NCBI GenBank assembly: GCA_937860145.1
Contig: CALMBF010000180.1
Location: 1 to 43,006, forward strand
Length of the DNA stretch: 43,006 nucleotides
Direction of reading: 5' to 3'
Source of the DNA: an uncultured Geobacter sp.
GTDB taxonomy: Bacteria; Desulfobacterota; Desulfuromonadia; Geobacterales; DSM-12255
Shown here in pieces: positions 1-43,006 of this stretch. The translations under genes and the position numbers were made by a program. Each line of letters begins with the position of its first letter. The first letter of the stretch is position 1. Below the pieces are notes generated by a model, which was not told the DNA's origin, did not search any database, and saw only the letters and a program-made list of their open reading frames with translations.

Positions 1-556
1 CGGGGTCCGAGGTCCGGGGAGAGACATCTTTCTCGTCTTCACCCGCCCCGCTCCCCGCCCCACGTATTCCCAGGCCGTAGAGGAAGGCGATCGTATCGCC
101 CCCGACGAACCCCCCGGGAGAGGGGAAGACGTAGGCGGGAACCCCCACCCCCCACCCCAGCTCCGTGGTGGTCGTCAGGTGACTGCCGGTGTGGCGGGGA
201 CGGTACGGCGGATGGGCAAGGGCCTCCACGGGGAGGCCGAGGAGGAGGTGGCTCATGGTCGGGTTGCCGGCAATTACCACCCGCTCCAGAGCGGCCGGGT
301 CCCTGCCGGCCGTAGCGGCGAGCTCGCCCACCAGCCGGGAGAGCTCGCCGTTGACCAGTCTCTGCAGCTCCGCCAGGTTGGCCGCGGAACGGCAGGCATA
401 CCCGAGCCGGGAGACGACGTCGAGGCCGTGCGTCCTCTGGGGGTTGAGGGTGCCTCCCCGGGCGATGACCTCCCCCCCCGGGAGTCCCACGAGGGCGACG
501 GCGATGGTGGTCGTCCCCAGGTCGATGGCGACGGCATGCCTGTTAGCCGATGACAA
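1..556 (-). CDS. ASKHA-domain (DUF4445/RACE-type) ATPase-like protein, 3' end outside the window
   Basis: At least 185 residues are visible and the C-terminus lies beyond base 1. The start is a TTG (556-554) with GGAG seven bases upstream; it lies inside the last codons of selD, whose TAA is at 545-543, so the two genes are translationally coupled. The N-terminus carries the actin/Hsp70-type phosphate loop [13 protein letters not shown], followed by [28 protein letters not shown] and [10 protein letters not shown]. All four are hallmarks of the ASKHA part of DUF4445 proteins, which in other bacteria use ATP and a ferredoxin domain to reductively reactivate corrinoid proteins (RamA/RACE). The usual N-terminal 2Fe-2S domain is absent, since the protein begins directly with the ASKHA fold. 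Role here is inferred. A corrinoid activator acting with an external ferredoxin is possible. Confidence 0.72.
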
Positions 557-1580
557 TGGCACGCTCCATCCTGGGGGTGACATGACCTATCGGAGCGGCA
601 CACACCCCCCTCTCCGTCGCCAGGCGGAGAAAATCCTCCGCCCCGTGCGGAGGCAGGGCGATGAGCAGCCCCCCCGAGGTCTGGGGATCGAAGAGCGGCA
701 GCAGCCGGTCGCCCCCCTCCCGTGCCGTGGAGACCTGGCCGAGGTAATGATCCCGGTTGCGGTAGCAGCCGGCGGGGACCATCCCGTCCGTCACCAGGCC
801 GGCAAGCCCCTCCATGAGCGGCAGGCTGTCCAGGCGGATATGCAGGGAGACGTCCCCTCCCCCGGCCATCTCACAGGCATGGCCGATCAGCCCGAACCCG
901 GTCACGTCCGTGGCGGCCGACGCTCCGCATGCCACCATCAGCTCGGCAGCGGCCCGGTTATGGGTACACATCCAGGAGACCGCCTCGGCCACCTGGGAAG
1001 GAGATGCACATTCCCCCTTGATCGCCGTCGCGATGATGCCGCTGCCGAGAGGCTTCGTCAGGATCAGCCGGTCCCCGGGACGGGGGGTATTGTTGCGGAT
1101 CACCCGCTCCGGGTCGATCAGCCCTGTTACCGCCAGGCCGTACTTCAGCTGGTCGTCCTCGACGGTGTGCCCCCCCACGAGGCAGACTCCGGCCTCGTCC
1201 ATGGCAAAGAGGCCGCCGCGGAGTATCTCCTCCAGCACGGCTGCCGGCAGCGAACAGGCGGGGAAAAAAACCAGGTTCATGGCCGTCACCGGCCTCCCCC
1301 CCATGGCATAGACATCGGAGATGGCGTTGACCGCGGCGATCCGGCCGAAGGTGAACGGGTCATCCACCAGGGGGGTGATGACGTCGGTCGTCTCCACCAG
1401 CGCCAGGCTGTCCGCTATGCGGTACACGCCGGCGTCATCGGCCGACCGGGGGCCGACCAGGAGCGCGGGGTCGGTCGATGGCCGCAGTGCGGCGACTGCT
1501 TCATCCAGGCCCGCCGGGCCCAGTTTTGCGGCTCAACCGGCCGCCCTGACCAGCTGGGTCAACCTGATCGTCTCGCCCAT
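543..1580 (-). CDS. selD: Selenide, water dikinase SelD, a selenoprotein with in-frame UGA
   Basis: SelD makes selenophosphate from selenide and ATP for selenocysteine and selenouridine synthesis. Read through the TGA at 1535-1533, the frame is 345 residues, the normal family length. Without readthrough it looks like a 15-residue peptide plus a 294-residue ORF starting at a GTG (1427). The N-terminus reads [15 protein letters not shown]-Sec-AAKLGP; Sec16 sits where E. coli SelD has catalytic Cys17. I translated the stretch between the TGA and the GTG and found no other stop and typical SelD residues ([16 protein letters not shown]). The C-terminus has the [10 protein letters not shown] motif. 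The ATG at 1580 follows a strong purine-rich SD (GGGAGGTGAGG). It lies downstream of alr and is coupled to the ASKHA gene. Implies a full Sec-decoding system elsewhere in the genome. Confidence 0.95.
1505..1535 (-). promoter_or_regulatory. Candidate bacterial SECIS hairpin behind the selD UGA
   Basis: On the minus strand, 12 bases after the UGA, GGCCC (1520-1516) and GGGCC (1512-1508) can pair around a three-base GGC loop. The stem extends through G-U, U-G and C-G pairs down to 1523/1505. Distance and exposed loop G fit bacterial SECIS elements read by SelB. Seen by eye only; no folding was run. Confidence 0.6.
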
Positions 1581-1608
1581 GCCCCTCACCTCCCCTCCAC
1601 GTTCAGTC

Positions 1609-1630
1609 CCCGGCCATTTCCGCCGGGGTT
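1609..1630 (-). other. Short GC-rich hairpin between alr and selD
   Basis: CCCCGGC and a matching GCCGGGG arm can pair in the 97-base gap between the alr stop and the selD start. There is no T tract, so it is probably an mRNA structure or processing signal rather than a terminator. Confidence 0.35.
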
Positions 1631-1677
1631 GTGCATTCTCGTCGCGCACGGCGCTTCCCCCCAGGCAGGTCCCGGGG

Positions 1678-2811
1678 TCACGGCAGGTAAATCCTCGGCA
1701 CCCGCTTGCTGATGCCGCAGAAAATCTCGTAGGGGATGGTCTGGGCCCAGTCGGCGATCTCTTCTGCCCGGACGCAGTTTCCTTCCCGGTCGCACCCCAT
1801 GAGGACCACCTCGTCCCCGGCGGCAACAGCGGGGACCGCCGTCACGTCGAGCATGATCCAGTCCATGCAGACCGTGCCGATGACCGGTGCCCGTACCCCC
1901 CGCACCAGCGCCTCGCTCCGGTTGGTGAGGGAGCGGCGGTAGCCGTCGGCATACCCCACCGGTACGCTTGCCACGAGGGTCTTCGTGCCGGCGGTGTACC
2001 TTCTGGCATAGCTGATGCTCGTCCCCGGCTCGACCCACTTGAGCATGGCGACCCGGCTCTTGAGGGCCATCACCGGCCTCAGATCCATGGAGCCGGCGAA
2101 ATCCTGCGACGGCAGTGCGCCGTAGAGGGCGATGCCGGGCCTGACCAGGTTGCAGCCGGGGATCTCCATGCCAAAGGCCGCGGCGCTGTTGGCGATGTGC
2201 AGGTAGCGGGGGGAAAAGCCGGCCCTCCGGGCAATGGCGACGGACCGGGCGAAGATCTCCGCCTGGCGGTTCGTGTACTCCCGGCCGGAGTCGTCCAGTT
2301 CGTCGGCCGAGGCGAAATGGGAGATCATCCCCTCGATCTCCAGGTGGGGAAGGGAGGCAAGCTCCCTGAAGAACTCCTCCACCCCCCCGAAGGGGATTCC
2401 CAGGCGCCCCATCCCCGTGTCAATCTTCACGTGCACCCTGGCCTTGCGGTACAGCCTGGCCGCCACATCGTTCAGTGCCCTGGCCTGCTGCAGATCGAAA
2501 ACCGTCGTGGAGATGTTGAAACCGACGCACTTCCTCTCCTGGCCAGGATAGATACCACCGAGGAGCAGGATCGGCCGATCGATGCCGCTCTTGCGCAGCT
2601 GGATCCCCTCCGCCAGAAAGGCAACGCCGAAGGCGGTCACCCCCAGTTTTTCCAGCTCCCCCGCCACATCCATGAAACCATGGCCGTAAGCATCGGCCTT
2701 GACCACGGCGAGGATGCCGCAGTCGGGTGAAATGGCACGACGCACCTGGTCGTAGTTGTAACGAAGGGCTGACAAATCGATTTCGGCAACCGTGGGCCTG
2801 CTGTCTGACAT
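1678..2811 (-). CDS. alr: Alanine racemase
   Basis: PLP enzyme interconverting L- and D-alanine to supply D-Ala for peptidoglycan; cytoplasmic. 377 residues, normal for the family. The PLP lysine is K38 in [11 protein letters not shown]; the second catalytic base is Tyr268 in [18 protein letters not shown] and HIANSAA are family motifs. The ATG at 2811 has AGGAG about seven bases upstream. First gene of a minus-strand group with selD and the ASKHA gene. It diverges from the TPP-controlled thiamine operon. Confidence 0.96.
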
Positions 2812-2900
2812 CGGTGATCTCCTGCACGAAGCGCTTCAAGTTTTTACCACTCTCACCCTGTGGTGTAAAGCGGGAATCTGCCTATCTTACCGGAAAGTCA

Positions 2901-2929
2901 TTGACTTTTCAGCCGTTATGGATTAGGTT
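2901..2929 (+). promoter_or_regulatory. Probable sigma-70 promoter of the thiamine operon
   Basis: TTGACT (2901-2906), 17-base spacer, TAGGTT (2924-2929). The expected start near 2937 lies just ahead of the riboswitch, which fits well. Confidence 0.5.
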
Positions 2930-2943
2930 GTCTTCCACAATAA

Positions 2944-3032
2944 GCCAGCTGGGGGAGCTCGCACGGGCTGAGATGAGGGAAACCTCGAACCCCTATCACC
3001 TGATCCGGGTAGCGCCGGCGTAGGGAAGCGGC
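2944..3032 (+). promoter_or_regulatory. TPP riboswitch (Thi box)
   Basis: Contains the signature blocks GGGCTGAGATGAGGG and ATCACCTGATCCGGGTA followed by GCCGGCGTAGGGAAG, in order and at standard spacing. P1 can be formed by GCC-A-GCT (2944-2950) with AGCGGC (3027-3032). It precedes a strong terminator and the thiED-thiC genes, so TPP binding should favour termination. Confidence 0.95.
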
Positions 3033-3065
3033 CAGAAGAGATTCGAGGAGATCACCTGTTTCTGG

Positions 3066-3097
3066 AAGCCGCGGCACCTGCCGCGGCTTTTTATTTT
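3066..3097 (+). terminator. Intrinsic terminator controlled by the TPP riboswitch
   Basis: AGCCGCGGCA (3067-3076) and TGCCGCGGCT (3079-3088) are perfect complements followed by TTTTATTTT. It lies between the aptamer and the thiED start, so it is the expression platform of the switch. Confidence 0.88.
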
Positions 3098-3116
3098 AAC
3101 AGACCACTGGGGAAGC

Positions 3117-4553
3117 ATGAGCGGAAAAGGGGCACGTCTTCACGGGATCTACCTGATCACCGACCACGGGGAGAACCTGGTGGGACGGGTGGAGCGCGCC
3201 ATCGGCCGGGCCTGCGCGGTCCAGTTCCGCTCCAAGGAGCACGGACCCGCAGAGAAACGGCGGCTCGGCCGGGAACTGCGCGGACTCTGCGCCAGGTCGG
3301 GGGCACTCTTCATCGTCAACGACGATGTGGAGCTTGCCCTGGAGCTCGATGCCGACGGCGTCCACCTGGGACAGGACGACGGCGACCCCCGCGAAGCGCG
3401 GCGCAGGCTGGGGAGCGAGCGGCTGGTGGGGATATCCACCCACACCCTGGAGGAAGCCCTGGCCGCCCAGGCCGCCGGAGCGGACTACATCGGCTTCGGC
3501 GCCATGTACCCGACGACGAGCAAGGAGATACAGCACCTAGCCGGCCCGCGGCTCCTGGCCGACGTGAGGCGCCAGGTCGCTCTCCCGGTGGTGGCCATCG
3601 GCGGGATCGACCGGGAGAACGCCCCCGCGGTCATCGATGCCGGAGCAGACTGCCTTGCCGTCATCTCGGCGGTCATGTCCCACCCGGACCCCGGCCTTGC
3701 CGCAACGGAGATCGCGACCCTCTTCAACCGCCGGCTCCCGTTCCCGAGAGGGTCGGTCCTCACCGTGGCGGGGAGCGATTCCGGCGGCGGCGCTGGCATC
3801 CAGGCCGACCTCAAGACCATCACCCTCCTCGGCTCCTACGGCGCGTCGGTGATCACCGCCCTCACCGCCCAGAACACCATGGGCGTGACCGGCATCCAGG
3901 CAGCCACCCCGGAGTTCGTCGCCCTGCAACTGGAAACGGTGCTCGGCGATATCCCGGTGGACGTGGTCAAAACCGGCATGCTCTTTTCCGCCCCCATCAT
4001 CCGGACGGTTGCGGAACGGATCGCCGCACACCGCCTCGATCTCGTGGTGGTCGATCCGGTGATGATCGCCACGGGGGGGGCGAAGCTGATCGACGGGACT
4101 GCCGTCGCCGCCTTCGGGGAGGAACTGCTCCCCCTCACCTATCTCCTCACCCCCAATGTGCCGGAGGCGGAGGCGCTGACCGGCATGACCATCAGGGACC
4201 CTGCTTCCATGGAGGCTGCCGCACGGGAGCTCTGCCGCAGGGGAGCCCGGAACGTCCTCATCAAGGGGGGGCACCTGGACGGGGACGAGTCGCTGGACCT
4301 GCTGTGGGACGGCACGGGCAGCACCCTCTTCACCTCGGCCAGGTTCGCTTCGACCAACACCCATGGCACCGGCTGTACCCTGGCATCCGCCATTGCCACC
4401 TTCCTTGCCCAGGGGGAGCCCCTGAGGGTGGCAGTCAGCCGGGCAAAGGAATTCATCACGGCGGCAATCCGGCTGGCTTCCCCGCTGGGGAAGGGGCACG
4501 GGCCGGTGAACCACTTCCGCGCCGCACAGGAAACGGTAACACCCGAGGGGTGA
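3117..4553 (+). CDS. thiED: Bifunctional thiamine-phosphate synthase / HMP-P kinase (ThiE-ThiD fusion)
   Basis: 478 residues. Residues 1 to about 205 are ThiE, a TIM barrel joining HMP-PP and the thiazole phosphate: YLITD, QFRSKEH, FIVNDDVELA, GVHLGQDD, GFGAMYPTTSK and VVAIGGI are visible. Residues from about 213 are ThiD, which phosphorylates HMP and HMP-P: VLTVAGSDSGGGAGIQAD, VVVDPVMIATGG, LTPNVPEAEAL, and the anion-hole motif THGTGCTLASA near residue 415-425. ThiE-ThiD fusions are known in Geobacter and several other lineages; usually ThiD precedes ThiE in fusions elsewhere. The ATG at 3117 follows a GGGGAAG SD. Controlled by the TPP riboswitch and followed 75 bases later by thiC. Confidence 0.95.
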   Translation: MSGKGARLHGIYLITDHGENLVGRVERAIGRACAVQFRSKEHGPAEKRRLGRELRGLCARSGALFIVNDDVELALELDADGVHLGQDDGDPREARRRLGSERLVGISTHTLEEALAAQAAGADYIGFGAMYPTTSKEIQHLAGPRLLADVRRQVALPVVAIGGIDRENAPAVIDAGADCLAVISAVMSHPDPGLAATEIATLFNRRLPFPRGSVLTVAGSDSGGGAGIQADLKTITLLGSYGASVITALTAQNTMGVTGIQAATPEFVALQLETVLGDIPVDVVKTGMLFSAPIIRTVAERIAAHRLDLVVVDPVMIATGGAKLIDGTAVAAFGEELLPLTYLLTPNVPEAEALTGMTIRDPASMEAAARELCRRGARNVLIKGGHLDGDESLDLLWDGTGSTLFTSARFASTNTHGTGCTLASAIATFLAQGEPLRVAVSRAKEFITAAIRLASPLGKGHGPVNHFRAAQETVTPEG

Positions 4554-4628
4554 ACGGGGCACTTCCCATGCTCCGGGACGACCAGAGGGAACGATTCGCA
4601 CTTCACAGAATCATCAAAGGAGTTTTTC

Positions 4629-5936
4629 ATGGCAACAACACAACTTGACTACGCCCGCCAGGGGGTCATCACCGACAAGATGAGGGGTGCGGCCGCAGCC
4701 GAAGGGGTAACAGCGGAGTTCATCCGCGACGGCATCGCCGCCGGCACCATCATCCTCTGCCACAACATAAAGCACGCAAACGGCACCCCCCTCGCGGTGG
4801 GGAAAGGGCTGCGCACCAAGGTGAATGCCAACATCGGCACCTCCGCCGATGACCTGGATATCTCCAAGGAGCTGGAGAAGGCGCGCACCGCCGTGAAATA
4901 CGGGGCCGACGCCATCATGGACCTCTCCACCGGCGGGCCGGTTGACGAGATCCGCCGGGCGATCATCGCGGAGACGGGCGCCTGCATCGGCTCCGTCCCA
5001 CTCTACCAGGCCGCCCTGGACGCCGTGCGTGTCAGGAAGAAGGCCATCGTCGACATGACCGTGGACGAGATGTTCGCCGGCATCATCAAGCATGCCGAGG
5101 ACGGGGTCGACTTCATCACCGTCCACTGCGGCGTGACCCGGAGCACGGTGGAGCGGATGAGACACGAAGGGAGGATCATGGACGTGGTCTCCCGGGGGGG
5201 AGCCTTCACCATCGAGTGGATGGCCTACAACAACGCCGAGAACCCCCTGTTCGAGCATTTCGACAAGCTGATCCAGATCTCCCGGGAGTACGACCTGACC
5301 CTCTCCCTCGGTGACGGCTTCCGCCCCGGCTGCCTGGCCGACGCCACGGACCGGGCCCAGATCCATGAGCTCATCCTCCTGGGCGAACTGACCCAGCGCG
5401 CCCAGGAAGCGGGGGTCCAGGTCATGATCGAAGGACCGGGGCACATGCCCCTGAACCAGATCGAGGCCAACATCCTCCTGCAGAAGCGACTCTGTCACGG
5501 CGCGCCGTTCTACGTCCTCGGCCCCCTGGTGACCGACATCGCACCGGGCTACGACCACATCACCTGCGCCATCGGCGGCACCATCGCCGCTGCTGCCGGT
5601 GCCGACTTCCTCTGCTACGTCACCCCCTCCGAACACCTGAAGCTCCCCTCGGTGCAGGACGTGCGCGACGGGGTGATCGCCTCCCGCATCGCCGCCCACG
5701 CGGCGGACATCGTCAAGGGGGTCAAGGGGGCCATGGACAAGGACATCGCCATGGCCAGGTGCCGCAAGAAGCTGGACTGGGAAGGCCAGTTCGCCCTGGC
5801 ACTCGACCCGGACAAGGCGCGTCAGCTGCGGGCCGAGTCGGGAGTGGCCGATCACGGCGCCTGCACCATGTGCGGCGAGTTCTGCGCCTACAAGGTCATG
5901 GACGACGCCATGGAAAAACAGCAGGCCGCACGTTAA
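4629..5936 (+). CDS. thiC: Phosphomethylpyrimidine synthase ThiC
   Basis: Radical-SAM enzyme converting aminoimidazole ribotide to HMP-P. 435 residues, the short anaerobe-type form lacking the N-terminal extension of E. coli ThiC. Family blocks include DLSTGGPVDEIR, EGPGHMPLNQIE and APFYVLGPLVTDIAPGYDH. The cluster motif is C412-TM-C415-GEF-C419, that is CX2CX3C, one residue shorter than the textbook CX2CX4C. This spacing is what I expect in short ThiC and in its paralogue BzaF (hydroxybenzimidazole synthase). The TPP riboswitch and thiED just upstream argue for ThiC. The ATG has AAGGAG seven bases upstream. Confidence 0.9.
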   Translation: MATTQLDYARQGVITDKMRGAAAAEGVTAEFIRDGIAAGTIILCHNIKHANGTPLAVGKGLRTKVNANIGTSADDLDISKELEKARTAVKYGADAIMDLSTGGPVDEIRRAIIAETGACIGSVPLYQAALDAVRVRKKAIVDMTVDEMFAGIIKHAEDGVDFITVHCGVTRSTVERMRHEGRIMDVVSRGGAFTIEWMAYNNAENPLFEHFDKLIQISREYDLTLSLGDGFRPGCLADATDRAQIHELILLGELTQRAQEAGVQVMIEGPGHMPLNQIEANILLQKRLCHGAPFYVLGPLVTDIAPGYDHITCAIGGTIAAAAGADFLCYVTPSEHLKLPSVQDVRDGVIASRIAAHAADIVKGVKGAMDKDIAMARCRKKLDWEGQFALALDPDKARQLRAESGVADHGACTMCGEFCAYKVMDDAMEKQQAAR

Positions 5937-5943
5937 GGAAAGG

Positions 5944-5972
5944 TTGACGCGGAGGGAAAAATCCGTTAAAAA
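5944..5972 (+). promoter_or_regulatory. Promoter of the tRNA-Thr gene
   Basis: TTGACG (5944-5949), 17-base spacer, TAAAAA (5967-5972). The predicted start falls a few bases before the tRNA. Confidence 0.6.
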
Positions 5973-5981
5973 AACAACCAT

Positions 5982-6056
5982 GCCGATGTAGCACAGGGGT
6001 AGTGCAGCTGATTCGTAATCAGCAGGTCAGCGGTTCAAATCCGCTCATCGGCTCCA
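5982..6056 (+). tRNA. tRNA-Thr (anticodon CGU), CCA encoded
   Basis: Acceptor arms GCCGATG and CATCGGC pair over seven bases. The anticodon arm is GCTGA-TTCGTAA-TCAGC, giving anticodon CGT, which reads ACG. The T arm is AGCGG-TTCAAAT-CCGCT. T is the discriminator base and CCA follows at 6054-6056. It has its own promoter and terminator. No integrase lies nearby, so there is no sign that it served as an attachment site. Confidence 0.95.
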
Positions 6057-6063
6057 CTAAATA

Positions 6064-6097
6064 AAAGGGGTTACGGCAGTCGAGCCGTAACCCCTTT
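6064..6097 (+). terminator. Terminator after tRNA-Thr
   Basis: AAAGGGGTTACGGC (6064-6077) and GCCGTAACCCCTTT (6084-6097) are perfect complements around a six-base loop. Confidence 0.85.
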
Positions 6098-6189
6098 GTC
6101 ATATCCGCCCCGAGCAGCTTCCAGCTCCCCCACCCCGCAGCATGCACAACCCATTGAATCTTAATAAGTTTTATTTACATTGACTTGCC

Positions 6190-6219
6190 TTGACGCAATT
6201 CTTTAGGATGAAGTAAACA
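6190..6219 (+). promoter_or_regulatory. Possible promoter upstream of the GEMM riboswitch
   Basis: TTGACG (6190-6195), 18-base spacer, TAAACA (6214-6219). It is placed right for a transcript beginning just before the aptamer. An overlapping TTGACT (6180) gives a poorer -10. Confidence 0.35.
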
Positions 6220-6229
6220 TACGCGCAGA

Positions 6230-6318
6230 ACAGATACACGATAATACTCAACCATCCGCGAGGGTGGGGCGGAAAGCCTTCAGGATCTCTCTGAGACAGC
6301 CGGGTTGCCGAAATATCA
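6230..6318 (+). promoter_or_regulatory. GEMM-I class riboswitch, probably the cGAMP (GEMM-Ib) variant
   Basis: Compared from memory with the Vc2 c-di-GMP aptamer, the order of elements is conserved: AACC, a P2 stem CCATCC/GGGTGG closed by a GCGA tetraloop, the core GGGGCGGAAAGCC, a P3 stem (TCTC/GAGA) and AGCCGGGTTGCCGA. Aligning backwards from AACC puts an A (6246) at the position equivalent to Vc2 G20. A20 is the change described for Geobacter GEMM-Ib switches that prefer 3',3'-cGAMP to c-di-GMP. Class is well supported; ligand is inference. Confidence 0.83.
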
Positions 6319-6343
6319 TACGATATCGGTCCCGGCTTTTTTT
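6298..6343 (+). terminator. Terminator forming the GEMM expression platform
   Basis: AGCCGGG (6298-6304) can pair with CCCGGCT (6331-6337) followed by a run of T, with an inner CCGA..TATC/GATATCGG stem. The 5' arm is also part of the aptamer's 3' side, so ligand binding should prevent termination (ON switch). Confidence 0.7.
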
Positions 6344-6398
6344 ATGTCCATGAGCTGTTTTGCGAGGAGGGTTTATTCATCTCGTGCGGGAGTCTGAC

Positions 6399-8321
6399 AT
6401 GGAACTACGGATACGACGAAAACTCGGCCAGATACTGGTGGACGCCGGTCTCCTCAAGAAACATACCCTTGACCGGGCATGTGAAGAACAACAACGGACC
6501 CACGAACTCCTGGGACAGGTATTGGTCAGGATGGGGGTACTCAAGGCGCACCACGTCAAGGCGCCGCTGCTGATCCAGGATCACCTCTCAAGCATCGATG
6601 ACGCCGTCAAGGTCGCTGCAGGGGAGCGGCAACTCCTGGGGGTCCTTCTGGTCCAGTCCGGAAAGATCACCCGCAGGCAACTGGACGAGGCCGTTGCCGA
6701 GCAGAAGCGGTCTGGCGACAGGCTGGGCAAGGTCTTCACCCGCCTCGGCATGCTGACGGAACGGCAACTGGCAGCGCTCCTGGAGTTTCAGCACCATCAG
6801 GATGACACCACGGCTGTCACCCCTCTCAGGCTCGGTGAACTCCTCGTCGCTACGGGGCATATCTCTCGCGAGCAACTGAATGCCGCCCTCCTCAAACAGG
6901 ATGTTTCCCACAAGAAGATCGGTGAAATACTGGTCGAAGAGGGCTATATCACCCCGCGCAGACTCAAGAGCGCATTCTGCCTGCAGAAGATGCTCATCAA
7001 TTCCGTTCTTGCCGCCCTTCTCTCCCTGGGCACGGGCGCTGCGGCCATGGCCGAAACTGTATCGCTGCAATGGGCACCGAATACCGATGCCAACCTGGCA
7101 GGTTACAAGGTCTATTACACTGCTGATGCCTCCCCCCTCGCCTCTGCGGCCCCTCTCAATGTCGGTCTGCAGACGACTGCTACCATAACGGGACTCGACC
7201 CCGGACATTCCTACCAGTTCGCGGTTACTGCCTATGATACCGCGGGTAACGAAAGTACCTTTTCCAACATCGTGACTGTTGCGGAACAGGCACCGCCGAC
7301 CGTGGGGATAACATCTCCACTGAACGCGACCACGGTGAGGGGTGTCGTCACGGTAAGCGTCAGCGCATCCGACAATGTCGGGATTACAAAGGTCGAGTTC
7401 TACGTCAATGGTATACTGACGGCCACGGATACCGCAACGCCCTATACCTACTCGTGGGATACGACGACCCTGGCGGCAGGTGCCTACACCCTTACCGTGA
7501 AAGCCTACGACGCCGCCGGGAATGTCGGTCAGGCAAGCAGCACGGTAACCGTTCGACCACATCCCCCGGCTAAAATCGGCGTCTTCAACGATGCTTACTG
7601 GTATCTCGACACAAATCGGAACTGGGCGTGGGACGGTGTCCCCACGGACACCCTTGGTATTTTCGGCCTTGGCATTGCCGGGGCAATCCCTGTGGCCGGT
7701 GATTGGAACAACGACGGCACGTCCGAGATCGGCTTGTTCGTTGATGGGGTCTGGTATCTCGACACGAACGGCAACGGGCAGTGGGACGGCGAAGGGACCG
7801 ATACCCGTTACACGTTCGGAGCCGGCATCCCCAATGCCCGACCGGTGGTCGGTGACTGGACGGGAGACGGCACGACGAAGATCGGCATTTATGCGGATGG
7901 AGTCTGGTACCTCGACATGAACGGCAACGGGCAGTGGGACGGTGAAGGGGCCGATACCCGTTACACGTTCGGAGCTGGCATCCCCAACGCCCGTCCGGTG
8001 GTCGGTGACTGGACAGGAGACGGCAAGACAAAGATCGGCATTTATGCGGATGGAGTCTGGTATCTCGACATGAACGGCAACGGGCAGTGGGACGGTGAAG
8101 GGATCGATGTGCTGGGCCGGTTCGGAGCCGGTCTCCCGAATGCTCTTCCCGTGACCGGTGACTGGAACGGGGACGGTATCACGAAGATAGGCGTGTACAG
8201 CAACGGGAGCTGGTACCTGGATGCGAACAGGAACTGGGTCTGGGACGGTGCCCCCACGGACACGTATGGCGCTTTCGGCCTTGGCCTGCCGCATGCCATG
8301 CCCGTGACCGGGAACTGGTAG
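6399..8321 (+). CDS. MshEN-triplet / transmembrane / FN3 / Ig / five-repeat surface protein
   Basis: 640 residues with an unusual architecture. Residues 8-60, 79-131 and 144-196 are three copies of the MshEN/GspE-N pattern (RLGxLLVxxGxI, QLxxA, Q, then LGxxL). This domain binds c-di-GMP in MshE-type ATPases. Residues about 198-218 are a hydrophobic segment ending AAAMAE, like an internal signal sequence. Then come a fibronectin type III domain (about 220-303), an Ig-like domain (about 308-390) and five 51-residue repeats (392-640) of the type KIGIYADGVWYLD..GDWTGDG, resembling FG-GAP/VCBS repeats. I chose the ATG at 6399 (SD GGGAG) over an in-frame TTG at 6360. Likely topology: MshEN in the cytoplasm, the rest exported. 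Expression is under the GEMM riboswitch. Function unknown; adhesion or surface attachment is a guess. Confidence 0.82.
   Translation: MELRIRRKLGQILVDAGLLKKHTLDRACEEQQRTHELLGQVLVRMGVLKAHHVKAPLLIQDHLSSIDDAVKVAAGERQLLGVLLVQSGKITRRQLDEAVAEQKRSGDRLGKVFTRLGMLTERQLAALLEFQHHQDDTTAVTPLRLGELLVATGHISREQLNAALLKQDVSHKKIGEILVEEGYITPRRLKSAFCLQKMLINSVLAALLSLGTGAAAMAETVSLQWAPNTDANLAGYKVYYTADASPLASAAPLNVGLQTTATITGLDPGHSYQFAVTAYDTAGNESTFSNIVTVAEQAPPTVGITSPLNATTVRGVVTVSVSASDNVGITKVEFYVNGILTATDTATPYTYSWDTTTLAAGAYTLTVKAYDAAGNVGQASSTVTVRPHPPAKIGVFNDAYWYLDTNRNWAWDGVPTDTLGIFGLGIAGAIPVAGDWNNDGTSEIGLFVDGVWYLDTNGNGQWDGEGTDTRYTFGAGIPNARPVVGDWTGDGTTKIGIYADGVWYLDMNGNGQWDGEGADTRYTFGAGIPNARPVVGDWTGDGKTKIGIYADGVWYLDMNGNGQWDGEGIDVLGRFGAGLPNALPVTGDWNGDGITKIGVYSNGSWYLDANRNWVWDGAPTDTYGAFGLGLPHAMPVTGNW
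7572..8320 (+). repeat. Five tandem 153-bp in-gene repeats
   Basis: Five consecutive 51-codon units encode (K/E)IG(I/V/L)..(D/N)G.WYLD.N.N..WDG...D...FG.G.P.A.PV.GDW..DG. Units 2 and 3 are nearly identical; units 1 and 5 share NRNW in place of NGNGQW. The strong nucleotide identity of the middle copies suggests recent duplication or gene conversion. Confidence 0.9.
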
Positions 8322-8392
8322 AGCACGTCCGGTCACACTACCGGCACAACAGGACATAGCGGGACCACTTCTATCGGCTCGCTCCGGAATCA

Positions 8393-8430
8393 ACGGGGGT
8401 CTGCATCTCTGCAGACCCCCGTTTCCCTTT
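8393..8430 (+). terminator. Terminator after the MshEN-repeat protein
   Basis: ACGGGGGTCTGC (8393-8404) pairs with GCAGACCCCCGT (8411-8422) and is followed by TTCCCTTTT. Confidence 0.8.
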
Positions 8431-8511
8431 TCGTGACGGAGATACCCGGTCCATCTCCTGACGGGATCCCTGCCAGCCCGGTTCGTCCCCCGTAACCCGG
8501 ATCCGCCCTGC

Positions 8512-8539
8512 TTGACTCACCTGCTATCCGTAGTATCGT
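8512..8539 (+). promoter_or_regulatory. Possible promoter of the Spy-like gene
   Basis: TTGACT (8512-8517), 16-base spacer, TATCGT (8534-8539), about 30 bases before the start codon. Confidence 0.4.
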
Positions 8540-8567
8540 TAGAGAATCCCAACAAGGAGGAGAGCGT

Positions 8568-9101
8568 ATGTTTAGGACACTACTGACAGCATGTTTGATG
8601 GTCGTGTTAGCTTCACCCGCATTCCCGCAGCCGGCCATGCCCGGCCCGATGGAACGCCCTGAGCAACTGGCGGGAATGGGCCCCGTGGACAGGATGGACA
8701 TGGGGCCGATGGACAGGATGGGAGACATGATGGGGATGTGCCTCGACAATGCAGCCACGATCGGCCTTACCCAGGAACAGAAAAACAGACTCACTCCGCT
8801 CCATCGCGAGATGAAGAAGAAGCAGGTCCGCTACAAAGCCGATGCAAAACTGGCCGAGATGGAACTCATGGAGATCATGGAGGTGAAGGATTTCGATCTT
8901 GAAAAAGCCAGTGCTGCGACCAGGAAGATATCAGACATAAAAACGGCCTACCATCTGGACATGCTCAAACTGATGAAGGAAGTGCGCACCACCCTGACTG
9001 ACGAGCAGTTTCAGAAATTACTGCAGTTGAAGCATCGGAAGATGGAAAAAAGGGAGATGAAGAAGGAGAGGAAAAAGCCTGTCAAAAAGATGGGCATGTA
9101 A
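8568..9101 (+). CDS. Periplasmic Spy/CpxP-like protein, methionine-rich
   Basis: 177 residues with a signal peptide (about 1-20). A Met/Pro/Gly/Asp-rich low-complexity segment (about 22-58) includes repeated DRM and GPM units. A helical core follows with LTQEQ and LTDEQ, the paired LTxxQ motifs of the Spy/CpxP/ZraP family of ATP-independent periplasmic chaperones and metal-stress sensors. The C-terminus is very Lys/Arg/Glu-rich. ATG preceded by AAGGAGGAG. It is flanked by its own promoter and terminator, so it is likely a single-gene unit. The methionine-rich segment may bind Cu(I) or Ag(I); this is inference. Confidence 0.78.
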   Translation: MFRTLLTACLMVVLASPAFPQPAMPGPMERPEQLAGMGPVDRMDMGPMDRMGDMMGMCLDNAATIGLTQEQKNRLTPLHREMKKKQVRYKADAKLAEMELMEIMEVKDFDLEKASAATRKISDIKTAYHLDMLKLMKEVRTTLTDEQFQKLLQLKHRKMEKREMKKERKKPVKKMGM

Positions 9102-9216
9102 CAACTGCGGGTGAGCGAGCAGGTGATGCCCGTGTCGACATGGCGAAGGGGAGGGATGCCGGACAATCCTGACAGTCTCACGGGAGCCGGGAAAGCTCCT
9201 CGCAGAATGAACAAAT

Positions 9217-9245
9217 AAAGCCCGCCAGAGGCCTTGGCGGGCTTT
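9217..9245 (+). terminator. Terminator after the Spy-like gene
   Basis: AAAGCCCGCCA and TGGCGGGCTTT (ending 9245) form a perfect hairpin with flanking A/T; it could work in both directions. Confidence 0.8.
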
Positions 9246-9369
9246 CATATGTTAACGTGTCGATTACAGCCAGAGGCGGTAATCCCTTGGCAGCCCGCCC
9301 GACGTGCAGCCCCACGTCATCCCGCCCACGGAGAGAAATACCGTCCTGTCCCGTCCGCATCGGCTACAT

Positions 9370-9397
9370 TTGAAATTTTAAATTAGCCTGATATAGT
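9370..9397 (+). promoter_or_regulatory. Promoter of the receiver-PilZ gene
   Basis: TTGAAA (9370-9375), 16-base AT-rich spacer, TATAGT (9392-9397), about 19 bases before the chosen start codon. Confidence 0.5.
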
Positions 9398-9415
9398 GAG
9401 ATGCGGAGGAAGGTG

Positions 9416-10138
9416 ATGAAAAAGGTTCTTCTCGCAAGCGAATACAAGGTCTTTCTGAGAAGGAATACCAACCTGCTGATGAGAAGGGGGTTCCAGCTCT
9501 TCACCGCAACGAGTGGCGGACAGGCCCTCAATTTGCTCGACAACCATCACTTCGATCTCATCATTGCGGATTTCAAGCTGGACGACATGAGCGGCTGCAC
9601 CCTCTGCTCGCTGATCCGCAAGGAAGATAAATTCAAGCATCTTCCCGTCATCCTCGCGTGCCACAACATACCGGGGAGCATCGAGAGAGTCGAACAGAGC
9701 GGCGCAACGGCCATGCTCCTGAAACCCATAGATCCCCTTCAGATGCTGGAGACAATCGGCAGCTTTATTGGCCTGCACCTGGGCAGAAGCAAACGGGTCG
9801 TGCTGAAGGTCAAGGTCGTGAGCACGGAAGCCAACCTGGAGTTTTTCTGCTATTCCCATGACATCAGCAACACCGGCATCCTCCTGGAAACCGATTATCA
9901 GCTTGCACTACGGAGCCGGATCAACTGCCAGTTTACGCTTCCCGACCTCTACCAGATCGAAACGGATGGCGAAATTATCCGCTGCATGAGCGCCATGGAA
10001 TGCGAAAACCTCTACGGTGTGAAATTCATCGCACTCCCCCTCTCCTGCCGCCGGGCTATCGACAACTACGTGGCGGCAACGGAAAACCTCGCCAGGGAAG
10101 TACCCCACAGGGATCCATACTTTTCTCCCCGCCAGTGA
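9416..10138 (+). CDS. Response regulator with receiver and PilZ domains
   Basis: 240 residues. Residues 1-120 form a CheY-like receiver: D52 in LIIADFKLDD is the expected phosphoacceptor and LLKPIDP contains the conserved lysine. The acidic pair normally binding Mg2+ is weakened (LLASEYK, a single Glu). Residues about 125-225 resemble PilZ, with HDISNTGILLE matching the D/NxSxxG half of the c-di-GMP motif; the RxxxR half is only loosely present in GRSKRVVLK. No kinase gene is adjacent. The ATG at 9416 is preceded by GGAGGAAGG and is preferred over an ATG 15 bases upstream. Probably links phosphorylation to cyclic-dinucleotide output on motility or surface behaviour. Confidence 0.85.
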   Translation: MKKVLLASEYKVFLRRNTNLLMRRGFQLFTATSGGQALNLLDNHHFDLIIADFKLDDMSGCTLCSLIRKEDKFKHLPVILACHNIPGSIERVEQSGATAMLLKPIDPLQMLETIGSFIGLHLGRSKRVVLKVKVVSTEANLEFFCYSHDISNTGILLETDYQLALRSRINCQFTLPDLYQIETDGEIIRCMSAMECENLYGVKFIALPLSCRRAIDNYVAATENLAREVPHRDPYFSPRQ

Positions 10139-10621
10139 AAGATCTGTACCGTCGCTTCCAGCGTGTCCGGCACACAGGAAACAACATATTAACAATAAAT
10201 AATTAATTGTTAGGTTTTCAACTACCCCTGTTGATAACCCCCCCCCAACTGTGGATAAAGCGTAAAAATGCAATGTATCTCTGCAAGGTTTTACGCTTTG
10301 CACAAAAAATAGGCATAGACCCTAACTAGCTGTAATAACGTGTCAATAGTTATTTGCACGCACAAATAAAAAGATTTGTGACACCTGACGGCCCCATGAA
10401 CCAACCGCGTGCACGTCGATCATCTATCTGTTCAAAACTATTGAAGTGTCAGCATCTCCGTGGCCGTTTTTCTAATATAACCGCCCGGCTCCCGCCATGC
10501 TGGCATCCCCTGTGACGTACGGAGCCCAGGGGAATGGGGGTGCGGTAACCCGCATACAAAGAAAGGCCCGACAGTCGATCTGCCGGGCCTTCGGGATGCG
10601 GGCACCAATCGCCGCAGACGG
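10139..10621. other. AT-rich convergent intergenic region with DnaA-box-like motif and inverted repeats
   Basis: 483 bp between two convergent genes. It holds a perfect DnaA box TGTGGATAA (10250-10258), a related GTTGATAAC about 20 bases upstream, and an AT-rich run at 10185-10211. There are two perfect inverted repeats: AAAGCGTAAAA/TTTTACGCTTT (10257-10267 and 10289-10299), and TTATTTG/CAAATAA (about 10350-10370). A terminator hairpin is at the right end. No convincing protein-coding frame seen. Its AT content contrasts sharply with its surroundings. Confidence 0.5.
10562..10591 (-). terminator. Terminator of the octahaem cytochrome operon
   Basis: On the minus strand AAGGCCCGGCAG and CTGTCGGGCCTT pair around a short loop and are followed by TCTTT. 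Confidence 0.75.
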
Positions 10622-12073
10622 TTATTTCTGCGCCTTTTTCAGCTGCCTCTCCCTCCCGCCGAGCTGCAGCGGGTCGCCCTTGTACCCGAGCCCCTTCCAG
10701 TCCATCCGCTTGCCCCCCATGTGGCACTCGCCACACTGGAGAGCGTCCTCCTTCGGCGACACCTCGTGGCTGGCACTGATATAGGAAACGGTATTGACGA
10801 AGCGGAACTTACCGCTGTAGGGGAGGATATCGGAACCGTTCCTGAGCGCCTTGTCCCAATCATAGTCATTCCAGAGGGAGTTGTACTGCTGGAAGATGCT
10901 CAGGTATCCGTAGTTTTCATCCATCGGCTGGTCGCCGGTGTAATACTTGTAGGGATAAATCTTGGCCGTGCGGTCGGCTATGGCGCCGACCGGCCTGGTC
11001 ATGACCACCGGCTTGGTCGGGTCCTTGATCTTGTCCCCCACCATGTACCGCTCGATTTTACCGTTATACCAGGCGTACACCGGGACCACGTTCATCCCCC
11101 AGGTAAAGGAGCCCTTTTTCTTCATGAAGGTCTCTTTGTCGAACTGCTCCTCGGGGCTCAGCTCCTTCCCCACATCGGACCACTTCCAGCTCATCTTGGT
11201 CGCCTGCCCCTTGTTGAATACCGGGATATGACAGGTTTCGCAGGCAACCGCGGCCAGATGGCCGTTGAGGATGGCGCCGTTTTTCGACTTTTTATGGGGC
11301 GCCTTGTCACCGCTGTGACAGTCCGTGCAGGCCACCCGGGCATCGTAGTGAGCCATCATGCTGGATGCACCCGCAATTTTGTGCTCCTTTGTCCTGTGGC
11401 AGGCCTGGCAGGCCATGTCCTGTCCGCCACTGGCCTTGGACCCCATGTGCACGTCCTGCTTTTTGACCGTTTTTTCAAGTGTCGAATCGAGTCCCGCATG
11501 CTTTACCGCATCCGCCCCACCGCCAAAGAAGTGGCAGTAGCCGCAGTTACGCCGGGTCGGCATGCCGACATTCCTGGCAGCCTCGTTCAGGTCCATGCTC
11601 CCCTTTTCCATGGACTTCATGTCCACGTCGCAGCTGAAGGCCGACCGGGCATAGTTCCCCTTCTGGGCATGGCAGATCAGACAGTCCACGTTTTCCTTCT
11701 TGCTGAAATCGTAGTTGGAACGGGTCCAACCGTAGCCGGCGTGACACTTGCCGCACGCTTCGTGAACCAGCCCGTCCTTGCCCGCCTGGATGGAGGTGCA
11801 GAACGCATTGATCATGTTCGCCTTGCCGTACTGCTTACTGCTCTTTTCCAGCCCCTTGACGTGATTTGGCGTCCCCTTCCAGTTCCAGTGGGTTGTCTTC
11901 ATGAAGTCCGTCGCCTGCTTTTCATGGCACACGAGACAGACTTTCGTCACCTCAGGGCCGGACTTGAAGGTACCGGTCACCAGTTTCGTATGGTCCTCGC
12001 CCGCCATCACCGAGGTTGCCACCAGCAGCAGGCAGCCGGCAACCGCTGCTGCAACTCCCCTTCCCCTGCGCAT
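10622..12073 (-). CDS. Octahaem c-type cytochrome, tetrathionate-reductase (OTR) family
   Basis: 483 residues from the ATG at 12073 (SD AAAGGAG). It begins with a Sec signal peptide (MRRGRGVAAAVAGCLLLVA..MAG). Eight CXXCH haem sites are visible: CLVCH, CGKCH, CLICH, CGYCH, CQACH, CTDCH, CETCH and CGECH. Eight sites, the length, and the spacing resemble the octahaem family named after Shewanella OTR, which reduces tetrathionate, nitrite or hydroxylamine in vitro. The physiological substrate is unknown. It is periplasmic by prediction. The gene is last in a minus-strand set after a porin and a small secreted protein, suggesting a periplasm-outer membrane redox module. Confidence 0.86.
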   Translation of the reverse strand: MRRGRGVAAAVAGCLLLVATSVMAGEDHTKLVTGTFKSGPEVTKVCLVCHEKQATDFMKTTHWNWKGTPNHVKGLEKSSKQYGKANMINAFCTSIQAGKDGLVHEACGKCHAGYGWTRSNYDFSKKENVDCLICHAQKGNYARSAFSCDVDMKSMEKGSMDLNEAARNVGMPTRRNCGYCHFFGGGADAVKHAGLDSTLEKTVKKQDVHMGSKASGGQDMACQACHRTKEHKIAGASSMMAHYDARVACTDCHSGDKAPHKKSKNGAILNGHLAAVACETCHIPVFNKGQATKMSWKWSDVGKELSPEEQFDKETFMKKKGSFTWGMNVVPVYAWYNGKIERYMVGDKIKDPTKPVVMTRPVGAIADRTAKIYPYKYYTGDQPMDENYGYLSIFQQYNSLWNDYDWDKALRNGSDILPYSGKFRFVNTVSYISASHEVSPKEDALQCGECHMGGKRMDWKGLGYKGDPLQLGGRERQLKKAQK

Positions 12074-12102
12074 AGACACTCCTTTCACCTGTGCGACCTC
12101 CA

Positions 12103-12411
12103 TCAGCATCCGGCGGTTTTCCTGAACAGCTTGCTGATATTCTTACCACCCTCGTTGTCGTACTTGCAGCGGATCTCATCCCCATCGACGATACGCTTGT
12201 CATTGAACTTGTCCAGTGTCAGGTCGTCGACGACCGTGATGGAGACCTCCTCGCCGCTCTTCACGTCCTTGAGGATCACCACCGCCGACTTCTTGTCGGC
12301 CGCCATGGTGATTTTCGAGACGGTACCGATCATCTTGATCTCTTCCGCCCGGGCTATGCCGGCAAGCATCAGCATTGCCAGCAGCAGCATCCATACACTC
12401 AGCTTTCTCAT
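12103..12411 (-). CDS. Small secreted hypothetical protein of the cytochrome operon
   Basis: 102 residues from the ATG at 12411 (SD GGAG eight bases upstream). It has a clear signal peptide, MRKLSVWMLLLAMLMLAG, cleaved after ARA. The mature part of about 80 residues reads as a small beta-rich domain (MIGTVSKITMAADKK, VVILKDVKSGEEVSITVVDD, DEIRCKYDNEGGKNISKLF), OB-fold-like in its alternating pattern, with a C-terminal Cys. I do not recognise a family. It sits between the porin and the octahaem cytochrome, 29 bases ahead of the latter. A role in cytochrome assembly or docking is only a guess. Confidence 0.75.
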   Translation of the reverse strand: MRKLSVWMLLLAMLMLAGIARAEEIKMIGTVSKITMAADKKSAVVILKDVKSGEEVSITVVDDLTLDKFNDKRIVDGDEIRCKYDNEGGKNISKLFRKTAGC

Positions 12412-12482
12412 GACTCTTCTCCATTTTCTCGTGTGTGCCCGATACGCGATCCCCCACGTACTGTCACGACGGCAGCATGGGC

Positions 12483-12510
12483 TGCCGGGTGGATCGGGAT
12501 CCACCCGGCA
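12483..12510 (-). other. Long perfect hairpin between porin and small-protein genes
   Basis: TGCCGGGTGGATC (12483-12495) and GATCCACCCGGCA (12498-12510) are perfect complements with almost no spacer, just downstream of the porin stop. No T tract follows on the minus strand, so it may protect or process the upstream mRNA end, or be a weak terminator. Confidence 0.6.
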
Positions 12511-12519
12511 CGTGATACA

Positions 12520-13989
12520 TCAGAATTTGACCTCGAAGGTTGCGTAAATGTCCTGGGCCTTTTTCAACGGTGCCAGGTACTGCATGTTGGCGGCGGTCAG
12601 GTCGGAAATCTTCGTGGGTGCGCCGACCCAGTTGTTGCTGTTGGTGTACTGGAAGTCATAGTACTGGTAGCCGAGGCGGAAGAAGACCTTGCTCAGGTAG
12701 GAGGAAATCGGTTGCAGCTTGAGCTCCTGGATGACATAGGCTTCGTACACATTGCCCCGGGTACCGAGCTTGCTGGTCCACATGTCGTCGGCAGCCGGAT
12801 CGAAGGGCATCCAGTTCTTCGATCCGTAGTTGTACTCGACGCCGAGCTTTGTCGCCGTCGGGGTGAAATCGTACCGGGCGCCCGCGTAGACACCGTAGCC
12901 GGTCTTGTCGTCGGCCGCGCCGGGACCGGTATTGAAATCGCCCGTCAGCAGGCCGAAGGGGGAACCGGGGGCAACATTGCCGTTCGGATGGGTCACGCTC
13001 ATCCCGGCGCTGGCAAAGAGGGTGAGGTCACCGCTGCCGATCCTCTTGAGGGTGCTGAGGACGCCGAGTTCGTACCAGTCCATGTCGCCGAGATTGGTCT
13101 GGACACTGTTGGGGTTGTCGAAGATGTTGAAGCCGCGGTTCCACTGGAGATCGATCCGGAGAGGGTCCGTGTCGATGGGAACGATCTGGACCCCCAGCAT
13201 GTCGGTGTCATGGACGCTGTTCCTGCTGTCAAACCCGGCCTCGAAGCCACGGCCGTAGCAGACTTTTGCAAAGGCGCCCGGGAGGGCGTCGATGTCGGGA
13301 GCCCACCCGAGGGTCATGCCGTCAAAGGCGTAATCGACCACGAGCCCCGGGACCCCGGCGCTCCCCGGCCGCTCGCCGTTCTGGCGGAGATGGGTCGGGG
13401 AACCGCCGGTGGAGGGGCGCCGGCCGACGGAGAACCAGATCGGCTGACCGGCGATATTGTTCCATGTGGCATAGACCTGGTCGACGCGAAGGGTGTTGTC
13501 GCTGGGGACATGACCGATGCTGCCGTCCAGGACGGAACTCCTGTCGGCGAAAAAGCCCGCATTGGTCGCATCGGCAGTCTGGTTGCCGCTCGTCTTGTAC
13601 ATGAGGAGGCGGGTGGTAACGGTAACGTCCTGGGTGGCCTTCGCCTTCAGGTTGAGACCGAAACGGTTGGTCATCAAGGCGTCGTTCCTGGTCGTATACC
13701 CGTTGGTCGGTGCTCCGAAGAACGTGGGGGGGACTCCCGTGAAGGGGGTGTGGGGTGCCACATCACCCTTCAGCGAATCGATCCGGAACCGGTAGTCGCC
13801 GCCAATGGTCAACCAACGGCCGAGAGACTTGTCATCGACCTTCTTTACCTGGCTCTTGAGCTGATCGATCTCCTTGGAGAGCTGGTCGACCTTTTTCTGC
13901 AGGTCTTCGTCGGCGGCATGGACCGCCAGGGGGATGGCCAGACCGGCCAGCAGGGTTGTCATCGCCAGATACATGCTTCTGTTTTTCAT
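12520..13989 (-). CDS. DUF3373-type outer-membrane porin with N-terminal coiled coil
   Basis: 489 residues. Signal peptide (about 1-25, ending VHAADE), then a short heptad-like coiled coil (KKVDQLSKEIDQLKSQVKK, about 31-50). A beta-barrel-like region follows, rich in alternating aromatic strands, ending ATFEVKF with the terminal Phe typical of BamA substrates. The sequence style (GGDYRFRID, NRFGLNLKAKA, WFSVGRRPSTGG) matches the DUF3373 family that accompanies multihaem cytochromes in Geobacter. ATG with GGGAGG upstream. First gene of the porin-small protein-cytochrome set, which suggests an outer-membrane partner for the periplasmic octahaem protein. The barrel itself carries no haem motif. 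Confidence 0.82.
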   Translation of the reverse strand: MKNRSMYLAMTTLLAGLAIPLAVHAADEDLQKKVDQLSKEIDQLKSQVKKVDDKSLGRWLTIGGDYRFRIDSLKGDVAPHTPFTGVPPTFFGAPTNGYTTRNDALMTNRFGLNLKAKATQDVTVTTRLLMYKTSGNQTADATNAGFFADRSSVLDGSIGHVPSDNTLRVDQVYATWNNIAGQPIWFSVGRRPSTGGSPTHLRQNGERPGSAGVPGLVVDYAFDGMTLGWAPDIDALPGAFAKVCYGRGFEAGFDSRNSVHDTDMLGVQIVPIDTDPLRIDLQWNRGFNIFDNPNSVQTNLGDMDWYELGVLSTLKRIGSGDLTLFASAGMSVTHPNGNVAPGSPFGLLTGDFNTGPGAADDKTGYGVYAGARYDFTPTATKLGVEYNYGSKNWMPFDPAADDMWTSKLGTRGNVYEAYVIQELKLQPISSYLSKVFFRLGYQYYDFQYTNSNNWVGAPTKISDLTAANMQYLAPLKKAQDIYATFEVKF

Positions 13990-14468
13990 CAGTTACCTCC
14001 CTTGCTGTAAATTAATCACCTTTAACTATCAATTAAATCACATCCTGCTCTGATCTCAACAAACAACACGTACAGTCACGGTTTCGGTCATGGTACGTTT
14101 TTTCGCGGTCAACCTGTGTGGTTTCCGCTGAACAGTCACCCCCTTCCCTGACCAGGTCTGTATGGTAGTGTGCCGGATTCATCGTCATTTTCATGTTATG
14201 CAATAGTCGGATATTCAATTATATGATTTTCTGAATGCAACTGGAGTGCCGAAGAACATTAAGCCGGTAAAAAATACGGGGACCATCCCATGGCTCTGAG
14301 GAGGGACAAACGAGGTGAGGCCTGCAGGGAACTCCGCCTCCAGACGAAACCAGACGGACACATCATCGGGAGAAGGGGACGATGCGCCCCTACGTCGCTC
14401 TTGACAGTTCCCGGTTTTTGAACGATTGTTGCCACAGCCCAAGCAACCGCAACCATGGAGATTCTGGC
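13990..14468. other. Divergent intergenic region, 479 bp
   Basis: Separates the cytochrome operon (minus) from the methyltransferase-MTHFR fusion (plus). The left half is AT-rich, as expected of a promoter area, but I could not find a convincing -24/-12 or -35/-10 pair for the minus operon. The right half is a transcribed-looking GC-rich leader without a recognisable SAM, SAH or cobalamin riboswitch. Confidence 0.5.
14401..14429 (+). promoter_or_regulatory. Weak candidate promoter of the methyltransferase-MTHFR gene
   Basis: TTGACA (14401-14406), 17-base spacer, GATTGT (14424-14429). The -35 is perfect; the -10 is poor. Confidence 0.3.
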
Positions 14469-16298
14469 GTGACATTCCTCGATCTGATCAGAGAGCAGAT
14501 ACTCATAGGCGACGGAGCCATCGGCACCATGCTCTACAGCAAGGGGGTCGGTCTCGATGCCAACTTCGAACACCTGAATCTCGTCCGCCCCTCCCTGGTG
14601 GGCGAACTGCACCGGGAATACCTGGCAGCCGGGGCCCGGGTGATCGAGACGAACACCTTCGGTGCCAACTACACCCGCCTGGCCCCCATCGGCCTGGAGA
14701 AAAAGACCAGGGAGCTCAACCTCCAGGGGGCCGTCATCGCCAGGAATGCCGTCACCGCTGCGGCGCTGGGTGAACCGGCCTTCGTTGCCGGCTCCATCGG
14801 CCCCCTCCTCCGCCTCAAGGGGGAGGAGCGGGAACTGGGCACCGACCAGGTCACCGCCATTTTCCGGGAACAGGTGGCCGGCCTGGCGGAGGGGGGTGTT
14901 GACCTCTTCATCCTGGAGACGTTTTCCGACCTTGAGCAGCTCGTCTGCGCCCTGAGGGCGGCTAAAGAGACCGGCCTCCCCGTGATCGCCAGCATGGCCT
15001 ATCAGGAGGGGGAGCGGACCGGAAACGGGGTTGACGTCGTCACCGCGGCGGCACGCCTCACCGAGGCCGGTGCCGACCTTGTCGGGGCAAACTGCGGCGC
15101 AGGGCCGAGGGAGGTTCTCCTGGCGATCCAGCGGATGGCAACCGTCACCCCGCTCCCCCTGGCGGCATTCGCCAACTCGGGGTTCCCCGAATACCTGGAC
15201 GGCCGCTACATCTACCGCACGACTCCCGAGTATTTCGCCGACAAGGGGGCCGAGATGGCCCTGGCGGGAGCCGCCCTCATCGGCGGCTGCTGCGGCACCA
15301 CCCCCGAGCATATCCGCCAGCTCTCCCTGCGCCTGCACGGGACCTCTCCCCGGAGGGTCCAGCAGGTCGTCAACGGCATCGAGGCGCCCCGTGTGCCGGC
15401 AGCCGCGCCGGCCCGGCAGGGGTTCCTCGCCCGCTGGGGAACGGGGAAAATCGTGACCGTGGAACTGGACCCCCCCCGGGGGCTGGAGTGCGCCAAGATC
15501 ATAGCGGGCTCCCGGATACTGCGGGACGCCGGTGCCGATGCCATCAACATCGCCGAAAACCCCCTGGCGCGGGTACGCATGGGGAACATCGCCCTTGCCC
15601 ACACCATTCAACAGGAGGTGGGGATCGAGGTCATCGTCCATGTTACCTGCCGGGACAGGAACCTCCTCGGCCTGCAGTCGGACCTGATGGGGGCGAGCCT
15701 CCTCGGGATCCGCTCCATTCTTGCCGTCACCGGCGATCCGGCACGGCTGGGGGACCAGACCGGCGCATCGTCGGTCTTCGACCTCAACTCCTTCGGCCTG
15801 ATCAAGCTCATCGCCGACCTGAACAGCGGTGTCAACGGCCTGGGGCAGCCACTGGGGGGGAGCACCGGCTTCACCATCGGCTGTGCCTTCAACCCCAACA
15901 CGCCGAAAATGGAGGTCCAGGTAGGCCGGTTGGAGAAGAAGATTGCCGCGGGTGCCCGGTTCATCCAGACCCAGCCGATCTATGCTGCCGAGCGGGCGCT
16001 GGAGATGGCACGGCTGACCTCCCGGTTCGGGGTACCGCTCCTCATGGGGATCATGCCCCTGGTGGGGGAACGCAACTGCGAATACCTCCACAACGAGGTT
16101 CCGGGAATTGTCATTCCGGACGGGATACGTGCCAGGATGAAGGGGAAAGAGAAGGAGGAGGGGGCTGCCGAGGGTCTGGCCATCGCCAGGGAGCTGATCG
16201 ATGCCGTCAGGGGGGAGATCGACGGTTTCTACATCATTGCCCCCTTCGGCAGACCGGCGCCGGCAGCCGAACTGGTGCGCTACATCAAGGAGGGGTGA
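14469..16298 (+). CDS. Bifunctional homocysteine S-methyltransferase / methylenetetrahydrofolate reductase (YitJ-like)
   Basis: 609 residues. Residues 1 to about 300 form a homocysteine methyltransferase barrel like the N-terminal module of MetH: DGAIGTMLY, IETNTFGAN, FVAGSIGPL. The zinc-binding cysteines are in GANCGAG and IGGCCGTTPEH. Residues from about 320 are a MetF-type flavoprotein: TVELDPPRG, HVTCRDRN, ILAVTGDPA, FIQTQPIY. Together they would couple 5-methyl-THF formation to methionine synthesis. B. subtilis YitJ has the same plan. Whether the N-terminal module accepts methyl groups from folate without cobalamin is unknown. The start is a GTG at 14469 with GGAG eight bases upstream; an upstream in-frame ATG (14382) lacks an SD and adds residues not seen in the family. 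Confidence 0.92.
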   Translation: MTFLDLIREQILIGDGAIGTMLYSKGVGLDANFEHLNLVRPSLVGELHREYLAAGARVIETNTFGANYTRLAPIGLEKKTRELNLQGAVIARNAVTAAALGEPAFVAGSIGPLLRLKGEERELGTDQVTAIFREQVAGLAEGGVDLFILETFSDLEQLVCALRAAKETGLPVIASMAYQEGERTGNGVDVVTAAARLTEAGADLVGANCGAGPREVLLAIQRMATVTPLPLAAFANSGFPEYLDGRYIYRTTPEYFADKGAEMALAGAALIGGCCGTTPEHIRQLSLRLHGTSPRRVQQVVNGIEAPRVPAAAPARQGFLARWGTGKIVTVELDPPRGLECAKIIAGSRILRDAGADAINIAENPLARVRMGNIALAHTIQQEVGIEVIVHVTCRDRNLLGLQSDLMGASLLGIRSILAVTGDPARLGDQTGASSVFDLNSFGLIKLIADLNSGVNGLGQPLGGSTGFTIGCAFNPNTPKMEVQVGRLEKKIAAGARFIQTQPIYAAERALEMARLTSRFGVPLLMGIMPLVGERNCEYLHNEVPGIVIPDGIRARMKGKEKEEGAAEGLAIARELIDAVRGEIDGFYIIAPFGRPAPAAELVRYIKEG

Positions 16299-16327
16299 CT
16301 CACAGGGACAAACTCCCCCAAAGGGGG

Positions 16328-16729
16328 CTACGACTGCAACAGCGTTGCCAGCTCCTCCGGGATGCGGGGACGACCGCGTTCGCCAAGTGCCGTGCCGACG
16401 ATCTTCCCCTGGAGGACAAGTCGCTCGTCAGACATGCGGTAGATATCCTGGTAGAAAGCGAACCGTGCCGCGGACTCCCGTTCCAGACGTACACCGACCC
16501 AGAACGTGTCGCCGCTGGTCAGGGGCTGTTTGTAATCCAGCTCCGCCCTGATCACCACCAGGTTGATCCCCCGATCCGCATATGACTTGAAATCCACCCC
16601 CAGGCTCTTCAGAAACTCGTGCCGGGCATGCTCCAGATACTGTTGGTAAACGGAGTTATTGACGATCCCCTGCATGTCCAGCTCGTAATCCCGCACACTC
16701 ATCTCGATCCGGAACGGATACTCTTTCAT
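16328..16729 (-). CDS. Acyl-CoA thioesterase, 4HBT/YbgC family
   Basis: 133 residues, one hotdog domain. The YbgC-type active-site block is visible: VRDYELDMQGIVNNSVYQQY, followed by EHARHEF. The aspartate normally placed before the helix reads as D22-like MQG context, so substrate class is uncertain. Cytoplasmic. It lies 43 bases downstream of znuB and may be cotranscribed with it, though a metal link is not obvious. ATG with AGGCG upstream. Confidence 0.85.
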   Translation of the reverse strand: MKEYPFRIEMSVRDYELDMQGIVNNSVYQQYLEHARHEFLKSLGVDFKSYADRGINLVVIRAELDYKQPLTSGDTFWVGVRLERESAARFAFYQDIYRMSDERLVLQGKIVGTALGERGRPRIPEELATLLQS

Positions 16730-16772
16730 ATAGGTCGCCTTTTTTTGTGAAGTACTGGCAGCTGCTGGCTGT

Positions 16773-17603
16773 TCAACGTCCCGAAACCGCGGACAGCCTG
16801 CGCCAGGAGAAAGCCAGCATGAAGAGGAGGATGTTGAGCAGGACGATGACGCCGCCGGCAGGGAGGTTCAGGACGAAGGAGAGGATGATCCCGGCCACCA
16901 CCGCCGTCACCGCGAAAAGAGCTGCTGCCACCATGGTGGTGCGGAAGCCGCGGGCCACCTGCAGGGCGGTGACCGCCGGGATGATGAGGAGCGAGGAGAC
17001 GAGGAGGATGCCGACGACCTTCATGGCAAGGACGACCGTGAGGGCGGTCAGGACGGCCAGCAGCCCGTTGATCCGCTCCACCCTGATGCCGCTGCACCTG
17101 GCCAGGTCCTCGTCGAAGGTTATGGCGAAGAGTTCATGGTAGAAGCGGGCGACCGTCCCCATCACCACGAAGAAGAGGAGCAGGGCCAGGAGAAGCTCGC
17201 CGCTGCTGATGGCCAGGATGTTGCCGAACAGGTAGCTGAACAGGTCCACGTTGAACCCGCCGGAAACGCCGGCCAGGACCATGCCGCCGGCGATTCCGGC
17301 CGCCGAGACGATGCCGATGGCAGCATCTCCGTAGATCCGGGCCTTGTCCGTCAGCCTGAGGATCCCCAGGGAGGAGAGGAGCACGATCGGCAGGGCGACC
17401 AGGGTCACGTACAGCGGCTTTGCCCTGAGAGCCAGGGCGAGGGCAACACTCCCGAAGGTCACGTGGGAGAGGCCGTCCCCGATGAGGGAGAGCCGGCGCA
17501 GGACGAGAAAAACCCCGAGCACCGCACAGAGCACCCCCACCAGTACCCCGGCAAGCAGCGCCCGCTGCATGAATCCGTATGAAAATATTTCCGTGATCGG
17601 CAT
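16773..17603 (-). CDS. znuB: Zinc/manganese-type ABC transporter permease
   Basis: 276 residues with eight or so hydrophobic segments and the ABC-3 family signatures (LRRLSLIGDGLSHVTFGSVAL, ILLVSSLLIIPAVTA). It imports divalent metal with ZnuC and ZnuA. The ATP-binding and substrate-binding genes lie 3.7 kb upstream on the same strand, separated from it by two glycosyltransferase-like genes. The start codon at 17603 has GAGGAAC upstream. Metal specificity (Zn versus Mn) is not provable from the permease; the histidine-rich ZnuA favours zinc. Confidence 0.92.
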   Translation of the reverse strand: MPITEIFSYGFMQRALLAGVLVGVLCAVLGVFLVLRRLSLIGDGLSHVTFGSVALALALRAKPLYVTLVALPIVLLSSLGILRLTDKARIYGDAAIGIVSAAGIAGGMVLAGVSGGFNVDLFSYLFGNILAISSGELLLALLLFFVVMGTVARFYHELFAITFDEDLARCSGIRVERINGLLAVLTALTVVLAMKVVGILLVSSLLIIPAVTALQVARGFRTTMVAAALFAVTAVVAGIILSFVLNLPAGGVIVLLNILLFMLAFSWRRLSAVSGR

Positions 17604-17619
17604 CAGTTCCTCATTTTTT

Positions 17620-17730
17620 ATTTTTCAACTCGAGCAGGCTGTTGAAAAATTGGGGGTGTTCAAAAACCGACAGATCGTCGCACCCGCAGAAAGCCCAGGT
17701 CGGCGGCGAGATGACGTTTTTCAACAACCT
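17620..17730. repeat. Inverted repeat / MITE-like sequence upstream of znuB
   Basis: AGGCTGTTGAAAAA (17636-17649) and TTTTTCAACAACCT (17717-17730) match as inverted repeats at 13 of 14 bases, about 95 bp end to end. A second copy of TTTTTCAAC at 17620 can pair with GTTGAAAAA. It sits exactly at the junction between the glycosyltransferase-like genes and znuB. It could be a non-autonomous element scar or a terminator for the upstream gene. Confidence 0.55.
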
Positions 17731-17731
17731 C

Positions 17732-19615
17732 CTACGGGTGCCCCGGGATGGCGTTCTTCGGGATCTTCACCTCGATCCCCATTTTCTTCGCCTGGGCCAG
17801 GGCGGCCGCATCCAGGGGATTCATGCGCAGCGCCCGGAGCAGCTCCGTGCGTGCCCGCTCCGGTTCACCCGTTTCGGCCAGCACCATGGCCAGGGCCGAG
17901 TGCTTCATGGCGAAGTCGGGCTTGAGGGGGAGTATCCGCTCCAGGTCCTCCCTGATCTGGCCGAGGTAGAGCTTGCCCAGCTGGTAGCGCAGGTAGATCC
18001 TGGCCAGCACCACGAACTGGTTGTCGGGGTTGAGGGCGACCTCGCGATCGAGGAGGGGCAGCACCTCGCTTACCCGCCCCTGCTGCTGGTACTGGTCCAG
18101 GTAGCTCAGATCGAGGAACCGGGGGCGGGCGACCCGGTACTCGTGGCTGGCGATCATCCCGGCCCGTTCCGGTGTCCGCCTGACGAAGACCAGCGACTGG
18201 TTGTCCCAGTAGACCAGCGCCCAGTCGGGGTTGGCCAGCAGGTGGTCGGGGAACCTGCGGCTGAGGAGGTCGTACTCCACCAGGGCATGGTCGAAACCGT
18301 ATTTCCGCTCCGCCTCCCCCCAGGCAGCGGCAGACTCCATGATCCCCTTGTACTCGCCGTATTCGCCGGGGGTGTAGAGCCGGCGGTAGCGGCCGTCGAT
18401 GAACACCTGCCTCCCGCCCCCCCGCCAGATGATGTAGCCGCCGAACCCGTAGCTGTTGAACATCCGCCCCCTGATCCCCTGGTCATCGAGGAAACGGAGG
18501 GCCCCCTCGGGGAACGCCCCCTCCTTCGGGCCGATGCCGAAGGCATACACCGGGCTGTTGAAGACGGTCCAGGGGACGAGGGCCAGCATCGCCGCCCCGA
18601 CCCCGCAGCTCGCCACGAACCCTCCCCGCGGGGAGAGGAGCGGCAGCCGCGCGGAGAGCGTGGCCAGCAGGGCAGAGAAGCAGGGGGCAGCCACCAGGCT
18701 GAAGAGCTCCACCAGGCGCACCTGGCGGAACGACTCGTAGAGGAAGAAGACGAACAGCAGCAGCTGGAAGAGGTTTTTCCACCCCCGCAGCAGGAGGAAA
18801 TAGAGCACGCTCCCGACTGCCAGGATCTGGAAACAGAGGGTGTAGCGCAGGCCGCTGCCGAAGAGGATCTCCCTGGTGATGGGCTGGTACTCTCCCACCA
18901 GGGTGCGGTAGGGGTCGCTGGTCAGGTCGAGGCTCAGGGTGTAGAGCCGATAGGTCTCCGGGTTGGCGAGGGAGGCTGCCACGGTCAGGAGGAGCACCGG
19001 CACCAGGCGGGTTGAGCGGTGCTCAAGCAGCTCCAGGAGCGTTGCCACCCCCAGGGCGAACAGGCCGAATACCGCCCCCACGCTCATGTTGGCCCAGAAG
19101 AGCATGAGCAGCGGCAGGAGGTAGAGCTCCTTCCCGGCTTCCCGGCGCCTCCCCAGGAGGTAGAGGTAGGCTGCCAGGAGGGGGAGGGAGAAGATGTACG
19201 GGCGAACGAAGAGGCGGAAGCGGATGGCGAAGAGCACCAGCACCAGGGTGATGACCGCCGAGGCGGCATGCCACCGCGATGCAGGGGCCGACTCCTTCAT
19301 CTGCAGGTAGAGGAGGCGGAACGTTGCCAGCAGCATGACCGCCTTGAGCAGGTTGAGCCCGAGGAATCCCCCCCCCTTGAAGGTCAGGTAGATGAGGGCA
19401 TCGGCGAGCCACTCGCCGGTGAACTGGTGCCGTCCCGCGGCGGTGTAGGAAAAGCTGTCGCTCCAGGGGAGCTGCCAGGTGGTGCAGATATGCTCACCCA
19501 GCTTCAGGTGCCACCAGAGGTCGTAGTCGGCATACTTCGTCATGCAGACCAGCACCGTGAGGAGGGTCAATGCCGCTGCCAGGACCAGGTTCCCCTGCCT
19601 GTCACTGATGGTCAT
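17732..19615 (-). CDS. Polytopic membrane protein, GT-C-like, with C-terminal TPR region
   Basis: 627 residues. The N-terminal 400 residues contain about ten hydrophobic segments. The first extracytoplasmic loop has DYDLWWHLKLGEHI, which resembles the acidic catalytic loop of GT-C glycosyltransferases. Then comes a soluble region with GYIIWRGGGRQVFIDGRY and a C-terminal stretch with TPR-like helices (LPLLDREVALNPDNQ, LERILPLKPDFAMK, ELLRALRMNPLDA). Proteins of this plan occur in Geobacter next to GT39 enzymes. Its ATG overlaps the upstream GT39 stop (ATGA), so the two are coupled. Specific substrate unknown; surface glycan or protein glycosylation is possible. Confidence 0.75.
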   Translation of the reverse strand: MTISDRQGNLVLAAALTLLTVLVCMTKYADYDLWWHLKLGEHICTTWQLPWSDSFSYTAAGRHQFTGEWLADALIYLTFKGGGFLGLNLLKAVMLLATFRLLYLQMKESAPASRWHAASAVITLVLVLFAIRFRLFVRPYIFSLPLLAAYLYLLGRRREAGKELYLLPLLMLFWANMSVGAVFGLFALGVATLLELLEHRSTRLVPVLLLTVAASLANPETYRLYTLSLDLTSDPYRTLVGEYQPITREILFGSGLRYTLCFQILAVGSVLYFLLLRGWKNLFQLLLFVFFLYESFRQVRLVELFSLVAAPCFSALLATLSARLPLLSPRGGFVASCGVGAAMLALVPWTVFNSPVYAFGIGPKEGAFPEGALRFLDDQGIRGRMFNSYGFGGYIIWRGGGRQVFIDGRYRRLYTPGEYGEYKGIMESAAAWGEAERKYGFDHALVEYDLLSRRFPDHLLANPDWALVYWDNQSLVFVRRTPERAGMIASHEYRVARPRFLDLSYLDQYQQQGRVSEVLPLLDREVALNPDNQFVVLARIYLRYQLGKLYLGQIREDLERILPLKPDFAMKHSALAMVLAETGEPERARTELLRALRMNPLDAAALAQAKKMGIEVKIPKNAIPGHP

Positions 19616-21225
19616 CGTCTCCCCTCCCCCTTCAGCCGGTACACCAGGATGCGTGACGCGGTATTGGGGACGAACTGCCCGGCGCTGCCGCCGAAGACCG
19701 CAAACCCCTTGTCATCCCGCGAGACGGCGGCAACGCCGTCGAGCTCGTAACCGCTCCCGACAAATTCATTCAGCTTGTGCCTGAAACGTTCTCCGCTCTT
19801 GGAGACCGACAGCCAGGAGCTCAGATCGTCCACGAGGATGACATAGCGGGGCCTGGTCCTGTTCATGTCCTTCAGCATCTCTTCCTGCATGGCTTCGGCG
19901 TAAGGCTGCTCCTCCATGAGGGGATACATGTAGATGTGGCCGGTGGCGGAGAGCCGCCGGGCGTAGAAGTAGATCTGCGGCTCCGAGCCGAGGACCAGGA
20001 TGGGGTCCTTCGGGCCGGTATTGTCCCGCACGTAGCGGGCGACCCCGACCGATTCGGCAAACGGCTTGGTGGTCTGGTACGCCTTTTTCACGTACTCCTC
20101 CGGTGGCGCCACGAAGAGGAACCACCCCTCGGACCAGAGCTGGAAAAGGGTCCCGCCGATGAGGAGCAGGGACAGGACCACCTCCAGGGGCCGGGGCACC
20201 CTGGTCGAGGCAAAGGGGGCGCCGGCCAGCAGGGCAACCACCGGTGCCACCAGGATGAAGTAGTGGGGCCTGAAGTGGAACCCGGGGCAGAGCGCCAGGA
20301 AGGAGCAGAGGAGCAGGGGGAGGAGAAACTTCCGTGCCCTGCCCGACGGGCCGAACAGCACGACAAGCAGCCCACCCAGGGCGAGGAGCCAGTACACCGG
20401 CATGCTGGCGAGGATCTCCCCCATCTGGGAGCGGAAGTTGATCCAGCCGAACCGGATGGGGAGGTCACCGGCGTAACTGGCGGCGTATCTGACCGTCCAG
20501 AGCCAGAACGTGGCAAAGGTCCCCTGGAGGAAGGCGAGCAGGGCCGTCAGGAGATAGGGGATGGCGAAGCCGGACGCCATGGTGACGGCTCCCCCCGCCG
20601 CCAGGGAGAGAGGCCGCGCCTCCAGCAGTACGAACACGACCGCGGCGGCGAGGAACAGCGCCGCGTGCTGTTTCACCAGGAAGGCCAGGCCGAAGAAGAT
20701 GCCGGCGGCAAGGTACCGGTAGGGGGAGGGGCTCTTCTCCCCGGGGATGATCAGGCTGCAGGCGGCCAGGACAAAGAGGACCACGAAGTGGGTGGCATGG
20801 GCAAAGGTGCCGAGGAGATGCTGGCTGACCGTCATGAGCGCAAAGAGCGCGGCGGAGACCAAGCCTGCCCGCCGGGTGAACAGCTTCGTGCCGACCCGGC
20901 AGATGAGGACCGCGGAGACCAGGTTGGCCACCAGCAACCCCAGGTGGATGCCGCTGACGCTCTCGCCGAACACCTTCAGCATCGCCGCATTAAGGTAGAA
21001 CATCCCGGGGAGCTTCATGGAGTAGGCGTGGAGATAGGGGGGGAAGCCGTGGAGGATCAGCTGGCCGGCATAGGCATACTCCCCCTCGTCCCGCTCCAGG
21101 GGGGTCTGCAGCAGGCGGACCCGCACCCAGGTGACCACGGCGAGAGCCGCCACTGCGTACAGGAGCGGCAGCAGGTTCTGGCGGTCGAACCACCCGGAGA
21201 GTATCCCGCTCTTACCCTTTTTCAT
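19612..21225 (-). CDS. ArnT/PMT-like glycosyltransferase family 39 membrane protein
   Basis: 537 residues from the ATG at 21225 (SD GGGAGC). It has about eleven hydrophobic segments. The first periplasmic loop carries LERDEGEYAYAGQLILHG, the DE-type catalytic loop of GT-C family 39 enzymes, which transfer sugars from polyprenyl-phosphate donors. A soluble C-terminal domain follows (LVLGSEPQIYFYARR, YVILVDDLSSW). The gene starts 38 bases after znuC and is coupled to the next membrane gene. A link to metal import is not apparent, so its place inside the znu set is odd. Confidence 0.82.
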   Translation of the reverse strand: MKKGKSGILSGWFDRQNLLPLLYAVAALAVVTWVRVRLLQTPLERDEGEYAYAGQLILHGFPPYLHAYSMKLPGMFYLNAAMLKVFGESVSGIHLGLLVANLVSAVLICRVGTKLFTRRAGLVSAALFALMTVSQHLLGTFAHATHFVVLFVLAACSLIIPGEKSPSPYRYLAAGIFFGLAFLVKQHAALFLAAAVVFVLLEARPLSLAAGGAVTMASGFAIPYLLTALLAFLQGTFATFWLWTVRYAASYAGDLPIRFGWINFRSQMGEILASMPVYWLLALGGLLVVLFGPSGRARKFLLPLLLCSFLALCPGFHFRPHYFILVAPVVALLAGAPFASTRVPRPLEVVLSLLLIGGTLFQLWSEGWFLFVAPPEEYVKKAYQTTKPFAESVGVARYVRDNTGPKDPILVLGSEPQIYFYARRLSATGHIYMYPLMEEQPYAEAMQEEMLKDMNRTRPRYVILVDDLSSWLSVSKSGERFRHKLNEFVGSGYELDGVAAVSRDDKGFAVFGGSAGQFVPNTASRILVYRLKGEGRR

Positions 21226-21263
21226 ATGCTGCTCCCTTTCCCGCCGGGCCGTCGAACCGCACG

Positions 21264-22001
21264 TCAATGATGCCGGTGGCAGATAAGATGCTGGGCATGC
21301 TCGCCGAAAAACGCCGTCATCTCGTCGGACTGGCAGAAGTCGTCAAACGAGCCGTCGAACACTATCTTCTTGTCCACATACATGAAGCGGTTGGCATACT
21401 TGCCGATGCTCCAGGTATCGTGGGTCACCAGGAGCACGGTCGTGCCGTCGCTCCTGTTGACGGTCTCCAGCAGGGCGTAGAAGTGCTCCCTCGTTTCCGG
21501 ATCGAGGGCGGTGGTCGGCTCGTCGAGGATGAGCAGGTCGGGGCGGTTCACCAGCGCCCGGGCCAGAAGAACCCGCTGTTGCTGTCCCCCCGAGAGATCG
21601 CCGATGAGCCGTTTTTTCAGGTCGACGATCCCCATGGTCTCCAGGGCTTGGTCAACGGCATCCGGATCTCCCCCACCCTTTGCGGAGAGCAGGCCGAGGC
21701 GGACGATCTCCCCGACGGTGCCGGGGAAATTGGGGTTGAAAAATCTCAGCCGCTGGGGGAGGTAGCCGACCCGCTGCCAGTCGTTGAACTCACCCCGGCC
21801 GGTGCCGAAAAGTTCCACCGTCCCCGTCGTGGGGGTGACCAGCCCGAGGATGGTCTTGACGAGGGTGCTCTTCCCCGAACCGTTCGGACCGACGATGCCG
21901 ACATAGTCACCGGCACGGACGCGGAACGAGATATTGCGCAGCACCTCCATGCCGCCGTAGCTGCAGCAGATGTTGTCCAGTTTCAGCAGGTCTACCTGCA
22001 T
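21264..22001 (-). CDS. znuC: Zinc/manganese-type ABC transporter ATP-binding protein
   Basis: 245 residues. Walker A GPNGSGKST, signature LSGGQQQR, Walker B LLILDEPTTALD and the switch histidine in LLVTHD are all present. It overlaps the end of znuA by ten bases, which implies translational coupling. Cytoplasmic partner of ZnuB (16.8-17.6 kb) and ZnuA. Confidence 0.94.
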   Translation of the reverse strand: MQVDLLKLDNICCSYGGMEVLRNISFRVRAGDYVGIVGPNGSGKSTLVKTILGLVTPTTGTVELFGTGRGEFNDWQRVGYLPQRLRFFNPNFPGTVGEIVRLGLLSAKGGGDPDAVDQALETMGIVDLKKRLIGDLSGGQQQRVLLARALVNRPDLLILDEPTTALDPETREHFYALLETVNRSDGTTVLLVTHDTWSIGKYANRFMYVDKKIVFDGSFDDFCQSDEMTAFFGEHAQHLICHRHH

Positions 22002-22951
22002 TCGAGACCCTTTCGCAGATTCGCCAGGTTCTCTTCCATCAGGCCGAGGTACGTGACGCCACGGTCAAGCTCCTGCCGGGAAACATTGTGAATACCGTGG
22101 AGCCTGATCAACTGCGCCCCCGTCTCGCCGGCGACCGTCTCCGCCACGCGGGGGGCGAGCAGTTCCTCGAAAAAGACGGCCTTGAGCCCATGCTCCCTGA
22201 CGGTCCTGACCAGCTCCATCATCCGCCGGGGAGACGGCTCACTGTCCGCCGTAATGCCGTAGGCGGAGAGATAGGTGAGGTTGTACCGCCGGGCAAGGTA
22301 GGCAAAGGCAAAGTGCCCGCCATGGATGAACTCCCGGGTCCTGCAGACGGCGAGCCCGTTCCTGAACCGGCTGTCAAGCTCCTCCAGCCTCTTCTTGTAA
22401 GCCGCGGCATTGGCCATGAACAGCTCCCTTTTGGCAGGGGCCCTGGCGGCCATGGCAGCGGCGATGTTGTCCACCATGATCCCGGCATTGGCGATATCCA
22501 GCCAGATATGGGGATCCCTCCCGTGGGAAGCGGAGTGACCGTGGGCATCCGGTTCATCGCCACCTCTCGCGTCCAGGTACCTGGCACCCGCACCGGCCTC
22601 GACCCTCTGGGGAGCCTTGCCCCCTTCCACACCCCTGAACAGGCTCTCACCCCAGGGCTCCATCTCGGCGTTGGTATACACGAAGAGATCGGCCTTGCTC
22701 ACCCGGACGATGTCCTCCGGCTTGGGTTCGAAGCTGTGCGCCTCCACCCCCGGGGGGAGCAGCAGCTGGACCGACACGCTCTCGCCGCCGATGGCGCGGG
22801 CAAAATCGTAGAGCGGGAAGATGGTGGCAACGATACGGAGCCGGCCGTCCCCTTCCAGGTCCCCTCTCCGTGAGCAGGAGCAGCTCACAAGCGCCGTGAC
22901 CACAAGGGCTGCCAGCACGACAAGGCCTGCTTTCGTCCTCCAAGACCCCAT
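21992..22951 (-). CDS. znuA: Metal-binding lipoprotein of the znu transporter
   Basis: 319 residues from the ATG at 22951 (SD GGGGGGA). It has a lipoprotein signal with lipobox LVSC. Cluster A-I solute-binding protein: the metal histidines are in VEAHSFEPKP, DPHIWLD and HGGHFAFAY. A short His/Asp-rich loop HGHSASHGRDPH is typical of zinc rather than manganese binders. IFPLYDFARAIGG and VFFEELLAP are further family blocks. First gene of the znu operon. A good promoter lies about 80 bases upstream. Confidence 0.92.
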   Translation of the reverse strand: MGSWRTKAGLVVLAALVVTALVSCSCSRRGDLEGDGRLRIVATIFPLYDFARAIGGESVSVQLLLPPGVEAHSFEPKPEDIVRVSKADLFVYTNAEMEPWGESLFRGVEGGKAPQRVEAGAGARYLDARGGDEPDAHGHSASHGRDPHIWLDIANAGIMVDNIAAAMAARAPAKRELFMANAAAYKKRLEELDSRFRNGLAVCRTREFIHGGHFAFAYLARRYNLTYLSAYGITADSEPSPRRMMELVRTVREHGLKAVFFEELLAPRVAETVAGETGAQLIRLHGIHNVSRQELDRGVTYLGLMEENLANLRKGLECR

Positions 22952-23031
22952 GTTCCCCCCATCCTCCCCGACAAGTACCCGCACCCCGCCTCACCTGGCG
23001 ACTGCCTGCCGCAGCGGGGAGGCTGACTAGT

Positions 23032-23059
23032 AAAATAACGGCCGTGCGTTCCATGTCAA
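23032..23059 (-). promoter_or_regulatory. Promoter of the znu operon
   Basis: On the minus strand TTGACA (23059-23054), 16-base spacer, TATTTT (23037-23032). I looked for a palindromic Zur operator over it and found none convincing. Confidence 0.55.
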
Positions 23060-23070
23060 GGGAAAAGACC

Positions 23071-23099
23071 TTGCCGAAAGAGAGAATCGCATCTAAAAT
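23071..23099 (+). promoter_or_regulatory. Promoter of the MCP operon
   Basis: TTGCCG (23071-23076), 17-base spacer, TAAAAT (23094-23099). It is divergent from the znu promoter, with only about 12 bases between the -35 boxes. No sigma-28 pattern was found. Confidence 0.45.
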
Positions 23100-23179
23100 G
23101 CAGCGGTTGACATTTCACCCTGCCGGGGCAGACGCCCGGGACGGACATGCCCGGAACCATTATCCCTGAAGGAGAGTCC

Positions 23180-24904
23180 ATGCAACGGAACCTCAACCTA
23201 GGCGCCAGCATCATGCGCTATTTCCAGATAGCCGCCGTTATCATGTCTCTTGCCGGCGCCGTCACGGCGGCAATGAACCTCCACAGCAGCGATGCCGCGA
23301 CTCTCCAGGCCACCATCAAGGTGACGCTGGCCATGTTCATCCTCATCTCCGCCCTGCTCGCCACGTCCATATGGCTCCTCGCCCGTAGAAGCCTGGCGAA
23401 ACGCATCAACAGCCTCTCCGCCACCCTCCAGCTGATATCCGCAGGCGACCTGACCGCCCGGGTGAAAACATCCTCCAATGACGAGGTCGACGAGCTGGGG
23501 AACAACCTCAACCTAATGCTGGACAAGTTCGAAAGCCTCATCATCAGCATCTATACGATCGCCTCGGAACTGACCCAGATCTCCACCTACAACGGGGATG
23601 CGGCAGGCCGTGTCATCCAGGCGGCCCAGGTCCAGTCAAAAGGGGTGGAACAGACGTCCGCGGCGGTCAACGGCATCATCAACTCCGTCGACAAGGTGAG
23701 CGACGGGGTCATCAACCTCTCCGGTTCGGCCGAGATCGCCAACGCCTCGATCAGGGAGATTTCGGAGAGCATCAACGCCATACGCCAGGATGTGACGATC
23801 CAGAGCGAATCCATCGAAGAGGTTTCATCCTCCATCACCGAGATGGCGGCGGTGGTGGAAGAGATCGGCATGAACGTGAGAAGCCTCATGGATGCCTCCG
23901 CCAGCACCTCCTCGTCGATCGCCCAGATGGACGCCTCCAACAAGCAGGTCGAGCAGAATGCCCGGGAAACCGCCTCCATCTCCGACGAAGTCCTCCTCGA
24001 TGCCGAACTGGGGAAATCAGCGGTGGAAGCGACCATCAAGGGGATCGACGCCATCAGGCACTCCTCCAGCAGCACCTACTCGTCGATCAGCACTCTCTCC
24101 GAGAGGGTGTCGGCCATCGGCAGCATCCTCTCGGTCATCGATGAGATCGCCGAGCAGACGAACCTGCTGGCGCTGAACTCGGCCATTATCGCCGCCCAGG
24201 CAGGTGAGCACGGCAAGGGGTTCGCCATTGTCGCGGGTGAGATCAAGGGGCTTGCCAACCGGACCCGCCAGTCCACCATGGAGATCGCGTCTCTCATCGA
24301 AGGGGTGCAGGAGGAGACGGCGAAGGCGGTGACCGCCATCCGCCAGACCGAGGAGAAGGTCTCGGAAGGGGAAGTGCTGTCGAAGCGTTCCGGGGAAGCC
24401 CTGGGCAAGATCGTCGCCGGCGTGCAGATGGCCGCCACCCGGGCGAACGAGATTGCCAGGTCGACCGTGGAGCAGGCCTATGGCAGCCAGATCATCAACA
24501 GTGCCATGAAGCACGTGGCCGACATGGTCGAGCATATCGCCCGTTCCTGCCAGGAAGCCTCCCGAACCAACAACGGGATCATGAAAGCCGTCGAGAGGAT
24601 GAAGAGTTTCACCTCCCAGGTCAACAGCTCGGCAACGAGCCAGCAGCAGATCGGCGCGGACATCGCCACCTCCACGGAGCGGATGGCCAAGGACCTGACA
24701 AACATCAAGAAGGCCTGCGGCGAGCAGTCCGACTGGAGCATGCAGATTGTCCAGTCCATCGACAACGTCCGGGAGTCGACCCAGAGCAACATGGAGTCGG
24801 CACGGATCATGGAGAAGGGTGTGGAAAACCTGACCGTCCAGATCGAGAGGCTGCGCAAGGAGATCCAGCAGCTTCACATCTCACACAGGGGGGGGGAGCA
24901 ATGA
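23180..24904 (+). CDS. Methyl-accepting chemotaxis protein with minimal periplasmic loop
   Basis: 574 residues from the ATG at 23180 (SD AAGGAG). Two hydrophobic segments (about 12-32 and 46-68) are separated by only a short loop, so no classical ligand-binding domain is present. A HAMP domain follows (LAKRINSLSATLQLISAGDL..DEVDELGNNLN). Then comes a long signalling coiled coil with the hairpin tip IAEQTNLLALNSAIIAAQAG and GKGFAIVAGEIKGLANRTRQ. The tip deviates from the usual NAAVEAARAGE but is typical of divergent Geobacter MCPs. It may sense through the membrane or HAMP, or through partner proteins. It overlaps the following TPR gene by four bases (ATGA). Confidence 0.92.
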   Translation: MQRNLNLGASIMRYFQIAAVIMSLAGAVTAAMNLHSSDAATLQATIKVTLAMFILISALLATSIWLLARRSLAKRINSLSATLQLISAGDLTARVKTSSNDEVDELGNNLNLMLDKFESLIISIYTIASELTQISTYNGDAAGRVIQAAQVQSKGVEQTSAAVNGIINSVDKVSDGVINLSGSAEIANASIREISESINAIRQDVTIQSESIEEVSSSITEMAAVVEEIGMNVRSLMDASASTSSSIAQMDASNKQVEQNARETASISDEVLLDAELGKSAVEATIKGIDAIRHSSSSTYSSISTLSERVSAIGSILSVIDEIAEQTNLLALNSAIIAAQAGEHGKGFAIVAGEIKGLANRTRQSTMEIASLIEGVQEETAKAVTAIRQTEEKVSEGEVLSKRSGEALGKIVAGVQMAATRANEIARSTVEQAYGSQIINSAMKHVADMVEHIARSCQEASRTNNGIMKAVERMKSFTSQVNSSATSQQQIGADIATSTERMAKDLTNIKKACGEQSDWSMQIVQSIDNVRESTQSNMESARIMEKGVENLTVQIERLRKEIQQLHISHRGGEQ

Positions 24905-25368
24905 GCAGTGAACCCACGATAACCGAGCGGGACAACGAGGTGACCCAGCTGCTCTCCCGGGCACTGGAAGAGCTGGAAAAGACCCATTATGCCTCAGCCC
25001 TGGCGGAGCTGGAGAAAATCCCCCTGTTTGCCAGGACCCCGACGGCACTCTCGGCCTACGCCCTCTGCCTGGCCGAGGTGCAGGGCAACTACAAGACGGC
25101 GGCAAACATCTGTCACGAGGCCATCAAGAAAGAACCGAAAAATGCCGAGCATTACTATCGTCAGGGGCGGATTCTTCTCCTTGCCGGGCGGAAGAAGGAT
25201 GCTATCTGGGTCCTGCGCATGGGGTTGCGGCAGGGGAATCACAAGGGGATCGTCGACTGTCTCGGCTGGCTCGGAGTCAGGAGACCGCCGCCGATTCAGT
25301 TCCTCGACAGGGGCAACCCCCTGAACAAGTATCTCGGCCTCCTGCTCACGCGGATGAAACTCAGGTAG
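24901..25368 (+). CDS. TPR protein coupled to the MCP
   Basis: 155 residues, no signal peptide. Helical repeats resemble tetratricopeptides (ALEELEKTHYASALAELEKI, AICHEAI-type helices, YYRQGRILLLAGRKKDAIWV). Its ATG overlaps the MCP stop, so production is tied to that of the receptor. Probably a cytoplasmic scaffold; possibly an adaptor of the chemoreceptor, which is inference from coupling only. Confidence 0.75.
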   Translation: MSSEPTITERDNEVTQLLSRALEELEKTHYASALAELEKIPLFARTPTALSAYALCLAEVQGNYKTAANICHEAIKKEPKNAEHYYRQGRILLLAGRKKDAIWVLRMGLRQGNHKGIVDCLGWLGVRRPPPIQFLDRGNPLNKYLGLLLTRMKLR

Positions 25369-25393
25369 GCTATCTCTCCCGGGACAGGATCGC

Positions 25394-25804
25394 GTGATCA
25401 GACTGACAGCAGGGTTGATACTGGCCGCACTCTGGTGCCTGACCGGCTTCAGGAATCCCCCGGGGGCGGCCCGCTTCATGGAACTGGGAGCCAAGGCCCA
25501 ATCCGAGGGGCACCCCATGGAAGCGCTCGACCTGTACACCAGGGGGATAGACCTCGCCCCGGACAGGCCGGGTTCCTACCTGACTAGGGCATTCCTCCTC
25601 CTGAAGCTGGGCCGCAAGAACGATGCACTCCTCGATTTCACCCGTTACATAGAACTGGAACCGGCCAGCCCCCAGGGGTACATGAGCAGGGGGATGCTCC
25701 TCGGCGAGCTCGGCCGGGAGAACGAGGCGACAGCCGACTTCCGCCGGGCCTGTGCGCTGGGAGACGCCGGCGGCTGTGATTTTGCCGGCGAGGAAAAACG
25801 GTAG
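25394..25804 (+). CDS. Small secreted or anchored TPR protein
   Basis: 136 residues starting at a GTG (25394) with AGGA upstream. The N-terminus is hydrophobic (LTAGLILAALWCLTG), a signal peptide or possible lipoprotein signal with Cys15. Two to three TPR units follow (ALDLYTRGIDLAPDRPGSYL, DALLDFTRYIELEPASPQGY, EATADFRRACALGDAGGC), the last with a Sel1-like ending. It follows the cytoplasmic TPR gene by 25 bases, likely one operon. Confidence 0.72.
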   Translation: MIRLTAGLILAALWCLTGFRNPPGAARFMELGAKAQSEGHPMEALDLYTRGIDLAPDRPGSYLTRAFLLLKLGRKNDALLDFTRYIELEPASPQGYMSRGMLLGELGRENEATADFRRACALGDAGGCDFAGEEKR

Positions 25805-25817
25805 TACGGGGGGGGAG

Positions 25818-26219
25818 ATGCTCAGACAGCTCGAGGTGAAGAGCCGGGCACGGACGGAGTTCATCGACATCACCGCCGACGTCCAGACGATGATCGGCAA
25901 CGCGGGGGTAACGAGCGGCCTCTGCACGGTGTTCGTCCTGCACACGACCGCGGGGATAACGATCAACGAAGGGGCCGACCCCGCCGTGCAGCGGGACATG
26001 ATCGCCTTTCTCGACCGGAAGGTTCCGGCCGACCACTCCTACACCCACGCCGAGGGGAACTCCGATGCCCACATCAAGTCAACCCTGGTGGGGACGTCGG
26101 TGACGATCCCGGTCGAGGGGGGAAAAGCGCTGCTGGGAACGTGGCAGACGATCTACCTGTGCGAATTCGACGGGCCCCGCCAGCGCCGGATCGCCGTCAC
26201 GATCATGGCCGACTCATAG
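25818..26219 (+). CDS. YjbQ / UPF0047 family protein
   Basis: 133 residues from the ATG at 25818 (SD GGGGGAG). Conserved blocks: VLHTTAGITINEGADP, HAEGNSDAHIKSTLVGTS, GTWQTIYLCEFDGPR. The family is named secondary thiamine-phosphate synthase because E. coli YjbQ shows weak ThiE activity when overexpressed; the true role is unknown. Histidines in HTT, HAEGN and AHIK form the likely active site. It is not beside the thiamine genes here but lies at the end of the MCP/TPR group and overlaps the converging PilZ gene by six bases. Confidence 0.9.
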   Translation: MLRQLEVKSRARTEFIDITADVQTMIGNAGVTSGLCTVFVLHTTAGITINEGADPAVQRDMIAFLDRKVPADHSYTHAEGNSDAHIKSTLVGTSVTIPVEGGKALLGTWQTIYLCEFDGPRQRRIAVTIMADS

Positions 26220-26567
26220 CAGCTCTGCCGGCGGCAAGGACATTTCCTCGCAGAACAGGCAATAATCGGACTCCCCGCTGATAAACCGCTTGATCCTGAC
26301 CCCCATGCCGCTCTTTTTCACCACGCGGAGCATCTGGGGAGGCACCTTTTTGGCCCACATGACCTGGGCTTCCAGCAGGACCTTCGCTCCCCTGTCGAAA
26401 TCCAGTTCCACGGTGACAACACTCCCGATCGGGCTGGGGTTCGCCGTCTTGATGAACAGCCCCGTCGACGAAATGTCCTCGGTGAATGCCAGCCTGACCG
26501 GATCGCCGACCCCGAAGCGGAGCGAAAACCTTTTGCGGTGCCGGTCGAGGCCCCTCTTTTCAGCCAT
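26214..26567 (-). CDS. Single-domain PilZ protein
   Basis: 117 residues from the ATG at 26567 (SD GGGGGAG). The c-di-GMP motif is complete: R9xxxR13 in DRHRKRF and DISSTGLFI as the D/NxSxxG half. The C-terminus has a CLFCEEM pair of cysteines. Single-domain PilZ proteins act as diffusible c-di-GMP effectors. It converges with yjbQ and lies downstream of the aminotransferase on the same strand. Confidence 0.88.
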   Translation of the reverse strand: MAEKRGLDRHRKRFSLRFGVGDPVRLAFTEDISSTGLFIKTANPSPIGSVVTVELDFDRGAKVLLEAQVMWAKKVPPQMLRVVKKSGMGVRIKRFISGESDYCLFCEEMSLPPAELL

Positions 26568-26591
26568 CTCCCCCCCCCCGTTCAGACGCAC

Positions 26592-27896
26592 CTAGGAGTT
26601 AAGATACTCCCGGATCTTCTCCGCCAGGGTGCCGTAGATCCTCTCGCACTCCCGCTCCTCCTTCTCCAGCAGGGTGACGCGGAACCCCTGGAGCGACGTG
26701 TTGAATGACGACAGGGGGACGATGCAGATGCCGGTCGTTGCCAGGATGTAGTAGACGAACCGCTTGTCCGGCGAGACATTGGGTGCGTTCACCAGGTTTT
26801 CGACCAGCTCCCGTACCTCGGCATTGGCAATGGGGAGGCTCTGCCCGTTGTTCAGAAGCCCCTCCTCGAAAGCGACCGACATGTAGAAGGCGCCATTGGT
26901 CCGGTTGACGTTCAGACCGGGGACCCCCTTGAGATAGTCGTAGGTGATGTTGCTCATCCGCTCGTAGCGGCGGATCCGCTCTTCCAGGTAGACCGGGTAC
27001 TCGGGGTGCTGCATGATCGCCGGGATGCACTTCTGGGGGAGGGTCGTGGAGCAGACCTCGTTCATCTTCACCGTGAGGATGGCGTTGACGTACTTCTGGA
27101 AATCGGCGTCCGTCCCGTAGTTGTACACCTCTATCCAGCCGCAGCGGGAACCGGGCCAGGGGAACTCCTTGGAAATCCCCTTCAGGGCGATGGCCGGCAC
27201 CTCGCCGATGACGTCGGAGATCGGCACGGTCTTCTCGCCGTTGTAGACGATGTTGTTGTAGACCTCGTCGGCGATGATGAAGAGATCGAACTCCCGGGCG
27301 ATGGCAACGATCTTCTCCAGGGTCTCCTTCGGATAGACCATGCCCGTCGGGTTGTCGGGGTTGATCAGCATGACCGCGACGATCTGAGGGTTGTACTTCA
27401 CGTGGTTCCGCAGGTCCTCCAGGTCGGGGTACCAGTTGTTCTCGGGGCGCAGTTGGTAGCAGATGGGGGCCGCGTGGGCATTCCCCGACTCCCCCAGGGT
27501 ATGGGTGGTGTAGGTGGGGGAGGGCATCAGCACCCTGGTCTCGGGCCGGAGGCTGCCGTAGATCTTGGCGATGGCGTCCCCCAGGCCGTTGAAGAAGATG
27601 ATGTCGTCGGGCGTGATCTGCGCCCCGCCCCGGCTGTTGGTGAGGGAGCAGATGAACTCGCGGGTCTCCAGGACCCCCCGGGTATGGCAGTACCCCCAGG
27701 TATCGTTCTCCATGGTTTCCCGCGCCACAATCTCCTTCATCCAGGCGGGGATGACCTCCCCCTTGACGATGGGGTCACCGATGTTTTCCCAGTTGATCTT
27801 CACGCCGCACTTCTGCAGTTTTTCCGCAACGTTGACGATGTTGCGGATCTCGTAGGTCATCTCTCCCACACCGGGACTTACCAGAGCTGTTCTCAT
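26592..27896 (-). CDS. PLP-dependent class I/II aminotransferase, probably alanine-forming
   Basis: 434 residues from the ATG at 27896 (SD GGAGG). Fold type I aminotransferase: INPDNPTGMVYP, DLFIIADEVYNNIVY, the PLP lysine in ALKGISKEFPWPGSRCGW, and the substrate arginine in SLQGFRVTLL. Overall family resemblance is to alanine/aspartate aminotransferases. A 27-codon leader peptide with eleven Ala codons and a terminator lies just upstream, so expression probably responds to Ala-tRNA charging. This points to alanine as the product (pyruvate plus glutamate). Enzyme assignment by sequence alone would be only general. Confidence 0.88.
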   Translation of the reverse strand: MRTALVSPGVGEMTYEIRNIVNVAEKLQKCGVKINWENIGDPIVKGEVIPAWMKEIVARETMENDTWGYCHTRGVLETREFICSLTNSRGGAQITPDDIIFFNGLGDAIAKIYGSLRPETRVLMPSPTYTTHTLGESGNAHAAPICYQLRPENNWYPDLEDLRNHVKYNPQIVAVMLINPDNPTGMVYPKETLEKIVAIAREFDLFIIADEVYNNIVYNGEKTVPISDVIGEVPAIALKGISKEFPWPGSRCGWIEVYNYGTDADFQKYVNAILTVKMNEVCSTTLPQKCIPAIMQHPEYPVYLEERIRRYERMSNITYDYLKGVPGLNVNRTNGAFYMSVAFEEGLLNNGQSLPIANAEVRELVENLVNAPNVSPDKRFVYYILATTGICIVPLSSFNTSLQGFRVTLLEKEERECERIYGTLAEKIREYLNS

Positions 27897-27913
27897 GTCT
27901 GCCTCCGAAAAAA

Positions 27914-27946
27914 TGAAAAAAGCCGCGGGCTGCGTGCCCACGGCTT
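27914..27946 (-). terminator. Attenuator terminator ahead of the aminotransferase
   Basis: On the minus strand AAGCCGTGGGC (27946-27936) pairs with GCCCGCGGCTT (27930-27920) around loop ACGCA, followed by T residues. It lies between the leader peptide and the structural gene, the position of a classical attenuator. Confidence 0.85.
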
Positions 27947-27971
27947 TACTTTCTGAATGGACTGACGGCGT

Positions 27972-28055
27972 TCAGCAAGCAGCGGGCAACCCTGCGGCGT
28001 GGAACGCCGCGGCGGTGATAGCTCGTGCTGCCGATGCAGTAACGGTCGTGATCAT
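27972..28055 (-). CDS. Alanine-rich attenuator leader peptide, 27 residues
   Basis: ATG at 28055 to TGA at 27974-27972. The peptide is MITTVTASAARAITAAA followed by FHAAGLPAAC: eleven of 27 residues are alanine, including one run of three and three pairs. It precedes a strong terminator and an aminotransferase gene. The segment GCCCGCTGCTT (27987-27977), inside its last codons, copies the terminator's 3' arm GCCCGCGGCTT at 10 of 11 bases. It can therefore pair with the terminator's 5' arm to form an antiterminator. The SD is weak (CGAG) and the predicted promoter leaves a very short 5' end, so initiation efficiency is uncertain. Confidence 0.78.
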   Translation of the reverse strand: MITTVTASAARAITAAAFHAAGLPAAC

Positions 28056-28064
28056 GATTTTTCT

Positions 28065-28093
28065 CGAATAACACGCGTACTGCCGCAAGTCAA
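28065..28093 (-). promoter_or_regulatory. Candidate promoter of the leader-aminotransferase unit
   Basis: Minus strand TTGACT (28093-28088), 17-base spacer, TATTCG (28070-28065). The predicted start is only a few bases before the leader ATG, which would make the leader nearly leaderless. Confidence 0.35.
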
Positions 28094-28133
28094 CCGAAAA
28101 ATAGTTCAACGTGGACTCCCGCGCGGGGAAGAG

Positions 28134-28724
28134 TCATTCGGCCGTCCGTACGGATATCAGCAGCCTGGAGTTGTCGTCGCGCCAGCGCAGCCACCCCTCC
28201 CCGCCGGCCCCGGCGTTGACCCGCACCCAGTCGCCCCTCACGGCAGCAACCCGGAAGGACTCGTCCTGGCCGACGCTCCGCAGGCTCTCCGCCCCCGAGA
28301 CCGCCTCGCGGCGCAGCTGGTACGACTCCTTGCGCAGGCCGGGCAGCATGCCGATGGACCGCCCCGGAAGGAACTCCCCCCAGGGGAGGAACTCCCCGGA
28401 GCGGCGGCGCTCCACCCAGCCGTCCCTCTCCGCGGCATCGTAGACGATGCGCAGCCAGCCGGGACGGGTGGAGAGGACCACCGCGGGGAAACAGCCCGAA
28501 ACCGCACCCAGCGACGGGAGGAGACCCGGCAGCTCCCTCCCCGGGAGTTCGGCAAGGCGCCCCAGCTTCGGTTCCCGGTAGATCACCAGCCTCTTCCCGT
28601 CGTCCCTGACCAGGAGCAGGCCCATGCCGCTGAGGGGCCTGGCCTTCACCGGCGAGGCAGCACGGGCCGGCAGGGCAACGGCCGGCAGCAGGAAGAGGAG
28701 CAGGAGGAAGCGGAGCAGCACCAC
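28134..28724 (-). CDS. Secreted SH3-like domain protein
   Basis: 196 residues starting at a GTG (28724) directly after the TGA of the cupin gene. Signal peptide MVLLRFLLLLFLLPAVALPARA. The mature part shows two SH3-like stretches (VIYREPKLGRLAEL, PGWLRIVYDAAERDGWVERR and FRVAAVRGDWVRVNAGAGGEGWLRW), of the bacterial SH3 type that binds cell-wall peptides. Exact family not recognised. Probably cotranscribed with the cupin gene. Confidence 0.75.
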   Translation of the reverse strand: MVLLRFLLLLFLLPAVALPARAASPVKARPLSGMGLLLVRDDGKRLVIYREPKLGRLAELPGRELPGLLPSLGAVSGCFPAVVLSTRPGWLRIVYDAAERDGWVERRRSGEFLPWGEFLPGRSIGMLPGLRKESYQLRREAVSGAESLRSVGQDESFRVAAVRGDWVRVNAGAGGEGWLRWRDDNSRLLISVRTAE

Positions 28725-29189
28725 TCAGAAGAGTCCTTTCAGCGCATCGAGATAGGCGGCGGTCTCGGAGGTTGCATCCTCCGGCGCCCAGGACGCCTTC
28801 TCCCCCTCGGCGAGGGGGAGGTAGGGGCCGGCCTTCGCCTCGAAGAAAACCGTCCCCTCGGCAAGGCTGACCGCGGAGTGGAAGGAGCCGCTGGGGATGT
28901 CCACGCCGAGGATATCCCCAGCGGCATCCAGGAGGACCGCCTCCCTGACCGTCCCGTCGTCGGCAAAGACGATCACCCCGAGCCGGCCCCGCACGATCAT
29001 GAAGGTCTCGTCCTTGCGGTGATCCAGGTGGCGGTGGGGCCGGATGTAGGACGCAGGCTCCATGGCATTGAGGAGCCTGTGGGCCGGGAAGGTGTCGTCC
29101 GGATGGATGTTCCAGTTCCTCCGCAGCCGCGGGCTCCCCTGGGCAGCGGACGTCAGCTCGTCAAGCAGCTGCCTGTTGATGATTTTCAT
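28725..29189 (-). CDS. WbuC-family cupin protein
   Basis: 154 residues. The cupin metal motif is seen in YIRPHRHLDHRKDETFMIVRG and a second histidine in DIPSGSFHSAVS. N-terminal DELTSAAQGSPRLRRNWNIH is characteristic of WbuC, a cupin often placed in O-antigen clusters but also alone. Its reaction is not established. Here it heads a two-gene unit with the SH3-like protein. ATG with AAGGA upstream. Confidence 0.88.
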   Translation of the reverse strand: MKIINRQLLDELTSAAQGSPRLRRNWNIHPDDTFPAHRLLNAMEPASYIRPHRHLDHRKDETFMIVRGRLGVIVFADDGTVREAVLLDAAGDILGVDIPSGSFHSAVSLAEGTVFFEAKAGPYLPLAEGEKASWAPEDATSETAAYLDALKGLF

Positions 29190-29269
29190 CTTATCGATCC
29201 TTGTTTTTGGCAGAGTTCCCAGAAACGTGATTTTTTCGCAAGGTCAAGGCGCTCGAGGAAATGCAGCAC

Positions 29270-29360
29270 AGGCGTAGCCACCCTCACCCTATCCCTCTCC
29301 CTGAGGGAGAGGGCAATGAGTACTCTCCCTCCCTGGGGAAGAGATAGAGAGAGGGACTGC
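29270..29360. repeat. Intergenic palindromic repeat
   Basis: CCCTCTCCCTGAGGGAGAGGG (29295-29315) is a near-perfect palindrome in a 227-bp gap. It resembles dispersed repeats (CCCTCACCC..CCTCTCCCTGAGGGAG) common in Geobacter and related genomes. The neighbouring AAGGTCAAGGCGCTCGAGG also looks like part of a dispersed repeat. Confidence 0.5.
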
Positions 29361-29416
29361 TAGCCGAACAAGCTCATTCCGCAGACTGACGCCGAGATCG
29401 GGAAAAAGCGGCACTC

Positions 29417-29770
29417 CTACCGATCCACCAGAGCGATCTGGTTGCCGTCCGGATCACACACCACCGCCATCTTCCCCCAGGGCGAGGCCTCCAGGGGCTC
29501 GGCAAACCTGACCCCCTCGTCCGCCAGTTTGCGACAGAGAGCAACAATGTCATCGACCCGCAGGGTTATGCCGGTATGCCGTCCCACCAGCGGCAGGGCG
29601 GCCTCGTGCATGGCCATGGCAACCCCCATGCTGGCCCCCTCGCCGGGGAAGAACTCCATCATCATCTGGCTCTCCTGGGCAAGGGGGAGCCCCAGCTGTT
29701 CCGCGTAGAACTTCTTGGCAGTCGCGAGGTCGCGCACAAAGACCACCACGTTTTTCATACTGATCGCCAT
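29417..29770 (-). CDS. VOC-family (glyoxalase/dioxygenase-like) protein
   Basis: 117 residues, one vicinal-oxygen-chelate domain with two beta-alpha-beta units: VVVFVRDLATAKKFYAEQLGL and TLRVDDIVALCRKLADEGV, ending VVCDPDGNQIALVDR. The metal ligands of glyoxalase I (His, Glu) are only partly visible, so substrate is open. ATG with GGAGGAG upstream. It diverges from the thiolase-like gene. Confidence 0.85.
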   Translation of the reverse strand: MAISMKNVVVFVRDLATAKKFYAEQLGLPLAQESQMMMEFFPGEGASMGVAMAMHEAALPLVGRHTGITLRVDDIVALCRKLADEGVRFAEPLEASPWGKMAVVCDPDGNQIALVDR

Positions 29771-29921
29771 CCTATATCTCCTCCCGATGCAGAATCATCC
29801 GTCTTGATAGCAGAGGCTCGCGGCAGTTACAAGCACTTTTGCCCGCCACTCCCGGCCGCCTCCCCCTCCGGTCTTGCCCGCCACGATTTTTCGGCTACAA
29901 TCAAGCGAAAGGAGACTCTAC

Positions 29922-31538
29922 ATGGACCGCGAATTCCAGCCACGCAAGGTGTACGTCGCCGCCTCATGGATGGCGCCGGTGGGCCGTTACAACGGCAACG
30001 ACCGGGACGAGCTGACCTTCCTGCAGATGGCGGCCCGGGCCGCCGCCGTGTTCCGGGAGACGACGATCAGGCCCCGGGACGTGGAGGCGGTCGTGGTCGG
30101 CTGCCAGAACCCGGTCGCCTTCTCCGGGGTGGACAACACCGCCGCCAAGGTCGCGGGGGTGCTGGGGATCTCCGGAGCCACCTCGGTCCTGATCGACACC
30201 GCCTCCTCCTCCGGCGCATCGGCCTTCGAGAATGCCTACCTGCAGATCGCCTCGGGCCGCTGCGACCACGTGCTCGCCATCGGCATCCAGAAGATGAGCG
30301 ACGCCAACACGGTCAACGCCACCCGGATCGTCGCCGGGGTCATCGACCGGGACGAAGCTGAGTACGGCCTCTCCATGCCCGCCTGCGGAGCACTGGTGGC
30401 CGGCTCGCTCATGGGGCGCCTGGGGCTCTCCCTGGAGGAGTGGACCGCCTTCTCCGCCCTCCTCACCCAGCGGGCCCACCGCTTTTCCTCCCGCAACCCC
30501 GACGCCCACCTCCGTTCCGAGATCCCGGTGGAGGAGTACTACCGCCAGATAGCGGACGGCCGCAACTACATGTACTGGTGGCCCCTCCGGCTCCACGATT
30601 TCTGTCCCATGTCCGACGGGGTGGCGGCGGTCGTCCTCACCTCACGCCCCGACGACGTGCTGGTGGCAGGGGTGGGGAGCGCCACGGACATCCCCACCAT
30701 CGCCGACCGCCACTACTTCCACTCCTTCCCCGCCACGGTCAGGGCGGCGGCGGTCGCCTACGGCATGGCGGGGGTGAAGGATATCCGCAGCTTCGCGGGC
30801 AGACTGCATGTGAACATGCACGACCCGTTCAACGGCTTCGGCCCGGTCAACATGGTCGACCTGGGGATCTTCCCCCGCTCCCGGCTCCTCACGAGCCTCC
30901 TGGACGACACCCTCACCGGCGAGAAGGGGGCCTTCCCCACCAACATCACCGGCGGCCTCAAGGGGCGGGGCCACCCCCTGGGCGCAACCGGCATGATCCA
31001 GATCGTGGAGAACCACCAGCTTCTCCTGCAGCGCCGCTTCGACGCCGGCCTCTCCCACTCCATCGGCGGCCCGATCAACAACAACGTGGTCACCCTGCTG
31101 GAGCGAAGCGACAGCTCCGCCCGCCGCCTCCCCCGACGCTTCAAGCCGTGGGGACTGCCGCGCCTCGGGCACCTCAAGCCGCCGGAAGTGACGCTCCCCG
31201 CCCTCCTCGCCACGGGGCCGATCGAGGGGGATTTCGTCGCCGCCACGACACGGTTCGACCATAGGAGCGGGCTCCCCCTCAACTCCATCCTGCTGGTCTC
31301 CTGCCGCTACCAGGGGAACGGCTACACCTTCCTCTTCGGCGTCAGCGGCACACACTATGCCCAGATCAGCCTCCTCGCCGACGGCGACCGGCTGAGCCTC
31401 GAACTGCAGGGGAGCGACATCCTGGTCAACCGGATACCGGTGGAACGGTTCTACAAGCGGACCATCAACGGCCTGGTCGAGCTGGCAGGCTCGGGGCTGA
31501 AACGGCTCACGGGCCAGAAGCAGCAAAACTGCACCTAA
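29922..31538 (+). CDS. SCP2-thiolase-like protein with Cys-to-Ser at the nucleophile and C-terminal OB-like domain
   Basis: 538 residues from the ATG at 29922 (SD AAAGGAG). Residues about 8-410 are thiolase-like: NPVAFSGVDNTAAKVAG, IASGRCDHVLAIG, HDPFNGFGPVNMVDLG, and GGLKGRGHPLGATGM with the catalytic His. At the nucleophile, the family pattern A-C-x-S-G reads TASSSGAS, so Cys is Ser95 (codon TCC at 30204-30206). The late glycine motif is SIGGPINNN, also without Cys. Residues about 430-538 form a beta-rich, possibly OB-fold/DUF35-like tail without zinc cysteines. It is probably not a classical thiolase; a decarboxylating, structural or aldol-type role is possible. Confidence 0.8.
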   Translation: MDREFQPRKVYVAASWMAPVGRYNGNDRDELTFLQMAARAAAVFRETTIRPRDVEAVVVGCQNPVAFSGVDNTAAKVAGVLGISGATSVLIDTASSSGASAFENAYLQIASGRCDHVLAIGIQKMSDANTVNATRIVAGVIDRDEAEYGLSMPACGALVAGSLMGRLGLSLEEWTAFSALLTQRAHRFSSRNPDAHLRSEIPVEEYYRQIADGRNYMYWWPLRLHDFCPMSDGVAAVVLTSRPDDVLVAGVGSATDIPTIADRHYFHSFPATVRAAAVAYGMAGVKDIRSFAGRLHVNMHDPFNGFGPVNMVDLGIFPRSRLLTSLLDDTLTGEKGAFPTNITGGLKGRGHPLGATGMIQIVENHQLLLQRRFDAGLSHSIGGPINNNVVTLLERSDSSARRLPRRFKPWGLPRLGHLKPPEVTLPALLATGPIEGDFVAATTRFDHRSGLPLNSILLVSCRYQGNGYTFLFGVSGTHYAQISLLADGDRLSLELQGSDILVNRIPVERFYKRTINGLVELAGSGLKRLTGQKQQNCT

Positions 31539-31573
31539 CACCCTTATTTCATTACGTTATGACGTCCCTGCCC

Positions 31574-31625
31574 GCCGGCTCCTGTCCATCGACAAATCGA
31601 TTTACAAGAGCCGGCAAATATTTTA
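31574..31625 (+). terminator. Possible terminator after the thiolase-like gene
   Basis: GCCGGCTC (31574-31581) pairs with GAGCCGGC (31608-31615), enclosing a small inner ATCGA/TCGAT hairpin, followed by AAATATTTT. Confidence 0.5.
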
Positions 31626-31659
31626 CAGTGTCACACCATCCCATCTCGGAGAACTCCCC

Positions 31660-32748
31660 ATGGAACAGCTACAGCGCACCCCCCTCTCGGACGTCCACCG
31701 CAGCATGAACGCACTCATGGCACCCTTCGGCGGCTGGGACATGCCGATCCAGTACGAGGGGATCATCGCCGAACACCGCGCCTGCCGCGAAGGGGCTGCC
31801 CTGTTCGACATCTGCCACATGGGCGAGTTCATCTTCCAGGGGGACCTGGTTGCCGACGGGCTGGAGGATATCTTCACCTTTTCCGTGGTCACCATCCCGG
31901 TTGGCCGTTCCCGCTACGGCTTTCTCCTCAACGACGCCGGGGGGATCGTCGATGACCTGATCATCTTCCGCCTGGCGGACGACACGGTCATGATCGTGGT
32001 CAACGCCGCCACCGCCCCCAAGGACTTTGCCGTCATCAGGGAACGGCTGAAGGGGGGCATCCTCACCGACATCACCGCCGACACCGGCAAGCTCGACCTG
32101 CAGGGGCCCCTCTCCCGGGAGGTCATGACCAGGTTTTTCGGTCCGGCAATCGGCGAACTCCCCTACTTCAAGTTCATCACCACCACGATCCTCGGCGTCC
32201 CGGCCACCGTCAGCCGCACCGGCTACACCGGCGAACTGGGGTACGAGATCTTCCTCCCCGCCGACAAGGTCAGCGAGCTCTGGCAGCTGCTCCTCTCCGA
32301 CAGCCGGGTCAAGCCCGCCGGCCTCGGGGCCCGCGACCTGCTCCGCCTGGAAGTGGGCTACAGCCTGTACGGCAACGACCTCTCCGAAGAGATCACCCCC
32401 CTGGAGGCGGGGCTGGAAAGCTTCGTCAACTTCGGCAAGAACTTCGTCGGCAAGGACGCCCTCCTGCGCCAGAAGGAGGCCGGCCCCTCCCGGGTCAAGG
32501 TCGCCTTCAAGGTGAACTCCCGCCGCTCCCCCCGCCACGACTACACCATCAGGAGCTGCGGCGCAGATGCCGGCATCGTCACCAGCGGCGCCTTCTCCCC
32601 CATGCTGGGGTGCGGTATCGGCCTCGGCTTCGTCACTCCGGAGCTCGCACAGGTGGGAACCCCGCTGACCGTGTGCCACGACAAGGTCGCCATGGAGTGC
32701 TCGGTCTGCACCCTGCCGTTCTACAGCGGCGGCTCGCTGCGCAGCTAA
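31660..32748 (+). CDS. gcvT: Glycine cleavage T protein (aminomethyltransferase)
   Basis: 362 residues. Transfers the methylene group from aminomethyl-lipoyl GcvH to THF and releases ammonia. Family blocks: MAPFGGWDMPIQYEGI, FDICHMGEF, SRTGYTGELGYEIFLP, GLGARDLLRLE and ITPLEAGL. ATG with GGAG upstream. First gene of a complete gcvT-H-PA-PB set; the L protein gene is not in the window. I found no tandem glycine riboswitch in the 121 bases upstream. Confidence 0.96.
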   Translation: MEQLQRTPLSDVHRSMNALMAPFGGWDMPIQYEGIIAEHRACREGAALFDICHMGEFIFQGDLVADGLEDIFTFSVVTIPVGRSRYGFLLNDAGGIVDDLIIFRLADDTVMIVVNAATAPKDFAVIRERLKGGILTDITADTGKLDLQGPLSREVMTRFFGPAIGELPYFKFITTTILGVPATVSRTGYTGELGYEIFLPADKVSELWQLLLSDSRVKPAGLGARDLLRLEVGYSLYGNDLSEEITPLEAGLESFVNFGKNFVGKDALLRQKEAGPSRVKVAFKVNSRRSPRHDYTIRSCGADAGIVTSGAFSPMLGCGIGLGFVTPELAQVGTPLTVCHDKVAMECSVCTLPFYSGGSLRS

Positions 32749-32855
32749 GGAGACGGGAAGGGAGATCCCCCCACAGCTCGATGCATCACAGTTCCGTGCC
32801 CCGCCCGCGTCCCGGGCGGGGCAGGATTTTTTCAAATTTCCGGAGGTATCAAATC

Positions 32856-33227
32856 ATGGATCTGTATTTCAGCAAGGAACACGAGTGGGTCAAGATCAGC
32901 GGCACCACCGCGACCGTCGGCATCAGCGACCATGCCGCCCACGAGCTCGGTGACATCACCTTCGTGGAACTCCCCGCAGTGGGCAAGACCGTCAAGCAGT
33001 TCGAGACGGTCGCGGCCATCGAGTCGGTCAAGGCGGCCAGCGACATCTACTCCCCCCTCTCCGGCAAGGTGACCTCCATCAACGAAACCCTGGAAAACGC
33101 TCCGGAAGTGGTCAACGAGTCCGCCGAAGAGGCTGGCTGGATCTGCACCATCGAGATCGCCGACCCGACCGAGGTCAAGAACCTGATGAGCAAGGCAGAG
33201 TACGACGAATATCTCAAAAGTCTCTAA
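32856..33227 (+). CDS. gcvH: Glycine cleavage H protein
   Basis: 123 residues from the ATG at 32856 (SD CGGAGG). Lipoyl carrier: the lipoyl lysine is in [15 protein letters not shown]-terminal [11 protein letters not shown] and [19 protein letters not shown] are diagnostic. It lies between gcvT and gcvPA. Confidence 0.97.
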
Positions 33228-33229
33228 AG

Positions 33230-33312
33230 ACAAGGAGCGAGGAACGAGGAACGAGGTTCGAACAACCGTTTTTTCGGTTTCTCCTCGCTCCTCGATCCCC
33301 GATCCTTGATCC
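33230..33312. repeat. Imperfect inverted repeat between gcvH and gcvPA
   Basis: GGAGCGAGGA near 33235 and TCCTCGCTCC near 33283 are inverted copies, each extended by degenerate direct repeats (GAGGAACGAGGAACGAGG; CTCGATCCCCGATCCTTGATCC). The structure resembles a dispersed REP-like element inside the operon; it may form a large hairpin in the mRNA. Confidence 0.6.
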
Positions 33313-33334
33313 TTTACCGCAAAGGACCATTGCC

Positions 33335-34666
33335 ATGAGTTATTGTCCCAACACGCCGGCCGAACAGGAGGAGATGCTGGCCGCCATCGGCGTGAAGAGC
33401 ATCGACGACCTCTTCGCCCCGATCCCTCCTCACCTGCGGGCCAGATCCTTCGACCTCCCGCCGGGCATGTCCGAATTCGAGATGCTGGCCAAGATGACCG
33501 CCCTGGCCGGCGCGAACGCCCAGGGGCTGACCTGCTTCGTCGGCGGAGGGGCCTACGACCACCTCATCCCGACGGCCGTCGATCACCTGGCGAACCGGGC
33601 CGAGTTCTACACCGCCTACACCCCCTACCAGCCCGAGTGCTCCCAGGGGACCCTGCAGGCACTGTTCGAGTACCAAACCGCCATCTGCCGTCTCACGGGG
33701 ATGGAGGTCTCCAACGCATCCCTCTACGACGGCGGCACCGCCCTGGCCGAAGCGGCCATCATGTCCCTCAGGGTCACGGGGCGCAGCAGGCTGATCGTGG
33801 ACGGCTGCGTCAACCCCTTCCACCGCCAGGTGCTGGCCACCTACCTGGAAGACATCGACGTGGAGATCGTCACGGTCGCCCCGAAGGATGCCACCTCCGA
33901 CCGGGCAGCCCTGCTGGCGGCGCTGGATGACCGCTCCGCCGCCCTCATTCTCCAGACCCCCAACTTCTTCGGCACGGTCGAGGACCTGACGGAGCTCTCG
34001 GCGGCGGCCCACGCACGGGGGGCACTGGTGGTCGCCTCCACCTATCCGGTCGCCCTGGGGATGCTGGCAACGCCGGCCGCCATGGGTGCCGACATCGCCG
34101 TCGGTGACGGCCAGAGCCTGGGCAACCCCCTCTCCTTCGGCGGCCCTGCCTTCGGCTACATCGCCACGGTCAAGAAATACATCCGCAACCTGCCGGGGCG
34201 GATCATCGGCGAAACCGTCGACCGCCAGGGGCGGCGCGGCTACGTCCTCACCCTCCAGGCACGGGAGCAGCACATCAAGCGCCACAAGGCGACCTCCAAC
34301 ATTTGCAGCAACCAGAGCCTCTGCGCCCTGCGGGGGCTGATCTTCCTCTCCCTCCTGGGGAAGGAGGGGCTGGCGGAGATGGCCCGACTGAACCGGAACA
34401 AGGCCGAGTACGCCAAGGGGGTGCTGGCCAGGATCCCGGGGGTCTCGGTCGTCGGCAGCGGGCCGACGTTCAACGAATTCGTCATCAGCCTCCCCCGGAC
34501 GGCCGGACCGGTGGTCGAAAAACTCCTTGCCAGGGGAGTCGCCGCCGGCGTCCCCCTGGGCGAGTACTACCCCGGCATGGAGAACTGCCTGGTCGTGACG
34601 GTGACGGAGAAGCGGAGCAGGGACGAGATCGAACTCCTCGCCCGGGAACTGGAGGTGGCCCTGTGA
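33335..34666 (+). CDS. gcvPA: Glycine decarboxylase P protein, subunit 1
   Basis: 443 residues; the N-terminal half of the split P protein. Family blocks: [99 protein letters not shown]. The ATG at 33335 has AAAGGA nine bases upstream. Overlaps gcvPB by GTGA, so the two subunits are coupled. Confidence 0.96.
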
Positions 34667-36105
34667 AACTGATCTACGAGCAATCCGTACCCGGCCGCCG
34701 CGGCGTCCAGCTGCCGGCCTGCGACGTCCCCGAAGCCACGCCCCTCCCGGCGGCTCTCTGCCGGGCAGAGGCAGCCACCCTTCCCGAGATGTCCGAGCTG
34801 GACGTGGTGCGCCACTTCACCCGCCTCTCCCGGCGCAACTTCTCCGTCGACACCAACTTCTACCCCCTGGGCTCCTGCACCATGAAGTACAACTCCAAGG
34901 GGCTGGAGGCGGCCGCCGGCCTGATGGCACCGTACCACCCCATGATCCCGCTCCTCCCCGGCGGCGAGGCCCTCGCCCAGGGGTGCCTGGGGATGCTTCA
35001 CGGCCTGGGGACGGCCCTTGCCGAGATCACCGGCATGGACGAGGTGACCACCCAGCCCCTGGCCGGCGCCCACGGCGAGATGACCGGCATGCTCCTGGTG
35101 GCGGCCTACCACCGGGCCAAGGGGAACAAGAAGAAGTACGTCATCGTCCCCGACTCCTCCCACGGCACCAACCCGGCCTCCGCAGCCATGGTGGGGTACG
35201 AAATCATCACCATCCCCACCGCCCCCTACGGCGACATGGACATGGAGGCCTTCAAGGCCGCCCTGAGCTCCGAGACCGCGGCGGTCATGATGACCTGCCC
35301 CAACACCCTGGGGCTCTTCAACCCCCACGTGAAGGAGATCTGCGACCTGGCCCACGGCGTGGATGCCCTGGTCTACTACGACGGCGCCAACCTGAACGCG
35401 ATCATGGGGAAGGTCCGCCCCGGCGACGTGGGATTCGACGTCATCCACGTGAACCTGCACAAAACCTTCGGCACCCCCCACGGCTCGGGCGGACCGGGGA
35501 GCGGGCCCGTGGGTGTGAAGAAGGCACTGGTCCCCTTCCTCCCGAGCCCCCGCATCGTGAAAAAGGACGACGGCAGCTTCGCCATCGACCGGGACAACCC
35601 CCGGAGCATCGGCCGCACCGCCAACTTCTTCGGCAACTTCGGGGTCATGGCCAAGGCCTACGCCTACATCCTCCAGCAGGGGAAGGAGGGGCTGATCCGG
35701 GTCTCCGAGCAGGCGGTCCTGAACGCCAACTACATCATGAGCCGCCTGAAGGCGTACTACGACCTCCCCTACGACCAGACCTGCATGCACGAGTGCGTCT
35801 TCTCCGCCAGCCGGCAGCTGCAGCACGACGTCCATGCCATCGACATCGCCAAGTACCTCATCGACCAGGGGTACCACCCGCCGACGGTCTACTTCCCCCT
35901 CATCGTCAAGGAGGCGATCATGATCGAGCCGACGGAGACCGAGTCCAAGGCAACCATGGACAGTTTCATCGAGGTCATGATCGAGGCGGCGAAGCTGGCC
36001 GAAACCAACCCGGAAGTTCTGAAGGAGGCACCGGTCACCATGCCGATCTCCCGTCTGGACGAGACCAAGGCGGCCCGGGAGCAGAAGGTCTGCTGCATCG
36101 GCTGA
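34663..36105 (+). CDS. gcvPB: Glycine decarboxylase P protein, subunit 2
   Basis: 480 residues. The start is a GTG (34663) inside the gcvPA stop, with GGAGG upstream; a longer open frame to its left is the wrong frame of gcvPA. The PLP lysine is in [18 protein letters not shown]. Other blocks: [40 protein letters not shown]. Last gene of the operon; a strong terminator follows. Confidence 0.97.
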
Positions 36106-36138
36106 TGTTGAGCTGTTGTTTATCGGGGAGATGTGATA

Positions 36139-36178
36139 GAAAACACCCTGACAGAAACCTGTCAGGGTGTTTTCTATT
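36139..36178 (+). terminator. Terminator of the gcv operon
   Basis: GAAAACACCCTGACAG (36139-36154) and CTGTCAGGGTGTTTTC (36159-36174) are perfect complements around AAAC, followed by TATTTT. Confidence 0.9.
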
Positions 36179-36196
36179 TTAGTAATAGAGACTCAT

Positions 36197-39100
36197 ATGG
36201 ATACAATGCCACCTTCAACAGATCGCGCTTCACTCGCCTACCCGTTTCCCGGTGGTATTGCCGGAAAACTCGGGGATCGCTTTGAAGCAAAATGGGCCGT
36301 AAAAAAGCTATTCGAGGTTTTGCTGGGGCATGCAGACTCCATGCAGTTTGAGTTTGTCGATCCCATCAACCATGGCGTTGAATTCTGGATAACACGTAAT
36401 GGTCGAAAAGAATGGTATCAAGCTAAACGGCAAAATACGCAAGGCAACTGGACGATTGGACGTTTGGCTAAAGAAGGAGTTTTAGCGGCCTCACTGTCGA
36501 AATTGTCGGTCCCCCCAGATAGTACGTTTTTCTTTCTCTCCACTGTGCCAGCTACGGAACTGCATCATCTTGCGCAACGAGCGGCTTTGATTGAAACGAA
36601 CGCCAACGATTTTCTAAATGCTTTGTCAGCAGAAGAACGCGGCTCACATTTCCCAGAACTCTGCCGGCACTGGGGAACCAATGAAGAAAGGGCCTGGCAG
36701 TACTTAAAACGTGTCCAGATTCTATGCGAGCCTGAACCTGATCTCGATATCAATATCAGGATACTTGGCGGCCAACTGTTCCGCGATCCCTATACCCGCA
36801 TATTTCCTCTGCTTAGAGACTACCTTGAAAATAATTTCAACCGTGAACTGACTACAGAAATAACTCGTCGCGAGATAATAGACGGAGGTCTTCTTGCTCC
36901 TCGGGCTCCGCTTGACCCGACTTTGCGGGAAAACGTAGATCAAGCCAATCAGCGTTATCTCGAAAGCTATGCCCCATTTGGCATTGGCGGTACAACAATA
37001 TCACGAAACGAAGCTAAGGAAGCGTTATCCGCGCTCTCTGCCAAAGATGGCCCATCAATAATTTTGCTGACCGGAAATGCGGGAACCGGAAAATCAGGGG
37101 TGATCCGGGAAGTACTGTCTGAATTGAAAGCGGACGGAACAATATTCCTCGCCTTCCGAATTGATAATCGCTTGGCGATCAACTCCTCCCCTGCCCTGGG
37201 GCAAGCACTCTATGGGCTAGCTGAAAACCCTGTCAACACCTTGCAATCCCTGGCAACGGATGGGAAAGCAATCCTTTTCATCGATCAAATTGACGCTATC
37301 AGCGAAGTCTCCGGTCGGACCGGTGCCATCCGCGAGGTAATTTTCGAATTCCTCAACTATGCACGGTTTTCAAAAAATATCCGTATCATTGCCGCCTGTC
37401 GTACCTATGATCTGACCAATGACAGTGCATTGTTGCAGTTGGAAAAGGCTCACCAAGTACAGAGAATTGAAATTAAATCTCTTGATTGGTCTGCCGAAGT
37501 CGAACCCTTATTCTCGGCAAAAGGTATTCCGTGCGGCGGCTTTACTGCCAAGCAACGGGAACTGCTATCACTGCCTCTAAACCTCGCCTTGTTTCTCGAA
37601 ATTTTCGAAAATGGCGAGCAAGCCTTGCAGTTCCAGTCAACAACGGAATTGTTTGACAGGCTTGTGGAGAAGAAGCAGCGTGCTATTCGTGATCGTGGTT
37701 ATCCAGCTTTTGCGGTCATGCCAGTGCTTTCTCATTTGGCAAAGGTTATGAGTAGCGACCAATTGCTCGATGCCTCGGAAACAGTCCTGGATCAGTTCCC
37801 TAACGGCCTTGATCTGCTGGCAACGGAACACCTGATAAGCAAAGTAGATGGACGCATTAACTTTTTTCACGAAAGCCTGTTCGATTATGCCTTTGCAAGG
37901 GGATTCGTTACTGACCGAAGAAACCTGCTCGATTTCCTCCGACAGGATGAACAGCACCTTTTTCGAAGGACACAGGTTCGTCAGATATTGGCGATGTACA
38001 GGCAAACAGCACCAGCGCCTTATGTCAAGCAACTGCAAGAGTTGCTGAACAGTCCTGATGTCCGCTATCACTTGAAGGATGCTGTCATGCGCTGGCTTGG
38101 CGGGCTCATTGATACTACTGAAGCAGAGTTGGACGTTATTCTGGCTCTTGATAGGCCGTTGGAACAAATGCCACCATTGGTGCGCTTGGCCATCTATCCG
38201 CAAGCAGGCATGTTACCGGTATTGATCCGTCGAGGACTTATTGCCGAATGGCTGGATTCTTCCAGTGCTGAGCGGCGCGGCGATGCCTTGAATATCCTGC
38301 GGAATTGCGCCAAGAGTTTCTCGGCTGATGTTGCTCTTGTGCTGCGAAACTGGTGGAAGCAAGACCCTGAACACAGCAAAGCTCTGCTCGGCTGGTTTTC
38401 CTGGCTGCATGACTTGCCGTCGTCGCCCGAATTGCTTCAACTCAATTTGGATGTGATTCACTCCAAACCAGCAGGACTGTTTGAAAATGCCGTGTATGAT
38501 CGACACTCAATATCTGCTTGGCTTAAGCACGACACGGCGGCAGCAGGCAAGTTGCTCAAGGAATTGTTTGAAGCCTGGTATGATAATTTCCCCGAAGGTC
38601 ATCCGTTCAAGAGAGATCAACAAAACGACCTCGATTATCATTGGCTTGAAGAATTGCAGAAAAAATCAGCCGGCATTTTCCTTGATTCCGTTATGCCTGC
38701 ATTTATCGAAGCAATTCGACGAATAAATCTTTCTTATAACGGACAGTACTGGGAAGACTACACTTGGCGGGTACATTATTATGGAAACAATTACGGATCC
38801 AACCGATTTCTTGATCTAATACGGAAATCATTGTCTGAAGTAGCCAAGAGCGAGCCAGAAAAAGCAATTTATTGGTTTGAGCAAATAGACTTACTAACCC
38901 ATCCTGCTACGCAGTCCCTGTGCCTTGAAACCATTGCATCAGCCGGTGATGTTATCGGGTATAAATTACCATCGATTGTTTCTACTGAAGGAATTTTTGA
39001 TGTCGGCCCTAATGGTGCTGATTGGCTCTCGCTCGCCCATGCTGCCAATGCTGCCCTTCCTCATCTTACTCAACAAGAAAGGCATGTCATTGAAGATCGA

Positions 39101-40828
39101 ATCCTGAATCACTGGCCTGAATTACGACTGGCAAAAAAAATTATTGTTGAATTGGCTAACGGCCGCCCTGAAGAAGAGCCCTTTTGGACTCGTAAATCTG
39201 CAATGCGTGACTTGAACTGGAGTGGATATGACCAGTGGTGCATCCTTAGATCGATAGATACTATAAATCTCTCGCCACAAGCACTGCTTAGACTTTCACA
39301 ACTGAATAGAAAGTTCCACAACAAAACCGTTCCCACACCAAATAACATGGAAGCCACATGGGTGCCACCGCCAATTGGTTCAGATCGCTCAAAATTCATG
39401 TCCGACGATTCCTGGCTGAGCGCGGTCAAAGCGTATTGTGATGATCGGGAAACAAGCAGGTCGAAAGGAGAATGGTATCGACACACTGGCGCCAGTGGTC
39501 TCGCACAACTTCTTCAAGAATGCACAAAGGAAAAACCGGAACGATTTGCGGAACTATTTTTACGATTTCCACCTGGTACTCACCATGAATACTTCAACGG
39601 TATATTGAACGGCTTGGCCGAGAGCCAAGCACTTGACGAAGTATTGTTAATGGCACTACGTCATGCCCATGCGTTACCTGAACACCCATGCTGCGAGGGA
39701 GTCTGCCGGATTCTGCAAAAACGTCCGTCCCTGACAGATCATGTCGATATATTTTCGATGCTGCTCTGGTATGTTGAAAATGGCGAGGCCGCAACCAACG
39801 AGGAATCGGATCAGAGACGGACACAAGAGCTTATTGTTTCTGTGGAACAACTGATTTCAAAAGGCGGCTTTACCATGTTTCGTAGCGGTTTTTTTGATCG
39901 TGGTACTGCAGTGGAAACCCTTGGTGCCATCCTGTGGGATTGTGATAGCCGTCTGGCTGAAGGCGTTGATGTGCTCAAAAGACGCATTGAGAGTGAGCCT
40001 CTGGAAAGCATACGCTGTCTTATGACCAAGCCAATTTATTCCGTGCTACGCCAGAACAATCGCTTGGCGGCAACCCTGCTGAAGCAACTGGTCGTTCAAG
40101 AGCAAGGGTTCGATCTAAATCCATTAGCGACCTATAAAGGAATTCTTCTGCTTTGCTACATTCTGCATGGAGCTCCTGATATCGGCATGGAACTGCTCGA
40201 ATTGCTCCTTGCTGCGGAAGAAGAGAAATATAGACTCCTTGGAGCATTTCACCTTTTACGAGAAGCGTTCTATAACGAACCAATTGCTGAACGCGCTAGA
40301 ATTCTGCTTCATAGTGGAGATCGTTATCGGCAGATTGCCGCGCACTTAGCGGCTCATCATATATCACAAGCCGCTTATCGGACAATTGCGGAGCATCAAC
40401 TCATTGAGTTCTTCAATGATCCGGTAAAAGAAATCAGAGCCGAAGCTGCTGAATGTTTTCGCGAACTATGGAATGAAGAAATTGAATCGTTTCGCTCCCT
40501 GATTAATGTTTTCATTCGATCCAAGGCTTTTGAGGAGGATAACTTTGCATTATTTCATCTGCTCAAAGATGCTCACGAGCCAACTACCGAAGAGGTGATA
40601 TTGGCAGCGGAGCGTGTCCTTGATCTAGCAGAAAGACCTGACGATGGTTCATCTCCATCAGGAAGGCGACGTGAGATGCATTATCTCGACGACCTGTTAC
40701 TGAAGGAATATTCAGCTACTGAAAACCGTCCGGAATTAAGGGCACGTATTCTCGATATTCTCGACAAGATGTTGATTCTTGGCTTGTATGGAACCGATAA
40801 GATTATTCAGGAACATGAACGGTTGTAG
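36197..40828 (+). CDS. Giant nuclease-STAND NTPase, Avs-like antiphage candidate
   Basis: 1543 residues. N-terminal part (about 20-110) looks like a PD-(D/E)xK nuclease of the DUF4297/Cap4 type: E30 in LGDRFEAKW, D55/E62 in VDPINHGVEFW, and Q75xK77 in EWYQAKRQ. A STAND/NACHT-like NTPase follows: Walker A GNAGTGKS (293-300), Walker B ILFIDQIDAIS (359-369), sensor arginine in IIAACRTYD, and FFHESLFDYAFAR near 557-569, the usual end of such modules. The remaining 950 residues are helical, repeat-like and suited to target sensing. This plan is that of Avs proteins, which recognise phage proteins and then cut DNA. Base composition is visibly lower in GC than neighbours. The ATG at 36197 has only a weak SD; an ATG three codons on is an alternative. 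Avs subfamily not assigned. Confidence 0.75.
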   Translation: MDTMPPSTDRASLAYPFPGGIAGKLGDRFEAKWAVKKLFEVLLGHADSMQFEFVDPINHGVEFWITRNGRKEWYQAKRQNTQGNWTIGRLAKEGVLAASLSKLSVPPDSTFFFLSTVPATELHHLAQRAALIETNANDFLNALSAEERGSHFPELCRHWGTNEERAWQYLKRVQILCEPEPDLDINIRILGGQLFRDPYTRIFPLLRDYLENNFNRELTTEITRREIIDGGLLAPRAPLDPTLRENVDQANQRYLESYAPFGIGGTTISRNEAKEALSALSAKDGPSIILLTGNAGTGKSGVIREVLSELKADGTIFLAFRIDNRLAINSSPALGQALYGLAENPVNTLQSLATDGKAILFIDQIDAISEVSGRTGAIREVIFEFLNYARFSKNIRIIAACRTYDLTNDSALLQLEKAHQVQRIEIKSLDWSAEVEPLFSAKGIPCGGFTAKQRELLSLPLNLALFLEIFENGEQALQFQSTTELFDRLVEKKQRAIRDRGYPAFAVMPVLSHLAKVMSSDQLLDASETVLDQFPNGLDLLATEHLISKVDGRINFFHESLFDYAFARGFVTDRRNLLDFLRQDEQHLFRRTQVRQILAMYRQTAPAPYVKQLQELLNSPDVRYHLKDAVMRWLGGLIDTTEAELDVILALDRPLEQMPPLVRLAIYPQAGMLPVLIRRGLIAEWLDSSSAERRGDALNILRNCAKSFSADVALVLRNWWKQDPEHSKALLGWFSWLHDLPSSPELLQLNLDVIHSKPAGLFENAVYDRHSISAWLKHDTAAAGKLLKELFEAWYDNFPEGHPFKRDQQNDLDYHWLEELQKKSAGIFLDSVMPAFIEAIRRINLSYNGQYWEDYTWRVHYYGNNYGSNRFLDLIRKSLSEVAKSEPEKAIYWFEQIDLLTHPATQSLCLETIASAGDVIGYKLPSIVSTEGIFDVGPNGADWLSLAHAANAALPHLTQQERHVIEDRILNHWPELRLAKKIIVELANGRPEEEPFWTRKSAMRDLNWSGYDQWCILRSIDTINLSPQALLRLSQLNRKFHNKTVPTPNNMEATWVPPPIGSDRSKFMSDDSWLSAVKAYCDDRETSRSKGEWYRHTGASGLAQLLQECTKEKPERFAELFLRFPPGTHHEYFNGILNGLAESQALDEVLLMALRHAHALPEHPCCEGVCRILQKRPSLTDHVDIFSMLLWYVENGEAATNEESDQRRTQELIVSVEQLISKGGFTMFRSGFFDRGTAVETLGAILWDCDSRLAEGVDVLKRRIESEPLESIRCLMTKPIYSVLRQNNRLAATLLKQLVVQEQGFDLNPLATYKGILLLCYILHGAPDIGMELLELLLAAEEEKYRLLGAFHLLREAFYNEPIAERARILLHSGDRYRQIAAHLAAHHISQAAYRTIAEHQLIEFFNDPVKEIRAEAAECFRELWNEEIESFRSLINVFIRSKAFEEDNFALFHLLKDAHEPTTEEVILAAERVLDLAERPDDGSSPSGRRREMHYLDDLLLKEYSATENRPELRARILDILDKMLILGLYGTDKIIQEHERL

Positions 40829-40849
40829 AAAATTTTATTCCCTAACCCC

Positions 40850-40912
40850 ATGCCCATAGAAAAGCACTTCGACATCCCCTTCATCGCCAACCTGGCCCTG
40901 CAGGAAAAATAA
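40850..40912 (+). pseudogene. Remnant of a DUF1156-type DNA methylase N-terminus
   Basis: A 20-codon frame, MPIEKHFDIPFIANLALQEK then TAA, begins 22 bases after the STAND gene. From memory this is very like the first residues of DUF1156 adenine-specific methylases found in antiphage gene sets, where the sequence normally runs on for about 900 residues. Only this stub remains, which suggests a deletion. Alternatively it is a real tiny gene; I consider that less likely. Confidence 0.45.
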
Positions 40913-40978
40913 ACTTGCCATTGAACTACTCCGCCACACCGTGTATCATTTCCTTACCCACTCAGAAAGGCACGAATC

Positions 40979-41128
40979 ATGACCGCTCGTGAAGCAAAAA
41001 AAACTGCTGCCGAGATCAAGACCCTCATCAAGCAGCTCTCGCCGGAAAAAATCAAGGAGCTTGTCGTCAGGGCAGGCATTTACACCCCCGACGGCAAACT
41101 GACCAAGCCGTACCGTCAGGATGTATAG
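40979..41128 (+). CDS. Small protein, probable antitoxin partner
   Basis: 49 residues from ATG at 40979 (AAAGG upstream). Mostly helical (AREAKKTAAEIKTLIKQL, EKIKELVVRAG), ending IYTPDGKLTKPYRQDV, a tail shared by small genes placed before toxin-like genes. It overlaps the next gene by eight bases (ATGTATAG), the usual coupling of toxin-antitoxin pairs. No DNA-binding domain is obvious. Function inferred from arrangement only. Confidence 0.65.
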   Translation: MTAREAKKTAAEIKTLIKQLSPEKIKELVVRAGIYTPDGKLTKPYRQDV

Positions 41129-41729
41129 ATCACTCCCCTCCTTCGTCCTCGGCTTTCACGGCTGCGACAAAGAAGTGGCCGAACGTGTCCTCGCCGGAAA
41201 GGACAACCTGAAACATAGCGAAAATGACTACGACTGGCTCGGCCACGGCATCTACTTCTGGGAGAACAGCCCGCAGAGAGCCCTGCAGTACGCCAAGCAC
41301 CTGAAGCAAAATCCCCACCTGACTAAATCCCGAATCAAACAAGAAGCCGTAATCGGCGCAGTGATCGACCTTGGTAACTGCCTCAATCTTCTCGAAGCAG
41401 AGTCTTTGCAGCTACTTAAATCAACTTACGGTTTCCTAAAGCAGTATGCCGAGAACGAGAAATCTCCTCTACCGGTAAATTCGAAACCATTCGGCGAAGA
41501 GAAAGACATCCTCATTCGCCGTCTGGACTGCGCCGTTATTGAAGCAACGCATACCCTCTACGATGTAATGGAGAAACCCCGATTCGATTCAGTCCGTGGA
41601 GTATTCTGGGAAGGTAAGGAGCTCTACCCCAATGCCGGATTCCGCGAGAAAAATCATATTCAAATTTGTGTTCGTAACCTTGACTGCATAAAAGGTTACT
41701 TCCGCCCCCGCAAGTCAATCTCCGACTAA
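41121..41729 (+). CDS. ADP-ribosyltransferase-like protein, probable toxin
   Basis: 202 residues. The N-terminus has FHGCD (12-16) and LGHGIYFWE (40-48), spaced like the first two active-site elements of ART/PARP-type folds (a His or Arg in strand 1 and a G-x-Y-F strand) as also found in DUF3990 proteins. A later Glu for the H-Y-E triad is not clear; QICVRNL near the C-terminus is a candidate strand. It shares an overlap with the 49-residue gene. Base composition is intermediate between the STAND gene and the chromosomal genes. Could be a type II toxin or an abortive-infection effector. Confidence 0.6.
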   Translation: MYRSLPSFVLGFHGCDKEVAERVLAGKDNLKHSENDYDWLGHGIYFWENSPQRALQYAKHLKQNPHLTKSRIKQEAVIGAVIDLGNCLNLLEAESLQLLKSTYGFLKQYAENEKSPLPVNSKPFGEEKDILIRRLDCAVIEATHTLYDVMEKPRFDSVRGVFWEGKELYPNAGFREKNHIQICVRNLDCIKGYFRPRKSISD

Positions 41730-41788
41730 TCCCAACCTGATTTAAAGTAACTCTCCTCGTCAACCTACACCATGGAGGGCAACCATTC

Positions 41789-43006
41789 ATGTCTGCCACA
41801 ACCAACAACTCAGCTACCGACCTCCTCTGCATCAACACCCTCCGCTTCCTGGCGGTGGATGCCATCCAGCAGGCCAGCAGCGGCCATCCCGGCCTCCCCC
41901 TGGGGGCGGCCCCCATGGCCTGGGTCCTCTGGGACCGGTTCCTTTCCCACAACCCGGCCAACCCGGCCTGGTTCAACCGGGACCGGTTCGTCCTCTCCGC
42001 CGGCCACGGCTCCGCCCTCCTCTACGCCCTGCTCCACCTCTTCGGCTACGACCTCTCCCTGGACGACCTGAAAAGCTTCCGCCAGTGGGGGAGCAGGACC
42101 CCGGGGCACCCGGAGCGGGGGCACACCCCGGGGGTGGAGACCACCACCGGCCCGCTGGGGCAGGGGCTGGGGAACGCCGTGGGCATGGCCCTGGCGGAGG
42201 CCCACCTGGCGGCCCGCTACAACCGGCCGGGTTACGAGGTCGTGGACCACTTCACCTGGTGCCTGGCGGGTGACGGCGACCTGATGGAGGGGGTGGCGGC
42301 TGAAGCCGCCTCCCTCGCCGGCCACCTGCGGCTGGGGAAGCTGAACTGCCTCTACGACGCCAACCGGATCTCCCTGGCCGGGGCCACCGACCTCTCCTTC
42401 AGCGAGGATGTGGGGCGGCGCTTCGAGGCCTACGGCTGGCAGGTGCTGGCCGTCAGCGACGGCAACGACCTGGCGGAGCTCGGACAGGCAGTGGCAGCCG
42501 CCCGGGAGGAGCTCTCCCGCCCCTCCCTGGTCATGGTCAGGACCCGCATCGGCTACGGCTCCCCCCACAAGGAGGGGAGCTGCGAGGCCCACGGCTCCCC
42601 CCTGGGGGGAGATGAGATCAGGCTGACCAAGGAGAGGCTCGGCTGGCCCGCGGAGCCCCCCTTTCACATCCCGACCGAGGCGAGCGCCCACTGCCGCCGT
42701 GCCCTGGCGAAGGGGGCCGCGGCCGAAGACGCCTGGAACAGTCTCCTGGCAGGATACCGCCGGGACCACGGCGGACTGGCCGCCGAACTGGAGCGGCGCC
42801 TGGCCGGTGACCTCCCCCCCGGCTGGCGGGACGCCCTCCCCGCCTTCGCCGCCGACCCGAAGGGGATGGCCACCCGGGCCGCCTCGGGGAAGGTGCTGGG
42901 GGCCATCGCCCCCGTCCTTCCGGAGCTGGCGGGAGGCTCGGCCGACCTGAACCCCTCCACCCTGACGGTCCTCCCCGGTGAGGGTGACTGCCAGAGCTGT
43001 CTCTTA
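41789..43006 (+). CDS. tkt: Transketolase, C-terminal part outside the window
   Basis: About 402 genuine residues are visible. Transfers two-carbon units in the pentose phosphate pathway using TPP. N-terminal block [40 protein letters not shown], the TPP motif [29 protein letters not shown], and [19 protein letters not shown] are diagnostic. ATG at 41789 with GGAGGG upstream. The frame is open to the edge, but the last ten bases match a sequencing adapter, so the last three codons may be false. Confidence 0.95.
42997..43006. other. Probable Nextera adapter remnant at the right edge
   Basis: The final ten bases, CTGTCTCTTA, are identical to the first ten bases of the Nextera mosaic-end adapter as read through. 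They sit exactly at the end of the sequence. Confidence 0.7.

Follow-up and report, generated by a model that had tools for sequence, protein, structure and literature searches.

Organization of the Locus

The window considered here is the whole stretch of DNA that was analyzed, 43,006 nucleotides from an uncultured Geobacter sp. On its minus strand, a promoter is followed by a short leader ORF, an intrinsic terminator and an aminotransferase gene, which together form the following set of features:

28065..28093, minus strand: predicted sigma-70-type promoter, with TTGACT at 28093-28088, a 17-nt spacing, an extended -10 element TGTTATTCG and the hexamer TATTCG at 28070-28065
27972..28055, minus strand: leader peptide ORF, encoding MITTVTASAARAITAAAFHAAGLPAAC and a stop codon; 27 codons, of which 11 are Ala, probably translated from a nearly leaderless 5' end
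28019..28025, minus strand: heptamer CGAGCTA, covering the codons for Arg-Ala and the first base of the next codon; nearly invariant nucleotides
27994..28010, minus strand: conserved hairpin GCGGCG-loop-CGCCGC, made by Ala codons; 6 pairs
27976..27989, minus strand: antiterminator 5' arm (segment 2), TTGCCCGCTGCTTG, in the last leader codons; predicted to pair with the terminator 5' arm
27936..27947, minus strand: terminator 5' arm, also the antiterminator 3' arm (segment 3), AAAGCCGTGGGC; predicted pairing
27914..27947, minus strand: intrinsic terminator (3:4) with its T run; 12 pairs, -22.2 kcal/mol
26592..27896, minus strand: PLP aminotransferase gene, the putatively regulated gene, of the PRK06855/NF005334 family; probable alanine aminotransferase by sequence

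The leader ORF, read from 28055 to 27972, begins with ATG ATC ACG and ends with TGC TGA. Its stop codon is separated from the terminator stem by 24 nt, where the initial annotation had counted 26 bases, a value that depends on the stem start chosen. From 27947 to 27919, the terminator reads AAAGCCGTGGGC-ACGCA-GCCCGCGGCTTT, with the tail TTTCATTTTT, and the ATG of the aminotransferase gene at 27896 is preceded by GGAGG. The association noted initially, an Ala-rich ORF (27 codons, 11 Ala) and a terminator in front of an aminotransferase gene, is indeed present, and the same arrangement recurs before orthologues. Upstream of the leader lies a gene for an SH3-like protein, also on the minus strand (28134-28724), which ends at 28134.

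The aminotransferase itself, of 434 residues, matches the NF005334/PRK06855 family with 748.9 bits for a cut-off of 443. An alanine aminotransferase family ranks second among the NCBIfam matches, far below its own cut-off. By sequence, the solved structures that match best belong to a Pyrococcus transaminase (1xi9) and to the E. coli glutamate-pyruvate aminotransferase AlaA (4cvq); tyrosine aminotransferases come next among the nearest solved relatives, a point that weighs on the other side. From these matches, the enzyme probably makes alanine. The same genome also encodes an alanine dehydrogenase, a point that was counted against an alanine-responsive attenuator.

Distribution among Relatives

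Orthologues of the aminotransferase are found in all 58 genomes searched within the order, the source genome included, and, across the phylum, in 82 of the 395 genomes screened. Upstream DNA was collected from these genomes and also from 80 named contigs, which represent the 80 best among 387 relatives and come from Geobacterales (Geotalea, Geobacter, Geomonas, Oryzomonas, Pelotalea and other genera, often as metagenome-assembled genomes). The resulting 215 loci yield 179 distinct upstream regions with a length of 120 nt or more. A leader module was called when an ORF contained at least five Ala codons, with a run of at least three, and when its stop codon lay at most 90 nt from a terminator. 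This rule detects the module in 87 of the 179 distinct regions. In one of them (L122), the ORF picked by the rule was wrong, the true leader lying further upstream, as it also does in L118, L120, L123 and L129; in L016, which was added by hand, the Ala run has only two codons. The replacement in L122 and these five additions (the four leaders lying further upstream and L016) bring the set to 92 of 179, which is the set referred to hereafter. Four Geomonas-type leaders with four Ala codons (L043, L044, L156, L184) were excluded from these later counts.

Loss of the Ala-rich ORF before orthologues had been named at the outset as a sign against attenuation, and it is not what the order displays, since 46 of its 58 genomes keep the ORF with its terminator directly before the gene. 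In 34 of these 46 the leader carries the heptamer, and in the other 12 it belongs to the Geomonas type. A leader is also present in all eight genomes from other orders of the class, with diverged DNA. For the rest of the phylum, 65 genomes have the gene, of which 62 were examined (G224 and G253 were left out and L075 has no upstream DNA); the leader was found in ten of these 62, again with diverged DNA. In the other 52 the gene is present and no leader was seen, which counts against the attenuator reading. The putative attenuator module is thus widespread within one order, occurs throughout the sampled remainder of the class and has a scattered distribution in the phylum.

Terminator and Ala-rich ORF strongly co-occur. 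Among 177 regions of at least 250 nt, an ORF with an Ala run accompanies 84 of the 96 strong terminators, versus 4 of the 81 regions lacking a strong terminator (p = 1e-31, for relatives that are not independent, the arm-swap test described below being the only one made at the level of lineages, with ten lineages and 33 of the 92 leaders). With the limit set at four Ala, these numbers become 88 of 96 versus 4 of 81. As regards the 12 terminators for which no leader was called, the leader is cut by, or lies beyond, the 300-nt limit in three cases (L120, L123, L124), five correspond to L016 and to the Geomonas types L043, L044, L156 and L184, and four (L109, L132, L133, L172) appear unrelated.

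The gene for the SH3-like protein, a frequent neighbor, bears on gain or loss of the module. It precedes the leader in 69 of 92 cases, with a median of 249 nt between its end and the aminotransferase gene. Of the 87 regions for which no leader was called, 26 have this gene as well; in 24 of them (among these L019, L021, L023, L024, L028, L032, L037, L154 and L162) only 27-108 nt separate it from the aminotransferase gene, and no terminator is called in 23 of these 24. A distance of 27-108 nt leaves no room for a promoter, a leader and a terminator, as if the block had been lost (or gained) as a unit. The two remaining regions, with a larger distance, fit Geomonas types that do have a leader.

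A covariance model, R1, was built from the leader cores and used to search for other copies. In the source genome, it scores 78 bits at this locus, a sequence that is itself a member of the model, versus 19 bits at the next-best place. A match at E<=0.01 is found in 83 of 141 genomes of the order. The aminotransferase gene comes next downstream in all 30 R1 loci that were opened, and six weak matches (E 0.001-0.008) lie outside the loci opened. Stricter filters were applied in the searches of the 141 order and 395 phylum genomes, with loss of weak matches. Since R1 misses most of the known distant leaders, the search for leaders before other genes bears on close copies only. One phylum match outside the known set (L263) proved to be false, lying inside a long ORF that by eye resembles a UvrD-type helicase. 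One R1 match of the order points to a new context: in a genome from another family (G019; L026 2780-4150, minus strand), a module of the same build can be recognized by eye before a gene for a 316-residue protein without a Pfam match, the aminotransferase gene being located 1.2 kb downstream. This arrangement suggests that the leader can serve an operon. No leader was seen in about 3-4 kb of additional upstream DNA in three other genomes of the same genus (G013, G016, G021).

Conservation of the Leader Peptide

The leaders were chosen by their Ala content (at least five Ala and a run of at least three), and the Ala richness of the set is therefore no evidence by itself. A selection made by the heptamer only, with no Ala criterion, gives the same picture: in 34 of 34 loci, an ATG is found upstream in frame and the first codon of the run encodes Ala, the longest Ala run downstream being of three or four codons in 33 loci and of two in one. 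The leader is thus not a freely drifting ORF, the other observation that had been put forward as speaking against the proposal. The first codon of the run could be compared in 51 distinct cores of equal length, one of which (L064, also a row of the 52-row covariation set) comes from outside the order. It encodes Ala in all 51, through GCC (36), GCA (10), GCG (4) or GCT (1).

A common end codon is used in 50 of 70 distinct heptamer-type cores, by means of three different stop codons. In the 51 cores, the stops are TGA (41), TAA (8) and TAG (2), their place at the end being given by construction because these cores were restricted to one length. Variation at third codon positions is only somewhat above that at first and second positions (0.85 versus 0.71 and 0.76 bits, heptamer codons excluded); the GC hairpin may constrain the third positions too. 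In distant families the DNA differs and the Ala runs persist, as in MDRASDAAAAAAWLCRARGPGVGG, MTASTFKTTDAPRATGAAAAGAAAAAAAGQPAVPGGST or ...AIAITAAAAASARWPAVL..., the weakest of these leaders being L064, with a single run of three. Conserved coding, with Ala kept through synonymous change, argues that the leader is translated and that its alanines matter.

One exception was observed within the order. In L141 (2832-2894), the frame is shifted past the Ala run, and both this run and the antiterminator arm persist, reflecting either a sequencing error or a relaxed need for the second half of the peptide.

Promoter and Translation Start

A TTGAC promoter element, spaced by 17 or 18 nt from a hexamer starting with TA, is found in 80 of the 91 leaders examined by a loose scan, which accepts 4 of 6 matching bases in one element and 3 of 6 in the other, and TG stands ahead of the -10 hexamer in 76 of the 91. 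The distance between the end of the hexamer and the leader ATG amounts to 6-9 nt in 70 of 91 leaders, versus a mean of 3.1 and at most 4 of 91 when the DNA preceding the ATG is shuffled (20 shuffles). From this distance we infer that the mRNA starts at the ATG or within about 3 bases of it, and translation of the leader is probably near-leaderless. Several distant leaders have a longer 5' end, with a purine-rich stretch resembling a Shine-Dalgarno sequence before the ATG (L131, L086, L064).

Terminator, Antiterminator and Switching Model

The sequence GCCCGCTGCTT, in the last leader codons, is identical to the terminator 3' arm GCCCGCGGCTT at 10 of 11 bases, exactly as the initial annotation had it. 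Pairing of these last codons (CCCGCTGCT) with the terminator 5' arm is predicted at -18.1 kcal/mol. The position of the best-pairing stretch varies among relatives. In 60 of 92 leaders it begins within the final 20 nt of the ORF or past its end, and in the other 32, which include most Geomonas and most of the remote families, it lies further upstream; coverage by a ribosome at the stop codon thus explains the leaders unequally well.

The pairing between the two arms was analyzed by swapping arms among ten lineages, with 33 representatives. Own partners pair with a mean of -18.2 kcal/mol, versus -15.7 kcal/mol for swapped ones (median p 0.003, maximum 0.02). The signal sits in the group mean, the own partner being ranked first by only one of the 33 representatives. 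The antiterminator pairs hardly change within the order, and their covariation is not significant (6.83 of 9 positions paired versus 6.79 after shuffling, p 0.16, 52 rows). Conservation of the Ala codons, one half of the comparative check suggested initially, is thus found, and covarying hairpins, the other half, are not seen within the order. A mismatch between core position 50 and terminator position 4 is present in the antiterminator of 52 of 52 leaders and may keep it weaker than the terminator.

Switching was modeled by hiding the RNA under a ribosome, with an assumed ribosome front of 14 nt and equilibrium folding. With a ribosome on the first Ala run, the modeled pairing of the terminator 5' arm in the antiterminator reaches group means of 0.66-0.82; with a ribosome at the stop codon, these means are 0.05-0.31. 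In the window, the antiterminator arm is predicted to form when the modeled ribosome sits on the Ala run. For 91 of 92 leaders, a stall on the run (maximum over the run) gives a higher value than a ribosome at the stop codon; for 82 of 92, it gives a higher value than the ribosome-free leader. The six codons before the modeled switch point are 51% Ala, versus 31% elsewhere. Relative to the end of the longest Ala run, this point has a median position of 4 codons downstream (range -16 to +19). When the segment behind the run was shuffled, in 25 of the 92 leaders, the mean modeled pairing fell from 0.76 to 0.59. Shuffled segments pair less on average in 24 of these 25 representatives, L107 behaving the opposite way; taken singly, 9 of the 25 show a clear effect (at most 2 of 40 shuffles). 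In the predicted structures, for the window and between lineages, the antiterminator, with its 5' arm near the end of the ORF, excludes the terminator.

In the ribosome-free model, the antiterminator is also favored (group means 0.54-0.79). Nonetheless, the GC hairpin GCGGCG:CGCCGC is conserved, with five of its six pairs standard in 54 of 54 sequences, and it shows little covariation because these pairs are mostly invariant. These results bear on the three segments proposed initially by analogy with trp and his. The 2:3 and 3:4 pairings are supported by lineage comparison and modeling, with no significant covariation within the order. As for segment 1, GCAGGG, the stretch proposed to mask the antiterminator arm, varies among relatives, the conserved internal hairpin being GCGGCG:CGCCGC instead, and masking by GCAGGG is not supported because the untranslated leader mostly forms the antiterminator in the model.

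The CGAGCTA Heptamer

The heptamer CGAGCTA is found in 68 of the 92 leaders, always in the same frame. Its nucleotides are nearly fixed even at synonymous sites (CGA in 51 and GCT in 49 of 51 cores), whereas neighboring codons change synonymously. The heptamer also occurs in distant families (L059, L061, L074, L076, L086, L124, L129, L131), variants of it are found in others, and Geomonas has none. Its pairing with the downstream transcript is no better than that of shuffled sequences.

The stretch UAGCUC is common in the D arms of tRNAs, to which CGAGCUA is complementary. It is conceivable, if doubtful, that the leader acts as a double sensor, with the Ala run on one side and an RNA element CGAGCUA, read by another partner, on the other. 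Candidate partners would be a protein, the ribosome, RNA polymerase or tRNA itself. If such a double sensor existed, alanine attenuation would have a component absent from the known trp and his systems.

Proposed Mechanism and Alternatives

The leader is very likely a ribosome-mediated transcription attenuator of the trp/his type, which would sense charged tRNA-Ala and control a probable alanine-making aminotransferase. This reading builds on the comparison of related sequences, through the conserved coding of the leader, its Ala run, promoter and terminator, their co-occurrence and a pairing of arms that is stronger inside lineages than across them. Stalling by uncharged tRNA-Ala and the switch itself can be envisioned as follows. 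Transcription would begin at the leader ATG or within about 3 bases of it, and the ribosome would load at the 5' end of the transcript. With ample Ala-tRNA, the ribosome would pass the Ala run up to the stop codon and cover CCCGCTGCT, which would let the terminator form and stop transcription before the gene. When Ala-tRNA is scarce, the ribosome would stall on the Ala run, leaving CCCGCTGCT free to pair with the terminator 5' arm (GCCGTGGGC), so that RNA polymerase would enter the gene. The leader would probably allow the cell to switch the enzyme on only when alanine is short, in Geobacter-like bacteria and in some distant relatives.

The modeled profiles also fit a broader sensor, since the antiterminator is favored for stalls at nearly any codon up to the Ala run as well as in the ribosome-free leader. 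The leader might accordingly respond to general translation stress, any slow, stalled or absent ribosome leading to readthrough, with alanine as one trigger among others. This possibility is compatible with alanine sensing and, taken as the main function, looks rather unlikely: the most conserved residues are Ala and the fixed Arg-Ala of the heptamer, Ala is enriched right before the modeled switch point, and the target is a metabolic aminotransferase and no stress gene. The upstream SH3-protein gene, which lies on the same strand and ends at 28134, could in principle own the terminator, next to an ORF arisen by chance. This is scarcely credible in view of the conserved promoter between that gene and the leader, of the co-occurrence of terminator and Ala ORF across relatives, and of the regions lacking a called leader and having a close SH3 gene (27-108 nt), 23 of 24 of which have no called terminator.

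Two further explanations start from the heptamer. Its fixation at synonymous sites, its presence in distant families and the conserved hairpin would suit an RNA-level element, a riboswitch or a protein site, built around CGAGCTA and the GC hairpin, of which the ORF would be a by-product. Such an element has a slim chance, given that Ala codons outside the heptamer vary synonymously, that the ORF ends at the same codon despite the use of three stop codons, that the start codon either sits at the promoter or follows a Shine-Dalgarno-like stretch, that the Geomonas leaders retain the Ala run and the terminator without any heptamer, and that no Rfam family matches. The chance is slimmer still for arrest by the nascent peptide, of the tnaC or erm type, in which a peptide R-A-x-x-A-A-A would sense a small molecule such as free alanine. 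Arg-Ala does lie at a fixed distance from the Ala run within the order; distant peptides, however, share little beyond Ala and, in many of them, Arg-Ala, their C-terminal residues vary, and a signal carried by the peptide alone would leave the synonymous sites of Arg-Ala free to change.

Relation to Known Systems

Ribosome-mediated attenuation is the mode of control of the trp, his, leu, thr, phe and ilv operons of proteobacteria. The alanine leader shares with the trp/his type a short ORF in which codons for the presumed end product form a run, a predicted antiterminator arm near the end of this ORF, an intrinsic terminator and a gene behind it that is probably biosynthetic. It differs by its alanine codons, its near-leaderless start and the fixed heptamer inside the ORF, as well as by the apparent lack of a conserved masking hairpin of the classical 1:2 kind. 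In contrast to trp, the untranslated leader also reads through in the model (0.54-0.79). The mechanism would be that of the classical attenuators, with the heptamer as the one odd feature, and whiB7 is the sole alanine precedent that could be traced. Alanine is a very abundant amino acid and, to our knowledge, is not among the classical targets of attenuation, which agrees with the remark in the initial annotation that this is no textbook case, apart from the mycobacterial whiB7 system linked to alanine starvation. The title of a 2024 paper by Poulton et al. reportedly ties whiB7 to alanine starvation.

Ribosome stalling in the uORF of the mycobacterial whiB7/wblC leader leads to induction, and the whiB7 program includes the alanine biosynthesis gene aspC (PMC13236596). 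Both systems combine a uORF with a terminator and, here as a proposal, an induction by stalling in the uORF and a link to alanine. The target of the whiB7 leader is a transcription factor that drives antibiotic resistance genes as well, whereas here the attenuator would act directly on the aminotransferase gene, and in a different phylum. Mycobacteria also have leaderless short ORFs encoding polycysteine (Canestrari et al. 2020, as cited in PMC13236596 and PMC9094748). They resemble the present leader in being leaderless and in carrying a codon run for the end product before its biosynthetic operon; they differ in that the amino acid is cysteine and the process is described as translation attenuation, while the module described here includes an intrinsic terminator. 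Searches of the open-licence literature, judged by the openings of abstracts, showed no alanine attenuator on a biosynthetic gene, and a search for the word alanine in PMC4833913 and PMC1262725 found it in neither; two comparative surveys, Vitreschak et al. 2004 and Lopatovskaya et al. 2010 (the latter cited in PMC4833913), could contain one.

If the proposed mechanism is correct, it would represent a direct alanine attenuator on a biosynthetic gene. It would also suggest a function for an uncharacterized aminotransferase family, offer an alanine reporter for Geobacter-type bacteria and provide a comparator for the alanine-starvation arm of whiB7.

Another known response to alanine shortage is that of the Ala T-boxes of Firmicutes, which achieve antitermination on uncharged tRNA-Ala by binding the tRNA directly. 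The proposed response of the present leader is likewise an antitermination dependent on uncharged tRNA-Ala. T-boxes differ by this direct tRNA binding and by the absence of a leader ORF, and the present sequence has no T-box match. A riboswitch, a T-box or another leader known to Rfam was indeed rejected, the best match in the attenuator stretch reaching 18.3 bits for a gathering score of 47; there is no T-box among the 15 Rfam matches at E<=10, and no Rfam family for the attenuator. Elsewhere in the window, Rfam matches comprise a TPP riboswitch at 2941-3043 (72.6 bits) and a c-di-GMP-I riboswitch at 6236-6312 (37.7 bits, slightly over its gathering score of 35), both on the plus strand, as well as a tRNA at 5982-6053.
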